From Burkholderiaceae bacterium (lineage in GTDB: Bacteria; Pseudomonadota; Gammaproteobacteria; Burkholderiales; Burkholderiaceae_F), in the NCBI GenBank assembly GCA_022843955.1, contig JALHMQ010000001.1:62001-126000 (forward strand): a DNA stretch of 64,000 bases. The letters are read 5' to 3'. The position numbers were made by a program, and so were the translations under genes. Shown here in pieces: positions 1 through 64,000 of this stretch. Under the pieces are notes generated by a model. The model had not been told where the DNA came from. It did no database searches and was given only the letters and a program-made list of their open reading frames with translations. Numbering within the stretch: the stretch's first letter is position 1; each line of letters begins with the position of its first letter.

Positions 1-2
1 CG

Positions 3-377
3 CGGATCATCTTCGACGCCAACACCGGAGCCCTGAAGTACACCGACCTGCCGACCGGCCAGTACAGCGGCGATACCGTCACCAACTGGTTGTACAGCCT
101 GCATATGGCGCAGGTCTGGGGGCTGCCGTTTCGCGTCTTCGTGACCGTTATCGGCGTGGTGGTGGCGATGCTCAGCGTCACCGGCATCGTGATCTGGCTC
201 GCCAAGTTGCGCACGCGTCGATCGATACGACGCATGCAGCGGCCGGCTACCGCGGATCCGCCGTCGGCCGCCGGGCGAGATGCGTTCGCGGACGACGCCG
301 CGATGACGCACCGTATAGCTGCGGAAGCCGGGTCAAAAAGCGAATCGATGGCGGCGCCTGAAGTCGGCCGGGTCTAG
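3..377 (+). CDS. PepSY-associated membrane protein, C-terminal part
   Basis: This is the 3' end of a gene that begins before the window; the open frame runs from base 3. The visible part begins with a PepSY-like stretch (IIFDANTGALKY, then LYSLHMAQVWG). One strong membrane helix follows (about FVTVIGVVVAMLSVTGIVIWL), then a basic, disordered cytoplasmic tail. The LHMAQVWGLP segment before a GxVIW helix is typical of the last helix of PepSY-TM proteins, which are often found near iron-uptake receptors and ferric reductases. The function cannot be stated more closely because the N-terminal domains lie outside. It reads in the same direction as the next gene, about 95 bases upstream of it, with no sign of coupling. 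Confidence 0.75.
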   Translation, partial: RIIFDANTGALKYTDLPTGQYSGDTVTNWLYSLHMAQVWGLPFRVFVTVIGVVVAMLSVTGIVIWLAKLRTRRSIRRMQRPATADPPSAAGRDAFADDAAMTHRIAAEAGSKSESMAAPEVGRV

Positions 378-471
378 AAGCCGGTGCTGATTCTCGTCCT
401 GCAATCCCGCGATCGTCCCGCGTCGCACGCGGTCCCGCCACCCGCTTTGATCCCCCATGGAAAGGTTCTGC

Positions 472-1503
472 ATGAAGCCCAAACACATCTCACCCGTCCT
501 GGCTCATGGTCGCCGCCGCAGTCTCAGCGTGCTGGGTGCGCTGCTGGCGCCGGCGGCCGTGTTCGGCGGCCTCGCCGCACGGGCGTCTTCGGCGGCGGCG
601 CAGGGCGATCGGATCCGCCTCGTGATCCCATTTTCCGCCGGCGCCACCAGCGACCTGCTGGCGCGGCCCATCATGCGCGCCCTCGAAGCGGAGCTTGGCC
701 AGTCCATCGTGATCGACAACAAGCCCGGCGTCGGCGGCCTGCTGGGGGCGGCCGAGGTGGCCCGCGCCGCGCCCGATGGGCGCACGCTCGCCTGGGGCAC
801 GGTGAGCAACCACGCCATCGCGCCCAGTCTGTATCCCAAGCCGCCCTATGACCCGCTGCGCGACTTCACGCCGATCGCCTTGCTGTGCACGGTGCCGCAC
901 GTGATCATGGTCCACCCCAGCGTGCCGGCGCGTTCGCTGGTCGAGCTGGTGGCGCTGCTGCGGCGTGAGCCGGGGCGATGGGACTACGCCAGTTCCGGCA
1001 ACGGCACCATCTCGCATCTGATCGCCGAAAGCTTCAAGGCCGCCACGCGCACGTTCAGCGTCCACATTCCTTACCGCAGCAGCGCGCAGGGCCTGCCGGA
1101 CTTCCTCGCCGGGCGGGTGCAGTTGATGTTCGACACCATCGTCGTCTCGCGCGGGCCGGCGAGCGACGGCCGCGCCCGCGCGCTGGCCGTGACCTCCGCC
1201 ACGCGCTCGCCGCTGTTGCCCGAGGTACCCACGGCGCGCGAAAGTGGCGTGCCCGAGCTGCGCGACTTCGAGGCCAGCGGCTGGTTCGGCGTCTACGGTC
1301 CGCCGGGCCTGCCAGCGGCGCAGGTGCAGCGCCTGAACGCCGCGCTCAACACGGTGATCCGTCTGCCGCAGGTGGTCACTTCGCTGCAAGAGGCTGGGGC
1401 GAGCGTCATTGGTGGCACGCCGGACGCGTTCGCTGCGCACAACAAGAGCGAAGTGGAACGTTGGGGCGCACTGGTTCGTCGGTTGAGCGTGCGTGTCGAT
1501 TAG
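472..1503 (+). CDS. Bug family (TctC-like) periplasmic substrate-binding protein
   Basis: About 343 residues, the normal length for a Bug receptor, which captures small carboxylates or similar solutes in the periplasm. The N-terminus has a twin-arginine-like signal (GRRRSLSVLGALL followed by an Ala-rich h-region, cleavage near SAAAQ). The mature part opens with the family signature IRLVIPFSAGATSDLLAR and then IVIDNKPGVGG, and later has YASSGNGTISHL and PTARESGVPEL. An ATG 15 bases further upstream exists (457), but GGAAAGG at 459-465 is well placed for the ATG at 472. No TctA/TctB membrane genes lie beside it, which is common for Bug proteins of Burkholderiales. The ligand cannot be told from sequence. 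Confidence 0.9.
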   Translation: MKPKHISPVLAHGRRRSLSVLGALLAPAAVFGGLAARASSAAAQGDRIRLVIPFSAGATSDLLARPIMRALEAELGQSIVIDNKPGVGGLLGAAEVARAAPDGRTLAWGTVSNHAIAPSLYPKPPYDPLRDFTPIALLCTVPHVIMVHPSVPARSLVELVALLRREPGRWDYASSGNGTISHLIAESFKAATRTFSVHIPYRSSAQGLPDFLAGRVQLMFDTIVVSRGPASDGRARALAVTSATRSPLLPEVPTARESGVPELRDFEASGWFGVYGPPGLPAAQVQRLNAALNTVIRLPQVVTSLQEAGASVIGGTPDAFAAHNKSEVERWGALVRRLSVRVD

Positions 1504-1657
1504 GGCTGCGGCGGCCAGTCACCGGCGCGCTCGGCAGCGTCTGCTTGGCGCTGCCGAAGTTGCGGCGGCGTGATGCTCAGCGCCAGTCGACCCGGTCGAC
1601 GAGCTTTGCAGCGCTGCGCATCGATTGCGCAAGATCAACAAAGGAGATTCGTTCGCA

Positions 1658-1679
1658 TATGAGAATCAATCTCATTAAT
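1658..1679. promoter_or_regulatory. Fur-box-like operator upstream of feoAB
   Basis: The sequence TATGAGAATCAATCTCATTA contains the dyad ATGAGA-atcaa-TCTCAT, which resembles the GAGAATnATTCTC core of proteobacterial Fur boxes. It lies about 56 bases before the feoA start, where a repressor would block transcription. Iron regulation of feoAB by Fur is well known in other bacteria; here it is inferred from the motif and its position. Confidence 0.6.
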
Positions 1680-1734
1680 GGCGCCGCATCGGCACCTCAA
1701 CGCCCGGGCCGGTGTGGCCCACGAAAGAAACGCA

Positions 1735-1995
1735 ATGTCTGTGTCACTGCGCCTGGATGAGGCGCCGCATCAAGCCGACCTGCGGGTCACGCACGTCACC
1801 GAGCCTCCCGCCGGCCACGACCTGCCGCAGCGACTGGAGGAACTGGGCTTCCTGCCAGGTGAGCGCGTCATGGTGATGGCGCGCGGCGTGCCGGGCAGCG
1901 ATCCGTTGGCCATCCGCGTCGGTCATTCCACCTTTGCGCTGAGGCGCAGCGAGGCGGCCTGCGTCCAGGTGATCCGCGTGGAGGCGGCGCCATGA
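1735..1995 (+). CDS. feoA: FeoA family ferrous iron transport protein
   Basis: 86 residues, matching the usual 75-90 residue cytosolic SH3-like FeoA. It contains the family pattern LEELGFLPGERVMVMARG, then DPLAIRVGHSTFALRRSEA, with VQVI near the end. The start is set at the ATG after GAAAGAAA; upstream in-frame residues are unlike FeoA. The gene ends in an ATGA overlap with feoB, so translation is coupled. FeoA is thought to assist or regulate the FeoB channel. A Fur-box-like dyad sits upstream. No feoC is visible. Confidence 0.92.
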   Translation: MSVSLRLDEAPHQADLRVTHVTEPPAGHDLPQRLEELGFLPGERVMVMARGVPGSDPLAIRVGHSTFALRRSEAACVQVIRVEAAP

Positions 1996-3893
1996 CCGAG
2001 GCCGTCGTTCACCTGCACGCCACCGGACCGCTGGTGGCATTGGTCGGCAATCCCAACTGCGGCAAAACGGCGCTGTTCAACCTGCTCACCGGCAGTCGCC
2101 AGAAAGTGGCCAACTATGCGGGCGTGACGGTCGAGCGCAAGGAAGGACGACTGACCACCGCGGCGGGAAAGGCCCTGCGGGTGCTCGATCTGCCGGGCAC
2201 GTACAGCCTGCATCCACGCTCGCCCGATGAACGCGTGACCTGCGATGTGCTGGCCGGCTGCGCGCAGGGCGAGAAGCGCCCGGATCTCGTGGTGTGCGTG
2301 GTCGATGCCACCAATTTGCGCCGCAATTTGCGCCTGGTGCTGGGCGTGCAGCGCCTCGGGCTGCCGTGCGTGGTGGCGCTGAACATGGCCGATCGGGCCG
2401 AGGCGCGCGGCATCCGCATCGACGCCGACCGCCTGGCAGCCGCCCTCGGTGTGCCGGTGGTGCGCTGCGTCGGGGTGGCGCGCGATGGCGACAGTGCGCT
2501 GCGGGCGCTGCTGGCCGAACCCGCCGCCTGGAAGCGCACGGAGGCGGCGGCGTTGGCGGCGGCATCGGCCACCGCGTCGGACTCCAGCAGCACGCGGACC
2601 GATCACGACGTGGTGCGCGACATCCTGCAACAGCTTGGCCTCGACGACCTGATCCCGCACGAGGCAAGCGACCGGATCGACCGCGTGGTGCTGCACCCGG
2701 TGGTCGGGCCGTTGCTGATGGCCGCGGTGCTGTTTCTCGTGTTCCAGGCGGTGTTCGCCTGGGCCGAGGCGCCGATGGGCTGGATCGAGGCCGCTACCGG
2801 ATGGCTGGGCGAGCAGGCCGGCGCGCTGCTGCCTGACAACTGGATTCGCAGTCTGCTGGTGGATGGCGTGATTGCCGGTGCCGGCGGCGTGCTGGTGTTC
2901 CTGCCGCAGATCGTGATCCTGTTCTTCTTCATCCTCGTGCTCGAGGAGTCGGGCTACCTGCCGCGTGCGGCCTTTCTGCTCGACCGCCTGATGGGCACGG
3001 TCGGATTGTCGGGCCGCTCGTTCATCCCGTTGCTGTCGAGCCATGCCTGTGCGATCCCGGGGATCATGGCCACGCGTTCGATCGCCGATCCGCGCGACCG
3101 CCTGGTGACCATCATGCTGGCGCCGCTGATGACCTGCTCGGCGCGGCTGCCCGTCTATGCGCTGCTGATCGGCGCCTTCATTCCGGCGCGCGAACTGGGC
3201 GGTGCGATCGAGCTGCAGGGCCTGGTGCTGTTTGCGCTGTACGCGGCCGGCATCATCGGCGCAATGGCGGTGGCCTGGATGCTCAAGCATTTCACCCACG
3301 CCGGCCGTCAGATCCGCCCGCTGATGATGGAGCTGCCGCAGTACGCCTGGCCGGCGGTGCGCAACATCGCGCTCGGCCTGTGGCAGCGCGTGCTGATCTT
3401 CCTGCGGCGGGTGGGCGGCATCATCCTGCTGCTCACCGTGTTGCTGTGGTTCCTCGCCAGCTATCCGGCGCCGCCGGCGGGCGCCACCGGCCCGGCGATC
3501 GAGTACTCGCTGGCGGGCACGCTGGGGCGCGCGCTCGCGGTGGTGTTCGAGCCGATCGGCTTTAACTGGCAGATCAGCATCGCGCTGGTTCCCGGCCTGG
3601 CCGCACGCGAAGTGGCGGTCAGTGCGCTGGGCACCGTCTATGCCCTGTCGGCTGTCGGTGACGACGCAGCGGTGGCGCTGGCGCCGCTGATCGCGCAGAC
3701 GTGGAGCTTCGCCACCGCGCTGTCGCTGCTCGCCTGGTTCGTGTTCGCGCCGCAATGCCTGGCCACGCTGGCCACGGTCAAGCGCGAAACCAATGGGTGG
3801 ACCTGGCCGCTGGTGATGGCCGGCTACCTGTTTGGGCTGGCGTACCTGGCCTCGTTCGCCACCTATCGCATTGCACTCATGCTGACCGGGTGA
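1992..3893 (+). CDS. feoB: Ferrous iron transport protein B (G-protein-coupled Fe2+ permease)
   Basis: 633 residues, shorter than the roughly 770 of the E. coli protein but normal for the compact proteobacterial type. The N-terminal GTPase has G1 GNPNCGKT at residues 19-26, G3 DLPG at 66-69 and G4 NMAD near 130. A helical GDI-like linker follows to about residue 225. The membrane part then carries the two Gate regions (ESGYLPRAAFLLDRLMGTVG with SFIPLLSSHACAIPGIMATR, and later LAAREVAVSALGTVYAL with FAPQCLATL). The Cys in SSHACAIPG is a conserved feature of the pore. The start overlaps the feoA stop by 4 bases. A GC-rich imperfect hairpin without a T tract lies at about 3906-3936 after the stop. 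Confidence 0.96.
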   Translation: MTEAVVHLHATGPLVALVGNPNCGKTALFNLLTGSRQKVANYAGVTVERKEGRLTTAAGKALRVLDLPGTYSLHPRSPDERVTCDVLAGCAQGEKRPDLVVCVVDATNLRRNLRLVLGVQRLGLPCVVALNMADRAEARGIRIDADRLAAALGVPVVRCVGVARDGDSALRALLAEPAAWKRTEAAALAAASATASDSSSTRTDHDVVRDILQQLGLDDLIPHEASDRIDRVVLHPVVGPLLMAAVLFLVFQAVFAWAEAPMGWIEAATGWLGEQAGALLPDNWIRSLLVDGVIAGAGGVLVFLPQIVILFFFILVLEESGYLPRAAFLLDRLMGTVGLSGRSFIPLLSSHACAIPGIMATRSIADPRDRLVTIMLAPLMTCSARLPVYALLIGAFIPARELGGAIELQGLVLFALYAAGIIGAMAVAWMLKHFTHAGRQIRPLMMELPQYAWPAVRNIALGLWQRVLIFLRRVGGIILLLTVLLWFLASYPAPPAGATGPAIEYSLAGTLGRALAVVFEPIGFNWQISIALVPGLAAREVAVSALGTVYALSAVGDDAAVALAPLIAQTWSFATALSLLAWFVFAPQCLATLATVKRETNGWTWPLVMAGYLFGLAYLASFATYRIALMLTG

Positions 3894-3957
3894 GGCACCG
3901 ACGCTCGCCCCGGCGCGCCAAGGAGGCGCGGGGCGGGCGGCTAACATCCGGGCCGAC

Positions 3958-5553
3958 ATGACGACGACAGACGTTCTCATCATCGGCGCCGGCCACAACG
4001 GCCTCGTCTGCGCCTGCTATCTCGCCGCCGCCGGCTTCAAAGTGCGTGTGGTCGAGCGTCGCGGCGTGGTCGGTGGCGCGGCGGTCACCGAAGAGTTCCA
4101 TCCAGGCTTTCGCAACTCCACCGCCAGCTACACGGTGAGCCTGCTCAACCCGCAGGTGATCCGCGATCTGAAGCTCGCGGAGCGTGGTCTGCGCATCGTC
4201 GAGCGGCCGTTCTCCAACTTCGTTCCCTTGCCGGACGGGCGCTCGCTGAAGTTCGGCGGCGACCTGGCCGCCACGCAGGCCGAAGTGGCCAGGTTCTCCG
4301 CGCGCGATGCACAGCGGCTACCCGCGTACTACGCGCAGCTCGACCGCCTGGCAGACGTTCTCAAACAGTGGGTGCTGGAAGCGCCGCCCAACCTGGGCGG
4401 GCCGTTCGCGGTGCAGAGTGCGCGCGATGCGGTGAGCGCAGCGCGGCTGCTGTGGCAGGTGGGCAAGCTGCCACGCGCGGGGCAGCGCGATCTGATCGAT
4501 GTCTTCACCAAGAGCGCGGGTCATTGGCTCGATGCGACGTTCGAGTCCGAGCCGCTCAAGAGCGTGCTCGGCTGGGACTCGGTGGTCGGCAACTACGCCA
4601 GCCCGTATGCGGCCGGCTCCGCCTATGTGCTGCTGCATCACTGCTTCGGCGAGGTCAACGGCAAGCCCGGCAAGTGGGGCCACGCGATCGGCGGCATGGG
4701 CCGCATCACCGAACTGATGGCCGACGAAGCGCGTGCACGTGGCGTGCAGATCGATGTTGACGCGCCGGTCAAGCAGGTGCTGGTGGAGCAGGGTCGGGCG
4801 ATGGGCGTGCTGCTGGACTCGGGTGAAGCGATCCGCGCGCGCGCGGTCGCGAGCAACGTCAACCCAAAGCTGCTGTACCAGCGCCTGATCGAGCGCAGCG
4901 CATTGCCGGAGGACTTTGCCGGCGCCATCGACCGCTACCGCTGCGGCTCGGGCTCGCTGCGGATCAACCTGGCGCTGTCCGAGCTGCCTGACTTCACCGC
5001 ACTGCCTGGAACGCAGGCGCAGCCGCATCACGCCAGCGGCATCGTGTTCGCGCCCTCGCTCGCGTACATGGACCAGGCGTGGCGCGACGCCGAAGCGCAG
5101 GGCTTCGCGCGCGCGCCGATCGTCGAGATGCTGATCCCGAGCGTGGTGGACGATTCACTGGCGCCCAAGGGCGCCCACGTGGCCTCGCTGTTCTGCCAGC
5201 AATTCAAGCCCGACGCAGACTGGGATTCACTCAAGCCGGCTGCGGTGGAAGCGATCTTCGATGTCGTGCAGCAGTACTGCCCGAACTTCCGCCGTTCATT
5301 GCTCGGCTATCGCGCGTTGTCGCCGCTCGACCTGGAGCGCGAGTTCGGGCTCATCGGCGGCGACATCTTCCATGGCGCCCTGTCGCTCGATCAGTTGTTC
5401 AGCATGCGCCCGGTGTTCGGCCACGCTCGGTATCGCGGCCCGCTGAAGGGGCTGTACCACTGCGGCTCGGGCGCGCATCCGGGCGGTGGCGTGACCGGCG
5501 CGCCGGGGCACAACGCGGCGCGGGAGATGCTGCGCGACTTGCGGCCGGGCTGA
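3958..5553 (+). CDS. FAD-dependent oxidoreductase, PYROXD2 / phytoene-desaturase-like
   Basis: 531 residues. The N-terminus is a Rossmann FAD-binding fold, VLIIGAGHNGLVCACYLA, with G10-x-G12-x-x-G15, followed by VVERRGVVGGAAVTEE. The C-terminus has GLYHCGSGAHPGGGVTGAPG, the second FAD contact typical of the CrtI/PYROXD2 group of amine-oxidase-like flavoproteins. The length and ends fit the bacterial PYROXD2 homologues, whose substrate is not known. No carotenoid genes lie nearby, so a role as phytoene desaturase is unlikely. The gene starts 64 bases after feoB and may share its transcript, but nothing else ties it to iron. Confidence 0.85.
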   Translation: MTTTDVLIIGAGHNGLVCACYLAAAGFKVRVVERRGVVGGAAVTEEFHPGFRNSTASYTVSLLNPQVIRDLKLAERGLRIVERPFSNFVPLPDGRSLKFGGDLAATQAEVARFSARDAQRLPAYYAQLDRLADVLKQWVLEAPPNLGGPFAVQSARDAVSAARLLWQVGKLPRAGQRDLIDVFTKSAGHWLDATFESEPLKSVLGWDSVVGNYASPYAAGSAYVLLHHCFGEVNGKPGKWGHAIGGMGRITELMADEARARGVQIDVDAPVKQVLVEQGRAMGVLLDSGEAIRARAVASNVNPKLLYQRLIERSALPEDFAGAIDRYRCGSGSLRINLALSELPDFTALPGTQAQPHHASGIVFAPSLAYMDQAWRDAEAQGFARAPIVEMLIPSVVDDSLAPKGAHVASLFCQQFKPDADWDSLKPAAVEAIFDVVQQYCPNFRRSLLGYRALSPLDLEREFGLIGGDIFHGALSLDQLFSMRPVFGHARYRGPLKGLYHCGSGAHPGGGVTGAPGHNAAREMLRDLRPG

Positions 5554-5623
5554 AGGCAGCGGTTGGCCGTGGACGGCGATCGGCCGCGCTAGACGTGGCG
5601 TGCGCTTGGATCGAGAGGTGGCG

Positions 5624-6187
5624 ATGATGAAGACGCAGTACTACACCGCAAGCAGCCTGGACGGTTTCATCGCCACCGAGGATCATTCGCTCGACTGGCT
5701 GTTCCCGCTGGGCGCGCTGGCCGACACCGGCCATCCGCAGTTCATTGCAGGCGTGGGCGCGCTGGCGATGGGTGCCAGCACCTACGAGTGGATGCTCGCG
5801 CATGCGGTCAAGCCCGGCCGCAGCGACGCCGCGCCCTGGCCCTGCACGCAGCCGGCCTGGGTGTTCACGCATCGCACGCTGCCCGGCGTGCCCGGCGCCG
5901 ACATCCGCATCGTGCAGGGCGACGAGCGGCCGGTGCACGACGTGATGTGCGCGGCGGCCGGTACCTGCAATCGCTGGCTGGTGGGCGGCGGCGAACTGGT
6001 GGGCCAGTTCCACGACGCCGGCCTGCTCGACGAGATCATCGTGCAAGTGGCCTCCGTGACCCTCGGTCGGGGCCAGCCGCTGCTGCCGTGCCGGATCACC
6101 GCGCCGCCGTTGAAGCTGACGGCGGCGAGGGCGATCGGGAGCGGGTTTGCCGAGCTGCGGTACGACGTGCCGGGGTGCGGTGCGTAG
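5624..6187 (+). CDS. Dihydrofolate-reductase-like protein (RibD C-terminal domain)
   Basis: About 187 residues of the RibD_C / DHFR fold. The start YYTASSLDGFIATEDHSLDW is the hallmark of this family, in which the motif DGFIA lies in the NADPH-binding region. Later come a Gly-rich segment, NRWLVGGGELVGQFHDAGLLD, and the strand IIVQVASVTLGRGQPLLP. The start is placed at the ATG at 5624 (a second ATG follows at once) because GAGAGG at 5613-5618 is positioned for it; a GTG at 5600 is less likely. Proteins of this group are usually annotated as reductases of unknown substrate. Nothing in the neighbourhood suggests riboflavin synthesis. Confidence 0.85.
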   Translation: MMKTQYYTASSLDGFIATEDHSLDWLFPLGALADTGHPQFIAGVGALAMGASTYEWMLAHAVKPGRSDAAPWPCTQPAWVFTHRTLPGVPGADIRIVQGDERPVHDVMCAAAGTCNRWLVGGGELVGQFHDAGLLDEIIVQVASVTLGRGQPLLPCRITAPPLKLTAARAIGSGFAELRYDVPGCGA

Positions 6188-6628
6188 TGTCGGGCTTGAA
6201 AGTGCGATCGGCGGCAAGGGATCGGGTGTTGGCGGTGTCCGCTTCAGGCGGTGGCAGTTGTTTCTGCGATCGACCAGTTGTCGAAACTAACGATCAGCGC
6301 ACGGTTGTCCGCTTCAGACTGAACTCAGACATCCAATCAAGGTAGTCACGAAACTGCTTATGCGTCGAAAGGAGACGATCAGTCCAGTGACGAGTTGAAC
6401 GTGTGAGTGAGGCCGCGCAGGTCTGAGCGCAGGATTGACGTCGATTTAACCCCTCAAGCGACAGACTGGGAGACATCCGCCTCCGCCGCTCATGTAGAAC
6501 GTTCGGGGTACGCGACCGAAGGGGTTGAAGAACCAGGGCTTAGCGCTTCGGAGTCGAAGTGCTCGGGGGCAGCTTCAGCACCGCCGGTTGTACTGTCCAT
6601 GTCGCCGTACGTCCGCTCGAAAAGTTCC
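6188..6628. other. Non-coding stretch, about 440 bases
   Basis: No convincing gene on either strand. Base composition is less GC-rich than in the flanking genes in the first 250 bases. Short open frames exist, but none shows a domain, a ribosome site or sensible residue composition. It separates a rightward gene from the end of the leftward metal-uptake operon and may hold decayed sequence. Confidence 0.5.
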
Positions 6629-7522
6629 TCAGACCTGCAGAGCGGCGGCCAGGCTGCGAGCGTTGTGTTCGAAAAGCTGCAGGTACGTTGCAGCGGGGCC
6701 GCCGTGCTTGGACAGTGCGTCCGAGTAGAGGGTGCCGCCGACGCGCGCGCCCCCCTCGTGAGCGATGCGCTCGATCAGGCGCGGGTCGCTGATGTTCTCG
6801 ACGAAGATCGCGCGCACGCCGTCGTTCTTGATCTGGCGAATGAGCCGCGCCACGGCGGCTGCCGAGGGCTCACTGTGCGTGCTCCAGCCCTGCGGCGCCA
6901 GGAAGTCCACGCCGTAAGCTGCGCCAAAGTAGCCGAAGGCATCATGCGAGGTGATGACCCGGCGTCGCGCGCGTGGCACCGCCCCCAGCCACTCGCGCAC
7001 CCGGACGTCGAGTTGGTCGATGCGCGCCACATACTCGGCGTTGCGTCGGGTGAGCTCATCGCGTTGGCCGGGCCAACGCTGGGCGAAGGCGGCACTGATG
7101 TTGGCGGCGTACTTGCGCGCAAGAGCTAGGTCCTGCCAAGCGTGGGGATCGACATCATGGTGCCCGCCGCGGCGAGGCTTTATGCCTTGGGTCGCCACCA
7201 CGACCATGCCCCGGTAGCCAGAGACCTTGACCATTCGCTCGATCCAACCTTCGAAGCCCAGGCCGTTTATCAGCACCAGGTCGGCCTGGGCCAAGCGCTT
7301 GCCATCGGCTGGACTGGGCTCGTAGACATGCGCGTCAGCGTCCGTTCCGACCAGTGCAGTTACCTCGACGCCACTTGGGGCGAGTTCGGCTGCCATGTCG
7401 GCGAGGATCGAGAAGCTGGCGACGACACGTGGTGCGGAGGATTGTGCCCAAAGGGTCAGCGGATACAGCGTTGTCAGGGCGGCGCTGCCAATGAAGAAGG
7501 TTCGGCGATGGATCGACGTCAT
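6629..7522 (-). CDS. znuA: Metal (zinc-type) ABC transporter substrate-binding protein
   Basis: 297 residues, cluster A-I solute-binding protein. The signal sequence (HRRTFFIGSAALTTLYPLTLWAQ) resembles a Tat signal. Three histidines and one acidic residue that bind the metal in this family can be located: H65 in DADAHVYEP, H127 in DPHAW, H193 in TSHDAFGYFG and D268 in LYSDAL. Three His plus an Asp is the ZnuA pattern, though manganese-binding relatives share most of it. The His-rich loop is very short (RRGGHHDVDPH). The start lies 5 bases after the permease stop. It is the last gene of the operon led by a Fur/Zur-type regulator, so zinc is the likely substrate. Confidence 0.88.
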   Translation of the reverse strand: MTSIHRRTFFIGSAALTTLYPLTLWAQSSAPRVVASFSILADMAAELAPSGVEVTALVGTDADAHVYEPSPADGKRLAQADLVLINGLGFEGWIERMVKVSGYRGMVVVATQGIKPRRGGHHDVDPHAWQDLALARKYAANISAAFAQRWPGQRDELTRRNAEYVARIDQLDVRVREWLGAVPRARRRVITSHDAFGYFGAAYGVDFLAPQGWSTHSEPSAAAVARLIRQIKNDGVRAIFVENISDPRLIERIAHEGGARVGGTLYSDALSKHGGPAATYLQLFEHNARSLAAALQV

Positions 7523-7527
7523 GGTGT

Positions 7528-8406
7528 CTAACCTGTGAGGTGGAAAGAAGCGCGCACGCGCCGCGTGACGATGCCGTCACGAGCGCCGAACATCACCGAA
7601 GCGATGTAGGCCGTACCGCACACCAGAACGATGCACGGACCCGACGGAAGTTCGGCGTGGTAGCTCAGCAGCAGTCCGGCCGCGCCAGACGTGGCCCCGA
7701 CAGCCACCGACAAGGCGGCCATTGCCGGCAGCCCCGCGACCCAGAAGCGCGCGGCAGCCGCCGGCAGCATCATCAGACCCACCGCCATCAGCGTGCCCAG
7801 CGCTTGAAAGGCGCTGACGAGATTGGCCACCAGCAGCACCAGCAGCAACATGTGCGCGTGTGCACCGGGGCCTCCCACGCTGTGCAGGAAACCGGGGTCG
7901 AAGCTCTCCAGCACCAGCGGCCGATACATCAGCGCCAGCGCCCACAGCGTGATGCTGGCCACTGCGGCAATCTGCAGCAGCGCTACGTCGTCCACCGCCA
8001 ACACACTGCCGAACAGCATGTGCATAAGGTCGATCTGGCTGCCACGCAGAGACACGAGCAGGACGCCAAGCGCCAGCGCGATAAGGTAAAAGGCCGCGAA
8101 GCTGGCGTCCTCGCGCTGCGGCGTGCTGCGGGTGACGAAGCCGGCCGCCAACGCCACCGTTAGCGCGGCGACGAAGCCGCCCAGACTCATGGCCGGCAGC
8201 GACAGCCCGGCAAGTAGGAACCCTGCCGCCGCGCCCGGCAGCACGGCATGCGCCATCGCGTCGCCCACGAGGCTCATGCGGCGCAACACCAGCACGCAGC
8301 CGATCGGCGCGCAGCCGATCGACAGCGCCAGCGTGGCCACCAACGCCCGACGCATGAACGGAAACTCGATGAAGGGCTCGAGCGCGAGCGTCGCCAATGT
8401 GGTCAC
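7528..8406 (-). CDS. znuB: Metal ABC transporter permease (ZnuB family)
   Basis: 292 residues with about eight membrane helices. Family features include RRMSLVGDAMAHAVLPGAAAGF near the N-terminus, LGVLLVSLRGSQIDLMHMLFGS in the middle, and GTLMAVGLMMLPAAAARFW. The start is the GTG that overlaps the stop of the ATPase gene (GTGA), a pattern repeated elsewhere in this window; a start 36 bases further upstream is possible but would overlap the ATPase more deeply. It forms the membrane channel for the metal delivered by the neighbouring binding protein. Confidence 0.9.
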   Translation of the reverse strand: MTTLATLALEPFIEFPFMRRALVATLALSIGCAPIGCVLVLRRMSLVGDAMAHAVLPGAAAGFLLAGLSLPAMSLGGFVAALTVALAAGFVTRSTPQREDASFAAFYLIALALGVLLVSLRGSQIDLMHMLFGSVLAVDDVALLQIAAVASITLWALALMYRPLVLESFDPGFLHSVGGPGAHAHMLLLVLLVANLVSAFQALGTLMAVGLMMLPAAAARFWVAGLPAMAALSVAVGATSGAAGLLLSYHAELPSGPCIVLVCGTAYIASVMFGARDGIVTRRVRASFHLTG

Positions 8407-9137
8407 GACGGCACCACGCAACGGGGTGCGGAATCGTCCCACGCCTCCGCCATCTGGCGTGCTTTGAAGAGATTCTCGGCCTTCAATACCTCGGCGGTCG
8501 GCCCCCAGGCCACGCGCTCGCGGGCCAGCAGCAGCACCTGCTCGAAGTGCTCACGCACTTGGGTGAGGTCGTGCAGCACTGCAATCACGGTGCGCGCCTC
8601 GAGCTTCCAGCGATGCAGTATCGTCAACAGGTCGGCAGTGGTGCGGGCGTCGATGGCATTGAAGGGCTCGTCCAGCAGGATCAGCCCTGCGTCTTGAACC
8701 ATGACGCGTGCGAACAACACGCGCTGCGCCTGACCCGCCGACAACTCGCTCAGCCAGCGGTGCGCGAATCCAGTCAGGCCCACGGCCGCCAGCGCATCGT
8801 CGATGCGGCGGCGTTCGTCGTACCGCAGTCCCTCGAAGCTGCCGATGCGCGACCACAGACCCATCGCGACAACCTCATCCACGCGAATCGGGAAACTGCG
8901 ATCCAGAGCCGACGCCTGTGGCAGGTAGGCAACGCGCAGTGTCGGGTCATGCTCGATGCGTCCTTCGTAGTCACGCACCGCGCCGCCCAGCGCGCCCAGC
9001 AGCGTGCTCTTGCCCGCGCCGTTGGGGCCGACTACAGCCGTCAGGGTGCCGGTATCGAAGTCGCCGCTTACGTGATGGACCGCCGGGTGCCCGCGGTAGG
9101 CCACGGTCAGATCGTGGATTCGCACTGCGTTGCTCAC
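8403..9137 (-). CDS. znuC: Metal ABC transporter ATP-binding protein (ZnuC family)
   Basis: About 244 residues. Walker A is GPNGAGKST at residues 37-45, the signature is LSAGQAQRVLFAR (LSGGQ with one change), and Walker B is LILLDEPFNAID. The H-loop is VLHDL. The best start is the GTG that overlaps the stop of a short upstream membrane-peptide frame (TGGTGAG, read on this strand), giving MSNAVRIHDLTVAYRG; a GTG 27 bases further upstream gives a non-homologous extension. It powers uptake of the metal, probably zinc. Confidence 0.9.
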   Translation of the reverse strand: MSNAVRIHDLTVAYRGHPAVHHVSGDFDTGTLTAVVGPNGAGKSTLLGALGGAVRDYEGRIEHDPTLRVAYLPQASALDRSFPIRVDEVVAMGLWSRIGSFEGLRYDERRRIDDALAAVGLTGFAHRWLSELSAGQAQRVLFARVMVQDAGLILLDEPFNAIDARTTADLLTILHRWKLEARTVIAVLHDLTQVREHFEQVLLLARERVAWGPTAEVLKAENLFKARQMAEAWDDSAPRCVVPS

Positions 9138-9223
9138 CAGATCGCCCACGCGACGGCCAACCACAGCGCGAGAACGGCCAACGTGGCCCAGGCCAGTCGC
9201 ACAGGGGCGCCGGCCGTCAGCAT
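9134..9223 (-). CDS. Putative 29-residue membrane peptide in the zinc operon
   Basis: A short frame between the regulator and the ATPase gene, MLTAGAPVRLAWATLAVL..., ends in AVAWAIW. Roughly residues 9-29 form one hydrophobic, Trp-rich helix. Its stop overlaps the GTG start of the ATPase gene by four bases, the same coupling used between the real genes of this operon. Its ATG lies 28 bases after the regulator stop. The ribosome site (GGCGGG) is weak. I do not recognise a family. It could be a real small membrane protein that acts with the transporter, or a chance frame that only relays ribosomes. Confidence 0.35.
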   Translation of the reverse strand: MLTAGAPVRLAWATLAVLALWLAVAWAIW

Positions 9224-9251
9224 GCCGACCCGCCGGAGTAGCGCCGCCCTG

Positions 9252-9683
9252 TCAGCCGCGTTGGCGCTTGCTTTTCGGTGACTTGGCTGCCACGCGCCGG
9301 GCGGTGCGGGTTGGCCGCGCACAGTCGCTGCAACGCCCGTACAGCGTCAGGTCGTGGTCCTCGACCGTGAAGCCATGCGGCGCCAAGCGTGACAGGTCGC
9401 CCGGGCAGGCATGCACGTCGAACACGCGCTGGCACTGCCGGCATTGGAAGTGGTGGTGGTGCTGATGACCGACCAGCTCGAAGCGCGCGTTCTCGCCCGG
9501 CAGGTTCACGGCCTGCAGTTCGCCTTCGTCGACCAGCAGCTTCAGGGTGCGGTAAACGGTTGCGATGCCGAGGCCTGGCACAGCCAGCTGCGCGGCGTCC
9601 AACACTTCTTGCGGCAGAAGCGGTCGGTCGGCCTGCGCGATCGCATCCCGAATCGCGCTGCGCTGGCGGGTGTTGCGTTCCAT
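9252..9683 (-). CDS. zur: Fur family metalloregulator, probably Zur
   Basis: 143 residues. A winged-helix DNA-binding half contains TVYRTLKLLVDEGEL. It is followed by the metal-binding half with GHQHHHHFQC and two Cys pairs, C81-x2-C84 and C118-x2-C121, which hold structural zinc in Fur proteins. The tail is Lys/Arg-rich. It heads the leftward operon with the zinc-type ABC transporter and diverges from a COG0523 operon, the arrangement expected of Zur rather than Fur. A palindromic operator lies about 96 bases upstream. Zur identity is inferred from context, since sequence alone does not separate the subfamilies. Confidence 0.88.
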   Translation of the reverse strand: MERNTRQRSAIRDAIAQADRPLLPQEVLDAAQLAVPGLGIATVYRTLKLLVDEGELQAVNLPGENARFELVGHQHHHHFQCRQCQRVFDVHACPGDLSRLAPHGFTVEDHDLTLYGRCSDCARPTRTARRVAAKSPKSKRQRG

Positions 9684-9778
9684 GCATCAAGGGTACCGGA
9701 TGTCGAGGGTTGATCGCGTCGGCGGTGGTGTTCCGTTTCGCCCGGAACCGTGAGCCAGTACATGGCTCGTCCTTTCTT

Positions 9779-9800
9779 TAATGATAATGCACTACCATTA
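9779..9800. promoter_or_regulatory. Palindromic Zur/Fur-like operator between divergent zinc operons
   Basis: The 22-base sequence TAATGATAATGC followed by ACTACCATTA matches its own reverse complement at 18 of 22 positions. It is AT-rich in a very GC-rich region. It lies 32 bases before the preferred start of the COG0523 GTPase gene and about 96 bases before the regulator, so one repressor could control both directions. A start of the GTPase at the ATG at 9781 would put the operator inside the gene, which argues for the later start. Zinc-dependent binding is inferred. Confidence 0.6.
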
Positions 9801-9831
9801 CAAACAGATTCTGACGATTCGCATCTCTTAC

Positions 9832-11076
9832 ATGACCACTACACGGCTTCCCGTCACGGTCCTTTCCGGCTTCCTCGGCGCCGGCAAGACCACGCTGCTC
9901 AACCACGTGCTGGCCAACCGCGAAGGGCTGCGCGTGGCGGTGATCGTCAACGACATGAGCGAGGTCAACATCGACGCGTCGCTGGTGGACCGAAGTGCCA
10001 GCGACGCCGGCGCCGCGCTGTCGCGCACCGACGAGAAGCTGGTGGAGATGAGCAACGGCTGCATCTGCTGCACGCTGCGCGAGGACCTGCTGGTGGAGGT
10101 GCGCAAGCTGGCGGCCGAGGGGCGCTTCGACTACCTTTTGATCGAAAGCACCGGCATCGGCGAGCCGCTGCCGGTGGCCGCCACCTTCAACTTCACCGAT
10201 GAGAACGGCGACAGCCTGGGCGAGGTGGCGAAGATCGACACCATGGTGACCGTGGTCGACGCCCACAACCGGCTGGCCGACTTCAGCAGCACCGATCTGC
10301 TTGAGCAGAGGGGCGAAACCGCCGGGCCCGACGACACGCGCACGCTCGCGGCACTGCTGACGGAACAGATCGAGTTCGCCGACGTGGTGGTGGTCAACAA
10401 GATCGATAAGGTCGATGCGGCGCGGCGTGACGAGGTGACCGCCGTCGTCAAGGCACTGAACCCGGTGGCTCGGGTCGTCTTCGCCAACCATGGCCGCGTG
10501 CCGCTAAAGGACGTGCTGGGCACGGGCCTCTTCGACATGGAACGCGCCAGCCAGATGCCGGGCTGGGTGCGCGAGCTGGAAGGACGCCACACGCCCGAGA
10601 CCGAGGCTTACGGCATCGAGAGCTTCGTGCTGCGCAGCCACGAGCGGCTGCACCCCTGGCGCTTCTCCACGTTCATGGACCTGCCGCTGCCGGGCCTGCT
10701 GCGCGCCAAGGGCTATGTGTGGCTGGCCAGCCGCCCCGACTGGGTGGTGAACTACTCGCGCGCCGGCAACACCGCCACCCACGAGCCCGTGGGCCGCTGG
10801 TGGGCGGCCGCGCCGCGCAGCCGCTGGCCGGCACCGGGCACCGACGAGCGCCGCAACATCGATGCCCGTTGGAAGGAGCCGCACGGCGATCGTCTGAACG
10901 AGGTGGTCTTCATCGGCCGGAACACGGACCGCTCGGCCATCGAGCAGGCCTGGAAGGCGATGCACCTGAACTACACCGAGACCCGCAAGGGACCGGCGAG
11001 CGGCAGGGGCTACGCCGGCTGGGCCGACCTGCCCGACCCCTTCCCGGAGTGGCAGCGCAAGGAGGTTGCGGCATGA
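9832..11076 (+). CDS. zigA: COG0523 (CobW-type) GTPase, ZigA-like zinc chaperone
   Basis: 414 residues. G1 is SGFLGAGKT (residues 12-20), the metal motif is C77-x-C79-C80 in [12 protein letters not shown], and G4 is VVNKID. The C-terminal CobW_C domain carries [11 protein letters not shown] and [10 protein letters not shown]. This long form with a Trp-rich C-terminal half ([14 protein letters not shown]) matches the Zur-controlled ZigA/YciC group, which supplies zinc to enzymes during scarcity. The start is the ATG at 9832, downstream of the palindromic operator; an ATG at 9781 would overlap it. The stop overlaps the start of the next small gene. Confidence 0.88.
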
Positions 11077-11300
11077 AGACACCTGTCATTCCGCAGACCT
11101 ACGAGCAGTGGTACCACTGCATCACGGTGGAGTGCGGCATCGCGCTGACCCGCGCCTTTGCCGAGGAGCGTCTGGCCGTCTGGAGCAACCCCGGCGCCGA
11201 TGAGACGCGCCGCTTCGAGCAGCTATACGGCAAGGCTCACCTGGCCCGGGTCCGTCAGTGGTTCGCCAAGGCGCTCGAACAAACCCCCAAGCAAGCTTGA
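11073..11300 (+). CDS. Small protein between two COG0523 GTPase genes
   Basis: 75 residues, starting [16 protein letters not shown] and ending [10 protein letters not shown]. The start ATG overlaps the stop of the upstream GTPase gene (ATGA), with GGAGG at 11061-11065. Two Cys and one His are close together (HCITVEC), a possible metal site. The rest looks helical and charged, without membrane segments. I do not recognise the family. Tight coupling with a zinc GTPase suggests a role in zinc handling, possibly as a partner or client, but that is inference. Confidence 0.8.
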
Positions 11301-11311
11301 AGGAAGGCACC

Positions 11312-12292
11312 ATGAGCCAGATCCCCGTCACCATCCTCACCGGCTTCCTGGGCAGCGGCAAGACCACGCTGCTCAACCGCATCCTGAAGGAGCAGCACGG
11401 CCACCGCATCGCCGTGATCGAGAACGAGTTCGGTGAGGTCGGCATTGACAACGAGCTGCTGGTGCAGGACCGTGACGAGCAGATTGTCGAGATGAACAAC
11501 GGCTGCATCTGCTGCACCGTGCGCGGCGACCTCGTGCGCATCCTGGGCGAGCTGCACGCCAAGAAGGAAGCCGGTCAACTGCACTTCGACCGCGTGATCA
11601 TCGAGACCACCGGTCTGGCCGACCCCGCACCAGTGGCCCAGACCTTCTTCGTCGACGACGACATCGGCCAGCAGTACCTGCTGGACGCCATCGTGACGAT
11701 GGTCGACGCCAAGCACGCGCCGCAGCAGCTGGACGAGCACCACGAGGCGCAGGAGCAGGTGGGCTTTGCCGACCGCATCCTCATCACCAAGATCGACGTG
11801 GTGCCGCCCGACGACGTGGCGCAGCTGCGGCAACGCCTGGTGAAGATGAACCCGCGCGCAAAGATCGGCGAGGCCAGCCATGGTCAGGCCAGCATCGACG
11901 ACCTTCTGGACATCCGCGGCTTCAACCTCAACGCCATCCTCGAGATCGAACCGGACTTTCTGACCGACGTCGACCACGAGCACGACGACGACGTCACCTC
12001 CTTCGTGTTTCGGGAGGATCGGCCACTGGACCTCGAGCGTGTGGAGGACTTTTTGTCCGGCGCTATTCAGGTCTACGGTACGAACCTGATGCGCTACAAA
12101 GGCATGCTCAACATTCAGGGCATGAAACAGCGCATGGTGCTTCAGGGCGTGCACATGCTGATGGCATCGGACACTGGCGCCGCCTGGAAGCCCGGCGAGA
12201 AGCGCGAGTCGAAGATGGTGTTTATCGGTCGCGACATGCCCAAGGATGTGCTGCTGTCCGGGCTTGGGCAGTGCGTTGCCCTGAAGGCCTGA
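11312..12292 (+). CDS. Second COG0523 (CobW/YjiA-like) GTPase
   Basis: 326 residues, the compact YjiA-like size. G1 is TGFLGSGKT (residues 10-18), the metal site is C65-x-C67-C68 in NNGCICCTV, and [12 protein letters not shown] is the family's switch region. G4 is ITKID. A His/Asp-rich stretch, DVDHEHDDD, near residue 220 may bind metal. The CobW_C domain has [14 protein letters not shown] and ends with [17 protein letters not shown] precedes the ATG. It differs clearly from the upstream GTPase, so the operon encodes two subfamilies rather than a recent duplication. The target is probably a zinc-dependent process. Confidence 0.9.
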
Positions 12293-12295
12293 GTC

Positions 12296-12765
12296 ATGCC
12301 AGACAAGCCCTTGCCCACCTCGATGTCGCCATGGCCCGAACGCTGGGACCAGCACGCGCAGTCGTACCAGCAGATCGCCGCCCCGGTGCACTGGCTACTC
12401 GGCGCTGCAACTGTTCCCGAGTGTGGCCGGCCGGCTTTCCCCAACGCGCCCGGATGCTCGACATTGCCTGTGGCCGTTGGAACTCGCACGCGCCACCGCG
12501 CTGCACTAACCGGCGGAAAGCACGGTAGCTAGCGCCCGTGGATGGCGGGACCATGGAGTTCTCTGCGCAAATGGCGCGGCGCATACATCGGTTGCTTGCA
12601 GCCCGTCGCTCGACGGGTCGACTAAGTTGTGAGGTGCAAGACAGGCAGCGCCTGGGGTTTGATGCGCAGACAGGCTTGCGCGAGGTCGCACGGGTGCTGC
12701 GACACGGCGGCTGGTTTGCCAGCGAGGCACTACGCAGGCCCGAGCACACAGCGTTGGCTCATGGG
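12296..12765 (+). pseudogene. Remnant of a class I SAM-dependent methyltransferase
   Basis: Pieces of a methyltransferase lie in different frames. The first frame starts MPDKPLPTSMSPWPERWDQHAQ. A second frame reads YSALQLFPSVAGRL. A third reads ARMLDIACG, the SAM-binding motif I. After a gap comes GLREVARVLRHGGWFA, which matches the post-motif III segment of this family. At least two frameshifts and an internal deletion separate the pieces. The start lies 4 bases after the second GTPase gene, so it was once part of the zinc operon. Confidence 0.7.
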
Positions 12766-12836
12766 CAGGTGAGGCCCATCCATGCGGCGCTGCCGGCACC
12801 GATGCGTAATGTGATTCCGCGGGTCGCGCACCGCAC

Positions 12837-13313
12837 ATGATCCGCCCGGCGACTCGCGGCGACATCGCCTTCGTGCAGAGTGTCCTCAATGCGCCCGACA
12901 ACCTGGGCAAGCTGGCGGCCTACACCGACCAACAGCTGATTCAGGCGCTGGACGATCGCGCCCAGCGGCTGTGGATCTGGCAAGAGCAGGGCGAGGCTGC
13001 CGCCTTCCTGTGGGTCACGGGTATCGGCAACGCGCAGGGCGGGCCGAAGATCGAGGAGTTTGGTGTGATCCTGCCAGGCCGAGGCATCGGAACCCGTTTG
13101 TTCCAGGCGGCGCTGGAAGAACTAAGACGTGAAGGCCTGGCCCGCGGGCTGTGGCTGGCCGTGGCGGCTGACAACGCCCCAGCCATTCGACTGTATGAGC
13201 GACTGGGCTTTCGCGAGATCGAGCGGCGGTGCGCGGTATGGCACCGGCGTGCCGGCCCGGTGGCGGATGCGCTGCTAATGGCTCTTGATGCCGGAAAGGG
13301 GATACGCCCGTGA
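12837..13313 (+). CDS. GNAT family N-acetyltransferase
   Basis: 158 residues. Acetyl-CoA binding motif A is seen as GVILPGRGIGTRLFQAAL, and motif B as AIRLYERLGFREIERR, both typical of GNAT enzymes. The N-terminus MIRPATRGDIAFVQ is standard. The substrate is unknown. It follows the methyltransferase remnant on the same strand and may still be read from the zinc operon. Confidence 0.88.
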   Translation: MIRPATRGDIAFVQSVLNAPDNLGKLAAYTDQQLIQALDDRAQRLWIWQEQGEAAAFLWVTGIGNAQGGPKIEEFGVILPGRGIGTRLFQAALEELRREGLARGLWLAVAADNAPAIRLYERLGFREIERRCAVWHRRAGPVADALLMALDAGKGIRP

Positions 13314-13338
13314 TGGCCCGACACGCAAGCCTGCAACG

Positions 13339-14625
13339 TCAGCGCTGCGCCGTTTTAACAGCGAATCGCGGCAGAGCATCGAGCGCGGCAGGGTCGAATC
13401 GCTCATCCCGGAAGAGCTTCGGGTAGTAGAACTCCCGCAGCGAGGCGTGAAAGGCACGCACACGAGCCTCATAGGCCAGAGACGCCCGTAGGTCGGTGCC
13501 CGCCAGGGCCTGCAGCGATCGTTCCAGCAGCACGGGGGGTGCGATCACGGCCAGCCAGCCGGCCAGCCGGTCGCGCTGAAGGCGGCCCGCGGTGTAGGCC
13601 TCCGACAATGCCTGCGCCTTCTGGTCACCCACCTGCTGGAAGGCGTAGTACCACTTCCACTCGAACGGGCGCTCGACGGCCGTGTGGGCCGCCCATTGCG
13701 GATGGCGTTCGGCGAAGGCGTCCATCGTCGCGGCCTTGGGCAGGTCCCAAGCATCGTTCACCGCCTCGCGCTGGGTCATGATGATGTCGGCGCCCGACGG
13801 CACGGGCACGGCGCGGTCGATGGCGATGCGCCCCGTGGCCGGGACGACCACCCCCAGCAGGATCCACAGCGCCAGCAGCGTGGCCAGGATCACTTCGCCC
13901 GACTGCTGCCGGCCGGCCACGATGGCGCAGACCCCGGCCCAGAACAGCACGTAGGCCAGCAGGCACGCGCAGGCTGCCAGCACCGTCGGTGCGGCCGTGC
14001 CGGCCACGCTGCCGGCCACCAGCAGGGGCAGCGCAGCGCCAACGAACACGCCGCCGGCGCGCAGCCCGGCGCGCAGATGCCACAGCCATGCCGCCTTGCC
14101 GGCGGTGGCCACCAGCAGGTCGTGGCGCCCGGCCACGCGCTCGCTGGCGCGCAGGTCGTGCAGCAGGACGATCAGCACCAGCGGCAGCACGAAGGCCGCG
14201 AGGAAGGCGAAGTCGAAGCGTCCGATCAGGGCCAGCACCGGATGCCCGGCATCGCGCTCATGGATCTGCCCCTCCAGCGCCAGCATGCGCACGCGGTGCT
14301 TCCACGCCGCGTCGTCGCGCCGGCCCAGGGCAGCAAAGGCGAAGTTGGACGGCGGGTCGAAGGTGAGGTGGAAGCTGTAGTACGCCGCACCGCCCCAGTC
14401 CTTCTGTGCGCTGAGCACGGCCGCCCGGTCGGCGCGGTCGGCTTCGACCATATGGGCGATCGTGGCCTTCTGCTGGCGGATCTCGGACAGCCCGGCCGAA
14501 ACGGAGAGCACCGACAGGCACAGCACGACCAGCCACCAGGCCCACACCGAGCGGTCGCGGGACAGGAAGGCTGCTTCGCGCCGAAGCGAGGGCCACATGC
14601 CCGTGGAAGAGCGCGGGGTGCTCAT
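13339..14625 (-). CDS. ABC transporter permease, DUF3526 family (second of pair)
   Basis: 428 residues. An N-terminal helix (VWAWWLVVLCLSVLSVSAGL) is followed by a long periplasmic loop, then about five helices in the middle, and a soluble C-terminal region with EFYYPKLFRDERFDP. The loop and the conserved FDFAFLAAFVLPLVLIVLLH segment fit DUF3526 ABC-2 type permeases. The ATG overlaps the stop of the upstream permease gene (ATGA). It forms an operon with another DUF3526 permease, an ATPase and probably the TonB-dependent receptor. ABC-2 permeases usually export; the substrate is unknown. Confidence 0.8.
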   Translation of the reverse strand: MSTPRSSTGMWPSLRREAAFLSRDRSVWAWWLVVLCLSVLSVSAGLSEIRQQKATIAHMVEADRADRAAVLSAQKDWGGAAYYSFHLTFDPPSNFAFAALGRRDDAAWKHRVRMLALEGQIHERDAGHPVLALIGRFDFAFLAAFVLPLVLIVLLHDLRASERVAGRHDLLVATAGKAAWLWHLRAGLRAGGVFVGAALPLLVAGSVAGTAAPTVLAACACLLAYVLFWAGVCAIVAGRQQSGEVILATLLALWILLGVVVPATGRIAIDRAVPVPSGADIIMTQREAVNDAWDLPKAATMDAFAERHPQWAAHTAVERPFEWKWYYAFQQVGDQKAQALSEAYTAGRLQRDRLAGWLAVIAPPVLLERSLQALAGTDLRASLAYEARVRAFHASLREFYYPKLFRDERFDPAALDALPRFAVKTAQR

Positions 14626-16058
14626 GGTTCGAGCCTTCCGCCGGCCCAGAGCCCGGCGCCGGCCAGCACAGCGCACCACACGCACAGCATCAGCCATTGC
14701 GGCCAAGCCCGGGCGATGCGAGTGTTCGCCGCGTCGGGCGCGAAGACAAAACGATCCAGCAACTGCCAGTTCGCGGCATCCACGCGCGTTCGCTCCTCGG
14801 CCGACGCATCGGCGCTGCGCCGGACGTCGTCGCTGTAGGCCAGCTTCTCTGCATGCACCTTGTTCAGGCCCTGCACGAAGGCGTAGCGCAGGGCCTCGGC
14901 CTCCTGCAGGAAGCGATGGTGGTGTGCGAGGTCGGTGCCGGCCACGGCGCGCGAGGCCTCGGCCACCGCGAGCAGCGGCGTGATCCAGCCGTGGTTCGCC
15001 AGCACCGCCGCCTGCCGGGTCTCTGTTTCCATCTGGGCCCGGGCATAGGTGTTCAGGGTCTCGGTGAGCTTCTGCTCGCCGACCTGGGCCACGACGCCGC
15101 GCAGGTTCACCGGCAGGTCTTCGACGCGCTGCACGCCATGTTTGGCCAGCAGATCGGCACGCAGCTGGGCAAAGGCCGGATCGTTGGCGTTGTGGCCATC
15201 GCCCAGCTTGCGCAGATCGCCCAGCATCGCCAGGTCGGTCTCGAGCTTGCCGGCCATCGGCACGGCCTTCGCCGCCCAGCTGGCGGCCGTGGCCGGCAGC
15301 ACCAGCGCCAGTGCGATCCAAAGTGTCGCCAGGGTTGCCAGCACGGCCGAGCGCCGCCTGAGCAGCGCCGAGGCCACCAAGGCCAGCGCGCTCCAGATCG
15401 ACAGGTACAGCAGGTAGGCGCCCAGCAACGCCACGGCGGCCAGCGCGCTGTCGCCCGCGTGGACGGCCAGCCCCGCGCTCAGTGCCATCGGCAGCAGCAG
15501 CACCGCCACGAAGGACAGCAGCGCCAGCGCCTTGCCGGCCAGCACCACCCGGCCCGGCGTGCCCTGCACGAGCAGCGTCGCCAGGGTCGCGGCCTCGCGC
15601 TCGCGGGCGATCAGGCCATGGCCCAGCAGGATCACCATCAGCGGTGCAAACAGCTGGTAGACCAGGGCCGGGCTCAGCCAGCTCAGTGAGCCCAGATCGG
15701 CACTGGCGCCCGACGCCGCGAACATGGCCGTGTTCTGACGGTGGCCTTCGAGAAAGATAGATTGGCCCGTGACCGGGTCCAGCCCCGGATCGAACCGCGC
15801 CAGCGGCGCCGGCGTGCGGAAGACGTAGTGACCGTAGTGCACCATGCGGTGCGGGTGCCGGGCAGGTTGCGACAGGAAGGCCGCTTCAGCCTCGGCCTGG
15901 TGGTGCGCACGCTCCGCCGCTTCGCCCTGCATGCGCAGCGTGGTCAGCACCGTGGTCGCGACCAGCAGCCCGGCCAAGAGCAAGGCACCGCCCCATGCCA
16001 GGCGCGACCGCAGCCAGTGGCGCCACTCGGCGCCGGCGATAGTGAACAGGTGCTTCAC
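14622..16058 (-). CDS. ABC transporter permease, DUF3526 family (first of pair)
   Basis: 478 residues starting at the GTG that overlaps the ATPase stop (GTGA), giving MKHLFTIAGAEWRHWLRSR. One helix, a long extracytoplasmic loop with APLARFDPGLDPVTGQSIFL, then a cluster of about five helices including VYQLFAPLMVILLGHGLIARERE, which is the hallmark of NosY/DUF3526 permeases (an ABC-2 branch). The protein ends with a second large loop and a final helix. It likely pairs with the next permease as a heterodimer. Confidence 0.82.
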   Translation of the reverse strand: MKHLFTIAGAEWRHWLRSRLAWGGALLLAGLLVATTVLTTLRMQGEAAERAHHQAEAEAAFLSQPARHPHRMVHYGHYVFRTPAPLARFDPGLDPVTGQSIFLEGHRQNTAMFAASGASADLGSLSWLSPALVYQLFAPLMVILLGHGLIAREREAATLATLLVQGTPGRVVLAGKALALLSFVAVLLLPMALSAGLAVHAGDSALAAVALLGAYLLYLSIWSALALVASALLRRRSAVLATLATLWIALALVLPATAASWAAKAVPMAGKLETDLAMLGDLRKLGDGHNANDPAFAQLRADLLAKHGVQRVEDLPVNLRGVVAQVGEQKLTETLNTYARAQMETETRQAAVLANHGWITPLLAVAEASRAVAGTDLAHHHRFLQEAEALRYAFVQGLNKVHAEKLAYSDDVRRSADASAEERTRVDAANWQLLDRFVFAPDAANTRIARAWPQWLMLCVWCAVLAGAGLWAGGRLEP

Positions 16059-16780
16059 GCTGCCGCCGTGGCCGAGAACGCGCGGTGCACGGTCTCGGTG
16101 TCGATGCGACCGCCTGCCGGCGCTTCGAACTGCGCCACCAGTTGCCCGCCACGCAGTAAGCCGATGCAATCGGCCACCTGGCAGGCGCCGTACACGTCGT
16201 GCGTGACCATCAGGATCGTCTTGCCGGAATCGGCCAGAGCGCGCACCAGATCGTGGAACTCGTCGATGGCCGTCGGGTCCAGCCCGGACGTCGGCTCATC
16301 GAGCAGCAGGATGTCGGTGTCGCGCAGGATGGCCAGGGCGATGGCCACCTTCTGGCGCATGCCCTTGGAGTACCCGCGCAGCCTGAGCCCGCGTGCATCG
16401 GCGGCCAGTGAGACGCGGTCCAGCGCCGCGTCGATGTCGGCTGCGATGCAGTGCACCTGCGCCAGTTGCAGGAAGTAGCGCAGGTTTTCGCGCGCATCCA
16501 GGTGTTCGTACAGCGAGGCAGCCTCCGGCAGGTAGGCCAGGGCGCGCCGGGCAGCCACCAGGTCGGTGCCGACGTCCTTGCCGTTGACGAGTACGCGGCC
16601 GCCGGCGGCAGGCAGGAAGCCGAGGAAGGTGGCCAGCGTCGTCGACTTGCCGGCACCGTTGCCGCCCAGCAGCCCGTACACCTCGCCGCGCGCTACGGCG
16701 AAGCTGATGCCCGCTAGCACCTCCTTGCTGCCGCGCTGAACGCGCAGTTGCTCAGCTTGCAGCTTGATATCGGACTCCAT
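16055..16780 (-). CDS. ABC transporter ATP-binding protein (CcmA/NosF-like)
   Basis: 241 residues. Walker A is GGNGAGKST, the Q-loop region reads ALAYLPEAASLYEHLDAREN, the signature is YSKGMRQKV, Walker B is ILLLDEPTSGLD, and the H-loop is VTHD. The order YSKGMRQ and SGLDP is typical of the drug/NosF branch that drives ABC-2 permeases. Its GTGA overlap with the DUF3526 permease gene confirms the partnership. The ATG lies 1 base after the stop of the upstream TonB-dependent receptor gene, so the four genes are one operon. Confidence 0.9.
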   Translation of the reverse strand: MESDIKLQAEQLRVQRGSKEVLAGISFAVARGEVYGLLGGNGAGKSTTLATFLGFLPAAGGRVLVNGKDVGTDLVAARRALAYLPEAASLYEHLDARENLRYFLQLAQVHCIAADIDAALDRVSLAADARGLRLRGYSKGMRQKVAIALAILRDTDILLLDEPTSGLDPTAIDEFHDLVRALADSGKTILMVTHDVYGACQVADCIGLLRGGQLVAQFEAPAGGRIDTETVHRAFSATAAA

Positions 16781-16781
16781 G

Positions 16782-18908
16782 TCAGAACTTGAGCGAAGCC
16801 GACACCCGCGCGCTGCGCGGGGTGCCCGGTTGCACCCACATTGCCGAGAACGAGTTGGTGTAGTAGGTCTCGTTGAACAGGTTGTCGACGTCCAGGCGCA
16901 AGGTCGTCGACTTCGTCAACTCATAGGCGGCGAAGGCTCGCGCCACCGTGTAGGCCGGCAGCTTGAAGCTGGTGGTGGACTCGCCCGATCTCTCGCCCAC
17001 GTGAACCAATCCGCCGCCGAGCTGCAGACCGCGCCCGGCCACAGGGATGGACTTCACTAACTGCAGGCTCAGAGTGTGCTTGGGCACGTTGAGCAACCGC
17101 GTGCCAGCGGGCACAGGAACGCCGAAGTTGGCGTCGTTGAAGGTGTTGGAGGTCTTTGCGTCCACATAGGCATAGGAGGCCCACACGCTCAAGCCACTGG
17201 CGATCTCGCCCTGCAGGTCGATTTCGAGCCCCTGGCTCCTGGCCTTGCCTATGGCAGCCAGGGTGAACGCGCTGGGGTCGTCGACCACCAGGATGTTCTT
17301 CTGCTTTACTTCGAACACGGCCACCGTCGCGTCGATGCCGCCGAGCGAAAACTTCGCGCCGGCCTCGACCGAGGTCGACTGGTTGGGCTCGAAGCCATTG
17401 CCCTGGGCATCTGCGCCTGACAACGGCCGGAAGTTCTCACCGTACGTGGCATACAGCGAGAGCCCCTCCCTCGCCCGGAAAACGAGGCCGAGCTGCGGGC
17501 TGACCCGCGTTTCCTCCTGCGACGACGTCTGGCCGTTCGCTCGGTTGAGCAGAGTCTGCCGGTAGTCATCGATGCGCGCGCCCAGACGTAGCTGCAAACG
17601 CTCGCTCAGGTTGATCTGGTCCTGCGCGAACAGGCCCACCGACCTCTGCGTCTCGACTCGGTTGGTCAACGGTGTCGGCGTGGGCAGGGCGTAGCTGCCG
17701 TAGGCCGGATTGAAAACGTCGATCGCCTGCTGCTGTGCTGGCGTTGGGTTGCCGGCCAGCGTGGGCGCGCGGGCGCGCAGGAAGACCTGGTCGTTCTCGA
17801 AACGGTCGGCATCGACCCCGAAGATCAGACGGTGCTGAAGCCCCGCGAGCTGAAAGCGGCCATTGATCTCGCCGCGGATCACCTGGTAGGACGCGTCGTA
17901 ATCGCGAAACCGGCGCTGGCGGGTCAGTGTCCGGCCGTCGACCAGCAGTTGCTGGCGATTGGCCGCCAGCTCCGCTTCGGTCGAGAAGCCTTCCAGCGAG
18001 GTCTTGCGCGTGGTGAACCCCACCAGGGCGCTCCAGTCCTTGCTGAAGTCGTGCTGGAACTCGAGCTGGTGACCTTGCACGTCGGCCTTCAGCGGCCCGT
18101 CTCCTGGCTCGCCCAGGAAGCGGCTTTGTGGGATGCGACCTAGCTCGCCGTTGATTGCCAGCACGCCGCGGTCGAACGGGATCTCCTGATGGCTGAGCTC
18201 CAGTTCATAGACCAGCCTGCTTTGCGGGCTGATGCGCCACGCCAGCGACGGGCTCGCGCCGTACTTGCGGGTCTCGACGGTGTCGCGGAAGCTGCCAGCG
18301 TCTTCGGCGAAGCCGATCAGGCGCACCGCGACAGCTTCGGACAGCGGGGTTGTCCAGTCCGCATCAGCCCGGTAGGTCTCGAAACTGCCGGCGGAGAGGT
18401 GTAACTCGCCGGCCGTTTTGAACGTGGGGCGCTTGGTCACCAAGTTGACCGTGCCGCCGGGCTCACCGCGTCCGAACAGTGCCGCGCGCGGCCCTTTAAG
18501 CACGTCGACCGATTCGATGCCCGATAGGTCGCGCGGCCCGCCGAAGCCGCGGCCGGCATTGAAGCCGTTCACCAGGTAGTTGCTGGGCAGGTTCTCGTCG
18601 CCCACAAAGCCGCGCAGCGCAAACGCGTTCCACAGCCCGCCGAAGTTGTTCTGGCGGGCCACCGACGCCGATAGGTCCAGCGCCCGGGTCAGGTCAAGCG
18701 CCCCGGAAGCCCGCAGGGTCTCCGCATCGATGGACTGTTCGGCTTGCGGCGTCTCCAAGCGACTGAAGTCGCCTTGGTACGCCTGACGGGTGCCGGTGAT
18801 GGTGATGGCGTCCAGACTCGCGCCAGGGCTCGGCTCCTGTGCCATAGCGGTGAGTGCGATCGGTGTGGCAGAGCAGAGCATCAGCGCGGCGCGCTTGTAG
18901 CGTTTCAA
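16782..18908 (-). CDS. TonB-dependent siderophore-type receptor
   Basis: About 708 residues. A TTG start gives a clean signal peptide (MKRYKRAALMLCSATPIAL, cleaved near AMAQ), with GAGG 7 bases before it. An ATG at 18959 would add a poor leader and touch the upstream operator. The plug has ITITGTRQAY, ALRGF, VDVLKGPRAALFGRGEPGG and VNLVTKRP, all typical of the FhuA/FoxA-type siderophore receptor group. The barrel ends SARVSASLKF with the terminal Phe needed for outer-membrane insertion. It would take up a metal chelate by TonB energy. The link to zinc is suggested by an operator half-site shared with the zinc island and by location. Confidence 0.9.
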   Translation of the reverse strand: MKRYKRAALMLCSATPIALTAMAQEPSPGASLDAITITGTRQAYQGDFSRLETPQAEQSIDAETLRASGALDLTRALDLSASVARQNNFGGLWNAFALRGFVGDENLPSNYLVNGFNAGRGFGGPRDLSGIESVDVLKGPRAALFGRGEPGGTVNLVTKRPTFKTAGELHLSAGSFETYRADADWTTPLSEAVAVRLIGFAEDAGSFRDTVETRKYGASPSLAWRISPQSRLVYELELSHQEIPFDRGVLAINGELGRIPQSRFLGEPGDGPLKADVQGHQLEFQHDFSKDWSALVGFTTRKTSLEGFSTEAELAANRQQLLVDGRTLTRQRRFRDYDASYQVIRGEINGRFQLAGLQHRLIFGVDADRFENDQVFLRARAPTLAGNPTPAQQQAIDVFNPAYGSYALPTPTPLTNRVETQRSVGLFAQDQINLSERLQLRLGARIDDYRQTLLNRANGQTSSQEETRVSPQLGLVFRAREGLSLYATYGENFRPLSGADAQGNGFEPNQSTSVEAGAKFSLGGIDATVAVFEVKQKNILVVDDPSAFTLAAIGKARSQGLEIDLQGEIASGLSVWASYAYVDAKTSNTFNDANFGVPVPAGTRLLNVPKHTLSLQLVKSIPVAGRGLQLGGGLVHVGERSGESTTSFKLPAYTVARAFAAYELTKSTTLRLDVDNLFNETYYTNSFSAMWVQPGTPRSARVSASLKF

Positions 18909-18967
18909 GGGGGAGCCTCGTCGATTCGAAGGTGATGAGCAGATGCGGCTGGAGATCATTGAGTCTT

Positions 18968-18989
18968 TAATGATAACGCGGTCGCGTTT
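18968..18989. promoter_or_regulatory. Possible Zur/Fur-like site upstream of the TonB receptor
   Basis: TAATGATAACGCGGTCGCGT shares the first nine bases, TAATGATAA, and 14 of 22 positions with the operator between the divergent zinc operons at 9779-9800. It also contains the dyad AACGCG-gt-CGCGTT at 18975-18988. It lies about 60 bases before the TTG start of the receptor gene. The dyad centres differ by about three bases between the two sites, so common binding is only a suggestion. Confidence 0.4.
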
Positions 18990-19943
18990 GCAAAAAGATC
19001 ATAGCCACCCCGACTCAGAGTTGCGCGCGGCGCACGGGCTCAAGAATCTCCCATTGGATCTCTCCATCGGCCTTGGCCCCCCGCAAGTAGCCTGCTAGCT
19101 GGGGACGGCTCAAGGTGTGCCGTCTCGGGGCGGCGGCAGCGCCGTAATGACAGCTCCTTCCTGGGTCCAACGGGGCCTGCGGGCGATTGGCTAACTTCGA
19201 GACCGTTCGCCGGAGATGTTTGCCCGTGAGGTGTGCCAACTGGCGCGACTTGTGACGCGCAGTTCGTCGGGCCGTCGCGGGCGAGGTGGGTTCCATCCAC
19301 ACTCTCGCCATCGGCTGCGTTGAAGTGCAATGAGTGGCCCGCCGCGGTGACTGGGGCCTGTTGCGTGGTCACCGGCGGTATGGCGTTAGGCCGTAGCCTG
19401 CGAGTGTTCTATCCGCAGTTCCGCCGAGGACGAACACATTGCCGACTCTGATTCGACATCCTTCGACCTGTTTGCCTTGCCTCAGAGTTGTCAGTCGAGC
19501 GCGACAGCGACGATCCGGCCGAAGGCGCGCTCTGCGGCCAACAACAACCTCGCGGTGCGGCACTGCGCCGCGCAGGGACTGGGCATCGCACTGTTGCCTG
19601 AGTTCCAGGCGCTGCCGCTTGTGGTGAGCCGACAGCTCAAGCTGGATTCACCGACTGGTCTGGAGCAGGCATCGGTCGTCCGTATCAGCGGCGCGAACGA
19701 CCGCACCCGCTGCATACCCGACATTCGCGACGCCGGTGCAAATGGCAGTAACGGGTCGATAGCGCGCGCTGCGGCCGTCAGCTCAGCGGATGAAGTGCCA
19801 ATGACGCTCACCGTATGAGGGCATGCGAATTCAGCACTCACGCAGCCTGGCTCCGACAGGCTCATACGTCGAAGTCAACCGATTCGTGCGTGCGACGCCG
19901 ACGCCGCTGACGCCGCGACGAAAACCCCGCCGGCTCCGCACCG
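18990..19943. other. Gene-poor stretch, about 950 bases, with decayed sequence
   Basis: No intact gene is visible. Short open frames on both strands look random, with high Arg, Pro and Ser. A segment at about 19490-19640 on the plus strand encodes a recognisable piece of a LysR-type regulator and is listed separately. The remainder may be further decayed sequence or long intergenic DNA between the receptor promoter and the end of the coiled-coil gene. Confidence 0.5.
19483..19818 (+). pseudogene. Fragment of a LysR-type regulator effector domain
   Basis: The plus-strand frame reads ATIRPKARSAANNNLAVRHC followed by AAQGLGIALLPEFQALPLVV. This matches the segment of LysR effector domains that ends in GLGIALLP(E/D)F. 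No helix-turn-helix part can be found upstream in any frame, and the reading frame after about 19650 no longer looks like a LysR protein. It is therefore a remnant, without a start or a proper end. Confidence 0.5.
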
Positions 19944-22646
19944 CTACTTAGCCTGCCCCGCGCCGCCGCGCGCCCGCAGCGCCCGCATCCCCTGCTCGAT
20001 GCGCTCGGCCACCTCGCGCTCGCGCTGCAGGGTGCGCAGCGTGCTGTCGGCCTCCTGCACGGTGAACTCCAGCCGCGCCAGCTTCTCGCCCACGTCGTCG
20101 ATCGCGGCGCGCTGCTCGCTGAGCATCTGCAGGTTCACGTGGATGTCGTCGAGCATGTGCGTGATGCCCTCGGCGCGCGACTGCACTTCCTCCACCACCT
20201 TGCGGCGCGACTCGATCTGCACGATCTTGCCGTCGGTGTCGGCAAGCCGGCCGATAAGGTCTTCGACCTTGGCACGCAGCTCGACCACTTCGCCGCGGTG
20301 CTCGGTCACGTACTGCAGGTCGGCCCGGCTGCGGCCGCTGATCTGGCGGATGTTGTCGACCTCGGCCTTCACCGACTGCACCATCGTCTCGTGGTCGGCC
20401 AGCGACTGGACCATGCGCTCGACCGCCTCGGCGGTGCGGCCCAGCTCGCCGAGCCGGCCTTCGAGGGCGGCCACGGTGTCGCCGCTCGCAACCAGTTGGG
20501 CGACGCGCTGATCGAGCTGCCGCGCCAGCGCCTCGGCGCGCAGGATATGTTCGTCGGCCGCATCGGTCTGCGACACGGCGTCCAGTTGGGCCGTACGCAC
20601 GCGCGCGAGCTCGGCCAGCACGTCTTCCTTGAGCGAGGCGGCGCGGGCGAGTTCGGCACTGACGCTGCGCACCTGGGTGAGCCGCTCGGCGGTCTCCACC
20701 GCGAGCGCCTTGCCCTGCTCGACGAAGCCGGCCAGCGTGGCCTGCCGTTCGTGCGCGGCCGCCTCGTCCAGGCGGATCGAGTCGACCTGCTGCTGCGCGC
20801 GTTCGAGCGTCTGCTGCAGCGTGGCGGCCTGCGATGCCAGCGACAGCACGCGCCCGTCGAGCGCGGCCACGCCGTCGAGCCGCTGTTGGGCGTCGGTCAC
20901 CTGCGCGGCCAGCGTGTCGCACAGGCTCTGCAGGCTTTCCACTTCGGCGCGGCGCGCCAGCTGCGCGGCGAGCTTCTGCTCGACCTCGGCGGCGACCGCA
21001 TGCAGGCCGTTGACGCGTGCCTCGAGCTTCTCAACCAGCTGCAGCCGCGTGCCGACTCGGCCTGCCTGCGCATCCAGCTCCGCGGTCATCTTGGCCAGCC
21101 GGGCGGCGGACTCGCTGCCGCGGTCGACCTGCGCCATCTTGCTCAGCACGTCGTTCAGCCGCGCCTGCAGCTCGGGCGTGCGCGCGAGCATGGCCGAGGT
21201 GCGTTCGCCGAACGCTTCCAGCGCGGCGCGGTCCAGAGCCAGCTTGTCGCGCAGCGCCGCCGCCTCGGCGTGTGCACGGTGGAACTCGGCAAGCTCGCCG
21301 CGCACTGCCTCCAGGTCGGTGCGCGCCTGCAGCAGGCTTTCGTGCTGGGCCGCGGTGCGCTTGCCGAGCGCATCCACCTGCGCCAACTGGCCGGCCAGCC
21401 CGTCGAGCAGGCCCTGCTTGCGTGCCAGCTCGCCGGCCGTGGCGGTGAGCGCAGTGAACGATTTGGACAGCGCGTCGGCCTCGCGTTGCATCGCGAGCAG
21501 GTTCTCGTCCTTGGACAGCACGACCTGGACCCGCGCCTCGGTCTCGCCCATCGTCTTGGCGAGCAGCTTGAGCCGCTCGTCGAAGGCGTCCACTTCTGCC
21601 TTGTCGAACGACAGCTGCTCCACACTCGCTTTCATGGCCTCCGCCAGCGAGCGGCTCTCGGTCTGGAGCCGCTGCGATTCACGCACAAAGTCGTCGCGCG
21701 CCGCGGTGGCCGCGGCCAGTTCGTCGGCCGTGTCGCGCGCCAGCTGTTCCATCCGCGCCACCGTCTCTTCGACGCGCCGGACCTGCTCTCCGCCAGCCGC
21801 CAGCTTGGCGACTTGGGCGTCCATGTTCAGCACCATTTCGTTGAGCCGCGCGGCCTCGACCACGGCACGCTCTACCGCGAGCTTCTGCGCCTCCAGCGCC
21901 TTGCCCTTGTGCGTGACGTGCTCGGCCAGTGCGTTCAGCGCCGCGAGCCGTTGCTCGGTGCTCTTGCTTAGCTCCTTCAGCTGCGCGACCGAATCGAGCT
22001 TCGCCTCGACATCGGCCACCGCGCAGCGCGCCGCTTCGGCGTCGGCGCGGGTCTCGCCCGCGCTCCGGCGGATGCCCTGCATCTCGAGCCGGACCTCCGC
22101 CTCCGCGCGGCGCAGGTCTTCGAGTTCGCCCTTCAACGCGACCGCGCTGCCGACCGATTGCCCCATCTCTCCCGCGGCCTGGCGCAGCCGATCGCGCAGC
22201 GCGCCCAGCTTGTCGCCTTCGCGCTGCAGCTCGTCCAGGGCGGCGTGCGCCTCGCGCGAGCGCGCGCCGATCTCGCCGGCCGCCTGGCGCATCTGCTGCA
22301 GGCTGCCGTCGGGCGCGGTCATCGCGTCGGAAGTGCGCCGCGCTTCGGCCACCTGGGCCAGCATGGCGTTCATGCGGTCCTCGAGCTGCTCGAACCGGTT
22401 GGCGCAGTCCTCGTAGCTGCCGACCACCTTGGCGAGCTTGTCGCAGCGGCGTGTGACCTCGTCGGCCTTGATGCGCAGGTCATCGAGCGTGCGGCTGGTG
22501 CGCGCCAGCGCCGGCGCTGCGCCGTTGATCTTCTCCAGTGTCGCGGCGAGCGCGGCGCGTTCCTCGCGCGCCTGCTCGACCAGGGTCTGCAGGTCGCCTT
22601 GCGCCTGCTTGCGCTCGCTGCCGTTCTTGAAGATCGTGTCAAGCAT
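19944..22646 (-). CDS. Large coiled-coil protein of unknown function
   Basis: 900 residues from the ATG at 22646 (MLDTIFKNGSERKQAQGDLQ). In-frame codons further upstream have a Cys, Pro and His-rich composition unlike the rest. From about residue 20 to the end nearly everything is heptad-like, rich in Ala, Glu, Leu, Arg and Gln, with few Pro. No membrane helix, signal peptide, Walker motif, HAMP or MCP hairpin is visible. The last 170 residues (for example DGKIVQIESRRKVVEEVQ) contain less Ala and look the most conserved. It resembles SMC or tropomyosin-like rods only in composition. It is alone in its transcription unit. A cytoskeletal or scaffold role is possible but not shown. Confidence 0.85.
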   Translation of the reverse strand: MLDTIFKNGSERKQAQGDLQTLVEQAREERAALAATLEKINGAAPALARTSRTLDDLRIKADEVTRRCDKLAKVVGSYEDCANRFEQLEDRMNAMLAQVAEARRTSDAMTAPDGSLQQMRQAAGEIGARSREAHAALDELQREGDKLGALRDRLRQAAGEMGQSVGSAVALKGELEDLRRAEAEVRLEMQGIRRSAGETRADAEAARCAVADVEAKLDSVAQLKELSKSTEQRLAALNALAEHVTHKGKALEAQKLAVERAVVEAARLNEMVLNMDAQVAKLAAGGEQVRRVEETVARMEQLARDTADELAAATAARDDFVRESQRLQTESRSLAEAMKASVEQLSFDKAEVDAFDERLKLLAKTMGETEARVQVVLSKDENLLAMQREADALSKSFTALTATAGELARKQGLLDGLAGQLAQVDALGKRTAAQHESLLQARTDLEAVRGELAEFHRAHAEAAALRDKLALDRAALEAFGERTSAMLARTPELQARLNDVLSKMAQVDRGSESAARLAKMTAELDAQAGRVGTRLQLVEKLEARVNGLHAVAAEVEQKLAAQLARRAEVESLQSLCDTLAAQVTDAQQRLDGVAALDGRVLSLASQAATLQQTLERAQQQVDSIRLDEAAAHERQATLAGFVEQGKALAVETAERLTQVRSVSAELARAASLKEDVLAELARVRTAQLDAVSQTDAADEHILRAEALARQLDQRVAQLVASGDTVAALEGRLGELGRTAEAVERMVQSLADHETMVQSVKAEVDNIRQISGRSRADLQYVTEHRGEVVELRAKVEDLIGRLADTDGKIVQIESRRKVVEEVQSRAEGITHMLDDIHVNLQMLSEQRAAIDDVGEKLARLEFTVQEADSTLRTLQREREVAERIEQGMRALRARGGAGQAK

Positions 22647-23038
22647 CGTTGTACCCGCTTCGTGGTGAGCACCGTGGGACAGCCGAAGCACGCCGCCATG
22701 GTCGGCGCAGCTCATGCTGGTGGGGGTCTGACAAGGGTGGTTCGAACAAGGCTGAAGCAGTATAGAAACGACAGGCGCTGCAAGCCTCGGATTCATCCGT
22801 TCATGCGCGAGCAGCAAGGCGGAAGGATGATCCGTCGGCTCGGCGGCCGCGAACAAGGCGGGCTTGAAGCAGGTGACAACGCAGGTGACCGGTGCAGGTG
22901 ACGGTGGTAAATCGTCCCATTGGCCGTCGCGCTCCGATTGCGAGCGTTTTGTTTCAGCCGCTCGACCGGCGCCGGACCGCCGGGCGCCTTGTCACGTTCG
23001 GGTCACTCGCCGACACCCGCCGTGGGTCGCTGTCACCC
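22647..23038. other. Intergenic stretch, about 390 bases
   Basis: Lies between the start of the coiled-coil gene and the end of putA; both are read leftward. It holds no gene I can support. It must contain the promoter of the coiled-coil gene, but no clear -35/-10 pair is seen. Confidence 0.5.
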
Positions 23039-26000
23039 TCAGGCCAGCAACTCCACATTGCCGCCCGCCGCCGTCGTGTTGATCGTCAGCGTCCGCTCGA
23101 AGACGAAGCGCAGCAGATAGTGCGGCCCACCCGCCTTGGGGCCGGTGCCGGATAAACCCTCGCCGCCGAACGGCTGCACGCCGACCACCGCGCCGATCAT
23201 GTTGCGATTGACGTAGAGGTTGCCGGCGCGCACCTTGTCGGCCACCTGCGCGACGCGCGCGTCCAGGCGCGTGTGCAGGCCGCAGGTCAGGCCGTAGCCG
23301 GTGGCGTTGATCGCGTCGAGCACGGCGTCCAGCCTGTTCTTGTCGAAGCGCACCACGTGCAGGATCGGGCCAAAGTGCTCCTGGGTGAGCACGTCGAGCG
23401 AGGCGATCTCGTAGGCGATCGGCGCGAAGTAGTGGCCTTGTTCGGTCAGGCCGGGTGGCAGATCGCACTCGTGGATGCGTTTGCCGTGCGCGCGTAACCA
23501 GTCGCGGTGCGCGGTGAGCGCGGCGAGTTGCTCGGCGTCGATCACCGGGCCGACGTCGGTGCGGGGATCGGTCGGGTCGCCGATGCGCAGTTCGCGTATG
23601 GCACCGGCGATCATCGCCAGCATCGAGTCCGCGACTTCGTCCTGCAGCAGCAGCACGCGCAGCGCCGAGCAGCGTTGACCGGTGGAGCGGAAGGCACTTG
23701 CGACCACCGCGTCGGTCACCTGCTCTGGCAGGGCGGTGGAGTCGACGATCATCGCGTTCTGGCCGCCGGTCTCGGCGATCAGCACGCCGATGGGTGCATC
23801 GCGGGCGGCCAGCGCGCGGTTGATCGCACGCGCGGTGGCGGTGGAGCCGGTGAAGGCCACGCCGGCAATGCGCGGGTCACTGGTGAGCGCGGCGCCGACG
23901 ATCTCGCCGCGGCCGGGCACAAGCTGAAGCACGTCGGCCGGCACGCCCGCGGCGTGCAGCAGCGCCACCGTGCGGGCGGCGATGAGCGGCGTCTGCTCGG
24001 CGGGCTTGGCGATCACGGTGTTCCCCGTGACCAGCGCAGCCGCCACCTGGCCGGCGAAGATCGCCAGCGGGAAGTTCCATGGGCTGATGCAGATGAACAC
24101 GCCGCGACCGCCGATGCGCAAGACGTTCGATTCGCCCGCCGGGCCGGGCAGGCGGGTCTCGCCGCCGAGCGCGCGCGCCTGCTGCGCGTAGTAGCGCAGG
24201 AAGTCGACCGCTTCGCGTACTTCGAGGTGAGCGTCGGACAGCGTCTTGCCTGCCTCGCGCTGCAGCAGCGCGACGAGCGGGTCGTGTTCCGCCTCCATCC
24301 GCACGGCAGCAGTGTCGAGCAGCGCGGCACGCGCGGCCATGCTGCGGGCGGACCAAGACGCGAACGCGGCGTGGGCGCGCGCGACAGCGGCGCTGGCATC
24401 GGCCGCTGTGGCCTCCTGAATCGCGCCGATCACGTGTGCCGTCTGTGCCGGGTTCCGTATGGGCGTGCCGGTGGGCATGGCGTCGAGGGGCAGCGCTGTT
24501 GGCGCGCTGAGCATGGCGGCCAGTGTGGGCGCGTGCTGCACGTCGATGCCGCGCGAGTTGGCGCGGTTGGCAAACAGCCGGTCGCCGGTATCGAGCGCCG
24601 GCAGGCGCTCAGCGGCGAGCAACGCTTGTTGCGCGCGGTCGAACGGATCATCGACCAAGGCGGCGGGTGCGACTGATGCATCGGAGATCTGGTGGACGAA
24701 CGACGTATTGGCGCCGTTTTCCAGCAGCCGCCGCACCAGGTAGGCGAGCAGGTCGCGGAACTCGCCGACCGGTGCATACACGCGCACCAGCACCTGCGGC
24801 TCTTCGGCCATCACCGTGGCGTACAGCGGTGCGCCCATGCCGTGCAGGCGCTGGAACTCGAACGCACGCTTGGGATGCTGCCGGGCCAGTTCGACCAGCG
24901 TCGCCACGGTCATGGCGTTGTGGGTGGCGAACTGCGGGTAGACAGGCGCCGTGGTGGCGAGCAGTCGCGCGGCCAGCGCAACGTAGGACATGTCGGTCGC
25001 CCACTTTCGCGTGTAGACCGGAAAGCCGGGCATACCCAACTCGTGCGCGCGCTTGATCTCGGCGTCCCAGTACGCGCCCTTGACCACGCGCACCGCGAGC
25101 GCGCGACGCTGTTCGCTGCTGCGTGCCACGAGGTGGTCGAGCGCATTGATCGCGCGCGGCATGTAGGCCTGCAGCGCCAGTCCGAGCCCTTCCCAGCCGG
25201 CCAGCGATGGCTCGCCCATCAGGCGATCGAGCAGGGCGATCTGCAGCACGAGCCGCTCGGACTCCTCGGCATCGAGCGTGAAGTTGATGTCGGCGCCAGC
25301 GGCGGCGCGCGCCAATTCGAGCAGGCTGGGGTAGAGCTCTGCGTGCACGCGATCGAGTTGCAGCGTCTCGAAGCGCGGATGAATCGCCGACAGCTTGACC
25401 GAGATGCCGTCACGCCGCTGCCACGGTCCGGGCTGGGCGGCGCTCTTGAGCGCGGCGATCGCCTGCGCGTACGCATCGAAGTTGCGCCGGGCGTCGGCGG
25501 CGGTGCGGGCGCCTTCGCCCAACATGTCGTACGAATAGACCTCGCGCGGGTCTGTGCGGCGCGCCGCGCGTGAGATGGCGCCGCGCAGGTCCGGCGCGAA
25601 CACGAACTGCTCGCCGAAGCGGCGGATGCCATCGATCACCAGCGGGCGCAGCGCGGTGCGCGACAGCCAGGCGCGTACCGACGTGACGTTGCCGCCGGCC
25701 TGCAACTCGGCGTCGGAACTGGTGTGTCCGGCGATCCGCAATGCGGTGGAGAGCACACGCTGCACCAGCCCGTCGCCGGCCGCCTGGGCCTCCTTGAACG
25801 CGGCGAGTTTCTCGGCGATCAGCCAGGTCTGGGTTTCAGCGTCCGGCGCGCGCAGCAGCGCTTCGGCCAGCCGCAGCAGGGCCACGCCTTCGGCGCTGGC
25901 CAGAGGAAAGGAGGCGAGCAGGTTCTGCGCCGACAGCCAGCCCGCTTCGGCGCCCCGTACGGCGCCGATGTAATGGAGTGCCCGTTGCCCGCCGGCGCGG

Positions 26001-26164
26001 CGCAGCGCGTCTGCGGGTGCCTGTGCGAGCAGTCGCTCGATGGCGCTGCGCTCGTCCGCGTACGGGTTGCCGAGGTCCGGCAGGGCGGCAAGCTGTGTCT
26101 TGAATTGAGCGAGCGGGTCGGGGCGAGGGGTGGCGCCACGCGCGGTCGGGTCCTGCCTGTCCAT
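23039..26164 (-). CDS. putA: Bifunctional proline dehydrogenase / P5C dehydrogenase
   Basis: 1041 residues. It oxidises proline to glutamate in two steps. The N-terminal FAD-dependent PRODH barrel includes DGISVKLSAIHPRFE, VRVVKGAYWDAEIKRA and FATHNAMTVATL. The C-terminal aldehyde dehydrogenase has ISPWNFPLAIF, VAFTGSTATARAI, the catalytic Glu in AETGGQNAMIV and the catalytic Cys in STGQRCSALRVL, and ends with a complete ALDH fold. The length is that of the short branch without the ribbon-helix-helix DNA-binding domain, so it should not repress its own gene. GGAG lies 6 bases before the ATG. It diverges from the yqaA-like gene. Confidence 0.96.
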   Translation of the reverse strand: MDRQDPTARGATPRPDPLAQFKTQLAALPDLGNPYADERSAIERLLAQAPADALRRAGGQRALHYIGAVRGAEAGWLSAQNLLASFPLASAEGVALLRLAEALLRAPDAETQTWLIAEKLAAFKEAQAAGDGLVQRVLSTALRIAGHTSSDAELQAGGNVTSVRAWLSRTALRPLVIDGIRRFGEQFVFAPDLRGAISRAARRTDPREVYSYDMLGEGARTAADARRNFDAYAQAIAALKSAAQPGPWQRRDGISVKLSAIHPRFETLQLDRVHAELYPSLLELARAAAGADINFTLDAEESERLVLQIALLDRLMGEPSLAGWEGLGLALQAYMPRAINALDHLVARSSEQRRALAVRVVKGAYWDAEIKRAHELGMPGFPVYTRKWATDMSYVALAARLLATTAPVYPQFATHNAMTVATLVELARQHPKRAFEFQRLHGMGAPLYATVMAEEPQVLVRVYAPVGEFRDLLAYLVRRLLENGANTSFVHQISDASVAPAALVDDPFDRAQQALLAAERLPALDTGDRLFANRANSRGIDVQHAPTLAAMLSAPTALPLDAMPTGTPIRNPAQTAHVIGAIQEATAADASAAVARAHAAFASWSARSMAARAALLDTAAVRMEAEHDPLVALLQREAGKTLSDAHLEVREAVDFLRYYAQQARALGGETRLPGPAGESNVLRIGGRGVFICISPWNFPLAIFAGQVAAALVTGNTVIAKPAEQTPLIAARTVALLHAAGVPADVLQLVPGRGEIVGAALTSDPRIAGVAFTGSTATARAINRALAARDAPIGVLIAETGGQNAMIVDSTALPEQVTDAVVASAFRSTGQRCSALRVLLLQDEVADSMLAMIAGAIRELRIGDPTDPRTDVGPVIDAEQLAALTAHRDWLRAHGKRIHECDLPPGLTEQGHYFAPIAYEIASLDVLTQEHFGPILHVVRFDKNRLDAVLDAINATGYGLTCGLHTRLDARVAQVADKVRAGNLYVNRNMIGAVVGVQPFGGEGLSGTGPKAGGPHYLLRFVFERTLTINTTAAGGNVELLA

Positions 26165-26348
26165 GGTGAGCTCCGCAAGACGTGCAGCCGCAGGATCGCC
26201 GCGGCCGCGGCAATCTAGCATCGGGTCATGGGCGGGCCGATACAATCCGCCGCCTTCGCCCAGCGCGTGTGCGTGGCGACTGCCGCAATCGACACACGCG
26301 ACCCTATGCCCGCCCGCCGGGTTTCTTCGCCCGGAACCGAACACTTCC

Positions 26349-26801
26349 ATGCTTGATTCGCTCATGAACTTCTCCGAGGAAGCGGGCTTCATTGGCCTGT
26401 TCATCGCGAGCTTCCTGGCGGCCACGTTGCTTCCAGGCGGCTCTGAAGTCGTGCTGATCGCGGTGATTGCCAAGCACCCGGACGCGCTGCTGCAGGCGGT
26501 GGCCATTGCCACCCTGGGCAACACGCTGGGCGGTTCGACGTCTTACCTGATCGGCCGGATGATCCCCAACAAGGCGAACGGCCGCGCCGTGATCTACCTG
26601 CACAAGTACGGCTATTGGGCACTGCTGTTTTCGTGGATTCCGCTGTTCGGCGACGCGCTGTGCGTGGCCGCCGGTTGGCTGCGCTTCAATCCGTGGCTAT
26701 CGCTCGTGCTCTTTGCGATCGGCAAGCTGTTCCGCTACGTGCTCGTGGCCGGCGGCTGGACCTGGATCGAGCGGGTCGTCCTGCCGCTGATGCAGGGCTG
26801 A
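26349..26801 (+). CDS. YqaA family (DedA-like) inner membrane protein
   Basis: 150 residues with about four membrane segments. FIASFLAATLLPGGSEVVLI, then TLGNTLGGSTSYLIGR and FSWIPLFGDALCVAAGWLR, are the hallmarks of YqaA/SNARE-associated (VTT/DedA) proteins. The re-entrant loop residues and GD in PLFGDALC are present. DedA-like proteins are thought to move phospholipids such as undecaprenyl phosphate across the membrane, but YqaA has no proven function. A TACAAT box at 26241-26246 may be its -10 element. Confidence 0.88.
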   Translation: MLDSLMNFSEEAGFIGLFIASFLAATLLPGGSEVVLIAVIAKHPDALLQAVAIATLGNTLGGSTSYLIGRMIPNKANGRAVIYLHKYGYWALLFSWIPLFGDALCVAAGWLRFNPWLSLVLFAIGKLFRYVLVAGGWTWIERVVLPLMQG

Positions 26802-26900
26802 CGTTTGACTCCGACGGAAGTGGCGGCAAGGTTTGATCTGCACCACGTAGAGGGTTGACTCGAACGACGCCAGCAGCCCGGCCGATCGAGGCCCGCTTCG

Positions 26901-26906
26901 TATAAT
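26901..26906 (+). promoter_or_regulatory. -10 element (TATAAT) upstream of etfB
   Basis: A perfect TATAAT lies about 55 bases before the etfB start, at a normal distance for a promoter with a short leader. No good -35 is found 17 bases upstream. AGGAG at 26943-26947 serves as ribosome site further down. Confidence 0.4.
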
Positions 26907-26960
26907 CGGCCCGTTCCGTTTACTCGTTTCCCACCCGCTACTGCAGGAGTTCGCCCGTCA

Positions 26961-27710
26961 ATGAAGATCCTCGTGCCGGTCAAGCGCGTCGTCGATTACA
27001 ACGTCAAGGTCCGCGTCAAGAGCGACGGCAGCGGCGTCGATATCGCCAACGTGAAGATGTCGATGAATCCGTTCGATGAGATCGCCATCGAGGAAGCCAC
27101 CCGTCTGAAGGAAGCCGGCGTGGCTAAGGAAGTGGTGGCCGTGTCCTGCGGCGTCACGCAATGCCAGGAGACGCTGCGCACGGCCATGGCCATCGGCGCC
27201 GATCGCGCCATCTTGGTCGAGACCGACGTCGAGCTGCAGCCGCTGGCCGTGGCCAAGCTGCTGAAGGCCCTGATCGACAGGGAAAAGCCCGACCTCGTGA
27301 TTGCGGGCAAGCAGGCGATCGACGATGACGCAAATCAGACCGGGCAGATGGTGGCCGCGCTCACCGGGATGCCGCAGGCGACCTTCGTTTCAAAGATCGT
27401 GATCGCCGATGGCCAGGCCCGCGTGACACGTGAAGTCGATGGCGGCATGGAAATCCTCTCGGTCAAACTGCCCGCGGTGGTGACCGCCGACCTGCGCCTG
27501 AACGAGCCGCGCTATGTGACCCTGCCCAACATCATGAAAGCGAAGAAGAAGCCGCTGGAAATAGTGAAGCCGGCGGATCTGGGTGTGGACGTGACCCCGA
27601 GGTTGAAAACGTTGAAGGTCGCAGAGCCGCCGGCGCGCAAGGCGGGCATCAAGGTGCCCGATGTCGCAACTCTGGTGGCCAAGCTGAAGAACGAGGCGAA
27701 GGTGCTTTGA
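26961..27710 (+). CDS. etfB: Electron transfer flavoprotein, beta subunit
   Basis: 249 residues, the standard length. It starts [19 protein letters not shown] and carries [12 protein letters not shown], the AMP-binding segment [20 protein letters not shown], and the docking-loop signature region [20 protein letters not shown]. EtfB binds AMP and, with EtfA, passes electrons from acyl-CoA dehydrogenases to ETF-quinone oxidoreductase. It is followed by etfA and an acyl-CoA dehydrogenase gene, a common order in betaproteobacteria. Confidence 0.97.
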
Positions 27711-27773
27711 GGCTCTGGCAGTCGACCGCCGCACGTGCCTCGCACCCCGCACGACCCTTTCTGGAGAAGATGA

Positions 27774-28706
27774 ATGCCCGCTCTCGTTTTGGCTGAACAC
27801 GACAACGCCACGCTCAAGCCCGCCACGTTGAACACGGTCACCGCGGCCGCCCAGGCCGGCGGCGACGTGCACGTGCTGGTGGTCGGCGCCAACTGCGCCG
27901 CCGTCGGCGCCGAAGCCGCCAGGATTGGCGGCGTGACCAAGGTGCTGGTGGCCGACGCGCCGCACTTCGCCAACTTTCTCGCCGAGAACGTCGCCGACCA
28001 GGTGGTGGCGCTGGCTTCGGGCTACACCCATCTGGTCGCCGCGGCTACCGCCAACGGCAAGAACGTCATGCCGCGCGTGGCCGCCAAGCTCGACGCCGCG
28101 CAGGTGTCGGAGATCATCAGCGTGGAGTCCGCCGACACGTTCACGCGGCCGATCTACGCCGGCAACGCGATTGCCACTGTGCAGTGTCCAGATCCGGTCA
28201 AGGTCCTGACGGCGCGTCCGACCAACTTCGATGCGGCGTCTGCCGAAGGCGGCAGTGCAGCGGTGGAAACCGTGACGCCCGTGCCCGATGCCGGCCTGTC
28301 GCAGTTCATATCACGCGAGATTGCCAAGAGCGATCGCCCCGAACTGCAGGGCGCCAAGGCCGTCGTGTCCGGTGGCCGTGGCATGGGCTCGGCAGAGAAT
28401 TTCAAGCTGCTGGAGCCGCTGGCGGACAGGCTCAGTGCAGCCATGGGTGCATCGCGCGCCGCCGTGGATGCAGGCTATGCACCGAACGATTGGCAGGTGG
28501 GCCAAACCGGCAAGGTGGTCGCGCCACAGTTGTACCTGGCCTTCGGGATTTCCGGCGCGATCCAGCATCTGGCCGGCATGAAGGACTCCAAGGTGATCGT
28601 GGCCGTCAACAAGGATCCTGAAGCGCCCATTTTCGCGGTGGCCGACTATGGCCTGGTGGGCGACCTGTTCGAGGTCGTGCCGCAGCTGGTCAAGGAACTC
28701 GGCTGA
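27774..28706 (+). CDS. etfA: Electron transfer flavoprotein, alpha subunit
   Basis: 310 residues. The N-terminal domain starts [20 protein letters not shown]. The C-terminal FAD-binding domain has [40 protein letters not shown] and [19 protein letters not shown], which are the FAD contacts of the family. It pairs with EtfB. A GGAGA ribosome site precedes the ATG. Confidence 0.97.
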
Positions 28707-28795
28707 TCCTGCGCGGCCTTAATTGTTGAGTAAACGGGGCACATCAGCACGGCGATACGTGCCTGGCGTGCCCCGAATCACATCTGGGGATGAAC

Positions 28796-30601
28796 ATGAG
28801 CTATGTGGCGCCCATCAAGGACATGCTGTTCACGATGCGCGAGGTCGCAGCCCTGACCGACGTGCAGGCCCTGCCGGGCAACGAGGACGCGACCGATGAA
28901 ACGGTCGCCGCCGTGCTGGAGGAAAGCGGTCGCTTCTGCGCCGAGGTGGTGGCGCCACTGAACTGGACCGGTGACATCAAGCCGTCTTACTGGGACAACG
29001 GCAAAGTCATCACGACGCCCGGCTTCAAGGCGGCATTCGACGCTTTTGCGAAGGCGGGCTGGCAGGGCGTGCAGCATCCGCAGCAATACGGTGGCCAGGG
29101 ACTGCCCAAGATGGTGGCCGCCGCCTGCATGGAAATGCTGCAGGCGGCCAACTTGTCGTTCGCGCTGTGCCCTCTGCTGACCGACGGCGCGATCGAGGCA
29201 CTGCTGACCGCCGGCTCGGATCAGCAGAAAGACCTCTACGTACCGCGCCTGCTTGACGGTCGCTGGACCGGCACGATGAACTTGACCGAGCCACAGGCCG
29301 GCTCCGACCTGGCTCAGGTGCGCACGCGCGCGGTACCGCAGGGCGACGGAAGCTATCGGGTGAGCGGCCAGAAGGTCTACATCACCTATGGCGACCACGA
29401 TCTTGCCGAGAACATCGTCCATCTGGTGCTGGCGCGCACACCCGACGCCCCGGAGGGCGTCAAGGGGATCTCGCTATTCATCGTGCCCAAGGTTGTCAGC
29501 GACGCGAACGGCGCGCTGGGCAAGCGCAACGATGTGTATTGCGCTTCGATCGAGCACAAGCTGGGCATCAAGGCGAGCCCGACCTGCGTGCTGATCTTTG
29601 GCGATGACCAGGGAGATGTCGGCCCCGGCGCAGTGGGCTACTTGATCGGCGAAGAGAACCGCGGCCTGGAGTACATGTTCATCATGATGAACGCGGCGCG
29701 CTTCCAGGTCGGCATGCAAGGCATCGCGATCGCCGATCGCGCCTATCAGAAGGCGGTCGCCTACGCGCGCGAGCGGGTGCAGAGCCGTGCCGTCGAAGGC
29801 TCCGCGGGGCCGGTGCCGATCATCCGCCACCCCGACGTGCGTCGTCTGCTCATGTTCATGCGTGCCAATACAGAAGCGGCGCGCTCGGTGGCCTACGTGG
29901 CTGCAAGCTACAACGACGTGGCGCATGCGCATCCGGACGCCGCGGTGCGCAAGCAGGCGAAGGCCGCGTACGACTACCTGGTGCCGGTGGTCAAGGGCTG
30001 GAGTACGGAAATGTCGATCGATGTCGCTTCGGCGGGCGTGCAGGTGCATGGCGGCATGGGATTCGTCGAGGAAACCGGCGCGGCGCAGTTCTATCGCGAT
30101 GCACGCATCCTGACGATCTACGAAGGCACCACGGCGATCCAGGCAAACGATCTGGTCGGACGCAAGACGGCGCGCGACGGTGGCGCGGTGGCGCGTCGGT
30201 TCATTGAAGACATGCGGCTCACGTCACGGCAGATGTCGCAGTCGGGTGATGCTGACCTGCAGGCGATCGGCCGGCAACTGACAGGTGCGACCCAGGCATA
30301 TCAGCAGGTCGTCGACTACATCGTCGAGGAGTCGAAGGCGGACCCGCGCGCGGTCCATGCAGGTTCGGTGCCCTACCTGAAGCTTGCCGGCATCGTTCAC
30401 GGCGGCTGGCAGCTCGGCCGCGCGGCGCTTGCGGCCGCTGCATCGATCGAGGCAGCGCGCGACGACGCTGAGTTCATGCGCGCCAAGATCGGCACGGCGC
30501 GCTACTTTGCCGATCACATGCTGACGCAGGCAGGTGGACTGCGGGACAGCATCGTCGATGGCCATGCGGGCGTGCTGGCGCTGACCGAAGCTCAGTTTTA
30601 G
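28796..30601 (+). CDS. Acyl-CoA dehydrogenase (large, with C-terminal extension)
   Basis: About 601 residues, the long type in which a C-terminal domain follows the usual ACAD fold. Features are MTGTMNLTEPQAGSDLAQVR-like (here WTGTMNLTEPQAGSDLAQVR), the FAD-binding helix region, GGMGFVEETGAAQFYRDARI and the active-site loop ILTIYEGTTAIQANDLVGRK with the catalytic Glu. The first 60 residues form the short helical ACAD N-terminal extension (YVAPIKDMLFTMREVAAL). TGGGGA at 28785-28790 fits the ATG at 28796 better than the one at 28790. It delivers electrons to the adjacent ETF. Chain-length preference cannot be told. Confidence 0.93.
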   Translation: MSYVAPIKDMLFTMREVAALTDVQALPGNEDATDETVAAVLEESGRFCAEVVAPLNWTGDIKPSYWDNGKVITTPGFKAAFDAFAKAGWQGVQHPQQYGGQGLPKMVAAACMEMLQAANLSFALCPLLTDGAIEALLTAGSDQQKDLYVPRLLDGRWTGTMNLTEPQAGSDLAQVRTRAVPQGDGSYRVSGQKVYITYGDHDLAENIVHLVLARTPDAPEGVKGISLFIVPKVVSDANGALGKRNDVYCASIEHKLGIKASPTCVLIFGDDQGDVGPGAVGYLIGEENRGLEYMFIMMNAARFQVGMQGIAIADRAYQKAVAYARERVQSRAVEGSAGPVPIIRHPDVRRLLMFMRANTEAARSVAYVAASYNDVAHAHPDAAVRKQAKAAYDYLVPVVKGWSTEMSIDVASAGVQVHGGMGFVEETGAAQFYRDARILTIYEGTTAIQANDLVGRKTARDGGAVARRFIEDMRLTSRQMSQSGDADLQAIGRQLTGATQAYQQVVDYIVEESKADPRAVHAGSVPYLKLAGIVHGGWQLGRAALAAAASIEAARDDAEFMRAKIGTARYFADHMLTQAGGLRDSIVDGHAGVLALTEAQF

Positions 30602-30761
30602 ACCTGCGCGGCGCCAGATCACCCCCATAGGCGGTACCTATGCGGCTCATTGGCAGGTTTCATTGGCCTTTCACTTTTGCGCGCGTAGATTTCCTCGGGT
30701 TGACGGTGCCTTGGCGTGCTGTCGGCTTGTCCATTCCCTCTACCCATCACTGGAGACCACG

Positions 30762-31184
30762 ATGGCTCAACTCAAGGGCTCGAAGACCGAAACCAACCTG
30801 AAGGAAGCCTTCGCCGGCGAATCGCAGGCGAACCGGCGCTATCTGTACTTCGCAGCGAAGGCGGATGTCGAGGGCTACAACGATGTTGCCGCGGTGTTCC
30901 GCTCCACGGCCGAAGGCGAGACCGGCCACGCGCACGGCCACCTCGAGTATCTGGAGCAGGTGGGCGATCCCGCCACCGGCCTGCCGATCGGCCCGACGCG
31001 CTCGAACCTGAAGGCTGCCATCGCCGGTGAGACCCACGAGTACACCGACATGTACCCGGGGATGGCGAAGTCAGCCCGCGAGGAAGGCTTCGACGAGATC
31101 GCCGACTGGTTCGAGACGCTGGCCAAGGCCGAGCGCTCGCACGCCAACAAGTTCCAGCGCACGCTGGACGCCATCGTCGACTAA
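30762..31184 (+). CDS. Rubrerythrin (short form without rubredoxin domain)
   Basis: 140 residues. It contains the diiron four-helix bundle with E20 in [11 protein letters not shown]53 and H56 in [10 protein letters not shown], a third Glu in [14 protein letters not shown] and the C-terminal [11 protein letters not shown] pair. The C-terminal rubredoxin-like Cys4 domain of classic rubrerythrin is missing, which is normal for this subgroup. Rubrerythrins reduce hydrogen peroxide. TGGAGA precedes the ATG. An inverted repeat CATAGG-n5-CCTATG at 30626-30642 lies 120 bases upstream and may be an operator. It heads a trio with a CCG iron-sulfur protein and DUF3501. Confidence 0.93.
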
Positions 31185-31324
31185 GCAGCCCGTCCGTCAC
31201 TTGTGCCCCTAGACCTCGACGCCGCCAGGAGCGGTGTCGTGGTCCGCTTCGCCCAGCCCGCCTCCACTGGGCGCGGGCTGGTCAAAGCGCCGTGGATCGT
31301 TTCACCTGAGAAGAGACCAACAAC

Positions 31325-32677
31325 ATGACAGTCCGTGAGGGCAGCCTCGAAGCGCCGACCCGCCATGCGCTCGACTGGAAGAACCCGAAGTTCTATGACG
31401 AGGCGGATCTCAACAAGGAACTCGAGCGCGTCTATGACATTTGCCACGGCTGCCGCCGCTGCGTCAGCCTGTGCGGCTCGTTCCCGGCGTTGTTCGATCT
31501 GATCGACGAAGGGCCGACCGGCGAACTCGATGGCGTGCCCAAGGAGAAGTACAAGGCGGTGGTCGATCAGTGCTACCTGTGCGACATGTGCTTCATGACC
31601 AAGTGTCCCTACGTGCCGCCGCACGAATGGAACCTGGATTTTCCGCATCTGATGCTGCGCGCCAAGGCCGTTTACCTCAAGAAGCAGGGCGTGCCGGGGA
31701 CCGACAAGTTCCTCACATCGACCGACAAGGTAGGCATGTTCGCCGGGATTCCGATCGTCACGCAGACGGTCAACGCAGTGAACAAGACCAAGCCGGTGCG
31801 CGCGATGCTGGAAAGGGTCGCCGGCATCGACCAGAACGCCTGGATGCCCGGCTTTGCCACCACCAAGTTCCGCTCGAGCGCGAAGTCGAACACGACGCCG
31901 CCCGTGCGCGACGGCGCCAAGACGCCGGGCAAAGTGGCGATCTACTCGACCTGTTACATCAACTACAACGAACCGGGGGTCGGCCACGACCTCGTCAAGC
32001 TGCTCGAGCACAACGCCATCCCCTACGTGATCCTCGAGAAGGAGGCCTGCTGCGGCATGCCGAAACTCGAGATCGGCGACCTCGACGCGGTCGAGCAGTT
32101 GAAGAACATCAACGTGCCGCAGCTTGCCCGGCTGGCGCGCGAGGGTTACGCGATCCTGACGCCAATTCCTTCCTGCACGCTGATGTACAAGCAGGAACTG
32201 CCGCTGATGTTTCCCGATGACGCCGACCTGAAAGCGATCAAGAAGGCGATGTGGGACCCGTTCGAGTATCTGGTCACGCGCAACAAGGACGGGCTGCTCA
32301 AGACCGATTTCAAGGGCCTGGGCACGGTGTCTTATCACATCCCCTGTCATGGCCGGGTGCAAAACGTCGGTCGCAAGACCGAAGAGTTTCTGAAACTCGT
32401 GCCGAACACCACGGTCAACACGGTGGAGCGGTGTTCGGGGCACTCGGGGTTGTGGGGCACGCGCAAGGAGTTTCACGGGATGGCGATGAAGATCGGCAAG
32501 CCGGTGTTCAAGCGCATGGCCGAGGCGAAGCCCGATTACATCAGTTCGGATTGCCAGCTTGCCGGTCACCACATCGAGCAGGGCATCGCCAATTTCAGTG
32601 CTGAAGCGCTCGGTGGCAAGGTGCCGACGATGGCGCATCCGCTCACCCTGGCGCGCATTGCCTACGGTCTCGACTAA
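31325..32677 (+). CDS. Heterodisulfide-reductase-like iron-sulfur protein (CCG domain)
   Basis: 450 residues. Two [4Fe-4S] sites lie at C40-x2-C43-x2-C46-x3-C50 and C83-x2-C86-x2-C89-x4-C94. The C-terminal half has two CCG-like domains: the first has EACCGMPKLEIGD, but the second reads ERCSGHSGLWG, where the first Cys of the pair is Arg. GlpC/HdrD relatives transfer electrons from a dehydrogenase to quinones or disulfides. Its neighbours, a rubrerythrin and DUF3501, form a conserved but uncharacterised set, and etf genes lie just upstream, so it may feed electrons into peroxide reduction. That role is inference. Confidence 0.9.
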   Translation: MTVREGSLEAPTRHALDWKNPKFYDEADLNKELERVYDICHGCRRCVSLCGSFPALFDLIDEGPTGELDGVPKEKYKAVVDQCYLCDMCFMTKCPYVPPHEWNLDFPHLMLRAKAVYLKKQGVPGTDKFLTSTDKVGMFAGIPIVTQTVNAVNKTKPVRAMLERVAGIDQNAWMPGFATTKFRSSAKSNTTPPVRDGAKTPGKVAIYSTCYINYNEPGVGHDLVKLLEHNAIPYVILEKEACCGMPKLEIGDLDAVEQLKNINVPQLARLAREGYAILTPIPSCTLMYKQELPLMFPDDADLKAIKKAMWDPFEYLVTRNKDGLLKTDFKGLGTVSYHIPCHGRVQNVGRKTEEFLKLVPNTTVNTVERCSGHSGLWGTRKEFHGMAMKIGKPVFKRMAEAKPDYISSDCQLAGHHIEQGIANFSAEALGGKVPTMAHPLTLARIAYGLD

Positions 32678-32739
32678 GAGCTGTCGCGCGACTCGATCAA
32701 CGTGTTCTCACCTCCAACGAAAGGTTGCCGGAGATGACA

Positions 32740-33324
32740 ATGGCCCAGATATCCCGCGCTTCGCTGCTGACGCTCGAGGCTTACGCCCGCCAGCGCAAGG
32801 AATTTCGCGCGAAGGTGCTCGACCACAAGAAGAACCGCAAGCTGCACCTGGGGCAGCACGTGACGCTGATCTTCGAGGACGAACTGACCATCCGCTACCA
32901 GATCCAGGAAATGCTGCGGATCGAGAAGACCTTTGAAGAAGCCGGTATTCAGGACGAGCTCGACGCCTACAACCCGTTGGTCCCCGACGGGACCAACCTG
33001 AAGGCAACGATGATGATCGAGTACGACGACGCAGTCGTGCGCAAGGTCGAACTCGCGCGCCTGAAGGGCGTCGAGGACGCGGTGTACTTCCAGGTGGATG
33101 GTCATGCGAAGGTCTACGCGATCGCCGACGAGGATCTGGAGCGGGAGAACGAGGAGAAGACCTCGTCGGTCCACTTTCTTCGCTTCGAGTTTTCGCCGGC
33201 GATGATCGCGTCGTTCAAAGGTGGGGCTGCGGTGGCGATCGGCGTCGATCACGTGAACTGCAGCTACCGGGTCGATGAGATCGCGCCGGCGGTTCAGACA
33301 TCGCTGGCGAGCGATTTCGCCTGA
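32740..33324 (+). CDS. DUF3501 family protein
   Basis: 194 residues starting MAQISRASLLTLEAYARQRK, with GGAG six bases before the ATG; ATG at 32734 and TTG at 32725 are alternatives. It contains VTLIFEDELTIRYQIQEMLR and LVPDGTNLKATMMIEYDD, typical of DUF3501. It is soluble, without Cys clusters (a single Cys near the C-terminus). DUF3501 genes are repeatedly found with the rubrerythrin and CCG iron-sulfur genes, as here. No activity is known. Confidence 0.88.
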   Translation: MAQISRASLLTLEAYARQRKEFRAKVLDHKKNRKLHLGQHVTLIFEDELTIRYQIQEMLRIEKTFEEAGIQDELDAYNPLVPDGTNLKATMMIEYDDAVVRKVELARLKGVEDAVYFQVDGHAKVYAIADEDLERENEEKTSSVHFLRFEFSPAMIASFKGGAAVAIGVDHVNCSYRVDEIAPAVQTSLASDFA

Positions 33325-33340
33325 GGGCGGTCGGTTTGGC

Positions 33341-34526
33341 ATGACTCCAAAGCGCTCGCCGGTCGGCGGCGAGCCAGTGCCAGCTTCGCCCACGGGCGCC
33401 ACGTCTGCCGATGCGGCGCCCATCTTCCTGGTGAAGCGCAAAGGCCGCGGCGCCGTCACGAACCTGCCGCATCGGTTCGAATCGACAGTGCGCGAGGCAG
33501 ATGGTGACTCGCTCGATGCCGACCTGGCGAGGGCCGAGTCGGACGGCAATGCCCCACTGCCGGCACAACCAACCACGGTGACCTTTGAGCATGCGCGCAG
33601 CCTGCTTGCCTACAACGACTCGCCTGACATTCCGTTCGACCGCTCGATCAATCCCTACCGCGGCTGCGAACATGGCTGCATCTACTGCTACGCGCGGCCC
33701 ACGCACAGCTTCCTGAACCTGTCGCCCGGTCTGGACTTCGAGACGCGCCTCGTCGCGAAGCGCAATGCGGTCGATTGCTTGCGAGCGGAACTGGCGGTCC
33801 CGAGCTACCGCCCGGCGGTTGTCAACATCGGATCGGCGACCGATGCCTACCAGCCGATCGAGCGCGACCTGCGGCTCACGCGCGGGGCGCTGGAATTGCT
33901 GGTCGAAACACAGCATCCCTTGTCTGTGGTAACCAAGTCGAGCCTGGTCGAACGCGATGTCGATCTGCTGCGATCTGCTGCGATCTGCTGCGGCCGACAA
34001 CCTGGCCGCCGTGTTCATCAGCCTCACCACACTGGATCCTGCGATCTCGCGATCGCTCGAGCCGCGCGCCGCCAGTCCGGCTCGCCGTCTGCGAACCATC
34101 GCCACGCTCGCGCAGGCCGGCATCCCGGTGCACGTGAACACGGCGCCTATCATCCCGTTCATCAACGAACCTGAGATTGAAGCGCTGCTCAAGGCCGCGC
34201 GCGACGCGGGAGCGCTTTGTGCGCACTACACGGTGCTGCGCTTGCCGTGGGAGGTCAGCCCGCTGTTTCGCCAATGGCTGGCAACCCATTTTCCTGACCG
34301 TGCAGAGCGCGTGATGAATCGGGTGCGCGAGATGCGCGGTGGGCGAGACTACAAAGCGGACTTTCGCAACCGCATGAAGGGCGAGGGGGTCTGGGCCGAC
34401 CTCGTTCGTCAGCGCTTTCACAAGGCCTGCGCGCGATTAGGCTATGTACGCGAGTGCACTGCGCTGCGGACGGACCTGTTCCAGCCGCCCCGACCCGCAA
34501 CGCCCCAGCTGGGTCTGCCGTTCTGA
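33341..34526 (+). pseudogene. PA0069-family radical SAM protein, frameshifted by a 10-bp repeat
   Basis: The first frame from ATG 33341 carries the radical SAM cluster C109-x3-C113-x2-C116 (GCEHGCIYCYARPTH) and the following NIGSATDAYQPIERDLRLTR. It reads well up to RDVDLLRSAA and then becomes nonsense. The correct sequence continues in the next frame as ADNLAAVFISLTTLD and runs to TPQLGLPF at 34526, with HVNTAPIIPFINEPE and GGRDYKADFRNRMKGEG. The break lies in three tandem copies of a 10-base unit; two copies would give one intact protein of about 390 residues. The family makes unknown products. The change could be phase variation, a fixed mutation or an assembly error. Confidence 0.85.
33961..33990 (+). 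repeat. 10-bp tandem repeat, three copies, inside the radical SAM gene
   Basis: Three exact copies of CGATCTGCTG follow each other directly. Ten is not a multiple of three, so each gain or loss shifts the reading frame. With two copies the gene encodes RDVDLLRSAAADNLAAVF, an unbroken family sequence. Confidence 0.97.
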
Positions 34527-34544
34527 ACGACCGTTCGCGGTGGG

Positions 34545-34952
34545 TCAGCGACCGAGGGTGTATTCAAAGAAGGTCTGGAACAGCAGGACCAGCGTGGCGG
34601 TCATGATCGTCGTTCCGACCATGAGGGTGACAATGGCCACCAGAACGGCGTCCCATCCGCTGCCATTGCGCCGTGTCGCGCCGGCGTTGAAACGAGCATC
34701 GAACTTCTCGTCCGGCATCAGCGCCAGGACGAGCGCGTGGATGAAGCCGGCGATCACGGGCACCATCAGGATGAAGAAGGCTGGTGTCTGGTACCAGTTA
34801 CGAACGCCGATCAGCAGCGGCGTCATCGCCGCGGTGATCGCCAGCGGAAGCCACCAGAAACGTTGTCCGAGGTAAAGCCGATCGAGGCCCAACCCGCCAA
34901 AGAGAAAGGCCAATAGGGCGGACAGTGCCTTGTGGCGGAACGAGATCGGCAT
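34545..34952 (-). CDS. TM2 domain-containing membrane protein
   Basis: 135 residues. The N-terminal TM2 domain is clear: FRHKALSALLAFLFGGLGLD with a following RLYLGQ and a second helix. Three or four further hydrophobic segments follow. TM2 proteins are small membrane proteins of unknown role. It is convergent with the radical SAM gene, 18 bases away, and diverges from the rpsP operon. Confidence 0.85.
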   Translation of the reverse strand: MPISFRHKALSALLAFLFGGLGLDRLYLGQRFWWLPLAITAAMTPLLIGVRNWYQTPAFFILMVPVIAGFIHALVLALMPDEKFDARFNAGATRRNGSGWDAVLVAIVTLMVGTTIMTATLVLLFQTFFEYTLGR

Positions 34953-35059
34953 CGTGCGGGCGGGGGTCCGGCGATCAGCCCGGCGGGAGGTGGTGGTTAC
35001 TGATCATACGGACCGGCGAGTCGTGCCTGCGGTGCCATGAGGCCGGAGCAATCGCCGGC

Positions 35060-35088
35060 TTGCCCGACACTCGTCGGAAAGATACAAT
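35060..35088 (+). promoter_or_regulatory. Sigma-70 promoter of the rpsP operon
   Basis: TTGCCC at 35060-35065 and TACAAT at 35083-35088 are separated by 17 bases. The promoter lies about 155 bases upstream of rpsP, giving a long leader without a recognisable riboswitch. This is the only good -35/-10 pair seen between the divergent TM2 gene and rpsP. Confidence 0.6.
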
Positions 35089-35245
35089 CGCGGGCTTTTC
35101 ACGGCCGTGGCGAGGGTTTGTCTTCGCTACATGGGTTGTCGGCGCAATCACTGCAGCAATCTGCAAGCGCGCGCAATTCGCCTTTGTCCAGGGGCCGCAA
35201 TAGCAAACATCTGTGGCTGCGGCCCAGGTGAACGAGGATCCAACG

Positions 35246-35503
35246 ATGGTCGTCATTCGTCTCGCCCGGGGCGGCGCCAAGAAACGTCCCTTCTTCAACA
35301 TTGTCGCCACCGACTCGCGCAACGCGCGTGATGGTCGCTTCATCGAGCGCGTGGGTTTCTACAACCCGGTCGCAGCCGAGGGCGAGCAGAAGTTTCGTCT
35401 GGCGACCGACCGTCTGACCTACTGGACCGGCGTCGGTGCGCAGCTGTCGCCGACTGTCGCTCGCCTGGTCAAGGAGCACACCAAGGCCGCTGCGGCAGCA
35501 TGA
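35246..35503 (+). CDS. rpsP: 30S ribosomal protein S16
   Basis: 85 residues, [20 protein letters not shown], followed by [12 protein letters not shown], matching bS16 throughout. It is a component of the small ribosomal subunit. It is the first gene of the classic rpsP-rimM-trmD-rplS operon. The stop overlaps the rimM start (ATGA). Codons upstream of the ATG are unlike S16, which fixes the start. Confidence 0.98.
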
Positions 35504-36030
35504 CGCAGGATGGGCTGGCGCCTGCGCCGGCCGATCTCATGGAATTGGGTGCCGTCCGCGGTGCCTATGGCTTGAAGGGCGAAGTGAGGATCCAGCCCTT
35601 TGACGCCGATGCAGCGGTTCTGCGGTTGGCGCCACGTTGGTGGCTGCTTGGCAAGCAACCAGCGAAGTCAGTGGACGTGGTAGGTGTTCGGCGGCACGGC
35701 GAGCTGTTGCTCGCCAAGTGGCAGGGCTGGGACCTGCCGGAACCGGCCGAGGCGATCAAGGGTGTACTGGTCGCGGTGCCGCGGGCGGACTTTCCCCCCT
35801 TGCCTGAGGGCGAGTACTACTGGTCCGATCTGATCGGATCGAACGTGGTGAACCGAGACGGCCTGAAACTCGGGCGCGTGGCGGCGATGAGCAGCAACGG
35901 CGCGCAGGACCTGCTCAACGTCGAGGGAGAACACGGTTTGTTGCTGGTGCCGCTGGTGCCGGCGTATCTGGATGCGGTTGACGTTGCAGGACGGCTGATC
36001 CATGTCGATTGGCAGGTCGATTGGTCGTAA
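35500..36030 (+). CDS. rimM: Ribosome maturation factor RimM
   Basis: 176 residues. The N-terminal RimM domain has [20 protein letters not shown]. The PRC-barrel region has [18 protein letters not shown], and the conserved end is [19 protein letters not shown] with HVDWQVDWS. RimM binds S19 and helps to mature the head of the 30S subunit. It overlaps rpsP and is followed by trmD. Confidence 0.97.
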
Positions 36031-36080
36031 GTAAACGGGTGGCGCGCCGACGCTACCGATGGTGAACGACGGGAGGCAGC

Positions 36081-36884
36081 GTGCGGTTCGACGTGATCAC
36101 GCTTTTTCCCGAGATGCTCGATGTTCTGAGTGCCCATGGCATCACGCGCCGCGCCCATGAAGAAGGGCGCTGGACGATACGGGCGTGGAATCCGCGCGAT
36201 TTCACGACCGACAACCACCGCACGGTCGATGACCGGCCGTTCGGCGGTGGGCCGGGCATGGTGATGATGGCTGAGCCTCTGGCGCTGGCGGTGCAGGCAG
36301 CGCGATCGGCGCAGGAGGCGGCGGGAGTTGGATGCGCCAAGGTACTGGCGATGGCGCCAACCGGAGCGCCCTTGACCGATGCCAGGGTGCGGGCCTGGGC
36401 AGCGTACAAGGCGAGCGGACTTGTGCTGGTGTGCGGGCGCTATGAGGGCATCGATCAACGCTTCCTCGATCAGTGTGTTGACGAGGAAGTGTCGATCGGC
36501 GACTTCGTGTTGAGCGGCGGCGAGATCGCTGCGATGGCGGTCATCGACGCCGTCGTGCGCCATCTGCCGGGGTCGTTGAAGGACGCGTCGGCGCAGGATG
36601 AGTCGTTTGCACAAGGCCTGCTCGACGGACCGTATTTCACCCGGCCGGAGAATTGGCGCGGTGCGCAGGTGCCGAGTCCGCTGCTGTCGGGTCACCACGC
36701 ACAGATCGCGCGCTGGCGACGCGAGCAGGCGTTGCGACGCACGCTGGCGTATCGGCCGGAACTGATCGAGGCCGCTCGCACGCGGGGTCAGTTGAGCCGG
36801 CAGGACGAAGTGGTGTTGAAGTTGGCAGGCGAAGAATTGCGCCAGGTGGCGCAGACGTCATCGGAGCAATCCGGCGACGCGTGA
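36081..36884 (+). CDS. trmD: tRNA (guanine-37-N1)-methyltransferase TrmD
   Basis: 267 residues, with a GTG start after GGGAGG. It starts [20 protein letters not shown]. The knotted SAM site is seen in [30 protein letters not shown] and [15 protein letters not shown]. It methylates G37 of tRNAs that read CNN codons and so prevents frameshifting. Its place between rimM and rplS is canonical. Confidence 0.98.
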
Positions 36885-36950
36885 CAGGCCCCATCCTCTG
36901 GGACGGCGAAAACACATCGATGCCGACCACGATGGTTCAAGGAGCAGGCA

Positions 36951-37364
36951 ATGAACCTGATTGAAAAGCTGGAACAGGAAGAGATCACCCGCGTCTCGGG
37001 TGGCAAGACCATCCCCGATTTCGCGCCCGGCGACACCGTGATCGTCAGCGTCAACGTGGTTGAAGGCACGCGCAAGCGCGCTCAGGCCTATGAAGGCGTG
37101 GTGATCGCCAAGCGCAACCGCGGCATCAATTCATCGTTTATCGTGCGCAAGATCTCCAGCGGCGAGGGCGTCGAGCGGACGTTCCAGTTGTATTCGCCGT
37201 CGATCGCCTCGATCGAGGTCAAGCGTCGCGGTGACGTGCGTCGCGCCAAGCTTTACTACCTGCGTGATCGTTCCGGCAAGTCGGCGCGTATCCGCGAGAA
37301 GCTTGCGCACAAGGGCAGCAAGGCAGCGGTCGCTGCCGCCGTTGCCGCCGCCAAGGCGGAGTGA
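36951..37364 (+). CDS. rplS: 50S ribosomal protein L19
   Basis: 137 residues. The bL19 core [12 protein letters not shown], then [26 protein letters not shown]-like [21 protein letters not shown] and [16 protein letters not shown] are all present. A C-terminal Ala/Lys tail of about 15 residues extends beyond the usual end, as in other Burkholderiales. It is the last gene of the ribosomal operon; a strong hairpin follows. Confidence 0.98.
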
Positions 37365-37371
37365 CACTGGA

Positions 37372-37394
37372 CGGCGGCGCCAAAGGCGCCGCCG
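37372..37394 (+). terminator. Strong GC hairpin after rplS
   Basis: CGGCGGCGCC-aaa-GGCGCCGCCG forms a perfect 10-base stem with a three-base loop, directly after the rplS stop. There is no T tract, so it is not a standard intrinsic terminator. It may protect the mRNA 3' end or reduce read-through into the NUDIX gene, which starts 16 bases later. Confidence 0.45.
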
Positions 37395-37410
37395 CCGTGA
37401 TGCCGCAGGG

Positions 37411-38142
37411 ATGACTGACGCCGCGTCCCCGTTCCCCGAGGCGCGCGCTGCGCGCCGGCCCTTGTTCGATCCCGAGTCGATCCCACACGATCCTGCGTTT
37501 GCTGACCCGGCCATCCGCGGCGAACCCGTCGTGGCGGAGCGACTGCGCTCGGCGTCGCTGCGGTCGCTGTTTACCGCGCTGCCCGACTGGGCGCCCGAGA
37601 TCCGCACCGATGACCGCTGGCGCGCGCTCGACGTGCCGATTCGTCCGGCAGCCGTTCTGCTGCCTCTGCTGGCGCGCGGTACTGAACTGAGCGTGTTGCT
37701 GACGCGACGCACGGCCCATTTGTACGATCACGCGGGACAGATCAGCTTTCCAGGCGGGCGGGTCGAAGCGGGTGATCGCGACGCCACCCACACGGCATTG
37801 CGCGAAGCGGAGGAAGAAACCGGCCTGTCGGCGGATGCGATCGACGTCTTGGGAACGCTGCCCGAGTATGTGACCGCCACCGGGTACGCCGTGACGCCGG
37901 TGGTGGGCCTGGTCGAGCGCCCATGGACGCTGAAGCTCGACTCCTTCGAGGTGGCCGAGGCGTTCGAAGTCCCCCTCGCGTTCCTGATGAATCCGGCGCA
38001 TCACGAACGGCGGCGGATCGTCTTCGAAGGCGCGGTGCGAACGTTCTACGCGATGCCCTGGGTCGCGCAGCAGCGCAGGTACTTCATCTGGGGTGCGACA
38101 GCTGCAATGCTGCGCAACTTCTACGGACTGTTGCGAGCCTGA
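37411..38142 (+). CDS. NUDIX hydrolase, CoA pyrophosphatase type
   Basis: 243 residues. The Nudix box is GRVEAGDRDATHTALREAEE followed by ETGL, with the CoA-type context HAGQISFPGG just before it. The C-terminal part (FYAMPWVAQQRRYFIWGATA) matches the NudL/YeaB group that cleaves CoA or similar pyrophosphates. The start ATG is placed after GCAGGG; frames further upstream are not homologous. It follows the rplS hairpin and is probably partly co-transcribed with the ribosomal operon. Confidence 0.92.
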   Translation: MTDAASPFPEARAARRPLFDPESIPHDPAFADPAIRGEPVVAERLRSASLRSLFTALPDWAPEIRTDDRWRALDVPIRPAAVLLPLLARGTELSVLLTRRTAHLYDHAGQISFPGGRVEAGDRDATHTALREAEEETGLSADAIDVLGTLPEYVTATGYAVTPVVGLVERPWTLKLDSFEVAEAFEVPLAFLMNPAHHERRRIVFEGAVRTFYAMPWVAQQRRYFIWGATAAMLRNFYGLLRA

Positions 38143-38221
38143 CGGCGCGCCGCGACCGCTTCAATAGAATGCGGCTGTCCGTCGCGCGCGTACCGCGGCA
38201 CGGCAGCCTCATCGGAAGAGC

Positions 38222-39193
38222 ATGGGATTCGTCGCACTGATCATTACGTTGCTGCTTGAGCAGGCGCGGCCCTTGCCGGCGCGCTCTGCGTTCGGCATGG
38301 CCGCGGAGACGGTGGCCGAGGGTGCCGAGCGCAACTTGAATGCAGGCAAGCGTCGCCATGGCATGTATGCCTGGTTGCTGGTGGTCGTGGGCAGTGCGCT
38401 GGCGGTGGGTGTCGTCTACGCGTTGGCCTGGCAGGTCTCGGTGTTCCTCGCACTCGCGGTCAACGTGGCGGCGCTTTACGTGACGATGGGGTTTCGTCAG
38501 TTCAGCCATCCCATCACCGAGATCCAGCTTGCGCTGGCCGCTGGCGACGTCGACGCTGCGCGGCGCGAACTGACCGCATGGCGCAAGCACGATGATCCGG
38601 CGTTCGACGCGACCGGCATGCAGATCGATGAAGTGGTGCGGGTCACCATGGAAACCGGCGTCCTGCTATCGCATCGCCATGTCTTTGGCGTCTTCTTCTG
38701 GTTCGTGGTGCTGCCTGGTCCGACGGGTCCGATTCTTTATCGCGCCGCCGAGTACGTGGCGCGTCGGTGGAACCGGCCGGCCACCAGCGGTGGCACGCTC
38801 GATCGCTTTGGAACCTTCGCCCAGCGCGCCTTCGCCTGGATCGACTGGCTGCCGACGCGCCTGACGGCGTTGGCGTTCGCGATCGTGGGCGACTTCGAGG
38901 GCTCGATCTATTGCTGGCGGCAGGCGTCGCGCGTTATCGCACCGACGCCCGGTCAGCCATCGCCCGACGGACGCAGCCTGTTGCTGTCGGCCACCAGCGG
39001 CGCACTGGGTGTCCGGCTGGTGACGGCCGCGGAATCGGCGCGCATCTTCGACGAGCCAGGCCACGAGGGTGGCGGTTTGGCCGAACCGGAACCGCGGCGG
39101 CTTCAATCGGGGATCGGTCTGGTGTGGCGTGCGCTGATCCTGTGGCTCGTCCTGCTGCTGCTGCTTTCGCTGGCCGCGTGGACCAACTTGTAG
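38222..39193 (+). CDS. CobD/CbiB-like (AmpE-related) membrane protein
   Basis: 323 residues with about four or five membrane segments: one pair around WLLVVVGSALAVGVVYALAW, one around FGVFFWFVVLPGPTGPILYR, and a C-terminal helix (ALILWLVLLLLLSLAAW). GPTGPILYRAAEYVARRW and FDATGMQIDEVVRVTMETG recall the CobD/CbiB family. No cobalamin genes are near, and Burkholderiales carry such a paralogue next to the NUDIX gene. It is therefore better seen as an AmpE-like regulator or a protein of unknown role than as an adenosylcobinamide-phosphate synthase. Confidence 0.82.
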   Translation: MGFVALIITLLLEQARPLPARSAFGMAAETVAEGAERNLNAGKRRHGMYAWLLVVVGSALAVGVVYALAWQVSVFLALAVNVAALYVTMGFRQFSHPITEIQLALAAGDVDAARRELTAWRKHDDPAFDATGMQIDEVVRVTMETGVLLSHRHVFGVFFWFVVLPGPTGPILYRAAEYVARRWNRPATSGGTLDRFGTFAQRAFAWIDWLPTRLTALAFAIVGDFEGSIYCWRQASRVIAPTPGQPSPDGRSLLLSATSGALGVRLVTAAESARIFDEPGHEGGGLAEPEPRRLQSGIGLVWRALILWLVLLLLLSLAAWTNL

Positions 39194-39207
39194 TCGTTGG
39201 TCAGTTG

Positions 39208-39513
39208 CTAGTCGCTACGCGATGCGCCGCACTGCCAGCAGGCGCCGAACTGCGCTTCGATCGACTCGCCGCACGTGCACAGCCACGCCGGTCCATCGGC
39301 GGGCCGTTGGATGTCGGCGATCAACTCGCGCGCGCGCGGTACATCCAGCGAACTGTCGATCCACAACTGCGGCGCGCACTCCATGAACGGGATCTCCCCG
39401 AGCGCGCCGGCGAGCGTTGTGTTCCGCACGTCGCAGCGTATGCCCGCGGCACGCAACACGTTGGCATAGTGCTCGGCCTGCAGGCGGTTGTCGCATCGCT
39501 GCAAGAGCCTCAT
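39208..39513 (-). CDS. DUF2007 signal-transducing protein with zinc-ribbon-like tail
   Basis: 101 residues. The N-terminal two thirds (MRLLQRCDNRLQAEHYANVL, then GIRCDVRNTTLAGALGEIPF) match DUF2007, a ferredoxin-like fold related to PII proteins. The tail has C-x-C (LCTCGE) and C-x2-C (ACWQCG), a possible zinc site. The ATG overlaps the rsgA stop (ATGA). The role is unknown; the coupling to rsgA suggests a link with ribosome assembly, which is only an inference. Confidence 0.85.
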   Translation of the reverse strand: MRLLQRCDNRLQAEHYANVLRAAGIRCDVRNTTLAGALGEIPFMECAPQLWIDSSLDVPRARELIADIQRPADGPAWLCTCGESIEAQFGACWQCGASRSD

Positions 39514-40463
39514 GTCGTCTCTGCGGCCAGTTCGGCATAGAACGCATAGCGTTGCGCACTGATGGTGCCGGCAGCAACGGCGGCGCGCACCGCGCAGTCC
39601 GGCTCGTTGATGTGCCGGCAGTCGTTGAAGCGGCAGCGTCCGAGAAACGGCGCCAGGTCGGGCAGGGCTGCCGTGCGTTGCTGCAGCGACAGGTGGGCCA
39701 GTCCAAACGCGGTGAAGCCCGGCGTGTCGATCAATGCGCCGCCGCCATCGGCTGCTGCGACATCGAACCAGCGCGACGCCGTGGTGGTCTGCTTGCCGAC
39801 GTTCAGGCGGGTCGAGTACTCCTGCGTGCGTGCGTTGGCGTCGACCCGCAGGTTGAGCAGGGAACTCTTGCCCATGCCGGACTGGCCCACCAGCAGGGTC
39901 GCGCGTCCGGCCGTGGCGGCACCGAAGCGCTGGCGTGCATCGTCTGGGTCGCCTTTCGCCGACAGCGCGAGCGTAGCGACGCCAAGCCGGGCTGCCTGCT
40001 GCAGTGCCGCCCGCGCGATGTCGATGCCGTCGAGCATGTCGGTCTTGTTCAGCACCGCCAGGGCTTCGATCCCGGCGACTTGAGCGGCCGCCAGGGCACG
40101 CCAGATGAAGTGCGGATTGAACGGCGGTCGCGGCGCAAAGACGACGGCAACAAGATCGATGTTCGCGGCCAGTTCCTTGACGCGGAACGCGTCAGAACGG
40201 AAGAGCAGCGATCGACGCGGCTCGATCGATTCGATCGTCGCCTGTTCACCCGCCAGGCTGCACTGCACCAGGTCGCCGACCACGACATCGCCGCGCTTGC
40301 CACGCCGGGTCGCGGTGATGAGAGGCGCCAGCGCGGAGGCTGCGTCGCGCACCAGGCAATGCCGGCCGAACGTGGCAACCACACGTGCAAGCAGGCTGGT
40401 ACCCGAATGGGGCGAGCCGGCTGCATCAACTGCGCGCGCGCCGCGGCGGGCAGCACCCTTCAC
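39510..40463 (-). CDS. rsgA: Small-subunit ribosome biogenesis GTPase RsgA
   Basis: About 317 residues from a GTG start. The GTPase motifs are in the permuted order typical of RsgA: G4 NKTD, then G1 GQSGMGKSS, then G3 DTPG. An OB-fold precedes them (HCLVRDAASAL to GDVVVGDLVQ). The C-terminal zinc site is C-x4-C-x-H-x5-C in GRCRFNDCRHINEPDC. RsgA checks the decoding centre during late 30S assembly. The upstream extent is uncertain; codons before the GTG run into the pterin dehydratase gene. Confidence 0.95.
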   Translation of the reverse strand: MKGAARRGARAVDAAGSPHSGTSLLARVVATFGRHCLVRDAASALAPLITATRRGKRGDVVVGDLVQCSLAGEQATIESIEPRRSLLFRSDAFRVKELAANIDLVAVVFAPRPPFNPHFIWRALAAAQVAGIEALAVLNKTDMLDGIDIARAALQQAARLGVATLALSAKGDPDDARQRFGAATAGRATLLVGQSGMGKSSLLNLRVDANARTQEYSTRLNVGKQTTTASRWFDVAAADGGGALIDTPGFTAFGLAHLSLQQRTAALPDLAPFLGRCRFNDCRHINEPDCAVRAAVAAGTISAQRYAFYAELAAETT

Positions 40464-40515
40464 GCGGCCGCCCGAGCGGCCGATGCTGTGATCCCGAGTG
40501 CGTCCGCGGTCCGCC

Positions 40516-40869
40516 TCACGCGCCACGACCGGCGCATGTACGCCACAGGGCGTCGGTCTTCGCTGCGCAAATGAAGTCGTTCTCCGAGACACCACCGACC
40601 GAATGCGTGTTGAACCTCACTTCGCACCGGTTGAACGACACCGCCAAGTCGGGATGATGGTCCTGCGCATGCACGATGAACGCGAGCGCGTTCACGAAAG
40701 CAATGGTCTCGTAGTAGTTGCCAAAACGAAACTCGCGCACGAGGCTGCCGTCGACATGCCGCCATGGCAGCCCGGCCGCGGCCAGCTGCGCCGAGACCGC
40801 GGCCGCCTCCATCGATGGCCCGTCGATATGGCGGCAGGTGCGGGACAGCAGATCGGCGAAGGTCAGCAT
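40516..40869 (-). CDS. 4a-hydroxytetrahydrobiopterin dehydratase (pterin carbinolamine dehydratase)
   Basis: 117 residues. The catalytic motif is present as [20 protein letters not shown], followed by the family's [13 protein letters not shown]. It recycles the pterin cofactor of phenylalanine hydroxylase, or works in an unknown pterin path when no hydroxylase is present. Gene order M48 protease, dehydratase, rsgA is common in Burkholderiales. Confidence 0.95.
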
Positions 40870-40882
40870 TGGATCGTCTGGG

Positions 40883-42172
40883 TCATGCCGTCGCCGGCAG
40901 CGCGCGATGCGCCGCGCCCGCGGCCAGCAATCGCTCGATACGCACTGCCGCCGGCGGGTGCGAGTCGTAGAAGGCCGAGTGCAGCGGATCAGGCGTCAAC
41001 GTCGAGGCATTGTCCTGATAGAGCTTGACCAGCGCATTGATCAAGTCCTCAGCGCGCGCGTGCTGGGCGGCAAAGGCATCGGCCTCGAACTCTTGCTTGC
41101 GCGACAGCAGGCTGCCCAACGGCGCCAGGACGAACGTGAACACCGGCAGCACGAGGACGAACAGGATCAAGGCGAGACCATCGCTGCGCGCTCCGGCCGA
41201 TGACGGCTCGACGCCCAGGCCAAGGTAGAACCATGGTTGCTCGATCAGCCAGCCCAGGATGGCAAGGAACGCCAGGCTGGCGATGAACGAGAAAGCGAGC
41301 CGCTTGGCAACGTGCCTGAGCTTGAAGTGTCCCAGTTCGTGGGCCAGCACCGCCTCGATCTCGGCCGGCAGCAAGCGCTCCACCAGGGTGTCGAAGAAGA
41401 CGATGCGCTTGGCGCGGCCGAGGCCGGTGAAGTACGCGTTGCCGTGCGCTGATCGGCGCGAACCGTCCATCACGTACACGCCCCGGCTCGAGAACCCCGT
41501 GCGCGTCAGCAACGCATGGATGCACTGTGCGAGATGGGCGTCCTTCAGCGGCTCGAATTTGTTGAACATCGGCGCGATCAAGGTGGGGTAGAGCACCAGC
41601 ACGAGTGCGTTGAACACGACCCACACGCCCCACGCGTACAGCCACCACCAGGCGCCGGCCGACTGCATCAGCCACAACACGGCGGCGGTGATCGGCAGGC
41701 CCAGCGCAGCGGTCAGCATCAGGGTCTTGAGGTTGTCAGCGAAAAACAGGCCGAGCGTCATGCGGTTGAAGCCGAAAGACTGCTCGACGCGGAACTGGCG
41801 ATACCACTCGAAGGGCAGGTCGAGCAGGCTGATCAGCACGACGACCGCGACGACAATGGCCACCTGAAACGGCAGACCATCGCCGACGAATCGGGTCAAC
41901 TCGTCGGCCATCCACTGCAGTCCTCCGAGCAGGGTCAGTGCCACCAGTACCGCCGCGCCTGCAGCGGTCTGGATGAGACCGAGACGCTGCTTGGCGATCG
42001 TGTAGGCAGCCGCCCGCTGGTGTGCAGCGAGCGAGATCTTGTCGGCGAACTGCACCGGAACCTGATCGGCGTTCTGGCTGACGTGGCGGATCTGGCGCAG
42101 TGCGAGCCAGTACTTCAACCCCACCATCAGCAGGAGGAATGTGACGAACAAAAGAGAAAAGGTCATGACCAT
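40883..42172 (-). CDS. M48 family (Ste24-like) membrane metalloprotease
   Basis: 429 residues from MVMTFSLLF; an ATG two codons later is equally possible. The zinc site HExxH is in [14 protein letters not shown], and the third ligand Glu is in [14 protein letters not shown]-terminal domain M48_N with several helices precedes it ([11 protein letters not shown]-like [20 protein letters not shown]). The [20 protein letters not shown] segment is the Ste24 substrate-site loop. In bacteria such proteases take part in membrane protein quality control. It diverges from orn. Confidence 0.94.
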
Positions 42173-42301
42173 GGGTTCGGGCGCCGGCAGATGCGGCCTA
42201 GGAGCCGCAGTGCGCTGCTCCCTGGCGTTCAAGGGCGATGATATCCGCCATGCGAGAATCGATCGCCGTTCTTCCTCCCCCGTACTCCTGATCGCTCCAC
42301 T

Positions 42302-42868
42302 GTGAACTCGACCCTCCGCCATGCCAGCTTTGACGAGAGCAACCTTGTCTGGATCGACATGGAAATGAGCGGGTTGAATCCGGACTCGGATCGCGTGCTC
42401 GAACTGGCCGCGGTTGTCACCGATGCCCAGTTGTCTGTCATTGCCGAAGGGCCGGTCATCGTCTTGCGGCAGGCCGATGCCGTGCTCGGCGGCATGGATT
42501 CCTGGAACACCGCCACCCATGGGCGCTCTGGGCTGACCGACAAGGTGCGTGCGTCGCAGGTCGATGAGGCCGCCGCCCAGAGCCAGATGATCGCCTTCCT
42601 GTCGGCCTACGTGCCGGCCGGCAAGTCGCCCATGTGCGGCAATTCGATCTGCCAGGACCGCCGGTTCATGGCGCGATGGCTGCCAACGCTGGAAGCGTAC
42701 TTTCACTACCGGAATGTCGACGTCAGCACACTGAAGGAACTCGCGCGTCGCTGGGCGCCGGACGTCGTTCGCGCGTTCGAGAAGAAGAGCCGGCACGAAG
42801 CGCTGGCCGATATCTACGAGTCGATCGACGAACTCAAGCACTATCGCACTCACCTGCTGAAGGTGTAG
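42302..42868 (+). CDS. orn: Oligoribonuclease
   Basis: 188 residues with a GTG start. The DEDDh exonuclease motifs are visible: [50 protein letters not shown], and [20 protein letters not shown]. It degrades nanoRNAs of two to five nucleotides, including pGpG from c-di-GMP turnover, which is relevant here because a GGDEF-EAL protein lies 5 kb downstream. Nothing unusual. Confidence 0.97.
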
Positions 42869-42881
42869 CGCTTCGCCGATG

Positions 42882-44849
42882 CTATTCGGGCACGCCGGCC
42901 TTGCGCAGGCCGGCTTCGATGTGGGCGGCGTGCTGAAGCCGCGCTGGCTCAGACGCAGTTCGAGCTTCGGTCTTCAGCCAGCCGATGCGAAATTCAGGCC
43001 GCAGGCGCAGCAGTTCGGCCTTCGCTTGATTCGCCGCCTTGGCATCGCCATGCATCGCGTAGGCGGCGGTCAGCAGGACGTAGTCGAGCCATTCAGGCGC
43101 AAATGCAGTGGCGCGCACGCACGAGTCGATGGCTGCCTCGTACCTGCCAAGGTAGAGGTAGGCGCGGCAACGATTGTGAAGATGGACGCCGACCAACGGC
43201 CCTTCGGGATTCAGTCGCAATGCGCGATCGAACGCAGCGACAGCCTCTTCGCTTTGCCCCGCGGAGATCAGCAGCAGGCCGCGCTGGGCATGCGACTCGG
43301 TGATGTACGGATTGAGCGACAGTGCTCGTTCGATCGCTTCGTTGGCCGACGGCAGGTGCCCCCGCAGATTCAAAACCGTCGATCGCACCAGCCAGGCGAA
43401 GGCACTCTTGGCGTCCAGGCTGACTGCGCGAGTGGAAAGTTCGTCGGCCTGCTTGAGAAGGGCGCGTCCACGAATCTCATCATGCGACGCATTGCCCTGG
43501 TAGCCGATGGTCATGGCCAGGCCGCTCAGTGCCGTCACGTTGGCGGGCTCCAGTTCCAGCGCGCGTGCATATAGCTGGCGTACTTCGTCGAGCGCCTGAT
43601 CGGTGGTTGCATTGGGCAGCATGGCTGCGGCCCGCCAAGACAGCGTGTAGGCATCGACCGAGGCTCCGGCTGGCATCGGCCTGGCGAGTTCCGCGCGCCG
43701 TACTTCGCCAGCCAGTGCGTTGCTCAGGCGGCCGACGAGCTCGAACGGGACGCTGGCGCCGCTTGGGCGCTCCGGCTCGGTCGTGATGGTCCACAACTGT
43801 GCGCCGCTCTCGGCGCTGATCAACTGCGCCGAAACACGCATGCCATCCGGCTCGCCGAGTAGGTTCGCCGCTACCACGAACCGAACGTTCATTTGTGTTC
43901 CCGCCTCGCGCGCATCCACGTTGGCACCCTTGAAGCGGCTTGCCGTCGAGGGTGCCACCACGACGCCCGACAGCGTCTTTGTCATGGCGGTGGTCAACTG
44001 ATGAGTGAGGTCGTCGGCTGCCGCGAGGACGGCGGCGTCGCCGCCACCACGCACGGTGGCCGGCAGCACCAGCACCGATTCGCGCGGTGGCGGCACATCT
44101 GGGTCATCGACGGGCCATCGCCAGACGGCGAGCGCGGCGATGCCCATCGCAGCGGCGATCAGCGCCGGGCGGCGCAGACGGCGCAGGCTCTGGCGCATTC
44201 TTGCGCGCCGCACCGCCGTCGCATCGGTGCTGACCTTGAACACGCGGATCGGCCGCGAGATGTTCTTCACGCGATGATGGCCGACATCCACCAGCCGGAC
44301 GCCCACGAGTTGGCGAACCTGCTCGCGGACGGCCTGCGAAATGGCGACCTCGCCCGGCTCGGCCAGTGCCTCCAGGCGCGCCGCGACGTTGACGCCATCG
44401 CCAGCGATCTCGGCGCCGTCGATGAGGATGTCGCCCAGATTGATGCCGATGCGGAACTGGATGCGGGAGTCGGGCGCCAGATCGCGATTGCGCTCGGCCA
44501 TGGCGCGCTGAATCTCGACGCCGCAGGACAGTGCCTCGACCGCGCTGGCAAACTCGACCAGGAAGTCGTCGCCCTTGCTGCGCACGATGCGGCCATGATG
44601 CCGCGCGATGGCCGGATCGGTCACGCTGGCGCGTACCTCGCGCAGACGCAGATGCGTGCCGCTTTCGTCGCGCTCCATCATGCGGCTGTAGCCGGCGACA
44701 TCCGCCAGCATGACGGCAGCGAGACGTCGCACGGGCGGAGCAGCGGAACTGGGCGGTTCGTCGGGCGCGGTCACGGTGTGCGTCGGCACGCTTTCAGTGC
44801 GTGGGTACTCAAACGGGGGCAGTGTGTCGCGGTCGTCTCTGTGCTGCAA
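42882..44849 (-). CDS. Class III adenylate/guanylate cyclase with TPR domain
   Basis: 655 residues. The N-terminal cyclase domain has the two metal Asp residues in MLADVAGYSRMM and FRIGINLGDILIDG, the base-selecting Lys in RSKGDDFLVEF, and the Asn/Arg pair in DGVNVAARLEALAEPGEV. One membrane helix follows (PALIAAAMGIAALAVWRW, about residues 230-247). The periplasmic part starts with a TolB-like segment (ESVLVLPATVRGGG) and ends with about six TPRs (for example AFDRALRLNPEGPLVG). The arrangement cyclase-helix-TPR is a known bacterial class. Lys at the base site suggests ATP. A GC hairpin at 42894-42914 lies in its 3' end. Confidence 0.92.
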   Translation of the reverse strand: MQHRDDRDTLPPFEYPRTESVPTHTVTAPDEPPSSAAPPVRRLAAVMLADVAGYSRMMERDESGTHLRLREVRASVTDPAIARHHGRIVRSKGDDFLVEFASAVEALSCGVEIQRAMAERNRDLAPDSRIQFRIGINLGDILIDGAEIAGDGVNVAARLEALAEPGEVAISQAVREQVRQLVGVRLVDVGHHRVKNISRPIRVFKVSTDATAVRRARMRQSLRRLRRPALIAAAMGIAALAVWRWPVDDPDVPPPRESVLVLPATVRGGGDAAVLAAADDLTHQLTTAMTKTLSGVVVAPSTASRFKGANVDAREAGTQMNVRFVVAANLLGEPDGMRVSAQLISAESGAQLWTITTEPERPSGASVPFELVGRLSNALAGEVRRAELARPMPAGASVDAYTLSWRAAAMLPNATTDQALDEVRQLYARALELEPANVTALSGLAMTIGYQGNASHDEIRGRALLKQADELSTRAVSLDAKSAFAWLVRSTVLNLRGHLPSANEAIERALSLNPYITESHAQRGLLLISAGQSEEAVAAFDRALRLNPEGPLVGVHLHNRCRAYLYLGRYEAAIDSCVRATAFAPEWLDYVLLTAAYAMHGDAKAANQAKAELLRLRPEFRIGWLKTEARTASEPARLQHAAHIEAGLRKAGVPE

Positions 44850-45000
44850 GTCAACGCGGAGTTGCCGAGATTGCCCGCCGCCGACGGGGTAGGCCGCCTC
44901 CGCTGATCGGCGAGCCAGCGCGTGTCACCGGTCGGTCGGTCGCGCGGTGCCGCACTCGTATACTCGGCAGGCGGAGCGTCGCCGCACGCGCGCCTGCCTC

Positions 45001-45075
45001 CTCGCCGTAGTTCAATGGATAGAACGGGGTCCTCCTAAGACTCAGATGCAGGTTCGATTCCTGCCGGCGGGACCA
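45001..45075 (+). tRNA. tRNA-Arg (anticodon CCT), CCA encoded
   Basis: A full cloverleaf can be drawn. The acceptor stem is CTCGCCG with CGGCGGG (one G-T pair), the D stem is GTTC with GAAC, the anticodon stem is GGGTC with GACTC around loop CTCCTAA, and the T stem is GCAGG with CCTGC. Discriminator A is followed by encoded CCA. The anticodon CCT reads AGG. TATACT at 44959-44964 may be its -10 box. Confidence 0.95.
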
Positions 45076-45370
45076 CGCGCTTGCCGTCAATGACGTTTGT
45101 GCGCCTGCTCGGCATTGTCGACTGGACTGCTGGGTCACGCGACGCTCGACTCGACCAAAGTGCAACTGCATGGCCCACATCTTGGGTGTGCGCCAAGTTG
45201 GGGCAAGTGTTGCTTACGGAGCGTGCACCCCAGCGAGAGCCTTGTGGCTGCGTGGTTTGCGCGTGTCGGCGGCGCGTTTATCCACAACCGCTGTGGATAA
45301 ACTCCGCGCCCTTGATTGGCATGGGCGTTGGTCCTCGCCCAGTATCGTCACCCTCTTCGGATTTCTGCTG
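45076..45370. other. Leader region between tRNA-Arg and parE
   Basis: About 295 bases with no gene. It contains an 11-base perfect inverted repeat made of two DnaA boxes, listed separately. The parE promoter is expected here. Confidence 0.5.
45276..45302. promoter_or_regulatory. Inverted pair of perfect DnaA boxes upstream of parE
   Basis: GTTTATCCACA-accgc-TGTGGATAAAC is a perfect inverted repeat of 11 bases with a five-base spacer. Each arm contains the consensus DnaA box TTATCCACA (45278-45286 on the plus strand, 45292-45300 on the minus strand). It lies 70 bases before the parE start. It could bind DnaA, or form an RNA hairpin in the parE leader. Confidence 0.65.
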
Positions 45371-47362
45371 ATGGCTGCTACCCCTCGTTACCGTTCGCCC
45401 CGCGCGGCCTCCGACTATGGCGAAGGGTCGATTCGTGTGCTGAAGGGACTTGAGCCGGTCAAGCAGCGGCCCGGCATGTACACGCGCACCGATTCACCGT
45501 TGCACGTCGTGCAAGAAGTGATCGACAACGCCAGCGACGAGATCCTTGCCGGGTTCGGTACGCGCGTCGATGTGACGCTGCATGCCGATGGCAGCGTCAG
45601 CGTCGAGGACGACGGACGCGGCATTCCAGTCGGGCTGCATCCGCAAGAGCAGGCGCCTGTGGTGGAAATCGTCTTCACGCGATTGCATGCCGGCGGGAAG
45701 TTCGACAAGCGCTCCGGCGGCGCCTATTCCTTCTCCGGCGGTCTGCACGGGGTGGGCGTGTCCGTGACCAATGCGCTTGCGGCGCGACTCGATGTCACGG
45801 TCTGGCGCGACGGCAAGAAGAGCACGATCGGATTCGCCGATGGTGACGTGCGCGAGCCGCTCGTCACCAAGAGCGCGAAGGGCGAAGACAGGACCGGCGG
45901 CACGCGGGTCCAGGTCTGGCCTGATCCGAAGTACTTCGACAGCCCGGTCGTGCCGGTCGATGAACTCGAGCGGCTGCTGCGCTCCAAGGCCGTGCTGCTG
46001 CCGGGCACCGAGGTCACGCTGCTGGTGGAGAAGACCGGCCGCTCGATGCGCTGGCGCTACGACGGCGGCCTGCAGCAATACCTGCTCGCCGCCCTCGGAG
46101 TCGATCCGCTGCTGCCGCCGTTCGAGGCGGAAGGCTATGCAATGGCCGATGACGAGACCTATGCCGAGGGCGAGGGCGCCGGCTGGGTCCTGGTCTGGAC
46201 CGAAGAGGGCCCCCTGGTGCGCGAGTCCTACGTCAACCTGATCCCGACACCGGCGGGCGGCACCCACGAGGCGGGCCTGCGCGAAGGCATGTTCAATGCG
46301 GTGCGCGCATTCATCGACGCCCACAGCCTGCTGCCCAAGGGCGTGAAGCTGCTGCCGGAAGATGTTTTTGCGCGGGCCAGCTTCGTGCTGACTGCGAAGG
46401 TGCTCGATCCGCAGTTCCAGGGTCAGATCAAGGAACGACTGAACAGCCGCGACGCGTTGCGCCTGGTGGCGTCGTTCGTGCGGCCGCAACTGGAGATCTG
46501 GCTGAGCCAGCATCCGGAGTACGGCCGCAAGCTCGCTGATCTCGTGATCCGGCAGGCGCAGGCGCGGGCACGGGCGTCGCAGAAGGTCGAAAAGAAGAAA
46601 GGGTCCGCGGTCGCCGTTCTGCCGGGCAAGCTCACTGACTGCGAAAGCACCGATCTGGCGCGCAACGAGATCTTCCTGGTGGAAGGTGACTCAGCCGGTG
46701 GTTCGGCCAAAATGGGCCGCGACAAGGAATTCCAGGCGATCCTCCCGCTGCGCGGCAAGGTGCTCAACACATGGGAAGTAGAGCGTGACCGCTTGTTCGC
46801 CAATGCCGAGGTGCACGACATCGCCGTCGCTATCGGGGTCGATCCTCACAGCGCGACTGACAGCCCCGACTTGTCCGGGCTGCGCTACGGCAAGGTCTGC
46901 ATCCTGGCCGACGCCGATGTTGACGGTTCGCACATCCAGGTCCTGCTGCTCACGCTGTTCTTCCGTCACTTCCCGCGCCTGCTCGACGCCGGCCACGTGC
47001 ACGTGGCGCGGCCGCCCCTGTTCCGGGTCGACGTGCCGGCGGCTGGCAAGCGACCGGCGCGACGGATCTACTGCCTGGACGACGCCGAACTCGATGCAAC
47101 GCTCGAGAAGCTGGTGGATGAAGGCGTGCGGGAGGGCAGCTGGAGCATTGCCCGCTTCAAGGGACTGGGCGAGATGAGCGCCGAACAGTTGTGGGAGACC
47201 ACAATGAACCCTGACACCCGCCGCTTGCTGCCGATCACCCTGGGCGAACTGGCGCTCGACCAGACACGCGGCACGATGACCATGCTCATGGGGCGAGCCG
47301 AGGCGCACGCGCGGCGCGCCTGGCTCGAAGAGCACGGCAACGAGGTCGAGGCGGACATCTAG
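45371..47362 (+). CDS. parE: DNA topoisomerase IV subunit B
   Basis: 663 residues. The GHKL ATPase has VVQEVIDNASDEI, VEDDGRGIPVG and SGGLHGVGVSVTNAL. The TOPRIM domain has LVEGDSAGGSAKMGRDKEFQ and CILADADVDGSHIQVLLL, and the C-terminus has RFKGLGEMSAEQLWETTMNP. Length and the HxEGDSAG context fit ParE rather than GyrB, which is longer in proteobacteria (about 800). It decatenates daughter chromosomes with ParC. No parC follows here. The start is the ATG after GATTTCTGCTG; a weak ribosome site. Confidence 0.95.
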   Translation: MAATPRYRSPRAASDYGEGSIRVLKGLEPVKQRPGMYTRTDSPLHVVQEVIDNASDEILAGFGTRVDVTLHADGSVSVEDDGRGIPVGLHPQEQAPVVEIVFTRLHAGGKFDKRSGGAYSFSGGLHGVGVSVTNALAARLDVTVWRDGKKSTIGFADGDVREPLVTKSAKGEDRTGGTRVQVWPDPKYFDSPVVPVDELERLLRSKAVLLPGTEVTLLVEKTGRSMRWRYDGGLQQYLLAALGVDPLLPPFEAEGYAMADDETYAEGEGAGWVLVWTEEGPLVRESYVNLIPTPAGGTHEAGLREGMFNAVRAFIDAHSLLPKGVKLLPEDVFARASFVLTAKVLDPQFQGQIKERLNSRDALRLVASFVRPQLEIWLSQHPEYGRKLADLVIRQAQARARASQKVEKKKGSAVAVLPGKLTDCESTDLARNEIFLVEGDSAGGSAKMGRDKEFQAILPLRGKVLNTWEVERDRLFANAEVHDIAVAIGVDPHSATDSPDLSGLRYGKVCILADADVDGSHIQVLLLTLFFRHFPRLLDAGHVHVARPPLFRVDVPAAGKRPARRIYCLDDAELDATLEKLVDEGVREGSWSIARFKGLGEMSAEQLWETTMNPDTRRLLPITLGELALDQTRGTMTMLMGRAEAHARRAWLEEHGNEVEADI

Positions 47363-47377
47363 CGCCACGGGTGGCGC
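47362..47377 (+). terminator. Short hairpin at the parE stop
   Basis: GCGCCAC-gg-GTGGCGC overlaps the last base of the parE stop. The seven-base stem has almost no loop and lacks a T tract, so it is at best a weak terminator. Confidence 0.2.
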
Positions 47378-47434
47378 GCAAGGCCACGTCGCGCGGTTTC
47401 GAGGGCGATTTTCGAGGCAACTCCTTGCGCGATC

Positions 47435-50400
47435 ATGGCGGTTCTCGGCGATACTCCGCGGTGTCAAAAACGCCGAATCAAGCAGGCCGTGACCCCAGAT
47501 TCAGCCCTCCCGCAGTCGTCGACCCCCGAGGCTTCGCCCATCGTGGCACCCTGGCGGCGGCTGGAGCGCCAGGGCGCGGTGGCGCTGGGCATGCTGGCAC
47601 TGGCGGTCAGCCTGTTGGGCGCCGACCTGGCGGGGCTGGGTGGGGCGAGCAGTCAGGTGCTGCGGGGTGTCGCCCTGCTGTTGCTCATGTTCGCCGTCGC
47701 CGTCCTGCTCGTCCACCGGCAGGCTGCGCGACAGGCGCGTCAGGTCGCCATCGGCATCGATGCCAGCATTGAGTCTCTGGATGTTGGCGTGGCGCTGTTC
47801 GACGCGAATGACCAGCTCGTGCGCTGCAATCGCGCCTATCGCACCCTCTACTCCGAGATCGCCGACCGCATCCAGCCGGGGGTCGCCTACGACGACCTGA
47901 TGCGTGCCTATTACCCGCTCGCCGCGCCCGAGGTCATCGACGGTCGCACGCTGGAGCGTTTCATCGCTGATACGCACAATCGTCGCCACGGCTTGGCGGC
48001 GAGCGAGATCGCGCGCCGAAGCAGCGAGGGCTGGTTGTTGATGACGGACGCGCGCACGCCCGGTGGCGGCATCCTGAGCTTTCGCGTGCCGGTGCTCGAG
48101 CAGCGGGTGATCGATCTCGAATTGCGCCAGCGCCGCCGCGTGGTCGATGACTTGGCCGAACTGACGCTCGACTGGTTCTGGCACACCGACGCTGAGGGTC
48201 GCTTCGTCAAGTTCTCGGAGTCGATGGAGCCGATCTTCAAGTACGCGCCCGAGCGGCTGCTCGGCAAGCGCATCGACGAGGTGCCGGGCTTCGAGCCGGA
48301 GGCCGAAGAAGACGCTGCATACCGTGCCAGCCTGGATGCCAGGCGCGCCTTCCCCTGGTTTCGCTTTCGCTGCCTCGACGGGCAGGGCAGCCCGATCTGG
48401 GTCGCCTTGTGCGGCCGACCCATACTCGATGCCGAGGGCAGGTTCAACGGCTACTACGGCGCCGGACGTGATGTCAGCGAACGCGAGTCCACCATTGCCG
48501 AGATGCGCCGCAGCGGCGAACGGTTGCGCGCGCTGGCCGAACTGGCCACCGAGTGGTACTGGGAGACCGACGCCGAGTTGCGCTTCACCAGCGTGCGTGG
48601 TCCCGGCGACGTTGCCAAGGTGCTGCACGAGAAGTTGCAGGGCAAGGCGCTCAGCTACCTGTGCAATCACTCGCGCTATCGGTTCGACTGGCCGGCGCTG
48701 GAGAAGGTGATCGCCGCACGCGAGGCGTTCCGGCGCGTTCGATTTGTCACGTCGGCACCGGATGGACGGACTGCCTACTTCGAGGTCTCGGGCCTGCCGG
48801 TGCTGGAGCGCGGTCGCTTCATGGGGTACCGCGGCCTGGTGTGGGATGTCTCGGAACGAGAAAGCCTGCTCGCCCGCGTCACCGACAGCGAAGCGCGCTT
48901 TCGCGCCCTCACGGCCCTGTCATCGGACTGGTACTGGGAAATGGATGGCACGTTGCGCTTCTCCAGCGTGCAAAGTGGTGGTGCCAGCAACGCCGTCACC
49001 AGCACGGAGATCCTGGGACGCCCGCTCTGGGACAGCAGCTACGAGCCGGTGCAGCCGGGTTCCTGGGACGAGTTGCGCGAACTGCTCGCCCAGCACCGGC
49101 CTTTCCGCGACGTCCTGCTGCGCCGCGCCCGCAGTGGCGGTAGCTCACCGCAGTTCACCCTGATCAATGGCGATCCGGTGCTGCTCGCCGATGGCACGTT
49201 CGCCGGTTATCGCGGCGTCGGCAAGAACATCACGGACCAGGTGCGTTCGCAAGAGCGCATCGAACGTCTGGCCAAGATCGACGCCCTGACGCAATTGGCC
49301 AATCGCCAGTCGTTTGACGAACGCGCGCAGCAGTTGCTCACGGCCGCCTATGCCGAACAAAAGCAGTGTGCGCTCCTGTTCGTCGACCTCGACAACTTCC
49401 GCCTGCTCAACAATGGTTATGGCCATCGCGTGGGCGACCGCGTGCTCACGATGGTGGCCAATCGGATGCGCTCGGTAGTCGCCGAACCGAATCTGCTGGG
49501 TCGGCGTGGCGGGGACGAACTCGTGGTGCTGCTCACCGATGTGCCGCGGCCCGAGGGGGCGGTCGAGATCGCGCAGCAGCTGATCAAGTCGATCTCCGAG
49601 CCCGAGCGCGTGCTCGGCATGGAGGTCAGCGTCACGCCGTCGATCGGCATTGCGTTCTTCCCGACTGACGGTGCGGACCTGGATGCGCTGCTGAACGCCG
49701 CCGACGCGGCGATGTACCAAGCCAAGGATGCGGGCCGCAAGACCTACGCGTTCTACACGCCGGCAGTGGCGCGTCGCGTCGACCTGCGGCTGCGGCTGGA
49801 GCAGCGCCTGCGCAAGGCGCTCGAGTCGCGCGATTTCCGACTGTTCTACCAGCCGCTGGTGTCGCTGGCGGACGGCAAGATGGTCGGTGCCGAAGCGCTG
49901 ATTCGCTGGAAGGACGCGGAGTTGGGCGACATCTCGCCGGTCGAGTTCATTCCGATCGCCGAGGAAAGCGGCCTCATCATCGGCCTGGGCGACTGGGTGA
50001 TTCGCGAAGCTTGCCGGGCACGCCGCGTGTGGCGCGGCCTGGGGCTCGATCTGCCGCCCATTGCGGTGAACTTCTCGAGCGTTCAGCTGCGGCAGATCGG
50101 TTGCGTGGAGAGCTTCCTCGACGTCCTGAGCGAGTACGAAGTGCAGCCGGGTGACATCGAGATCGAGGTCACAGAAACGGGCCTGCTCGACATCTCCAGT
50201 GTGGCGCGCGAGAACCTGATCCGGCTGCGCAATGCCGGTGTGAAGATCGCGCTGGATGACTTCGGTGTCGGCTTTTCAAGTCTGTCGCACCTGCGCGACC
50301 TGCCCATCAATCGCCTGAAGATCGACCGCAGCTTCACCGTCGAATGCATGCGCGACGCGCGCACGCTCACGATCGTCAAGGCAGTGATCGAGATGGCGCG

Positions 50401-50584
50401 CTCGCTCGGCATCGCGGTGACGGCTGAAGGCATCGAGACGCAGGCTCAGCAGACCTGGATGCAGCATCTGGGTTGCGACTCGGCACAGGGTTACCTGTTC
50501 TCGCGGCCCATCCCCGCCGACGATTTTCTGCGCCTGTTTCTCGACAAGCGCGGCGTCGGACGCGAACGTTCGCTGATGCACTGA
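47435..50584 (+). CDS. PAS-GGDEF-EAL membrane signalling protein
   Basis: 1049 residues. Two N-terminal helices (about residues 50-70 and 78-95) anchor it. Four PAS-like modules follow, with repeated motifs such as WFWHTDAEGRFVKFSES, WYWETDAELRFTSV and WYWEMDGTLRFSSV. The GGDEF domain reads RRGGDELVVLL, where the final Phe is Leu. The EAL domain keeps all catalytic residues seen in active phosphodiesterases (GAEALIRW, NFSSVQL, VTETGLLD, DDFGVGFSSL, KIDRSF, AEGIETQ). It probably degrades c-di-GMP, with the GGDEF part acting as a regulatory GTP site or weak cyclase. The exact start is uncertain; a GTG at 47488 is an alternative. Confidence 0.93.
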   Translation: MAVLGDTPRCQKRRIKQAVTPDSALPQSSTPEASPIVAPWRRLERQGAVALGMLALAVSLLGADLAGLGGASSQVLRGVALLLLMFAVAVLLVHRQAARQARQVAIGIDASIESLDVGVALFDANDQLVRCNRAYRTLYSEIADRIQPGVAYDDLMRAYYPLAAPEVIDGRTLERFIADTHNRRHGLAASEIARRSSEGWLLMTDARTPGGGILSFRVPVLEQRVIDLELRQRRRVVDDLAELTLDWFWHTDAEGRFVKFSESMEPIFKYAPERLLGKRIDEVPGFEPEAEEDAAYRASLDARRAFPWFRFRCLDGQGSPIWVALCGRPILDAEGRFNGYYGAGRDVSERESTIAEMRRSGERLRALAELATEWYWETDAELRFTSVRGPGDVAKVLHEKLQGKALSYLCNHSRYRFDWPALEKVIAAREAFRRVRFVTSAPDGRTAYFEVSGLPVLERGRFMGYRGLVWDVSERESLLARVTDSEARFRALTALSSDWYWEMDGTLRFSSVQSGGASNAVTSTEILGRPLWDSSYEPVQPGSWDELRELLAQHRPFRDVLLRRARSGGSSPQFTLINGDPVLLADGTFAGYRGVGKNITDQVRSQERIERLAKIDALTQLANRQSFDERAQQLLTAAYAEQKQCALLFVDLDNFRLLNNGYGHRVGDRVLTMVANRMRSVVAEPNLLGRRGGDELVVLLTDVPRPEGAVEIAQQLIKSISEPERVLGMEVSVTPSIGIAFFPTDGADLDALLNAADAAMYQAKDAGRKTYAFYTPAVARRVDLRLRLEQRLRKALESRDFRLFYQPLVSLADGKMVGAEALIRWKDAELGDISPVEFIPIAEESGLIIGLGDWVIREACRARRVWRGLGLDLPPIAVNFSSVQLRQIGCVESFLDVLSEYEVQPGDIEIEVTETGLLDISSVARENLIRLRNAGVKIALDDFGVGFSSLSHLRDLPINRLKIDRSFTVECMRDARTLTIVKAVIEMARSLGIAVTAEGIETQAQQTWMQHLGCDSAQGYLFSRPIPADDFLRLFLDKRGVGRERSLMH

Positions 50585-50636
50585 GGCCGGCGGCGTCGCC
50601 TGGCGTGCCCTCTGGTCAAGCCGGTGCTGGCTGGCG

Positions 50637-52067
50637 TCAAAGGAGGTATTCCACCTGGCGGGCCATCCACTCCTGCGCCTTGAGCCAGCGGCTGCGCCGG
50701 CTCCACTGCTCAAGCGTGATTTCCTTGCAGGCGACGACGTCGGCGTCGAACAGCTGCTCCAGGTGACGGGCGAAGCCCGTGTTGACGACGATGACGTTGC
50801 ACTCGGCGTTGTGCAGGAAGCTGCGCCAATCCATGTTGTGGGAACCGATACTGGACCATGCGCCATCGATCACGAGGGTCTTGGCGTGCAGCAGCGCATC
50901 ACAGTGTTCAAAGATGCGGGCGCCGGCGGTAAGCAGGCGGCCGTAATGTGAGCGACCCGCATGGACCGCAGTCGGCACGTCAGAAAAGCCCGGTAGCACC
51001 AGGCGCACGTCGACGCCTCGCCGTGCCGCCCCGACCAGCGCGCGCATCAAGCGGCGCGTCGGCATGAAGTAGCCCACCGTGATGAAGATGCGGCTGCGCG
51101 CCTCCTCGATGGCGCCCAGCAGGGCGGGATAGAAGCGGCCGCATCGTTCTCCTGCGCTTCGCGCGGCCACGGCAATGCGCTGTCCGCCGACCGCATGCAA
51201 CTGAGGAAAGTAGCGGGCCGGCGCCACCGGACTGCCGGTCTGCAGCCGCCACTGATCGAGGAACAGTTGCTGAAGCTGCGTCACGACCGGACCCTCCACG
51301 CGCACATGCGTGTCGCGCCAGTGGGCGGCGTTGGGGTCCTGGACGTTGGCGATTGTCTTCCTGCCGGCGATGGGCATGGCTGAGGAGCCGGATGAGTACA
51401 CGCTGCTGATGTTCACACCGCCGGTGAACGCGACCCGCCCGTCGACAATCAGCAGCTTGCGATGATCGCGCAGGTTCAACGACCAGGCGATCGGATTGAC
51501 CAGGTTGCGCCACGGCGGGATCGGGTTGAACTCGCACAGCGAGATGCCCGCCCGGCGCAGTCGCTCGACGTAGCGCCCCGAGGTCCGCCACGAGCCGCAG
51601 CTGTCATAGATCATGTTGACGCGCACGCCGCGGGCGCACTTGTGAATCAGCAGACCCGCCAGCTCCTCGCCAGGGCCTTCGGCCTCGATGGTGTAGCTCT
51701 CGATGTTGATGTGGTCGCGTGCGGCGCTGATCGCCTCGATCATCGCCGCGTAGGCCTGTTCACCATCGACCAGGACCCGTGTGCTGTTGCCGCCCACCGG
51801 GGCGCGATCGAGTTCGACCGACAACCGCACCTCGTGGCGTGCCAAGGCCCCCAGCGCGGCCTGCCACCCGGGTTCAGGCAGCGACGACTGCGTCGGGGCC
51901 GGTTGAGTCAGCGGCCTGGCGCCGGGGTGTGGCACCAACCTGCCGGCTGAAGGCACCGAGGCGGCCGCAGCAGCGGCCGAGATCATCGCGCGCAGCATTC
52001 GCGCGGCGTCGTCACCCGGTTGCGCGGGGTGGTGCGTCGGCTCGCGGGGCGTGGGTGACGAGGGCAT
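50637..52067 (-). CDS. Cardiolipin synthase / phospholipase D family protein
   Basis: 476 residues. Two HKD motifs are present: HRKLLIVDGRVAFTGG and HAKTLVIDGAWSSIGSHN. The first 75 residues are Ala/Pro-rich and not conserved, without the two N-terminal helices of ClsA, so the protein is closer to the ClsB type. It would make cardiolipin by phosphatidyl transfer. A small acidic protein gene lies directly upstream. Confidence 0.92.
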   Translation of the reverse strand: MPSSPTPREPTHHPAQPGDDAARMLRAMISAAAAAASVPSAGRLVPHPGARPLTQPAPTQSSLPEPGWQAALGALARHEVRLSVELDRAPVGGNSTRVLVDGEQAYAAMIEAISAARDHINIESYTIEAEGPGEELAGLLIHKCARGVRVNMIYDSCGSWRTSGRYVERLRRAGISLCEFNPIPPWRNLVNPIAWSLNLRDHRKLLIVDGRVAFTGGVNISSVYSSGSSAMPIAGRKTIANVQDPNAAHWRDTHVRVEGPVVTQLQQLFLDQWRLQTGSPVAPARYFPQLHAVGGQRIAVAARSAGERCGRFYPALLGAIEEARSRIFITVGYFMPTRRLMRALVGAARRGVDVRLVLPGFSDVPTAVHAGRSHYGRLLTAGARIFEHCDALLHAKTLVIDGAWSSIGSHNMDWRSFLHNAECNVIVVNTGFARHLEQLFDADVVACKEITLEQWSRRSRWLKAQEWMARQVEYLL

Positions 52068-52073
52068 GCGGCT

Positions 52074-52307
52074 TCACCGATCCTCGTTGCCGGTCGCAGA
52101 GTTGGAGTCGGGCTGAGGCAGCACGGGGTGGTCTTCGGTTCGCTCGTTATCCGGTGCTCGGTCGTCAGCACCGTCATCACCCTGCACGGCGGTGTTGCGT
52201 TCGAGGCGGGCGGCCGCGTTGTCGTCTGGCTCGGCAGGGTCGCGCGGCGACGCGTTGGAAAAGTCGGGCGACTTGGACTTGCCTTGAGGGCTCGCGCGTA
52301 ACTTCAT
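52074..52307 (-). CDS. Small disordered acidic protein
   Basis: 77 residues, MKLRASPQGKSKSPDFSNAS, then a tail rich in Asp, Glu, Asn, Pro and Arg. No hydrophobic segment or domain is seen. The stop lies 6 bases before the start of the cardiolipin synthase gene, which supports an operon. The ribosome site is weak, so the gene may be doubtful. Confidence 0.5.
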   Translation of the reverse strand: MKLRASPQGKSKSPDFSNASPRDPAEPDDNAAARLERNTAVQGDDGADDRAPDNERTEDHPVLPQPDSNSATGNEDR

Positions 52308-52737
52308 GTTGATGTCATCGAGTCGTCAGCTCGGCCGCGCCGACGAACGCGTTGGTCTTGTTGATTGGGGGTGGCGACGATTCGCCGTGGCAGCAGTCGG
52401 GTGCGACACCGGCAGTCCAGGCGTGGGGTGCTCAGGGCTATCGCGGTCCACCCGATCGATGCGTTCGAGAGGCGACTGACGTGCGCGGATGGCGTCTGAC
52501 GTCACGTCACGTGATCGAAGTGGGCTCATCGCATTCGCTCCTGCGGCCGAAGCCTGCTGGGACCGCCGATCCACGCGCCGGCACACGCTTGTGGGCAACC
52601 GCCATACCCGCCAGCAACAGCGGCCTGACGCACGTAAGGCATGCGGCTTGCCGACACAAGCTACGTGGAACGTGATGCGCATCCCTGATGGGACGCCATG
52701 CGCTCCGAGCCTTCTTCCTCACTACTGGAGATTCGCA
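52308..52737. other. Intergenic stretch, about 430 bases, with nested palindromes
   Basis: No gene is supported. It separates the leftward lipid operon from the rightward outer membrane protein gene. TGACGTCA (52497-52504) and TCACGTGA (52507-52514) lie two bases apart and could be a regulator site. No clear -35/-10 pair is seen. Confidence 0.5.
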
Positions 52738-53340
52738 ATGAAACTAAGAATGTCCCTGGCTGCCGTTGCAGTTGCAGCCGCACTTCCGATGCTCGCGCAG
52801 GCTCAGACCACCCGGTCGCCCATGACGAGTTCCACCGCAGAGAGCTACTCGCTGCTGCCGGGGACCACGCGCGGCTACATTGCCGGCAGCGTCGGTCGTG
52901 CCGAGTTCGATACCTTCTGCGCGTTCAATTGCGACGATCCGGACATCTCCGGCAAGGTGGTCACGGGTGGATCGTGGTCGAACATCATCGGCGTTGAGCT
53001 CGGCTACTTCTACTTTGGCAGCGCCAGCCGCAACGGTGGCGACACCGAGGCGCAGGGTGTCAACCTGTCGCTTGTCGGCAACCTGCCGATCGGTGATGTG
53101 TTCAACGTGTTCGCCAAGGTTGGCACCACCTACGGGTGGACCGACGTCTCGGTGGCGCCCGGTTTCGGCTTCGTGTCGGGGACCGACAACGGATTTGGCT
53201 TGAGCTACGGCGCGGGTGTGGGTTTCGACCTGAACCGCAACTGGACCCTGCTTGCCGAGTGGGAACAGCATCGACTGAAGTTCGTCAGCGGGCGCGATGA
53301 AGTCTCGTTGCTTTCTCTCGGCGTGAAGTACCGCTTCTAA
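52738..53340 (+). CDS. Outer membrane beta-barrel protein (OmpA/OmpW-like)
   Basis: 200 residues. A signal peptide of about 22 residues (MKLRMSLAAVAVAAALPMLA, cleaved after QA) is followed by alternating beta-strands such as GYIAGSVGRAEF, IIGVELGYFYFGSA and FGLSYGAGVGFDLNRNWTLL, ending VSLLSLGVKYRF with a C-terminal Phe. It has the length of an eight-stranded barrel. A single Cys pair (FCAFNCDDPD) could form a disulfide in a loop. CTGGAG precedes the ATG. The role is unknown. Confidence 0.9.
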   Translation: MKLRMSLAAVAVAAALPMLAQAQTTRSPMTSSTAESYSLLPGTTRGYIAGSVGRAEFDTFCAFNCDDPDISGKVVTGGSWSNIIGVELGYFYFGSASRNGGDTEAQGVNLSLVGNLPIGDVFNVFAKVGTTYGWTDVSVAPGFGFVSGTDNGFGLSYGAGVGFDLNRNWTLLAEWEQHRLKFVSGRDEVSLLSLGVKYRF

Positions 53341-54797
53341 GAAGAGGATGCCGGTCGGCCAGGCTCGGTCGACCGGTTAAGGACGCCGGTCGATTCGGTG
53401 ATGTCGACCTCAGCGGTCCGACGCTGGGCGAGCGGCATGGCGCAAGCAGCCGGCTGCACCGGGTTTGCCTGCGAAGCGACGCGTGGACCAACCGGCAGTT
53501 CATTGCGCCGTCGACGCCACCAGCGCTGCGCAGGATCGGCTCGCACGAGCGCCTGGATCGTCTTGCCTGACTGCACCGGGCGCTCCAGCCACCTAGTGAA
53601 CGGTCGCAGGCTGTGCTTGCACCGACAGAGCTGGCGGGCGGCAAGGAGCATGGGGACTGCCACCAACGTTCCTGCGATGCCCCATGCCCAGCCCCAGAAC
53701 ATCACGCTCAGGAAGATGACGACCGGATTGAGGTCGAGCCGACGCCCGATCACGATGGGATTGAGCAGGTACGTCACCAGTGCGTTGAGCAGCAGTGAAA
53801 GCAGCGGTGGCGCCACCATCATGCCGAAGCTGTCGAAGGTCGCCACGCCTGCCATCAGCAGCAGGGCCATCAGCACCAGCGGTCCGAGGTAGGGGACAAA
53901 GTTCAAGGTGGCGGTCAGCGCGCCCCACAGGGTCGGATTGGGCAAGCCAAGCAGCCACAGCGCGCATGCGGTTGCCACACCCAGAACCACGTTCAGCAAC
54001 GACATGGCGACGAGGTAGTGCGCAACATCACGCTGCGCGCAGCGGGCCAACGCAAGACCAAGCAGGCGCGCGCGCCGGCTGCGTGCGCGCTGCATCAGTC
54101 GCACCACCAGCCAGTTCTCCGAGGCGAGCAGGAAGTAGAGCAGGATCACGGTCGAGGCTGCCATCAGCGCGAATGCGGTGGCTTGGCCCAGCACCAGACG
54201 GGTCAGGCTGACGCCTTCGCCGGCCAGTGTCTCGTTGATTGCAGCCGCCTCCGCGCCGGGCGCCGGCGGTGTACTCCCGACGGCCGCGGCATGCAGCAGC
54301 GGTGCTGCCTCGCGCAGTCGCTCCAATAGGCGGGCAAGGTCGGCGCTGCTGGCGGGCGCGCGACCGAGCCAGACGCTCGCGGGATCGGCCAAGGCGATCA
54401 GGACCGCGGCCAACGCACAGAGCAAGACGCCCAGCACCAGCGCCGCGCCAACGGGTTCAGGTAAGCCGACCCGGTGCAGGCTGGCGACTGGACCAGCAAG
54501 TACCAGCGCCAGCAGCACGGCCAGCACCATCGGCAACAGGAAGGGCTTGCCAAGTGGCAGCAATGCAAACACGGCCACGGTCGCCAGCACGCGCAGCGGC
54601 CACGGTCCGGCGCTCAGGCTTGTCGGCGCAGATCCCGAGTCCTGAGCCGATGGCGAGCGGTCGTGCGCCGGCGGCTCATCAGTGCCGCAGCGGCCGTCCT
54701 GCCTTGGCCGGCGCGGCGCCGAAGCGGGCGTCACGCGTCCCTCGACAACATCATTGGATTCGACGCCGAGCACGCAGCTTCTTCCGTCGGCGTTCAT
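53337..54797 (-). CDS. AI-2E family transporter (PerM-like)
   Basis: 486 residues. After a disordered N-terminus of 65 residues come about seven helices with family motifs FLLPMVLAVLLALVLAGPV, LNFVPYLGPLVLMALLLM, NPIVIGRRLDLNPVVIFLSV and FWGWAWGIAGTLVAVPMLL. The C-terminal 100 residues are not conserved. This family includes Na+/H+ antiporters and the putative autoinducer-2 exporter TqsA. Its gene overlaps the end of the OMP gene by 4 bases, tail to tail. Confidence 0.92.
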   Translation of the reverse strand: MNADGRSCVLGVESNDVVEGRVTPASAPRRPRQDGRCGTDEPPAHDRSPSAQDSGSAPTSLSAGPWPLRVLATVAVFALLPLGKPFLLPMVLAVLLALVLAGPVASLHRVGLPEPVGAALVLGVLLCALAAVLIALADPASVWLGRAPASSADLARLLERLREAAPLLHAAAVGSTPPAPGAEAAAINETLAGEGVSLTRLVLGQATAFALMAASTVILLYFLLASENWLVVRLMQRARSRRARLLGLALARCAQRDVAHYLVAMSLLNVVLGVATACALWLLGLPNPTLWGALTATLNFVPYLGPLVLMALLLMAGVATFDSFGMMVAPPLLSLLLNALVTYLLNPIVIGRRLDLNPVVIFLSVMFWGWAWGIAGTLVAVPMLLAARQLCRCKHSLRPFTRWLERPVQSGKTIQALVRADPAQRWWRRRRNELPVGPRVASQANPVQPAACAMPLAQRRTAEVDITESTGVLNRSTEPGRPASSS

Positions 54798-54879
54798 CGG
54801 CGTGGGAGACCAGGCCCGAGCTGCCGATGGAATCGACCCGCAAGCAGCGGCCGCCCAGCCGCGCGCGGGTCGACCTTTC

Positions 54880-55842
54880 TCAGCGTGGGGCGGGCGCTGC
54901 CGCTTGATCGTCGGAGATGATGATCTCGACGCGACGGTTCATCTGCCTGCCCACTGGGGTCGAGTTGTCGGCCACTGGGTAGTCCTGCCCATGCGGTTGC
55001 ACCTCGATGTTCTGTCCGGGAACGCCCTCGCGCGCCAGGGCGTCGCGCACGGCTTCGGCGCGGCGTCGTGACAGTTCCATGTTGTACTCGGCGCTGCCGG
55101 TGCTGTCGGTGAAGCCTTCCACCGTCACCTTGCGGTCCGGGTGCTGCTGCAGTACCCCGGCGAGCCGCTGCACGGAGCGGCGCGCGCCCGGTCGCAGTTC
55201 GGCCTTGTTGACGTCGAACAGTACGTCGCTGCCTAGAGTCACGACCGCGCCCCGGTCGGTCTGCTTGGTGTTGAACTCCTGCAGCTGACGCTTGAGTTCC
55301 TCGGCGCGCCGCTCCTGCTCGGCCGCGGCTGATTGCGCCACACCAACCTGCTGCTGTGCCTGCCGCGCCTGCATCTGCGCCTGCTGTGCCTGCTGCTGCG
55401 CTTGCTGAGCTTCCTGCTGCGCCTGCTGCGCTTGCGACTGCGCCACAGTGGCGTCGCGGGTGCGCGCCTCGAGGATGATCCGCTCGCGTGCCGCATTGGA
55501 CTGTTGCACGCGCTGCTCGGCATTGCGCGCATCGGCCTGCGCGATCGCTGCAGCCGCCAGTTGCTGCGCGACATAGGAACGGTGCGCGACTTCATCGCGG
55601 CCCCGGTCGCTCAGTGCAGCAGCTTCAGCGCGGCGCAGTGCGTCCTGCGCGCGGGTTGCCTCCACCGCGCCGAAGCGTGCGACCAGCGGATCGCGTGCCA
55701 TCTGGTCCACGGCGTCGCGCGCGTTCAAAAGTGCCGGGTCGGACCGTGGCGTCGCGCAGGCGGTCAGCACCAGCGCCAGCGCGATCACAGCAGTACAGCG
55801 CGCAGCCGACGGAAAACTCGATGTTCTAGAGGTGACGCTCAT
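54880..55842 (-). CDS. OmpA family lipoprotein with DUF4398 and coiled coil
   Basis: 320 residues. A lipobox ends at C29 (LALVLTAC). A DUF4398-like helical region follows (LLNARDAVDQMARDPLV, EATRAQDALRRAEAAAL). About residues 135-175 are a low-complexity Gln/Ala coiled coil built on QAQQ and QQAQ units. The C-terminal OmpA domain has LGSDVLFDVNKAELRPGA and VTVEGFTDSTGSAEYNMELS then RRRAEAVRDAL, which binds peptidoglycan. It tethers the outer membrane to the wall. Its ATG overlaps the stop of the DUF4398 lipoprotein gene. Confidence 0.94.
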   Translation of the reverse strand: MSVTSRTSSFPSAARCTAVIALALVLTACATPRSDPALLNARDAVDQMARDPLVARFGAVEATRAQDALRRAEAAALSDRGRDEVAHRSYVAQQLAAAAIAQADARNAEQRVQQSNAARERIILEARTRDATVAQSQAQQAQQEAQQAQQQAQQAQMQARQAQQQVGVAQSAAAEQERRAEELKRQLQEFNTKQTDRGAVVTLGSDVLFDVNKAELRPGARRSVQRLAGVLQQHPDRKVTVEGFTDSTGSAEYNMELSRRRAEAVRDALAREGVPGQNIEVQPHGQDYPVADNSTPVGRQMNRRVEIIISDDQAAAPAPR

Positions 55843-56252
55843 TGTGGCTTCCTTTGCAGTTCGTCCTGCAGCGCCTGCAGACTTCGCTCGATCTGGGTTG
55901 CAGCGTTGCGCGCGCGAACCGAGCTGGCGCGCGCTTGTGCCAGGCGTGCGTCCGCCTCGGCTGCTTCAGCCAGGCGCCGCGCGAGATCGTTGTCGCCGCG
56001 GGCCGACGCCTGCTGCGCAAGGTTGAGCTTGCTGCGCGCGGCTTCGAGTTCTGAACCCGCGTACTCGCGGGCGCCGCTCGTCTGTGCTGCCTCCAGCGCG
56101 GCCTGGCCGGCGGCCATTTCGGCTTTTGGGGCCGGCGTGCTCGAGCAGGCCACCAACAGAAGGGATGCGAGACCTGCAGCGAACGCCAGAGCGCCGCGGC
56201 GGACCGAGAAAGTGCCGCCGGTGCGCGACTGCGACCGGTACGTGTTGACCAT
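55839..56252 (-). CDS. DUF4398 lipoprotein
   Basis: 137 residues. The lipobox ends at C36 (LASLLLVACSS). The mature part, starting AEMAAGQAALEAAQTSGARE, is DUF4398, an Ala-rich helical domain. It resembles the N-terminal part of the OmpA-like lipoprotein downstream, with which it overlaps by four bases (ATGA). AGGGGA precedes the ATG. The pair is common in beta- and gammaproteobacteria; both probably lie at the outer membrane. Confidence 0.9.
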   Translation of the reverse strand: MVNTYRSQSRTGGTFSVRRGALAFAAGLASLLLVACSSTPAPKAEMAAGQAALEAAQTSGAREYAGSELEAARSKLNLAQQASARGDNDLARRLAEAAEADARLAQARASSVRARNAATQIERSLQALQDELQRKPQ

Positions 56253-56424
56253 GGGTGTCCCCTGACGTTTAGGTTGTAGCTGCGTCAGCACGTCATGTGC
56301 CTGCTTCGACTTCCCGAGTCCGGCAAAGGCACGGCACGGGACAAGGGCCCAGGCCGCACACGAGCCCCTGCAACTGCGCAAACAGGGCGCCGCACGCTGC
56401 CTCGGCACCGAACACGGCACCGAA

Positions 56425-57119
56425 CGCTTACGCAATCTTCGCGCTGGCGCCATTGCTGCTCATTGCAATCTCCCGTCGGCGACGAGGCAGCGCTCGGCGC
56501 ACAGGCGCTGCTGGAGTCCGCGTGGCGCGAGCCGCATGGTGCGTGGGCGACCGCGGGAGCGGTTGTGACCTTGCTCATCGGTGCCACCGGCGTGTTCGTC
56601 GTGCTGCGCAACGCTCTGAACACCGTGTGGGAACTGCCGGAGCCGGCCGAGCAGCCGGCGAGGTCGCTGTTGCTGCGCGCGCGGCTGGCGGCATTCGCGC
56701 TGGTGCTGGGGATCGGCTTCCTGTCGATCGTCTCGTTGCTGCTGTCAGCGGCGCTGGCTGCGGTGAGCGGGCGGGTGACAGGCGAGACCGAAGTCTTGCG
56801 CCTGGTCCTGAGCATGATGGAAACCACGCTGTCGTTGGCATTGCTGACCGCGGCGTTCGCCCTGCTGCTGCGCTGGCTGCCGGCGAAGCGACCCCCGCGG
56901 GTTGCAGTGTGGGTCGGTGCGATTGCGAGCGCTGTCCTGTTTGCGGTCGGCAAGAATTTCATCGGGCTGTACATCGGCCGCGCCAGTTTCACCGCGGCCT
57001 ACGGCGCCGCGGGCTCCTTCGTGGTCTTGATTTTGTAGGTCTATTACCCGGCGCAGCTGCTGCTCGTTGGCGCCGAGCTGGGTCGCACTGCCGCCGCGCA
57101 CGTGGGGCCGGCGCCTTGA
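56425..57119 (+). pseudogene. YihY/UPF0761 (BrkB) membrane protein, degraded
   Basis: The family sequence begins abruptly with YAIFALAPLLLIAI in one frame. It shifts near 56470 to another frame (EAALGAQALLESAWREPHGA, GATGVFVVLRNALNTVWELP, LGIGFLSIVSLLLSAALAAV, GKNFIGLYIGRASFTAAYGA), and is cut by a TAG at 57036-57038 where the family has a Trp (LIL-W-VYYPAQ). It then continues as VYYPAQLLLVGAELGRT to 57119. The first transmembrane part is missing. Three independent lesions make function very unlikely. Confidence 0.85.
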
Positions 57120-57123
57120 GCCA

Positions 57124-57606
57124 TCAAGACGACAAACGACCGCGGATCACCCACGCTCCCAGCAGCATCAGGCCGGCGCCGCCAATGACGAGGAAGCCGA
57201 TGTTCCAGGGCATCGGATCGGCCACCTCGCGTACGTTGTGCAGCTTGAGCACGTGATGATTGACGATGCCCTCGACGCTGTTGAACAGTCCCCAGCCGAA
57301 CAGCAGGGTGCCGATGAACTCGCGCGTCGAGGGCAGCTGCAATCGGCGGCGCGTGCGCGACCACAGCACGAAGATGCCCAGCAGCGTCACCAGGTAGGCG
57401 CCCGCATGGAACAGGCCGTCGGCCAGGACATTGAGGCGCAGCGCGGCAGCGTCGGTGGGCGGCAGCACCGTCGACACCATGTTGTGCCACTGCAGCAGCT
57501 GATGGAACACAATGCCGTCGAAGAGCCCGCCGAGCCCGATCCCGAGCAGGAGCGGACCTGCAAGTGGGCGCAGCGGGGCGCGGGGCGGATAAACCGGGCG
57601 GGACAT
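57124..57606 (-). CDS. DUF2243 membrane protein
   Basis: 160 residues with four helices. LLLGIGLGGLFDGIVFHQLL, WHNM, LFHAGAYLVTLLGIFVLW and GWGLFNSVEGIVNHHVLKLH are the family's marks, including conserved His residues at helix ends that may bind metal or heme. The start is the ATG at 57606 (MSRPVYPPRAPLRPLAGP). It is intact, although pseudogenes lie on both sides. Function unknown. Confidence 0.88.
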   Translation of the reverse strand: MSRPVYPPRAPLRPLAGPLLLGIGLGGLFDGIVFHQLLQWHNMVSTVLPPTDAAALRLNVLADGLFHAGAYLVTLLGIFVLWSRTRRRLQLPSTREFIGTLLFGWGLFNSVEGIVNHHVLKLHNVREVADPMPWNIGFLVIGGAGLMLLGAWVIRGRLSS

Positions 57607-57648
57607 AAACGCCACCGGCAACCGGCTTGCCCGTGAGAACTGCCCTTG

Positions 57649-57975
57649 ATGGACTTGCGCCGGCATCGAGACGACGAGGCGCGGCACTTCAAGCTGTTCG
57701 AGCGGGTGATGGACAAGCTGGGTGCCGATCCCACCGCGTAGACGCTCAGTGTGGACATGGTTGCCGACCCGCGCAGCACGATTTCCCAGGCGCTCAATGC
57801 GCTGCTCACAGCCGAGCCGGCTGATAACGCGGGTTGGGAACCGCTGATCAAGCTGGCCCGGGAACACGGTGAAGATGAGATGGCACAGGACTTCGAGCAG
57901 GCCTAGCAGAGCGAGCGCACCTATGTGGCACAAGTGCAGCGCTGACTTGAAGCGCAGGTGCTAGAGCCCGCCTGA
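57649..57975 (+). pseudogene. Ferritin-like domain protein, degraded
   Basis: One frame reads LRRHRDDEARHFKLFERVMD, then TLSVDMVADPRSTISQALNA, AEPADNAGWEPLIKLARE, HGEDEMAQDFEQA and SERTYVAQVQR, ending VLEPA. This matches the C-terminal half of a ferritin-like family seen in betaproteobacteria, with its E-x2-H iron-ligand motif. Stops interrupt it at 57739 (TAG), 57904 (TAG) and 57943 (TGA, where a Trp is expected). The N-terminal half is absent. Confidence 0.7.
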
Positions 57976-58126
57976 GCCCGCCCGATCCACGCGACGCACA
58001 CAACGCAGAATCCGGAACGGTCTGGCCGGTGTGCCCTCCCGGCCGGAGGTCGATCGGCAGGGCCTGTCCGCTGTGACGCCGCGGCGCGGTCTGGCTGCGC
58101 TCACCAGTGCAAGAGCCTGACAAGTC

Positions 58127-58624
58127 CTACTCATGAGCGCGCAGCGCGCGCCGCCTGGCCTGCGCGAGCGCACGCAGCAATTCCAGCACGACGCCGCTGA
58201 ATGCCTCGTCGAACCACGGGTGAGCCCCGCTGGCCGCTACGATCAGGCCGTCTCGGCAGGCGCTGCCCCAGAGCAGCGTATCGCCCGCCAGCAGCAGATG
58301 CGGCGCATGTTGTTGGATGTGACGGGTATCGAGCGAGGTGCGCCATGCCAGATGCGCCTTGGCACGGGCAAAGGCGCGGTAGTCGGTGCCGCTGGCGGGA
58401 GGCCGCCCGAACTTGCGTTCGGCCAACACGGCGTCAACGAAGTTCGGCTGGGCCGCGTCGGCTACCACGATATGCAACACCTGCTCACCGCTGACGGTCG
58501 GCTGGTCGAGCGCAACCTCGATCAGCGGCGATGCAAGGTCAAATGCCTGCTCGACAAGGTCACTGTCGAGCAGCGGCGCGTGCGCGCTGAATGGATCGGC
58601 GCCGACGATGGGCGACTCGTGCAT
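58127..58624 (-). CDS. Hypothetical protein, 165 residues
   Basis: Soluble, starting MHESPIVGADPFSAHAPLLD. The middle has KFGRPPASGTDYRAFARAKA and HLLLAGDTLLWGSACRDGLI, then AASGAHPWFDEAFSG. The composition is that of a folded alpha/beta protein, and the Gly/Trp-containing motifs suggest conservation. I do not recognise the family. There is no ribosome site before the ATG, so the start may lie elsewhere. Confidence 0.6.
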   Translation of the reverse strand: MHESPIVGADPFSAHAPLLDSDLVEQAFDLASPLIEVALDQPTVSGEQVLHIVVADAAQPNFVDAVLAERKFGRPPASGTDYRAFARAKAHLAWRTSLDTRHIQQHAPHLLLAGDTLLWGSACRDGLIVAASGAHPWFDEAFSGVVLELLRALAQARRRALRAHE

Positions 58625-58672
58625 CGCGAACGTCGGCGCCGCGCGCGACCTGTCACGGCGCCGCGCCGAAGC

Positions 58673-58990
58673 CTACTGGGGTGTACGAACGATGATGTCG
58701 TCGCGCACGTCTTTCACGCCCGGCACCTCGCGAGCAATCGAGACTGCCTTCGACTTTTCTGCGGCGCTGGTGGCGAAGCCGGACAACTGAACCACGCCTT
58801 TCAGCGTCTCGACGTTGATGCGCGTGGCTGCCACATCGTCGTCCTTCGCAAAGCGCGTCTTCACCCGCGAGGTGACGGTCGCGTCGTCGACGTACTGGCC
58901 GGTGGTGGACTGGCCGCTGGTGATTGCGCAACCTGTAACGCCGGTCCCGAGGGCGGCGACGATGGCAAGGGCTGACAAGATGTTCTTCAT
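58673..58990 (-). CDS. BON domain lipoprotein (OsmY-like)
   Basis: 105 residues. A signal with a lipobox-like end (GTGVTGC, C21) leads to one BON domain: DDATVTSRVKTRFAKDDDVA, RINVETLKGVVQLSGFATSA and AREVPGVKDVRDDIIV. BON proteins bind phospholipids and are often induced by osmotic or envelope stress. GGAGA lies before the ATG. Confidence 0.92.
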   Translation of the reverse strand: MKNILSALAIVAALGTGVTGCAITSGQSTTGQYVDDATVTSRVKTRFAKDDDVAATRINVETLKGVVQLSGFATSAAEKSKAVSIAREVPGVKDVRDDIIVRTPQ

Positions 58991-59135
58991 AAATGACTCT
59001 CCAGTAGGTTGCGCGCATTCACTTGCGCCGTTGATGCAAAGTTGATAAGCAGACGCGGTGCCGGCAACGGCGTTCCCGTAACGTTGATGGCAACGTGCAC
59101 GCCGTACGGCAGGGGTGTCCTGGCGGGTACGTGCC

Positions 59136-60428
59136 TCACCGACTGCCGACAGCTGCTGTCACGGGCGCCTGCGGGCTGGTCTTTTCACCAGTCAAGCCCG
59201 CCGGAAGCAGGGCGGCCAGGCCGGCGTCCGTCGGCGCACGAGCGTCTGCGTGCCGCACGGCCGCTGCCGCCCGCCTGCGCGTGTTGACCGCAGCCGTCTG
59301 CACCGCGCTGCGAATGCGCTCTACCGTACTGTCCCAGCTCATCGCTTTCACCAACGCACGCATTTGCTGCAGCCGCTGTGTCCGCTCGTCCTCCGTTTCC
59401 GCCAGTGCGCGGCGACAGGCGGCGATGAACTCGTCGGTGTCCTGCGCGATCTCCACGGCCCGCCGATACAGGCGCTCGACATCGGTGATCGCGGTGCTGA
59501 CCACCGGCTTCTCAGCTGCCATGTACTCGAGGGTCTTGGTGGGACTGATGAAGCGCGTCGATTCGTTGCGAGCGAACGGCACGAGGCAGACGTCCCAGCC
59601 GGCGACCCAGTGCGGCAGGCGTTCGTACGTCTGCTGGCCGAACCAGTGCAGGTTCGGGCGGGCCGGTAGATCGCCGACATCGATCTTGACCACCGGCCCC
59701 ACCATGACGATCTGCCAGGTCGGGTCGGCGTCGGCAAGGGCGGCGATGAGATCGCGGTCCAGTCGCTCATCGATCACGCCGAAGAACCCGAGGCGCGGGC
59801 GCGGCAACCCTTCGTTGATGCCGTTGAGCGCATCGTCCGAGCGCCCTTCGCTCGCCGGCTGAGTACGCGCCTTGGGTCGGTAGTGCGCGGCGTCCACGGC
59901 GCTGGGCAGGCACAGCACGTTCGGGTGCATCGCCCGCTTGGCGTCGTACAAGCTCGGACCACCGCACAGCACGAGATCGGCGGTCTTCAGGAGGGCGGCT
60001 TCGCGCTGCTGCATCTGGCGCGGCGCGTCCTTGAACGCAGCCAGTGCGTCCATGCAGTCATAGATGACCAGTCGAGGGTGCAATGTCGCGAGCAGGGGCA
60101 GCGCCAGAGGCGTGTAGAACCAGGCGTCGCAGCTGTCGATGTCGAAGTCGCGCAGGTACTGCGCGAGCAGCGGCTGCAGATGCGGCAGCTGGTCATCATG
60201 GAAGCCGGGCGCGCCGCATGGCGTATGCGGTCGGAGCACCTCGACCCCGCCGCAGGGGCGAAAGCGCTCCAGGTAGGCGGTCGCGACGCCACTGACCGGC
60301 TCTTCGATGAAGATCACCGGGCGATCGCCCGCGAGGCGCGAGAGCAGGTGCTGCGGCCGCTGGTAGACGAAGTCCCAGCGCAGGTGGGAGAAGACGATCA
60401 GGGGGACAACGACATCCGGATGCTGCAT
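59136..60428 (-). CDS. Glycosyltransferase, GT-B fold (TuaH-like)
   Basis: 430 residues. The N-terminus has VPLIVFSHLRWDFVYQRPQH, a signature of TuaH-like or GT4-related transferases acting on surface polysaccharide. LVIYDCMDALAAF and LVLCGGPSLYDAKR lie in the N-domain, and the C-domain has PRLGFFGVIDERLD, HWFGQQTYERLPHWVAGWDV, then the nucleotide-sugar site SPTKTLEYMAAEKPVVST. AGGA precedes the chosen ATG. The last 70 residues are disordered. It probably adds a sugar in exopolysaccharide synthesis; galU and a GalE-like gene lie about 1.2 kb and 2.4 kb away. Confidence 0.9.
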   Translation of the reverse strand: MQHPDVVVPLIVFSHLRWDFVYQRPQHLLSRLAGDRPVIFIEEPVSGVATAYLERFRPCGGVEVLRPHTPCGAPGFHDDQLPHLQPLLAQYLRDFDIDSCDAWFYTPLALPLLATLHPRLVIYDCMDALAAFKDAPRQMQQREAALLKTADLVLCGGPSLYDAKRAMHPNVLCLPSAVDAAHYRPKARTQPASEGRSDDALNGINEGLPRPRLGFFGVIDERLDRDLIAALADADPTWQIVMVGPVVKIDVGDLPARPNLHWFGQQTYERLPHWVAGWDVCLVPFARNESTRFISPTKTLEYMAAEKPVVSTAITDVERLYRRAVEIAQDTDEFIAACRRALAETEDERTQRLQQMRALVKAMSWDSTVERIRSAVQTAAVNTRRRAAAAVRHADARAPTDAGLAALLPAGLTGEKTSPQAPVTAAVGSR

Positions 60429-60600
60429 GAACCATTCCTGAGGAAGGTGGAAGCGCGTAAACGATGAAGGCAAGCCGGCGGCGTGGGTGCTGCCCGCCGC
60501 GCTGCCACCGACTAGACCGACCCGCTGCAGCGGCGCCGCGACATGTCGCGGGCGCCGCTGCGCCGCTCCTCGCGACGCAGGGCGGCTTGCGCCGTGCCGA

Positions 60601-61203
60601 CTATTCGATGGTCTGACGCCGACCGCCGCGACTTTTGCCGGCATCGTCGGCGTCGTCATCGCCTTCGAGGGCGGCGCCGACCGGCTGCGCATCGGCGCTC
60701 TCATCATCCCCGGCCGCATCCTCGGCGAGACCCAGCTCCATCTCGAGCTCCATTCGGCGAGCGGTCATCTGTTCGAGCAGCAGCGGCCAGTCGACCTTGG
60801 CGCGTTGCAGTTGCTCGAACATCTCGCTCTCTTCTTCCTTGATATGGTGCTTGACGTACTCGCCTAGCACCTTGAAGGTTGCAGTGAACTTTGGGTCGTC
60901 CGCATCGAGGCTATCGAGCTGCTCGATCAACTGCTTGGCCGATGCATGCTCGACCTCGGCCTCTTCGAGCAGGTCCTGCTCCTTGAGCGCACCGCGCAAG
61001 GCCGGGTAAAAAAGCTCCTCTTCCAGCTGCGTGTGCAGCTTCAGCTCCGTGCAGGCAAGCGATACAAGCGACTCGCGCTCTTCCGCGTCCTCCTGTGAAA
61101 GCTTTTCAAAGTCGCGGAACAGCTTCTTCGCACTCTTGTGATCCTCGATCAGCATGTCGAGGATCTCCTTGCGTGCCGCCGAGGCGTTTTTGCTGACTGC
61201 CAT
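60601..61203 (-). CDS. Hemerythrin HHE domain protein
   Basis: 200 residues. Iron-ligand motifs of the HHE cation-binding domain are seen as LIEDHKSAKKLFRDF, LKLHTQLEEELFYPAL, EVEHASAKQLIEQL and YVKHHIKEEESEMF. The last 50 residues are acidic and disordered. Such proteins may sense or buffer oxygen, NO or iron. AAAGGA lies before the ATG. Confidence 0.93.
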   Translation of the reverse strand: MAVSKNASAARKEILDMLIEDHKSAKKLFRDFEKLSQEDAEERESLVSLACTELKLHTQLEEELFYPALRGALKEQDLLEEAEVEHASAKQLIEQLDSLDADDPKFTATFKVLGEYVKHHIKEEESEMFEQLQRAKVDWPLLLEQMTARRMELEMELGLAEDAAGDDESADAQPVGAALEGDDDADDAGKSRGGRRQTIE

Positions 61204-61357
61204 GTCGATCCTTTCTGGTCAGGTGATGTGGCGGCAGGTGCCGCGCGCCATGTCGCAAGGCAATCCGCATTCCGCAGAACAAGGACGAGCCGACATTGCC
61301 TTGCGACAGGGGGCGGCACGAAAGCTGCCTTAGCTTGCCCGCCCGAAGGAGCGAACG

Positions 61358-61645
61358 ATGACCAAGGTTTCCGTCAAGCGGCAAGGTTCGACTCAGGGCA
61401 GGACGCAGCGACGCACTGGCGGAAGCGATGCGCCCCTGCCGCGGGTCCCCGCCGAGCGTGACGAGTCGGCCGATACACAGGATGAAGGTGCGCCCGCAGC
61501 GAACAGCGATCCGCTGCGTGCCGACATGCGCCAGGCCAACGCTGACCTTGCTCAGGGGCAGGTCGATACCGATGAGCGCCAGCGTGCCGCGAACGGATTG
61601 ATGGACCGGCTGCAACGCAAGACCACGAGGAGTGACAAAGAATGA
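61358..61645 (+). CDS. Small disordered protein preceding galU
   Basis: 95 residues, [20 protein letters not shown], then polar and charged, ending with a short helical part ([20 protein letters not shown]). No membrane or metal motif. AAGGAG is well placed before the ATG, and the stop overlaps the galU start (ATGA), so it is very likely translated. Family unknown. Confidence 0.75.
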
Positions 61646-62715
61646 GTCTGTTCAAGAACTTGATGGCCGGGGTGAACGCGGCGGCTACCGGTCATCCCGA
61701 CGCCGACGGCAGCGTCGTCGAAGGAAGCCAAGATCCGCGCGTGACTTCGCCGCGCGTGCGCAAGGCGGTCTTTCCGGTGGCTGGTCTGGGAACCCGGTTC
61801 CTGCCAGCGACCAAGGCGGTGGCCAAGGAGATGCTGCCGGTGGTGGATCGGCCGCTCATCCAGTATGCGGTGGACGAGGCGCTTGCAGCCGGCATCGAGG
61901 AGATGATCTTCATCACCAGCCGCAGCAAGCGTGCGATCGAGGACCACTTCGATACCGCGGTCGAGCTCGAGCAGGAACTGCAGCGCAACGGCAAGGACAT
62001 CCAACTCGAGGAACTTAAGCGCCTGATCCCGCCCAAGATCAAGTTCTCATTCGTTCGACAGGCTGCACCGCTGGGCCTCGGACATGCGGTGCTGTGCGCC
62101 GAGCATGCGGTCGGCGGCGAGCCGTTCGCGGTGCTGCTGCCGGATGATCTGATCGATGCAACCCGCCCGGCGCTGGCGCAGATGGTCGAGCAGTTCAACC
62201 TGCGCCCGGCCAGCCTGCTGGCAGTCCAGAACGTGCGGCCCGACGAGACCCACCGCTATGGCATCTGCGATGTGGTGGTGACCGATGCGCGGGTGGCTCG
62301 CGTGCGGGGCATCGTCGAGAAACCCAAGCCGGCACAGGCGCCGTCCACCCTGGGCGTGGTGGGCCGCTATGTGTTCACGCCGACGATCTTCGATTGCCTG
62401 CGCGATATCACGCCCGGTGTGGGCGGCGAACTGCAATTGACGGATGCCATTGCCCGGTTGCTTGCGCTGGAGCCGGTCTTTGCCTATCGGTTCGCCGGTC
62501 AGCGCTACGACTGCGGGTCGAAGGAAGGGATGATGCAGGCCACGGTGATGCTCGGACTGCGCCATCCGGAGATCGGCCACTCGACGCGCCAGCTCATTCT
62601 CCAGGAAGCGGCCCGCATGCTGGCCGAGTCACAGGCCGAAAGCGACGACGCAGTGACCACGGCTCGCGCCACGGCCCTGACACGCCGCGCGCTCAGCCTG
62701 GTCCAGACCCCGTAA
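61642..62715 (+). CDS. galU: UTP-glucose-1-phosphate uridylyltransferase
   Basis: 357 residues. The catalytic core starts at about residue 40 with [20 protein letters not shown] and continues with [44 protein letters not shown] and [10 protein letters not shown]. The first 40 residues ([20 protein letters not shown] onwards) are not found in common GalU proteins and look disordered. It makes UDP-glucose for envelope polysaccharides. It overlaps the small upstream gene by four bases. Confidence 0.95.
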
Positions 62716-62795
62716 CCGATCCACCAACGGACACCAGCGACCGATCGCCGCGCGCAGTGCGCGCGACGTGCGGCGCGGCTCTCAGTGAGGACCGC

Positions 62796-63860
62796 TTGGC
62801 GGCTCGCATCTTGATCACCGGCGTGGCCGGTTACATCGGCGCCCATGTCGCCGTCGCCTTGACCCAGGCCGGGTTCGAGGTGATCGGCCTGGATCGCCTG
62901 CCGGCCAGCCAGCGCGGCGTGATCGGCCGATTGCAGCACGTGTGCGGTGATCAACTGGTGGTCGACCGCGTCGACCTGCGTGAGCCGGTCGCGGTGCTGC
63001 GGTCCCTGTCGCGCCATCGGCCGGCGGCTGTGGTTCATTGCGCGCTGCTGGGGCCGGGGGCGGTATCTCCCTTGGCGTACTACGACAACAACGTGCACGG
63101 CCTGACCACGCTGCTCGCTGCGATGACGGCGGGCGGCCTGCGTACCTTGGTGATGGCCTCGTCCAGCGCGATCTACGGCAAGCCGGCGCTGCCAACGGTG
63201 ACCGAACGCAACCTGCCGGCTCCGCTAAACGCGTATGGACACTCGCTCGCAGCCTGCGAAGACCTGCTTGCCGACATGCGCGCGGCCGATCCACGCTGGC
63301 GCATCGCGGTGTTACGCGTGTTCCAGCCGCTCGGTGCGCATGACAGCGGTCTGATCGGTGACTACGCCCTCGGCGCCACGGATCTGCTCGCCCAGGCGTT
63401 CGGAGTTGCCACAGGGCGTGCCGACCGCGTCCAACTCCACGGCGGCGACTGGCCGACGCCGGACGGCACGCGGGTGCGCGACCTGGTCCACGTGATGGAC
63501 GTCGCGCGCGGCGTCCTGCGCGCGCTCGAGGCGCTCGCGCGCGGGATCGGCTCGTTCACCGTCAACCTCGGCAGCGGCCGAATCTGCTCCGAGCTGCAGT
63601 TGCTGGCTACGGTGGAGCGCGTGCTGCGGTGTGCGGTGCCGTTTGTCTTGGGCAATCGACAGGAAGGAATTACAGAAATTCTTGCCGATAGCCGACGTGC
63701 GAAAACGCTGCTCGACTGGTCTGCACAGTTGAGCATCGAACAGATGTGCGCCGACGCCTGGCGGGCGCGGCGCCTTGCGCAGCGCGGTTCGAGCGCATCC
63801 GAACTCACGACGCTGCGGCCGACGCCTGGCTCTCCCGCCGGGTCATGGCACGGATCGTGA
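62796..63860 (+). CDS. GalE-like NAD-dependent epimerase family protein
   Basis: About 354 residues from a TTG start after GAGG. The Rossmann motif is RILITGVAGYIGAHVAVALT. The Ser of the active site lies in MASSSAIYGKP. The Tyr of the catalytic Y-x3-K lies in NAYGHSLAACEDLL, but the Lys is Leu. The sugar-nucleotide part includes PTPDGTRVRDLVHVMDVARG and FTVNLGSGRICSELQLL. Without the Lys, normal epimerisation would be badly impaired, so the protein may have another role. It follows galU in the same direction, so a sugar-nucleotide function is likely. Confidence 0.85.
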   Translation: MAARILITGVAGYIGAHVAVALTQAGFEVIGLDRLPASQRGVIGRLQHVCGDQLVVDRVDLREPVAVLRSLSRHRPAAVVHCALLGPGAVSPLAYYDNNVHGLTTLLAAMTAGGLRTLVMASSSAIYGKPALPTVTERNLPAPLNAYGHSLAACEDLLADMRAADPRWRIAVLRVFQPLGAHDSGLIGDYALGATDLLAQAFGVATGRADRVQLHGGDWPTPDGTRVRDLVHVMDVARGVLRALEALARGIGSFTVNLGSGRICSELQLLATVERVLRCAVPFVLGNRQEGITEILADSRRAKTLLDWSAQLSIEQMCADAWRARRLAQRGSSASELTTLRPTPGSPAGSWHGS

Positions 63861-63902
63861 AACGTTTGGACGAGCGATCAAAACACGAGGGAGAACACTG
63901 GC

Positions 63903-64000
63903 ATGGATACGCGACTTCGGCTCGAACATCGTCAAGGTCAGACGCTAACGCCGCGTTTGCAGCAAGCCGTACGCCTGCTGCAGCTCTCCACCCTGGAGTT
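63903..64000 (+). CDS. rpoN: RNA polymerase sigma-54 factor, N-terminal part
   Basis: The first 32 codons are inside the window; the gene runs past the edge. MDTRLRLEHRQGQTLTPRLQ, then QAVRLLQLSTLE, is the region I signature of sigma-54 (LTPxLQQAxRLLQLST), which contacts the activator. GGGAGA precedes the ATG. It may be a second sigma-54 gene, as found in several Burkholderiales, since it lies beside polysaccharide genes rather than the usual lptB/hpf cluster. Confidence 0.88.
   Translation, partial: MDTRLRLEHRQGQTLTPRLQQAVRLLQLSTLE

Follow-up and report, generated by a model that had tools for sequence, protein, structure and literature searches.

The leader of parE, the gene for DNA topoisomerase IV subunit B, carries in the analysed window (a 64,000-nucleotide stretch of a Burkholderiaceae bacterium genome) a perfect inverted repeat formed by two facing DnaA boxes. 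DnaA-reactivating sequences (DARS) were worked out in E. coli, and we interpret the repeat, with moderate confidence, as a two-box DARS-like site whose role would be the reactivation of DnaA and not mainly that of a gene switch. DnaA itself is very probably the protein that binds the element. This prediction is strongly supported because the geometry is that of DARS, a third box found at related sites varies as a DnaA box does, and the DNA-reading residues are conserved in the DnaA of this bacterium. The observations behind the proposed role are the boxes and their fixed 5-base spacing, conservation among relatives, the same geometry of boxes I and II in E. coli, and a full core between xseA and exbB in the same genome.

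The inverted repeat (45276..45302) is composed of two 11-base arms, GTTTATCCACA (45276-45286) and TGTGGATAAAC (45292-45302), and the 5-base spacer ACCGC (45287..45291), whose length is fixed and whose letters are free among relatives. The perfect box TTATCCACA at 45278..45286 on the plus strand is faced by a second TTATCCACA at 45292..45300 on the minus strand, exactly as the initial annotation had described. One would correspond to DARS box I and the other to box II; the symmetry of the site leaves undecided which is which. The pair is located in non-coding DNA, as DARS cores are, in the gap between tRNA-Arg (CCT; 45001..45075, plus strand) and parE (45371..47362, plus strand; named from sequence). 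An in-frame ATG is also present at 45170, but the match of ParE to its relatives starts near 45374 and the most likely start is the ATG at 45371. The repeat ends 68 bases ahead of this inferred start, close to the 70 bases given in the initial annotation.

The expected place of box III, 3 bases further on (45304..45312, minus strand), differs from a DnaA box at 7/7 scored bases, and the mirror place (45266-45274) at 5/7. Because no box III follows box II in the same direction after a 3-base gap, on either side, the window site is termed DARS-like and not a DARS. A tandem double DnaA box (same direction, 2-3 bp apart) is not present at the window site either, with the 3-bp gap scored on both sides.

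These two are the only perfect DnaA boxes in the 64,000-nt window, and none of 100 dinucleotide shuffles of the window contained two. The complete genome (5.54 Mb, 63 contigs) has eight, and the pair in the parE leader is its only facing pair of perfect boxes at gaps of 0-30 bases. Two of the eight belong to the dnaA-rpmH region, which is presumed to be oriC and is on a different contig from the window. The window site, which does not stand beside dnaA, is not of the oriC type (a box cluster next to that gene). A single perfect box was also noticed about 80 bases before an ORF named murJ-like from its sequence (L134:1501-1509, G000:C3). Pure titration, in which two high-affinity boxes soak up DnaA, would account for the consensus form of both boxes and for the small number in the genome, with two here and two beside dnaA. 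However, two boxes are few for the purpose, and titration neither needs nor predicts the fixed 5-base facing geometry; the titration site offered by the initial annotation is possible but improbable.

Two perfect facing boxes separated by any gap of 0-30 bases were found in 20 of 67 genomes of the family. Of the 20 family loci fetched, 14 sit upstream of parE; the gap is exactly 5 in 14/14, and the spacer letters vary. Leaders of parE were also taken regardless of the motif. A ParE match was obtained in 63 family genomes; the leaders of G007, G012, and G035, in which the match begins only within the coding sequence (residues 45, 310, and 229, respectively), were left out, as was, for the same reason, one of two G028 fragments. 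In the resulting 60 leaders, the facing pair with a 5-base spacer (N5 pair) occurred with 0-1 mismatch in 18, which span 9 genera. At these sites the arms are conserved and the 5-bp spacing is fixed, while the sequence of the spacer drifts. The other 42 leaders were without any N5 pair at fewer than five mismatches. Absence from close relatives, named in the initial annotation as a refuting condition, did not apply: many relatives keep the repeat, although these 42 do not. Because of its absence from 42/60 leaders, the parE copy is dispensable in many lineages, and this absence counts against a DARS-like role. A separate search covered named relatives, all or nearly all of them Burkholderiales as judged by titles. 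Of 80 named loci, L084 (no upstream DNA) and L021 (a contig of a family genome) were removed. In the remaining 78, the N5 pair was found in 26 at up to 3 mismatches, among them members of Burkholderia, Paraburkholderia, Pandoraea, Pigmentiphaga, and Bordetella.

The tRNA-Arg(CCT) gene at 45001-45075 points towards parE in the window and away from it in the other 13 of the 14 parE loci with the pair; it seems to be inverted in the window genome. A coupling of the element to the tRNA was considered and dropped, since this orientation is not conserved.

The same element occurs at other genes. When position 3 of the box was allowed to be any base except C (relaxed pattern), the window genome had a second place of match, between xseA and exbB. 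Exact matches to the relaxed pattern were present in 105 of 300 genomes of the order, mostly one in each. The reversed control gave none in all 300: such pairs are not common at random, and the second refuting condition of the initial annotation did not apply either. With one mismatch allowed, 41 of 67 family genomes carried the relaxed pattern, and the reversed control was found in one. Gene contexts were read for 65 sites outside the family, drawn among the matches listed in the 300-genome scan; neighbours were identified by tblastn against the window genome's own proteins, with gene names assigned from sequence. Among these sites, 29 were beside xseA, 5 upstream of parE, 4 in the hemE-priA gap, and 27 elsewhere.

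XseA was found in 94 genomes of the order, and 70 leaders were read whether or not they held the motif (30 loci plus 40 of the other 64). The N5 facing pair was present in 49/70 at up to 2 mismatches and in 50/70 at up to 3. Every other facing gap of 0-4 and 6-16 bases was seen in at most one leader, and gap 17 in 31; the latter (5+9+3) reflects a third box, 3 bases past the second and in the same direction. This box III was recognised at no more than 2/7 mismatches in 48 of the 50 xseA pairs (chance level 2.7%), and the better third box was on the xseA side in 50/50. Its position 5 is unconstrained and its position 3 is mixed, matching the DnaA consensus TTWTNCACA as cited in PMC4585315. A weak fourth tandem box was seen 2 bases after box III, at up to 2 mismatches in 17/50 leaders (about 0.7 expected). 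The xseA/exbB site of the window genome (C18:51402-51436) has the full three-box core, with one mismatch in box III; it is the only three-box match of this genome, with up to 3 mismatches allowed.

The hemE-priA gap of the window genome (L135:1501-1521, G000:C4) contains TTATCCACA and TTGTCCACA in tandem with a 3-base gap and no facing box. Judged by this arrangement, it is a putative partial DARS-like core upstream of priA, with II/III-like boxes and no box I. In genus g2 (L169, L171, L172, L173), N5 palindromes, some of them inside longer inverted repeats, were observed in gaps between convergent genes of small genomes. Of 30 dnaA loci, 25 had at least 200 bases of upstream DNA, and none of these 25 showed a facing TTnTnCACA pair (within 30 bases) in it; the idea of a spacing shared with oriC was rejected on this ground.

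The third box differs in occurrence between contexts. In 67 loci (the 65 order sites and two from the one-mismatch scan of the family), it was present in 31/31 xseA, 4/4 priA, 2/5 parE, and 16/27 other sites, against a background of 2.3%. At the family parE sites, box III was absent on both sides in 18/18, the best candidate having at least 3/7 mismatches. The parE loci L194-L196 of f18 are likewise of the two-box form. Box III at up to 2 mismatches was found at 23 of the 26 named parE sites. The family thus has its complete core at xseA/exbB and carries at parE the facing pair in perfect form. The missing box III at the window site and at all 18 family parE sites counts against a DARS-like role there.

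The strongest alternative to a DARS-like role is that DnaA controls parE. DnaA would then repress or activate parE in step with replication from an operator whose geometry was inherited from an ancestral DARS. In favour of such an operator, a two-box form with near-perfect arms persists ahead of parE in 9 genera, two boxes also stand at L194-L196 of f18, and DnaA is a known transcription regulator according to PMC11317965. However, the distance between the start of the site and parE ranges between 28 and 289 bases across loci, a crude scan of 45060-45420 found no sigma-70-like promoter, and the same element stands at xseA/exbB, hemE-priA, and other genes. We therefore regard a parE operator as rather unlikely, though the most serious competitor. 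The initial annotation had proposed that DnaA couples replication to decatenation. DnaA as the predicted binder is retained from that interpretation, but the coupling as its main idea is not, given the variable distance to parE and the different genes at which the element is found in each lineage. A still less probable variant is a minimal two-box DARS, at which a head-to-head DnaA dimer suffices; since the site lies in a topoisomerase IV leader, DnaA reactivation, parE expression, and decatenation would be tied together at one site.

It is highly improbable that the element is not a DnaA site at all, being recognised by another dimeric DNA-binding protein or folding as a hairpin in the leader RNA of parE. 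In favour of this are the clean palindrome and the RNA fold of 45262-45380, which has a z-score of -2.33, with 5/200 shuffles as good. Against this, box III and the changes tolerated at positions 3 and 5 conform to the DnaA consensus, and the geometry in E. coli DARS is identical. At the 50 xseA sites, pairing between the arms does not exceed that of shuffled arms (392/450 versus a mean of 393), and no terminator-like site was found near parE. The hairpin, also raised in the initial annotation, is therefore disfavoured, and an RNA hairpin or terminator was rejected for the lack of compensatory arm changes at these xseA sites and of a terminator-like site near parE. An unrecognised dimeric regulator of a parE/xseA/priA set was also considered and was abandoned when the third box, and then the E. 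coli DARS, proved to fit.

On the preferred reading, DnaA reactivation at a DARS-like site, two ADP-DnaA molecules would bind the facing boxes and their AAA+ domains would meet head-to-head. ADP would then leave, and the empty DnaA, once released, would load ATP and be available for another round of initiation at oriC. Binding of DnaA in this host, the head-to-head contact, and nucleotide exchange are predicted steps. We infer that box III is dispensable when both boxes are perfect; reactivation at the parE site may be weaker or differently timed than at a full core. The bacterium's own DnaA keeps R285, L290, and D269, as well as R399, R407, K415, H434, T435, and T436, which we take to be DNA-reading residues. 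Of the residues used at DARS (L290, D269, R227), the first two are kept and R227 is replaced by H; a T stands at F46. These two replacements count against a DARS-like role. A further point against it is that E. coli DnaA favours tandem boxes 2-3 bp apart in vivo, as described in PMC11317965; the window site has none.

The three-box pattern at up to 2 mismatches was detected in 220 of 274 genomes of the class (reversed control, 2/274) and in 110 of 200 genomes of the phylum (control, 1). By row count, the latter divide into 41/51 within the class and 69/149 outside it. G659, G779, G790, and G810, all of one family, each yielded two sites and no more, one resembling DARS1 in sequence and the other DARS2, and are a built-in positive control. 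Multiple three-box cores were observed in G073 (7) and G661 (9) of the phylum set and in G386 (6) and G398 (6) of the class set. The breadth of DARS-like sequences is not new: the review PMC10380432 already describes them as conserved in many proteobacteria, whereas the DARS2 core is confined to E. coli-related gamma-proteobacteria according to an earlier paper (PMC4245941). A literature search, mostly without subscription papers, turned up no description of a site of this kind at parE, xseA/exbB, or priA. Owing to the fixed geometry, a pattern search can locate DARS-like sites throughout the class, which opens the DnaA recharging cycle to testing in Burkholderiales and other groups. Having boxes I and II only, the parE-leader copy offers a natural way to ask whether the head-to-head pair is sufficient.

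Clusters of DnaA boxes near genes, as in the window, are also known from E. coli datA, which is linked to a tRNA transcript (PMC10950094), and from the double boxes of nrdA, polA, and purH. The double boxes are arranged in tandem with 2-3 bp between them (PMC11317965), whereas the window pair is facing with 5 bp. The closest counterparts are DARS1 and DARS2, which we read directly from MG1655 as TTATCCACT-N5-TGTGGATAA-N3-TGTGTATTA and TTATTCACC-N5-TGTGGATAG-N3-TGTGAAGAA, respectively. Box starts are 14 and 12 apart in both, so that box I faces II across N5 and III follows II in tandem after N3, which is the layout of the three-box sites at xseA. The box II-III pairs of DARS1 and DARS2 in an E. 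coli ChIP-seq study (PMC11317965) are identical to this reading. The spacing of boxes I-III is described as identical at both loci, with box I opposite, the head-to-head pair as essential, and box III as stimulatory (PMC5742627, PMC10380432, PMC8682772); PMC4245941 describes the three boxes as necessary for exchange. The window site shares with DARS1 (bioD-uvrB) and DARS2 (upstream of mutH) the facing boxes I/II with a 5-base gap, the intergenic non-coding location, and boxes of the TTWTNCACA type. It differs in having no box III and in its neighbours, tRNA-Arg and parE. The xseA/exbB element of the window genome and of 50/70 order leaders has the same N5 facing pair and, unlike the window site, box III at a 3-base gap. 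Both boxes of the window site are perfect consensus, in contrast to box I of DARS1 and boxes I and II of DARS2.
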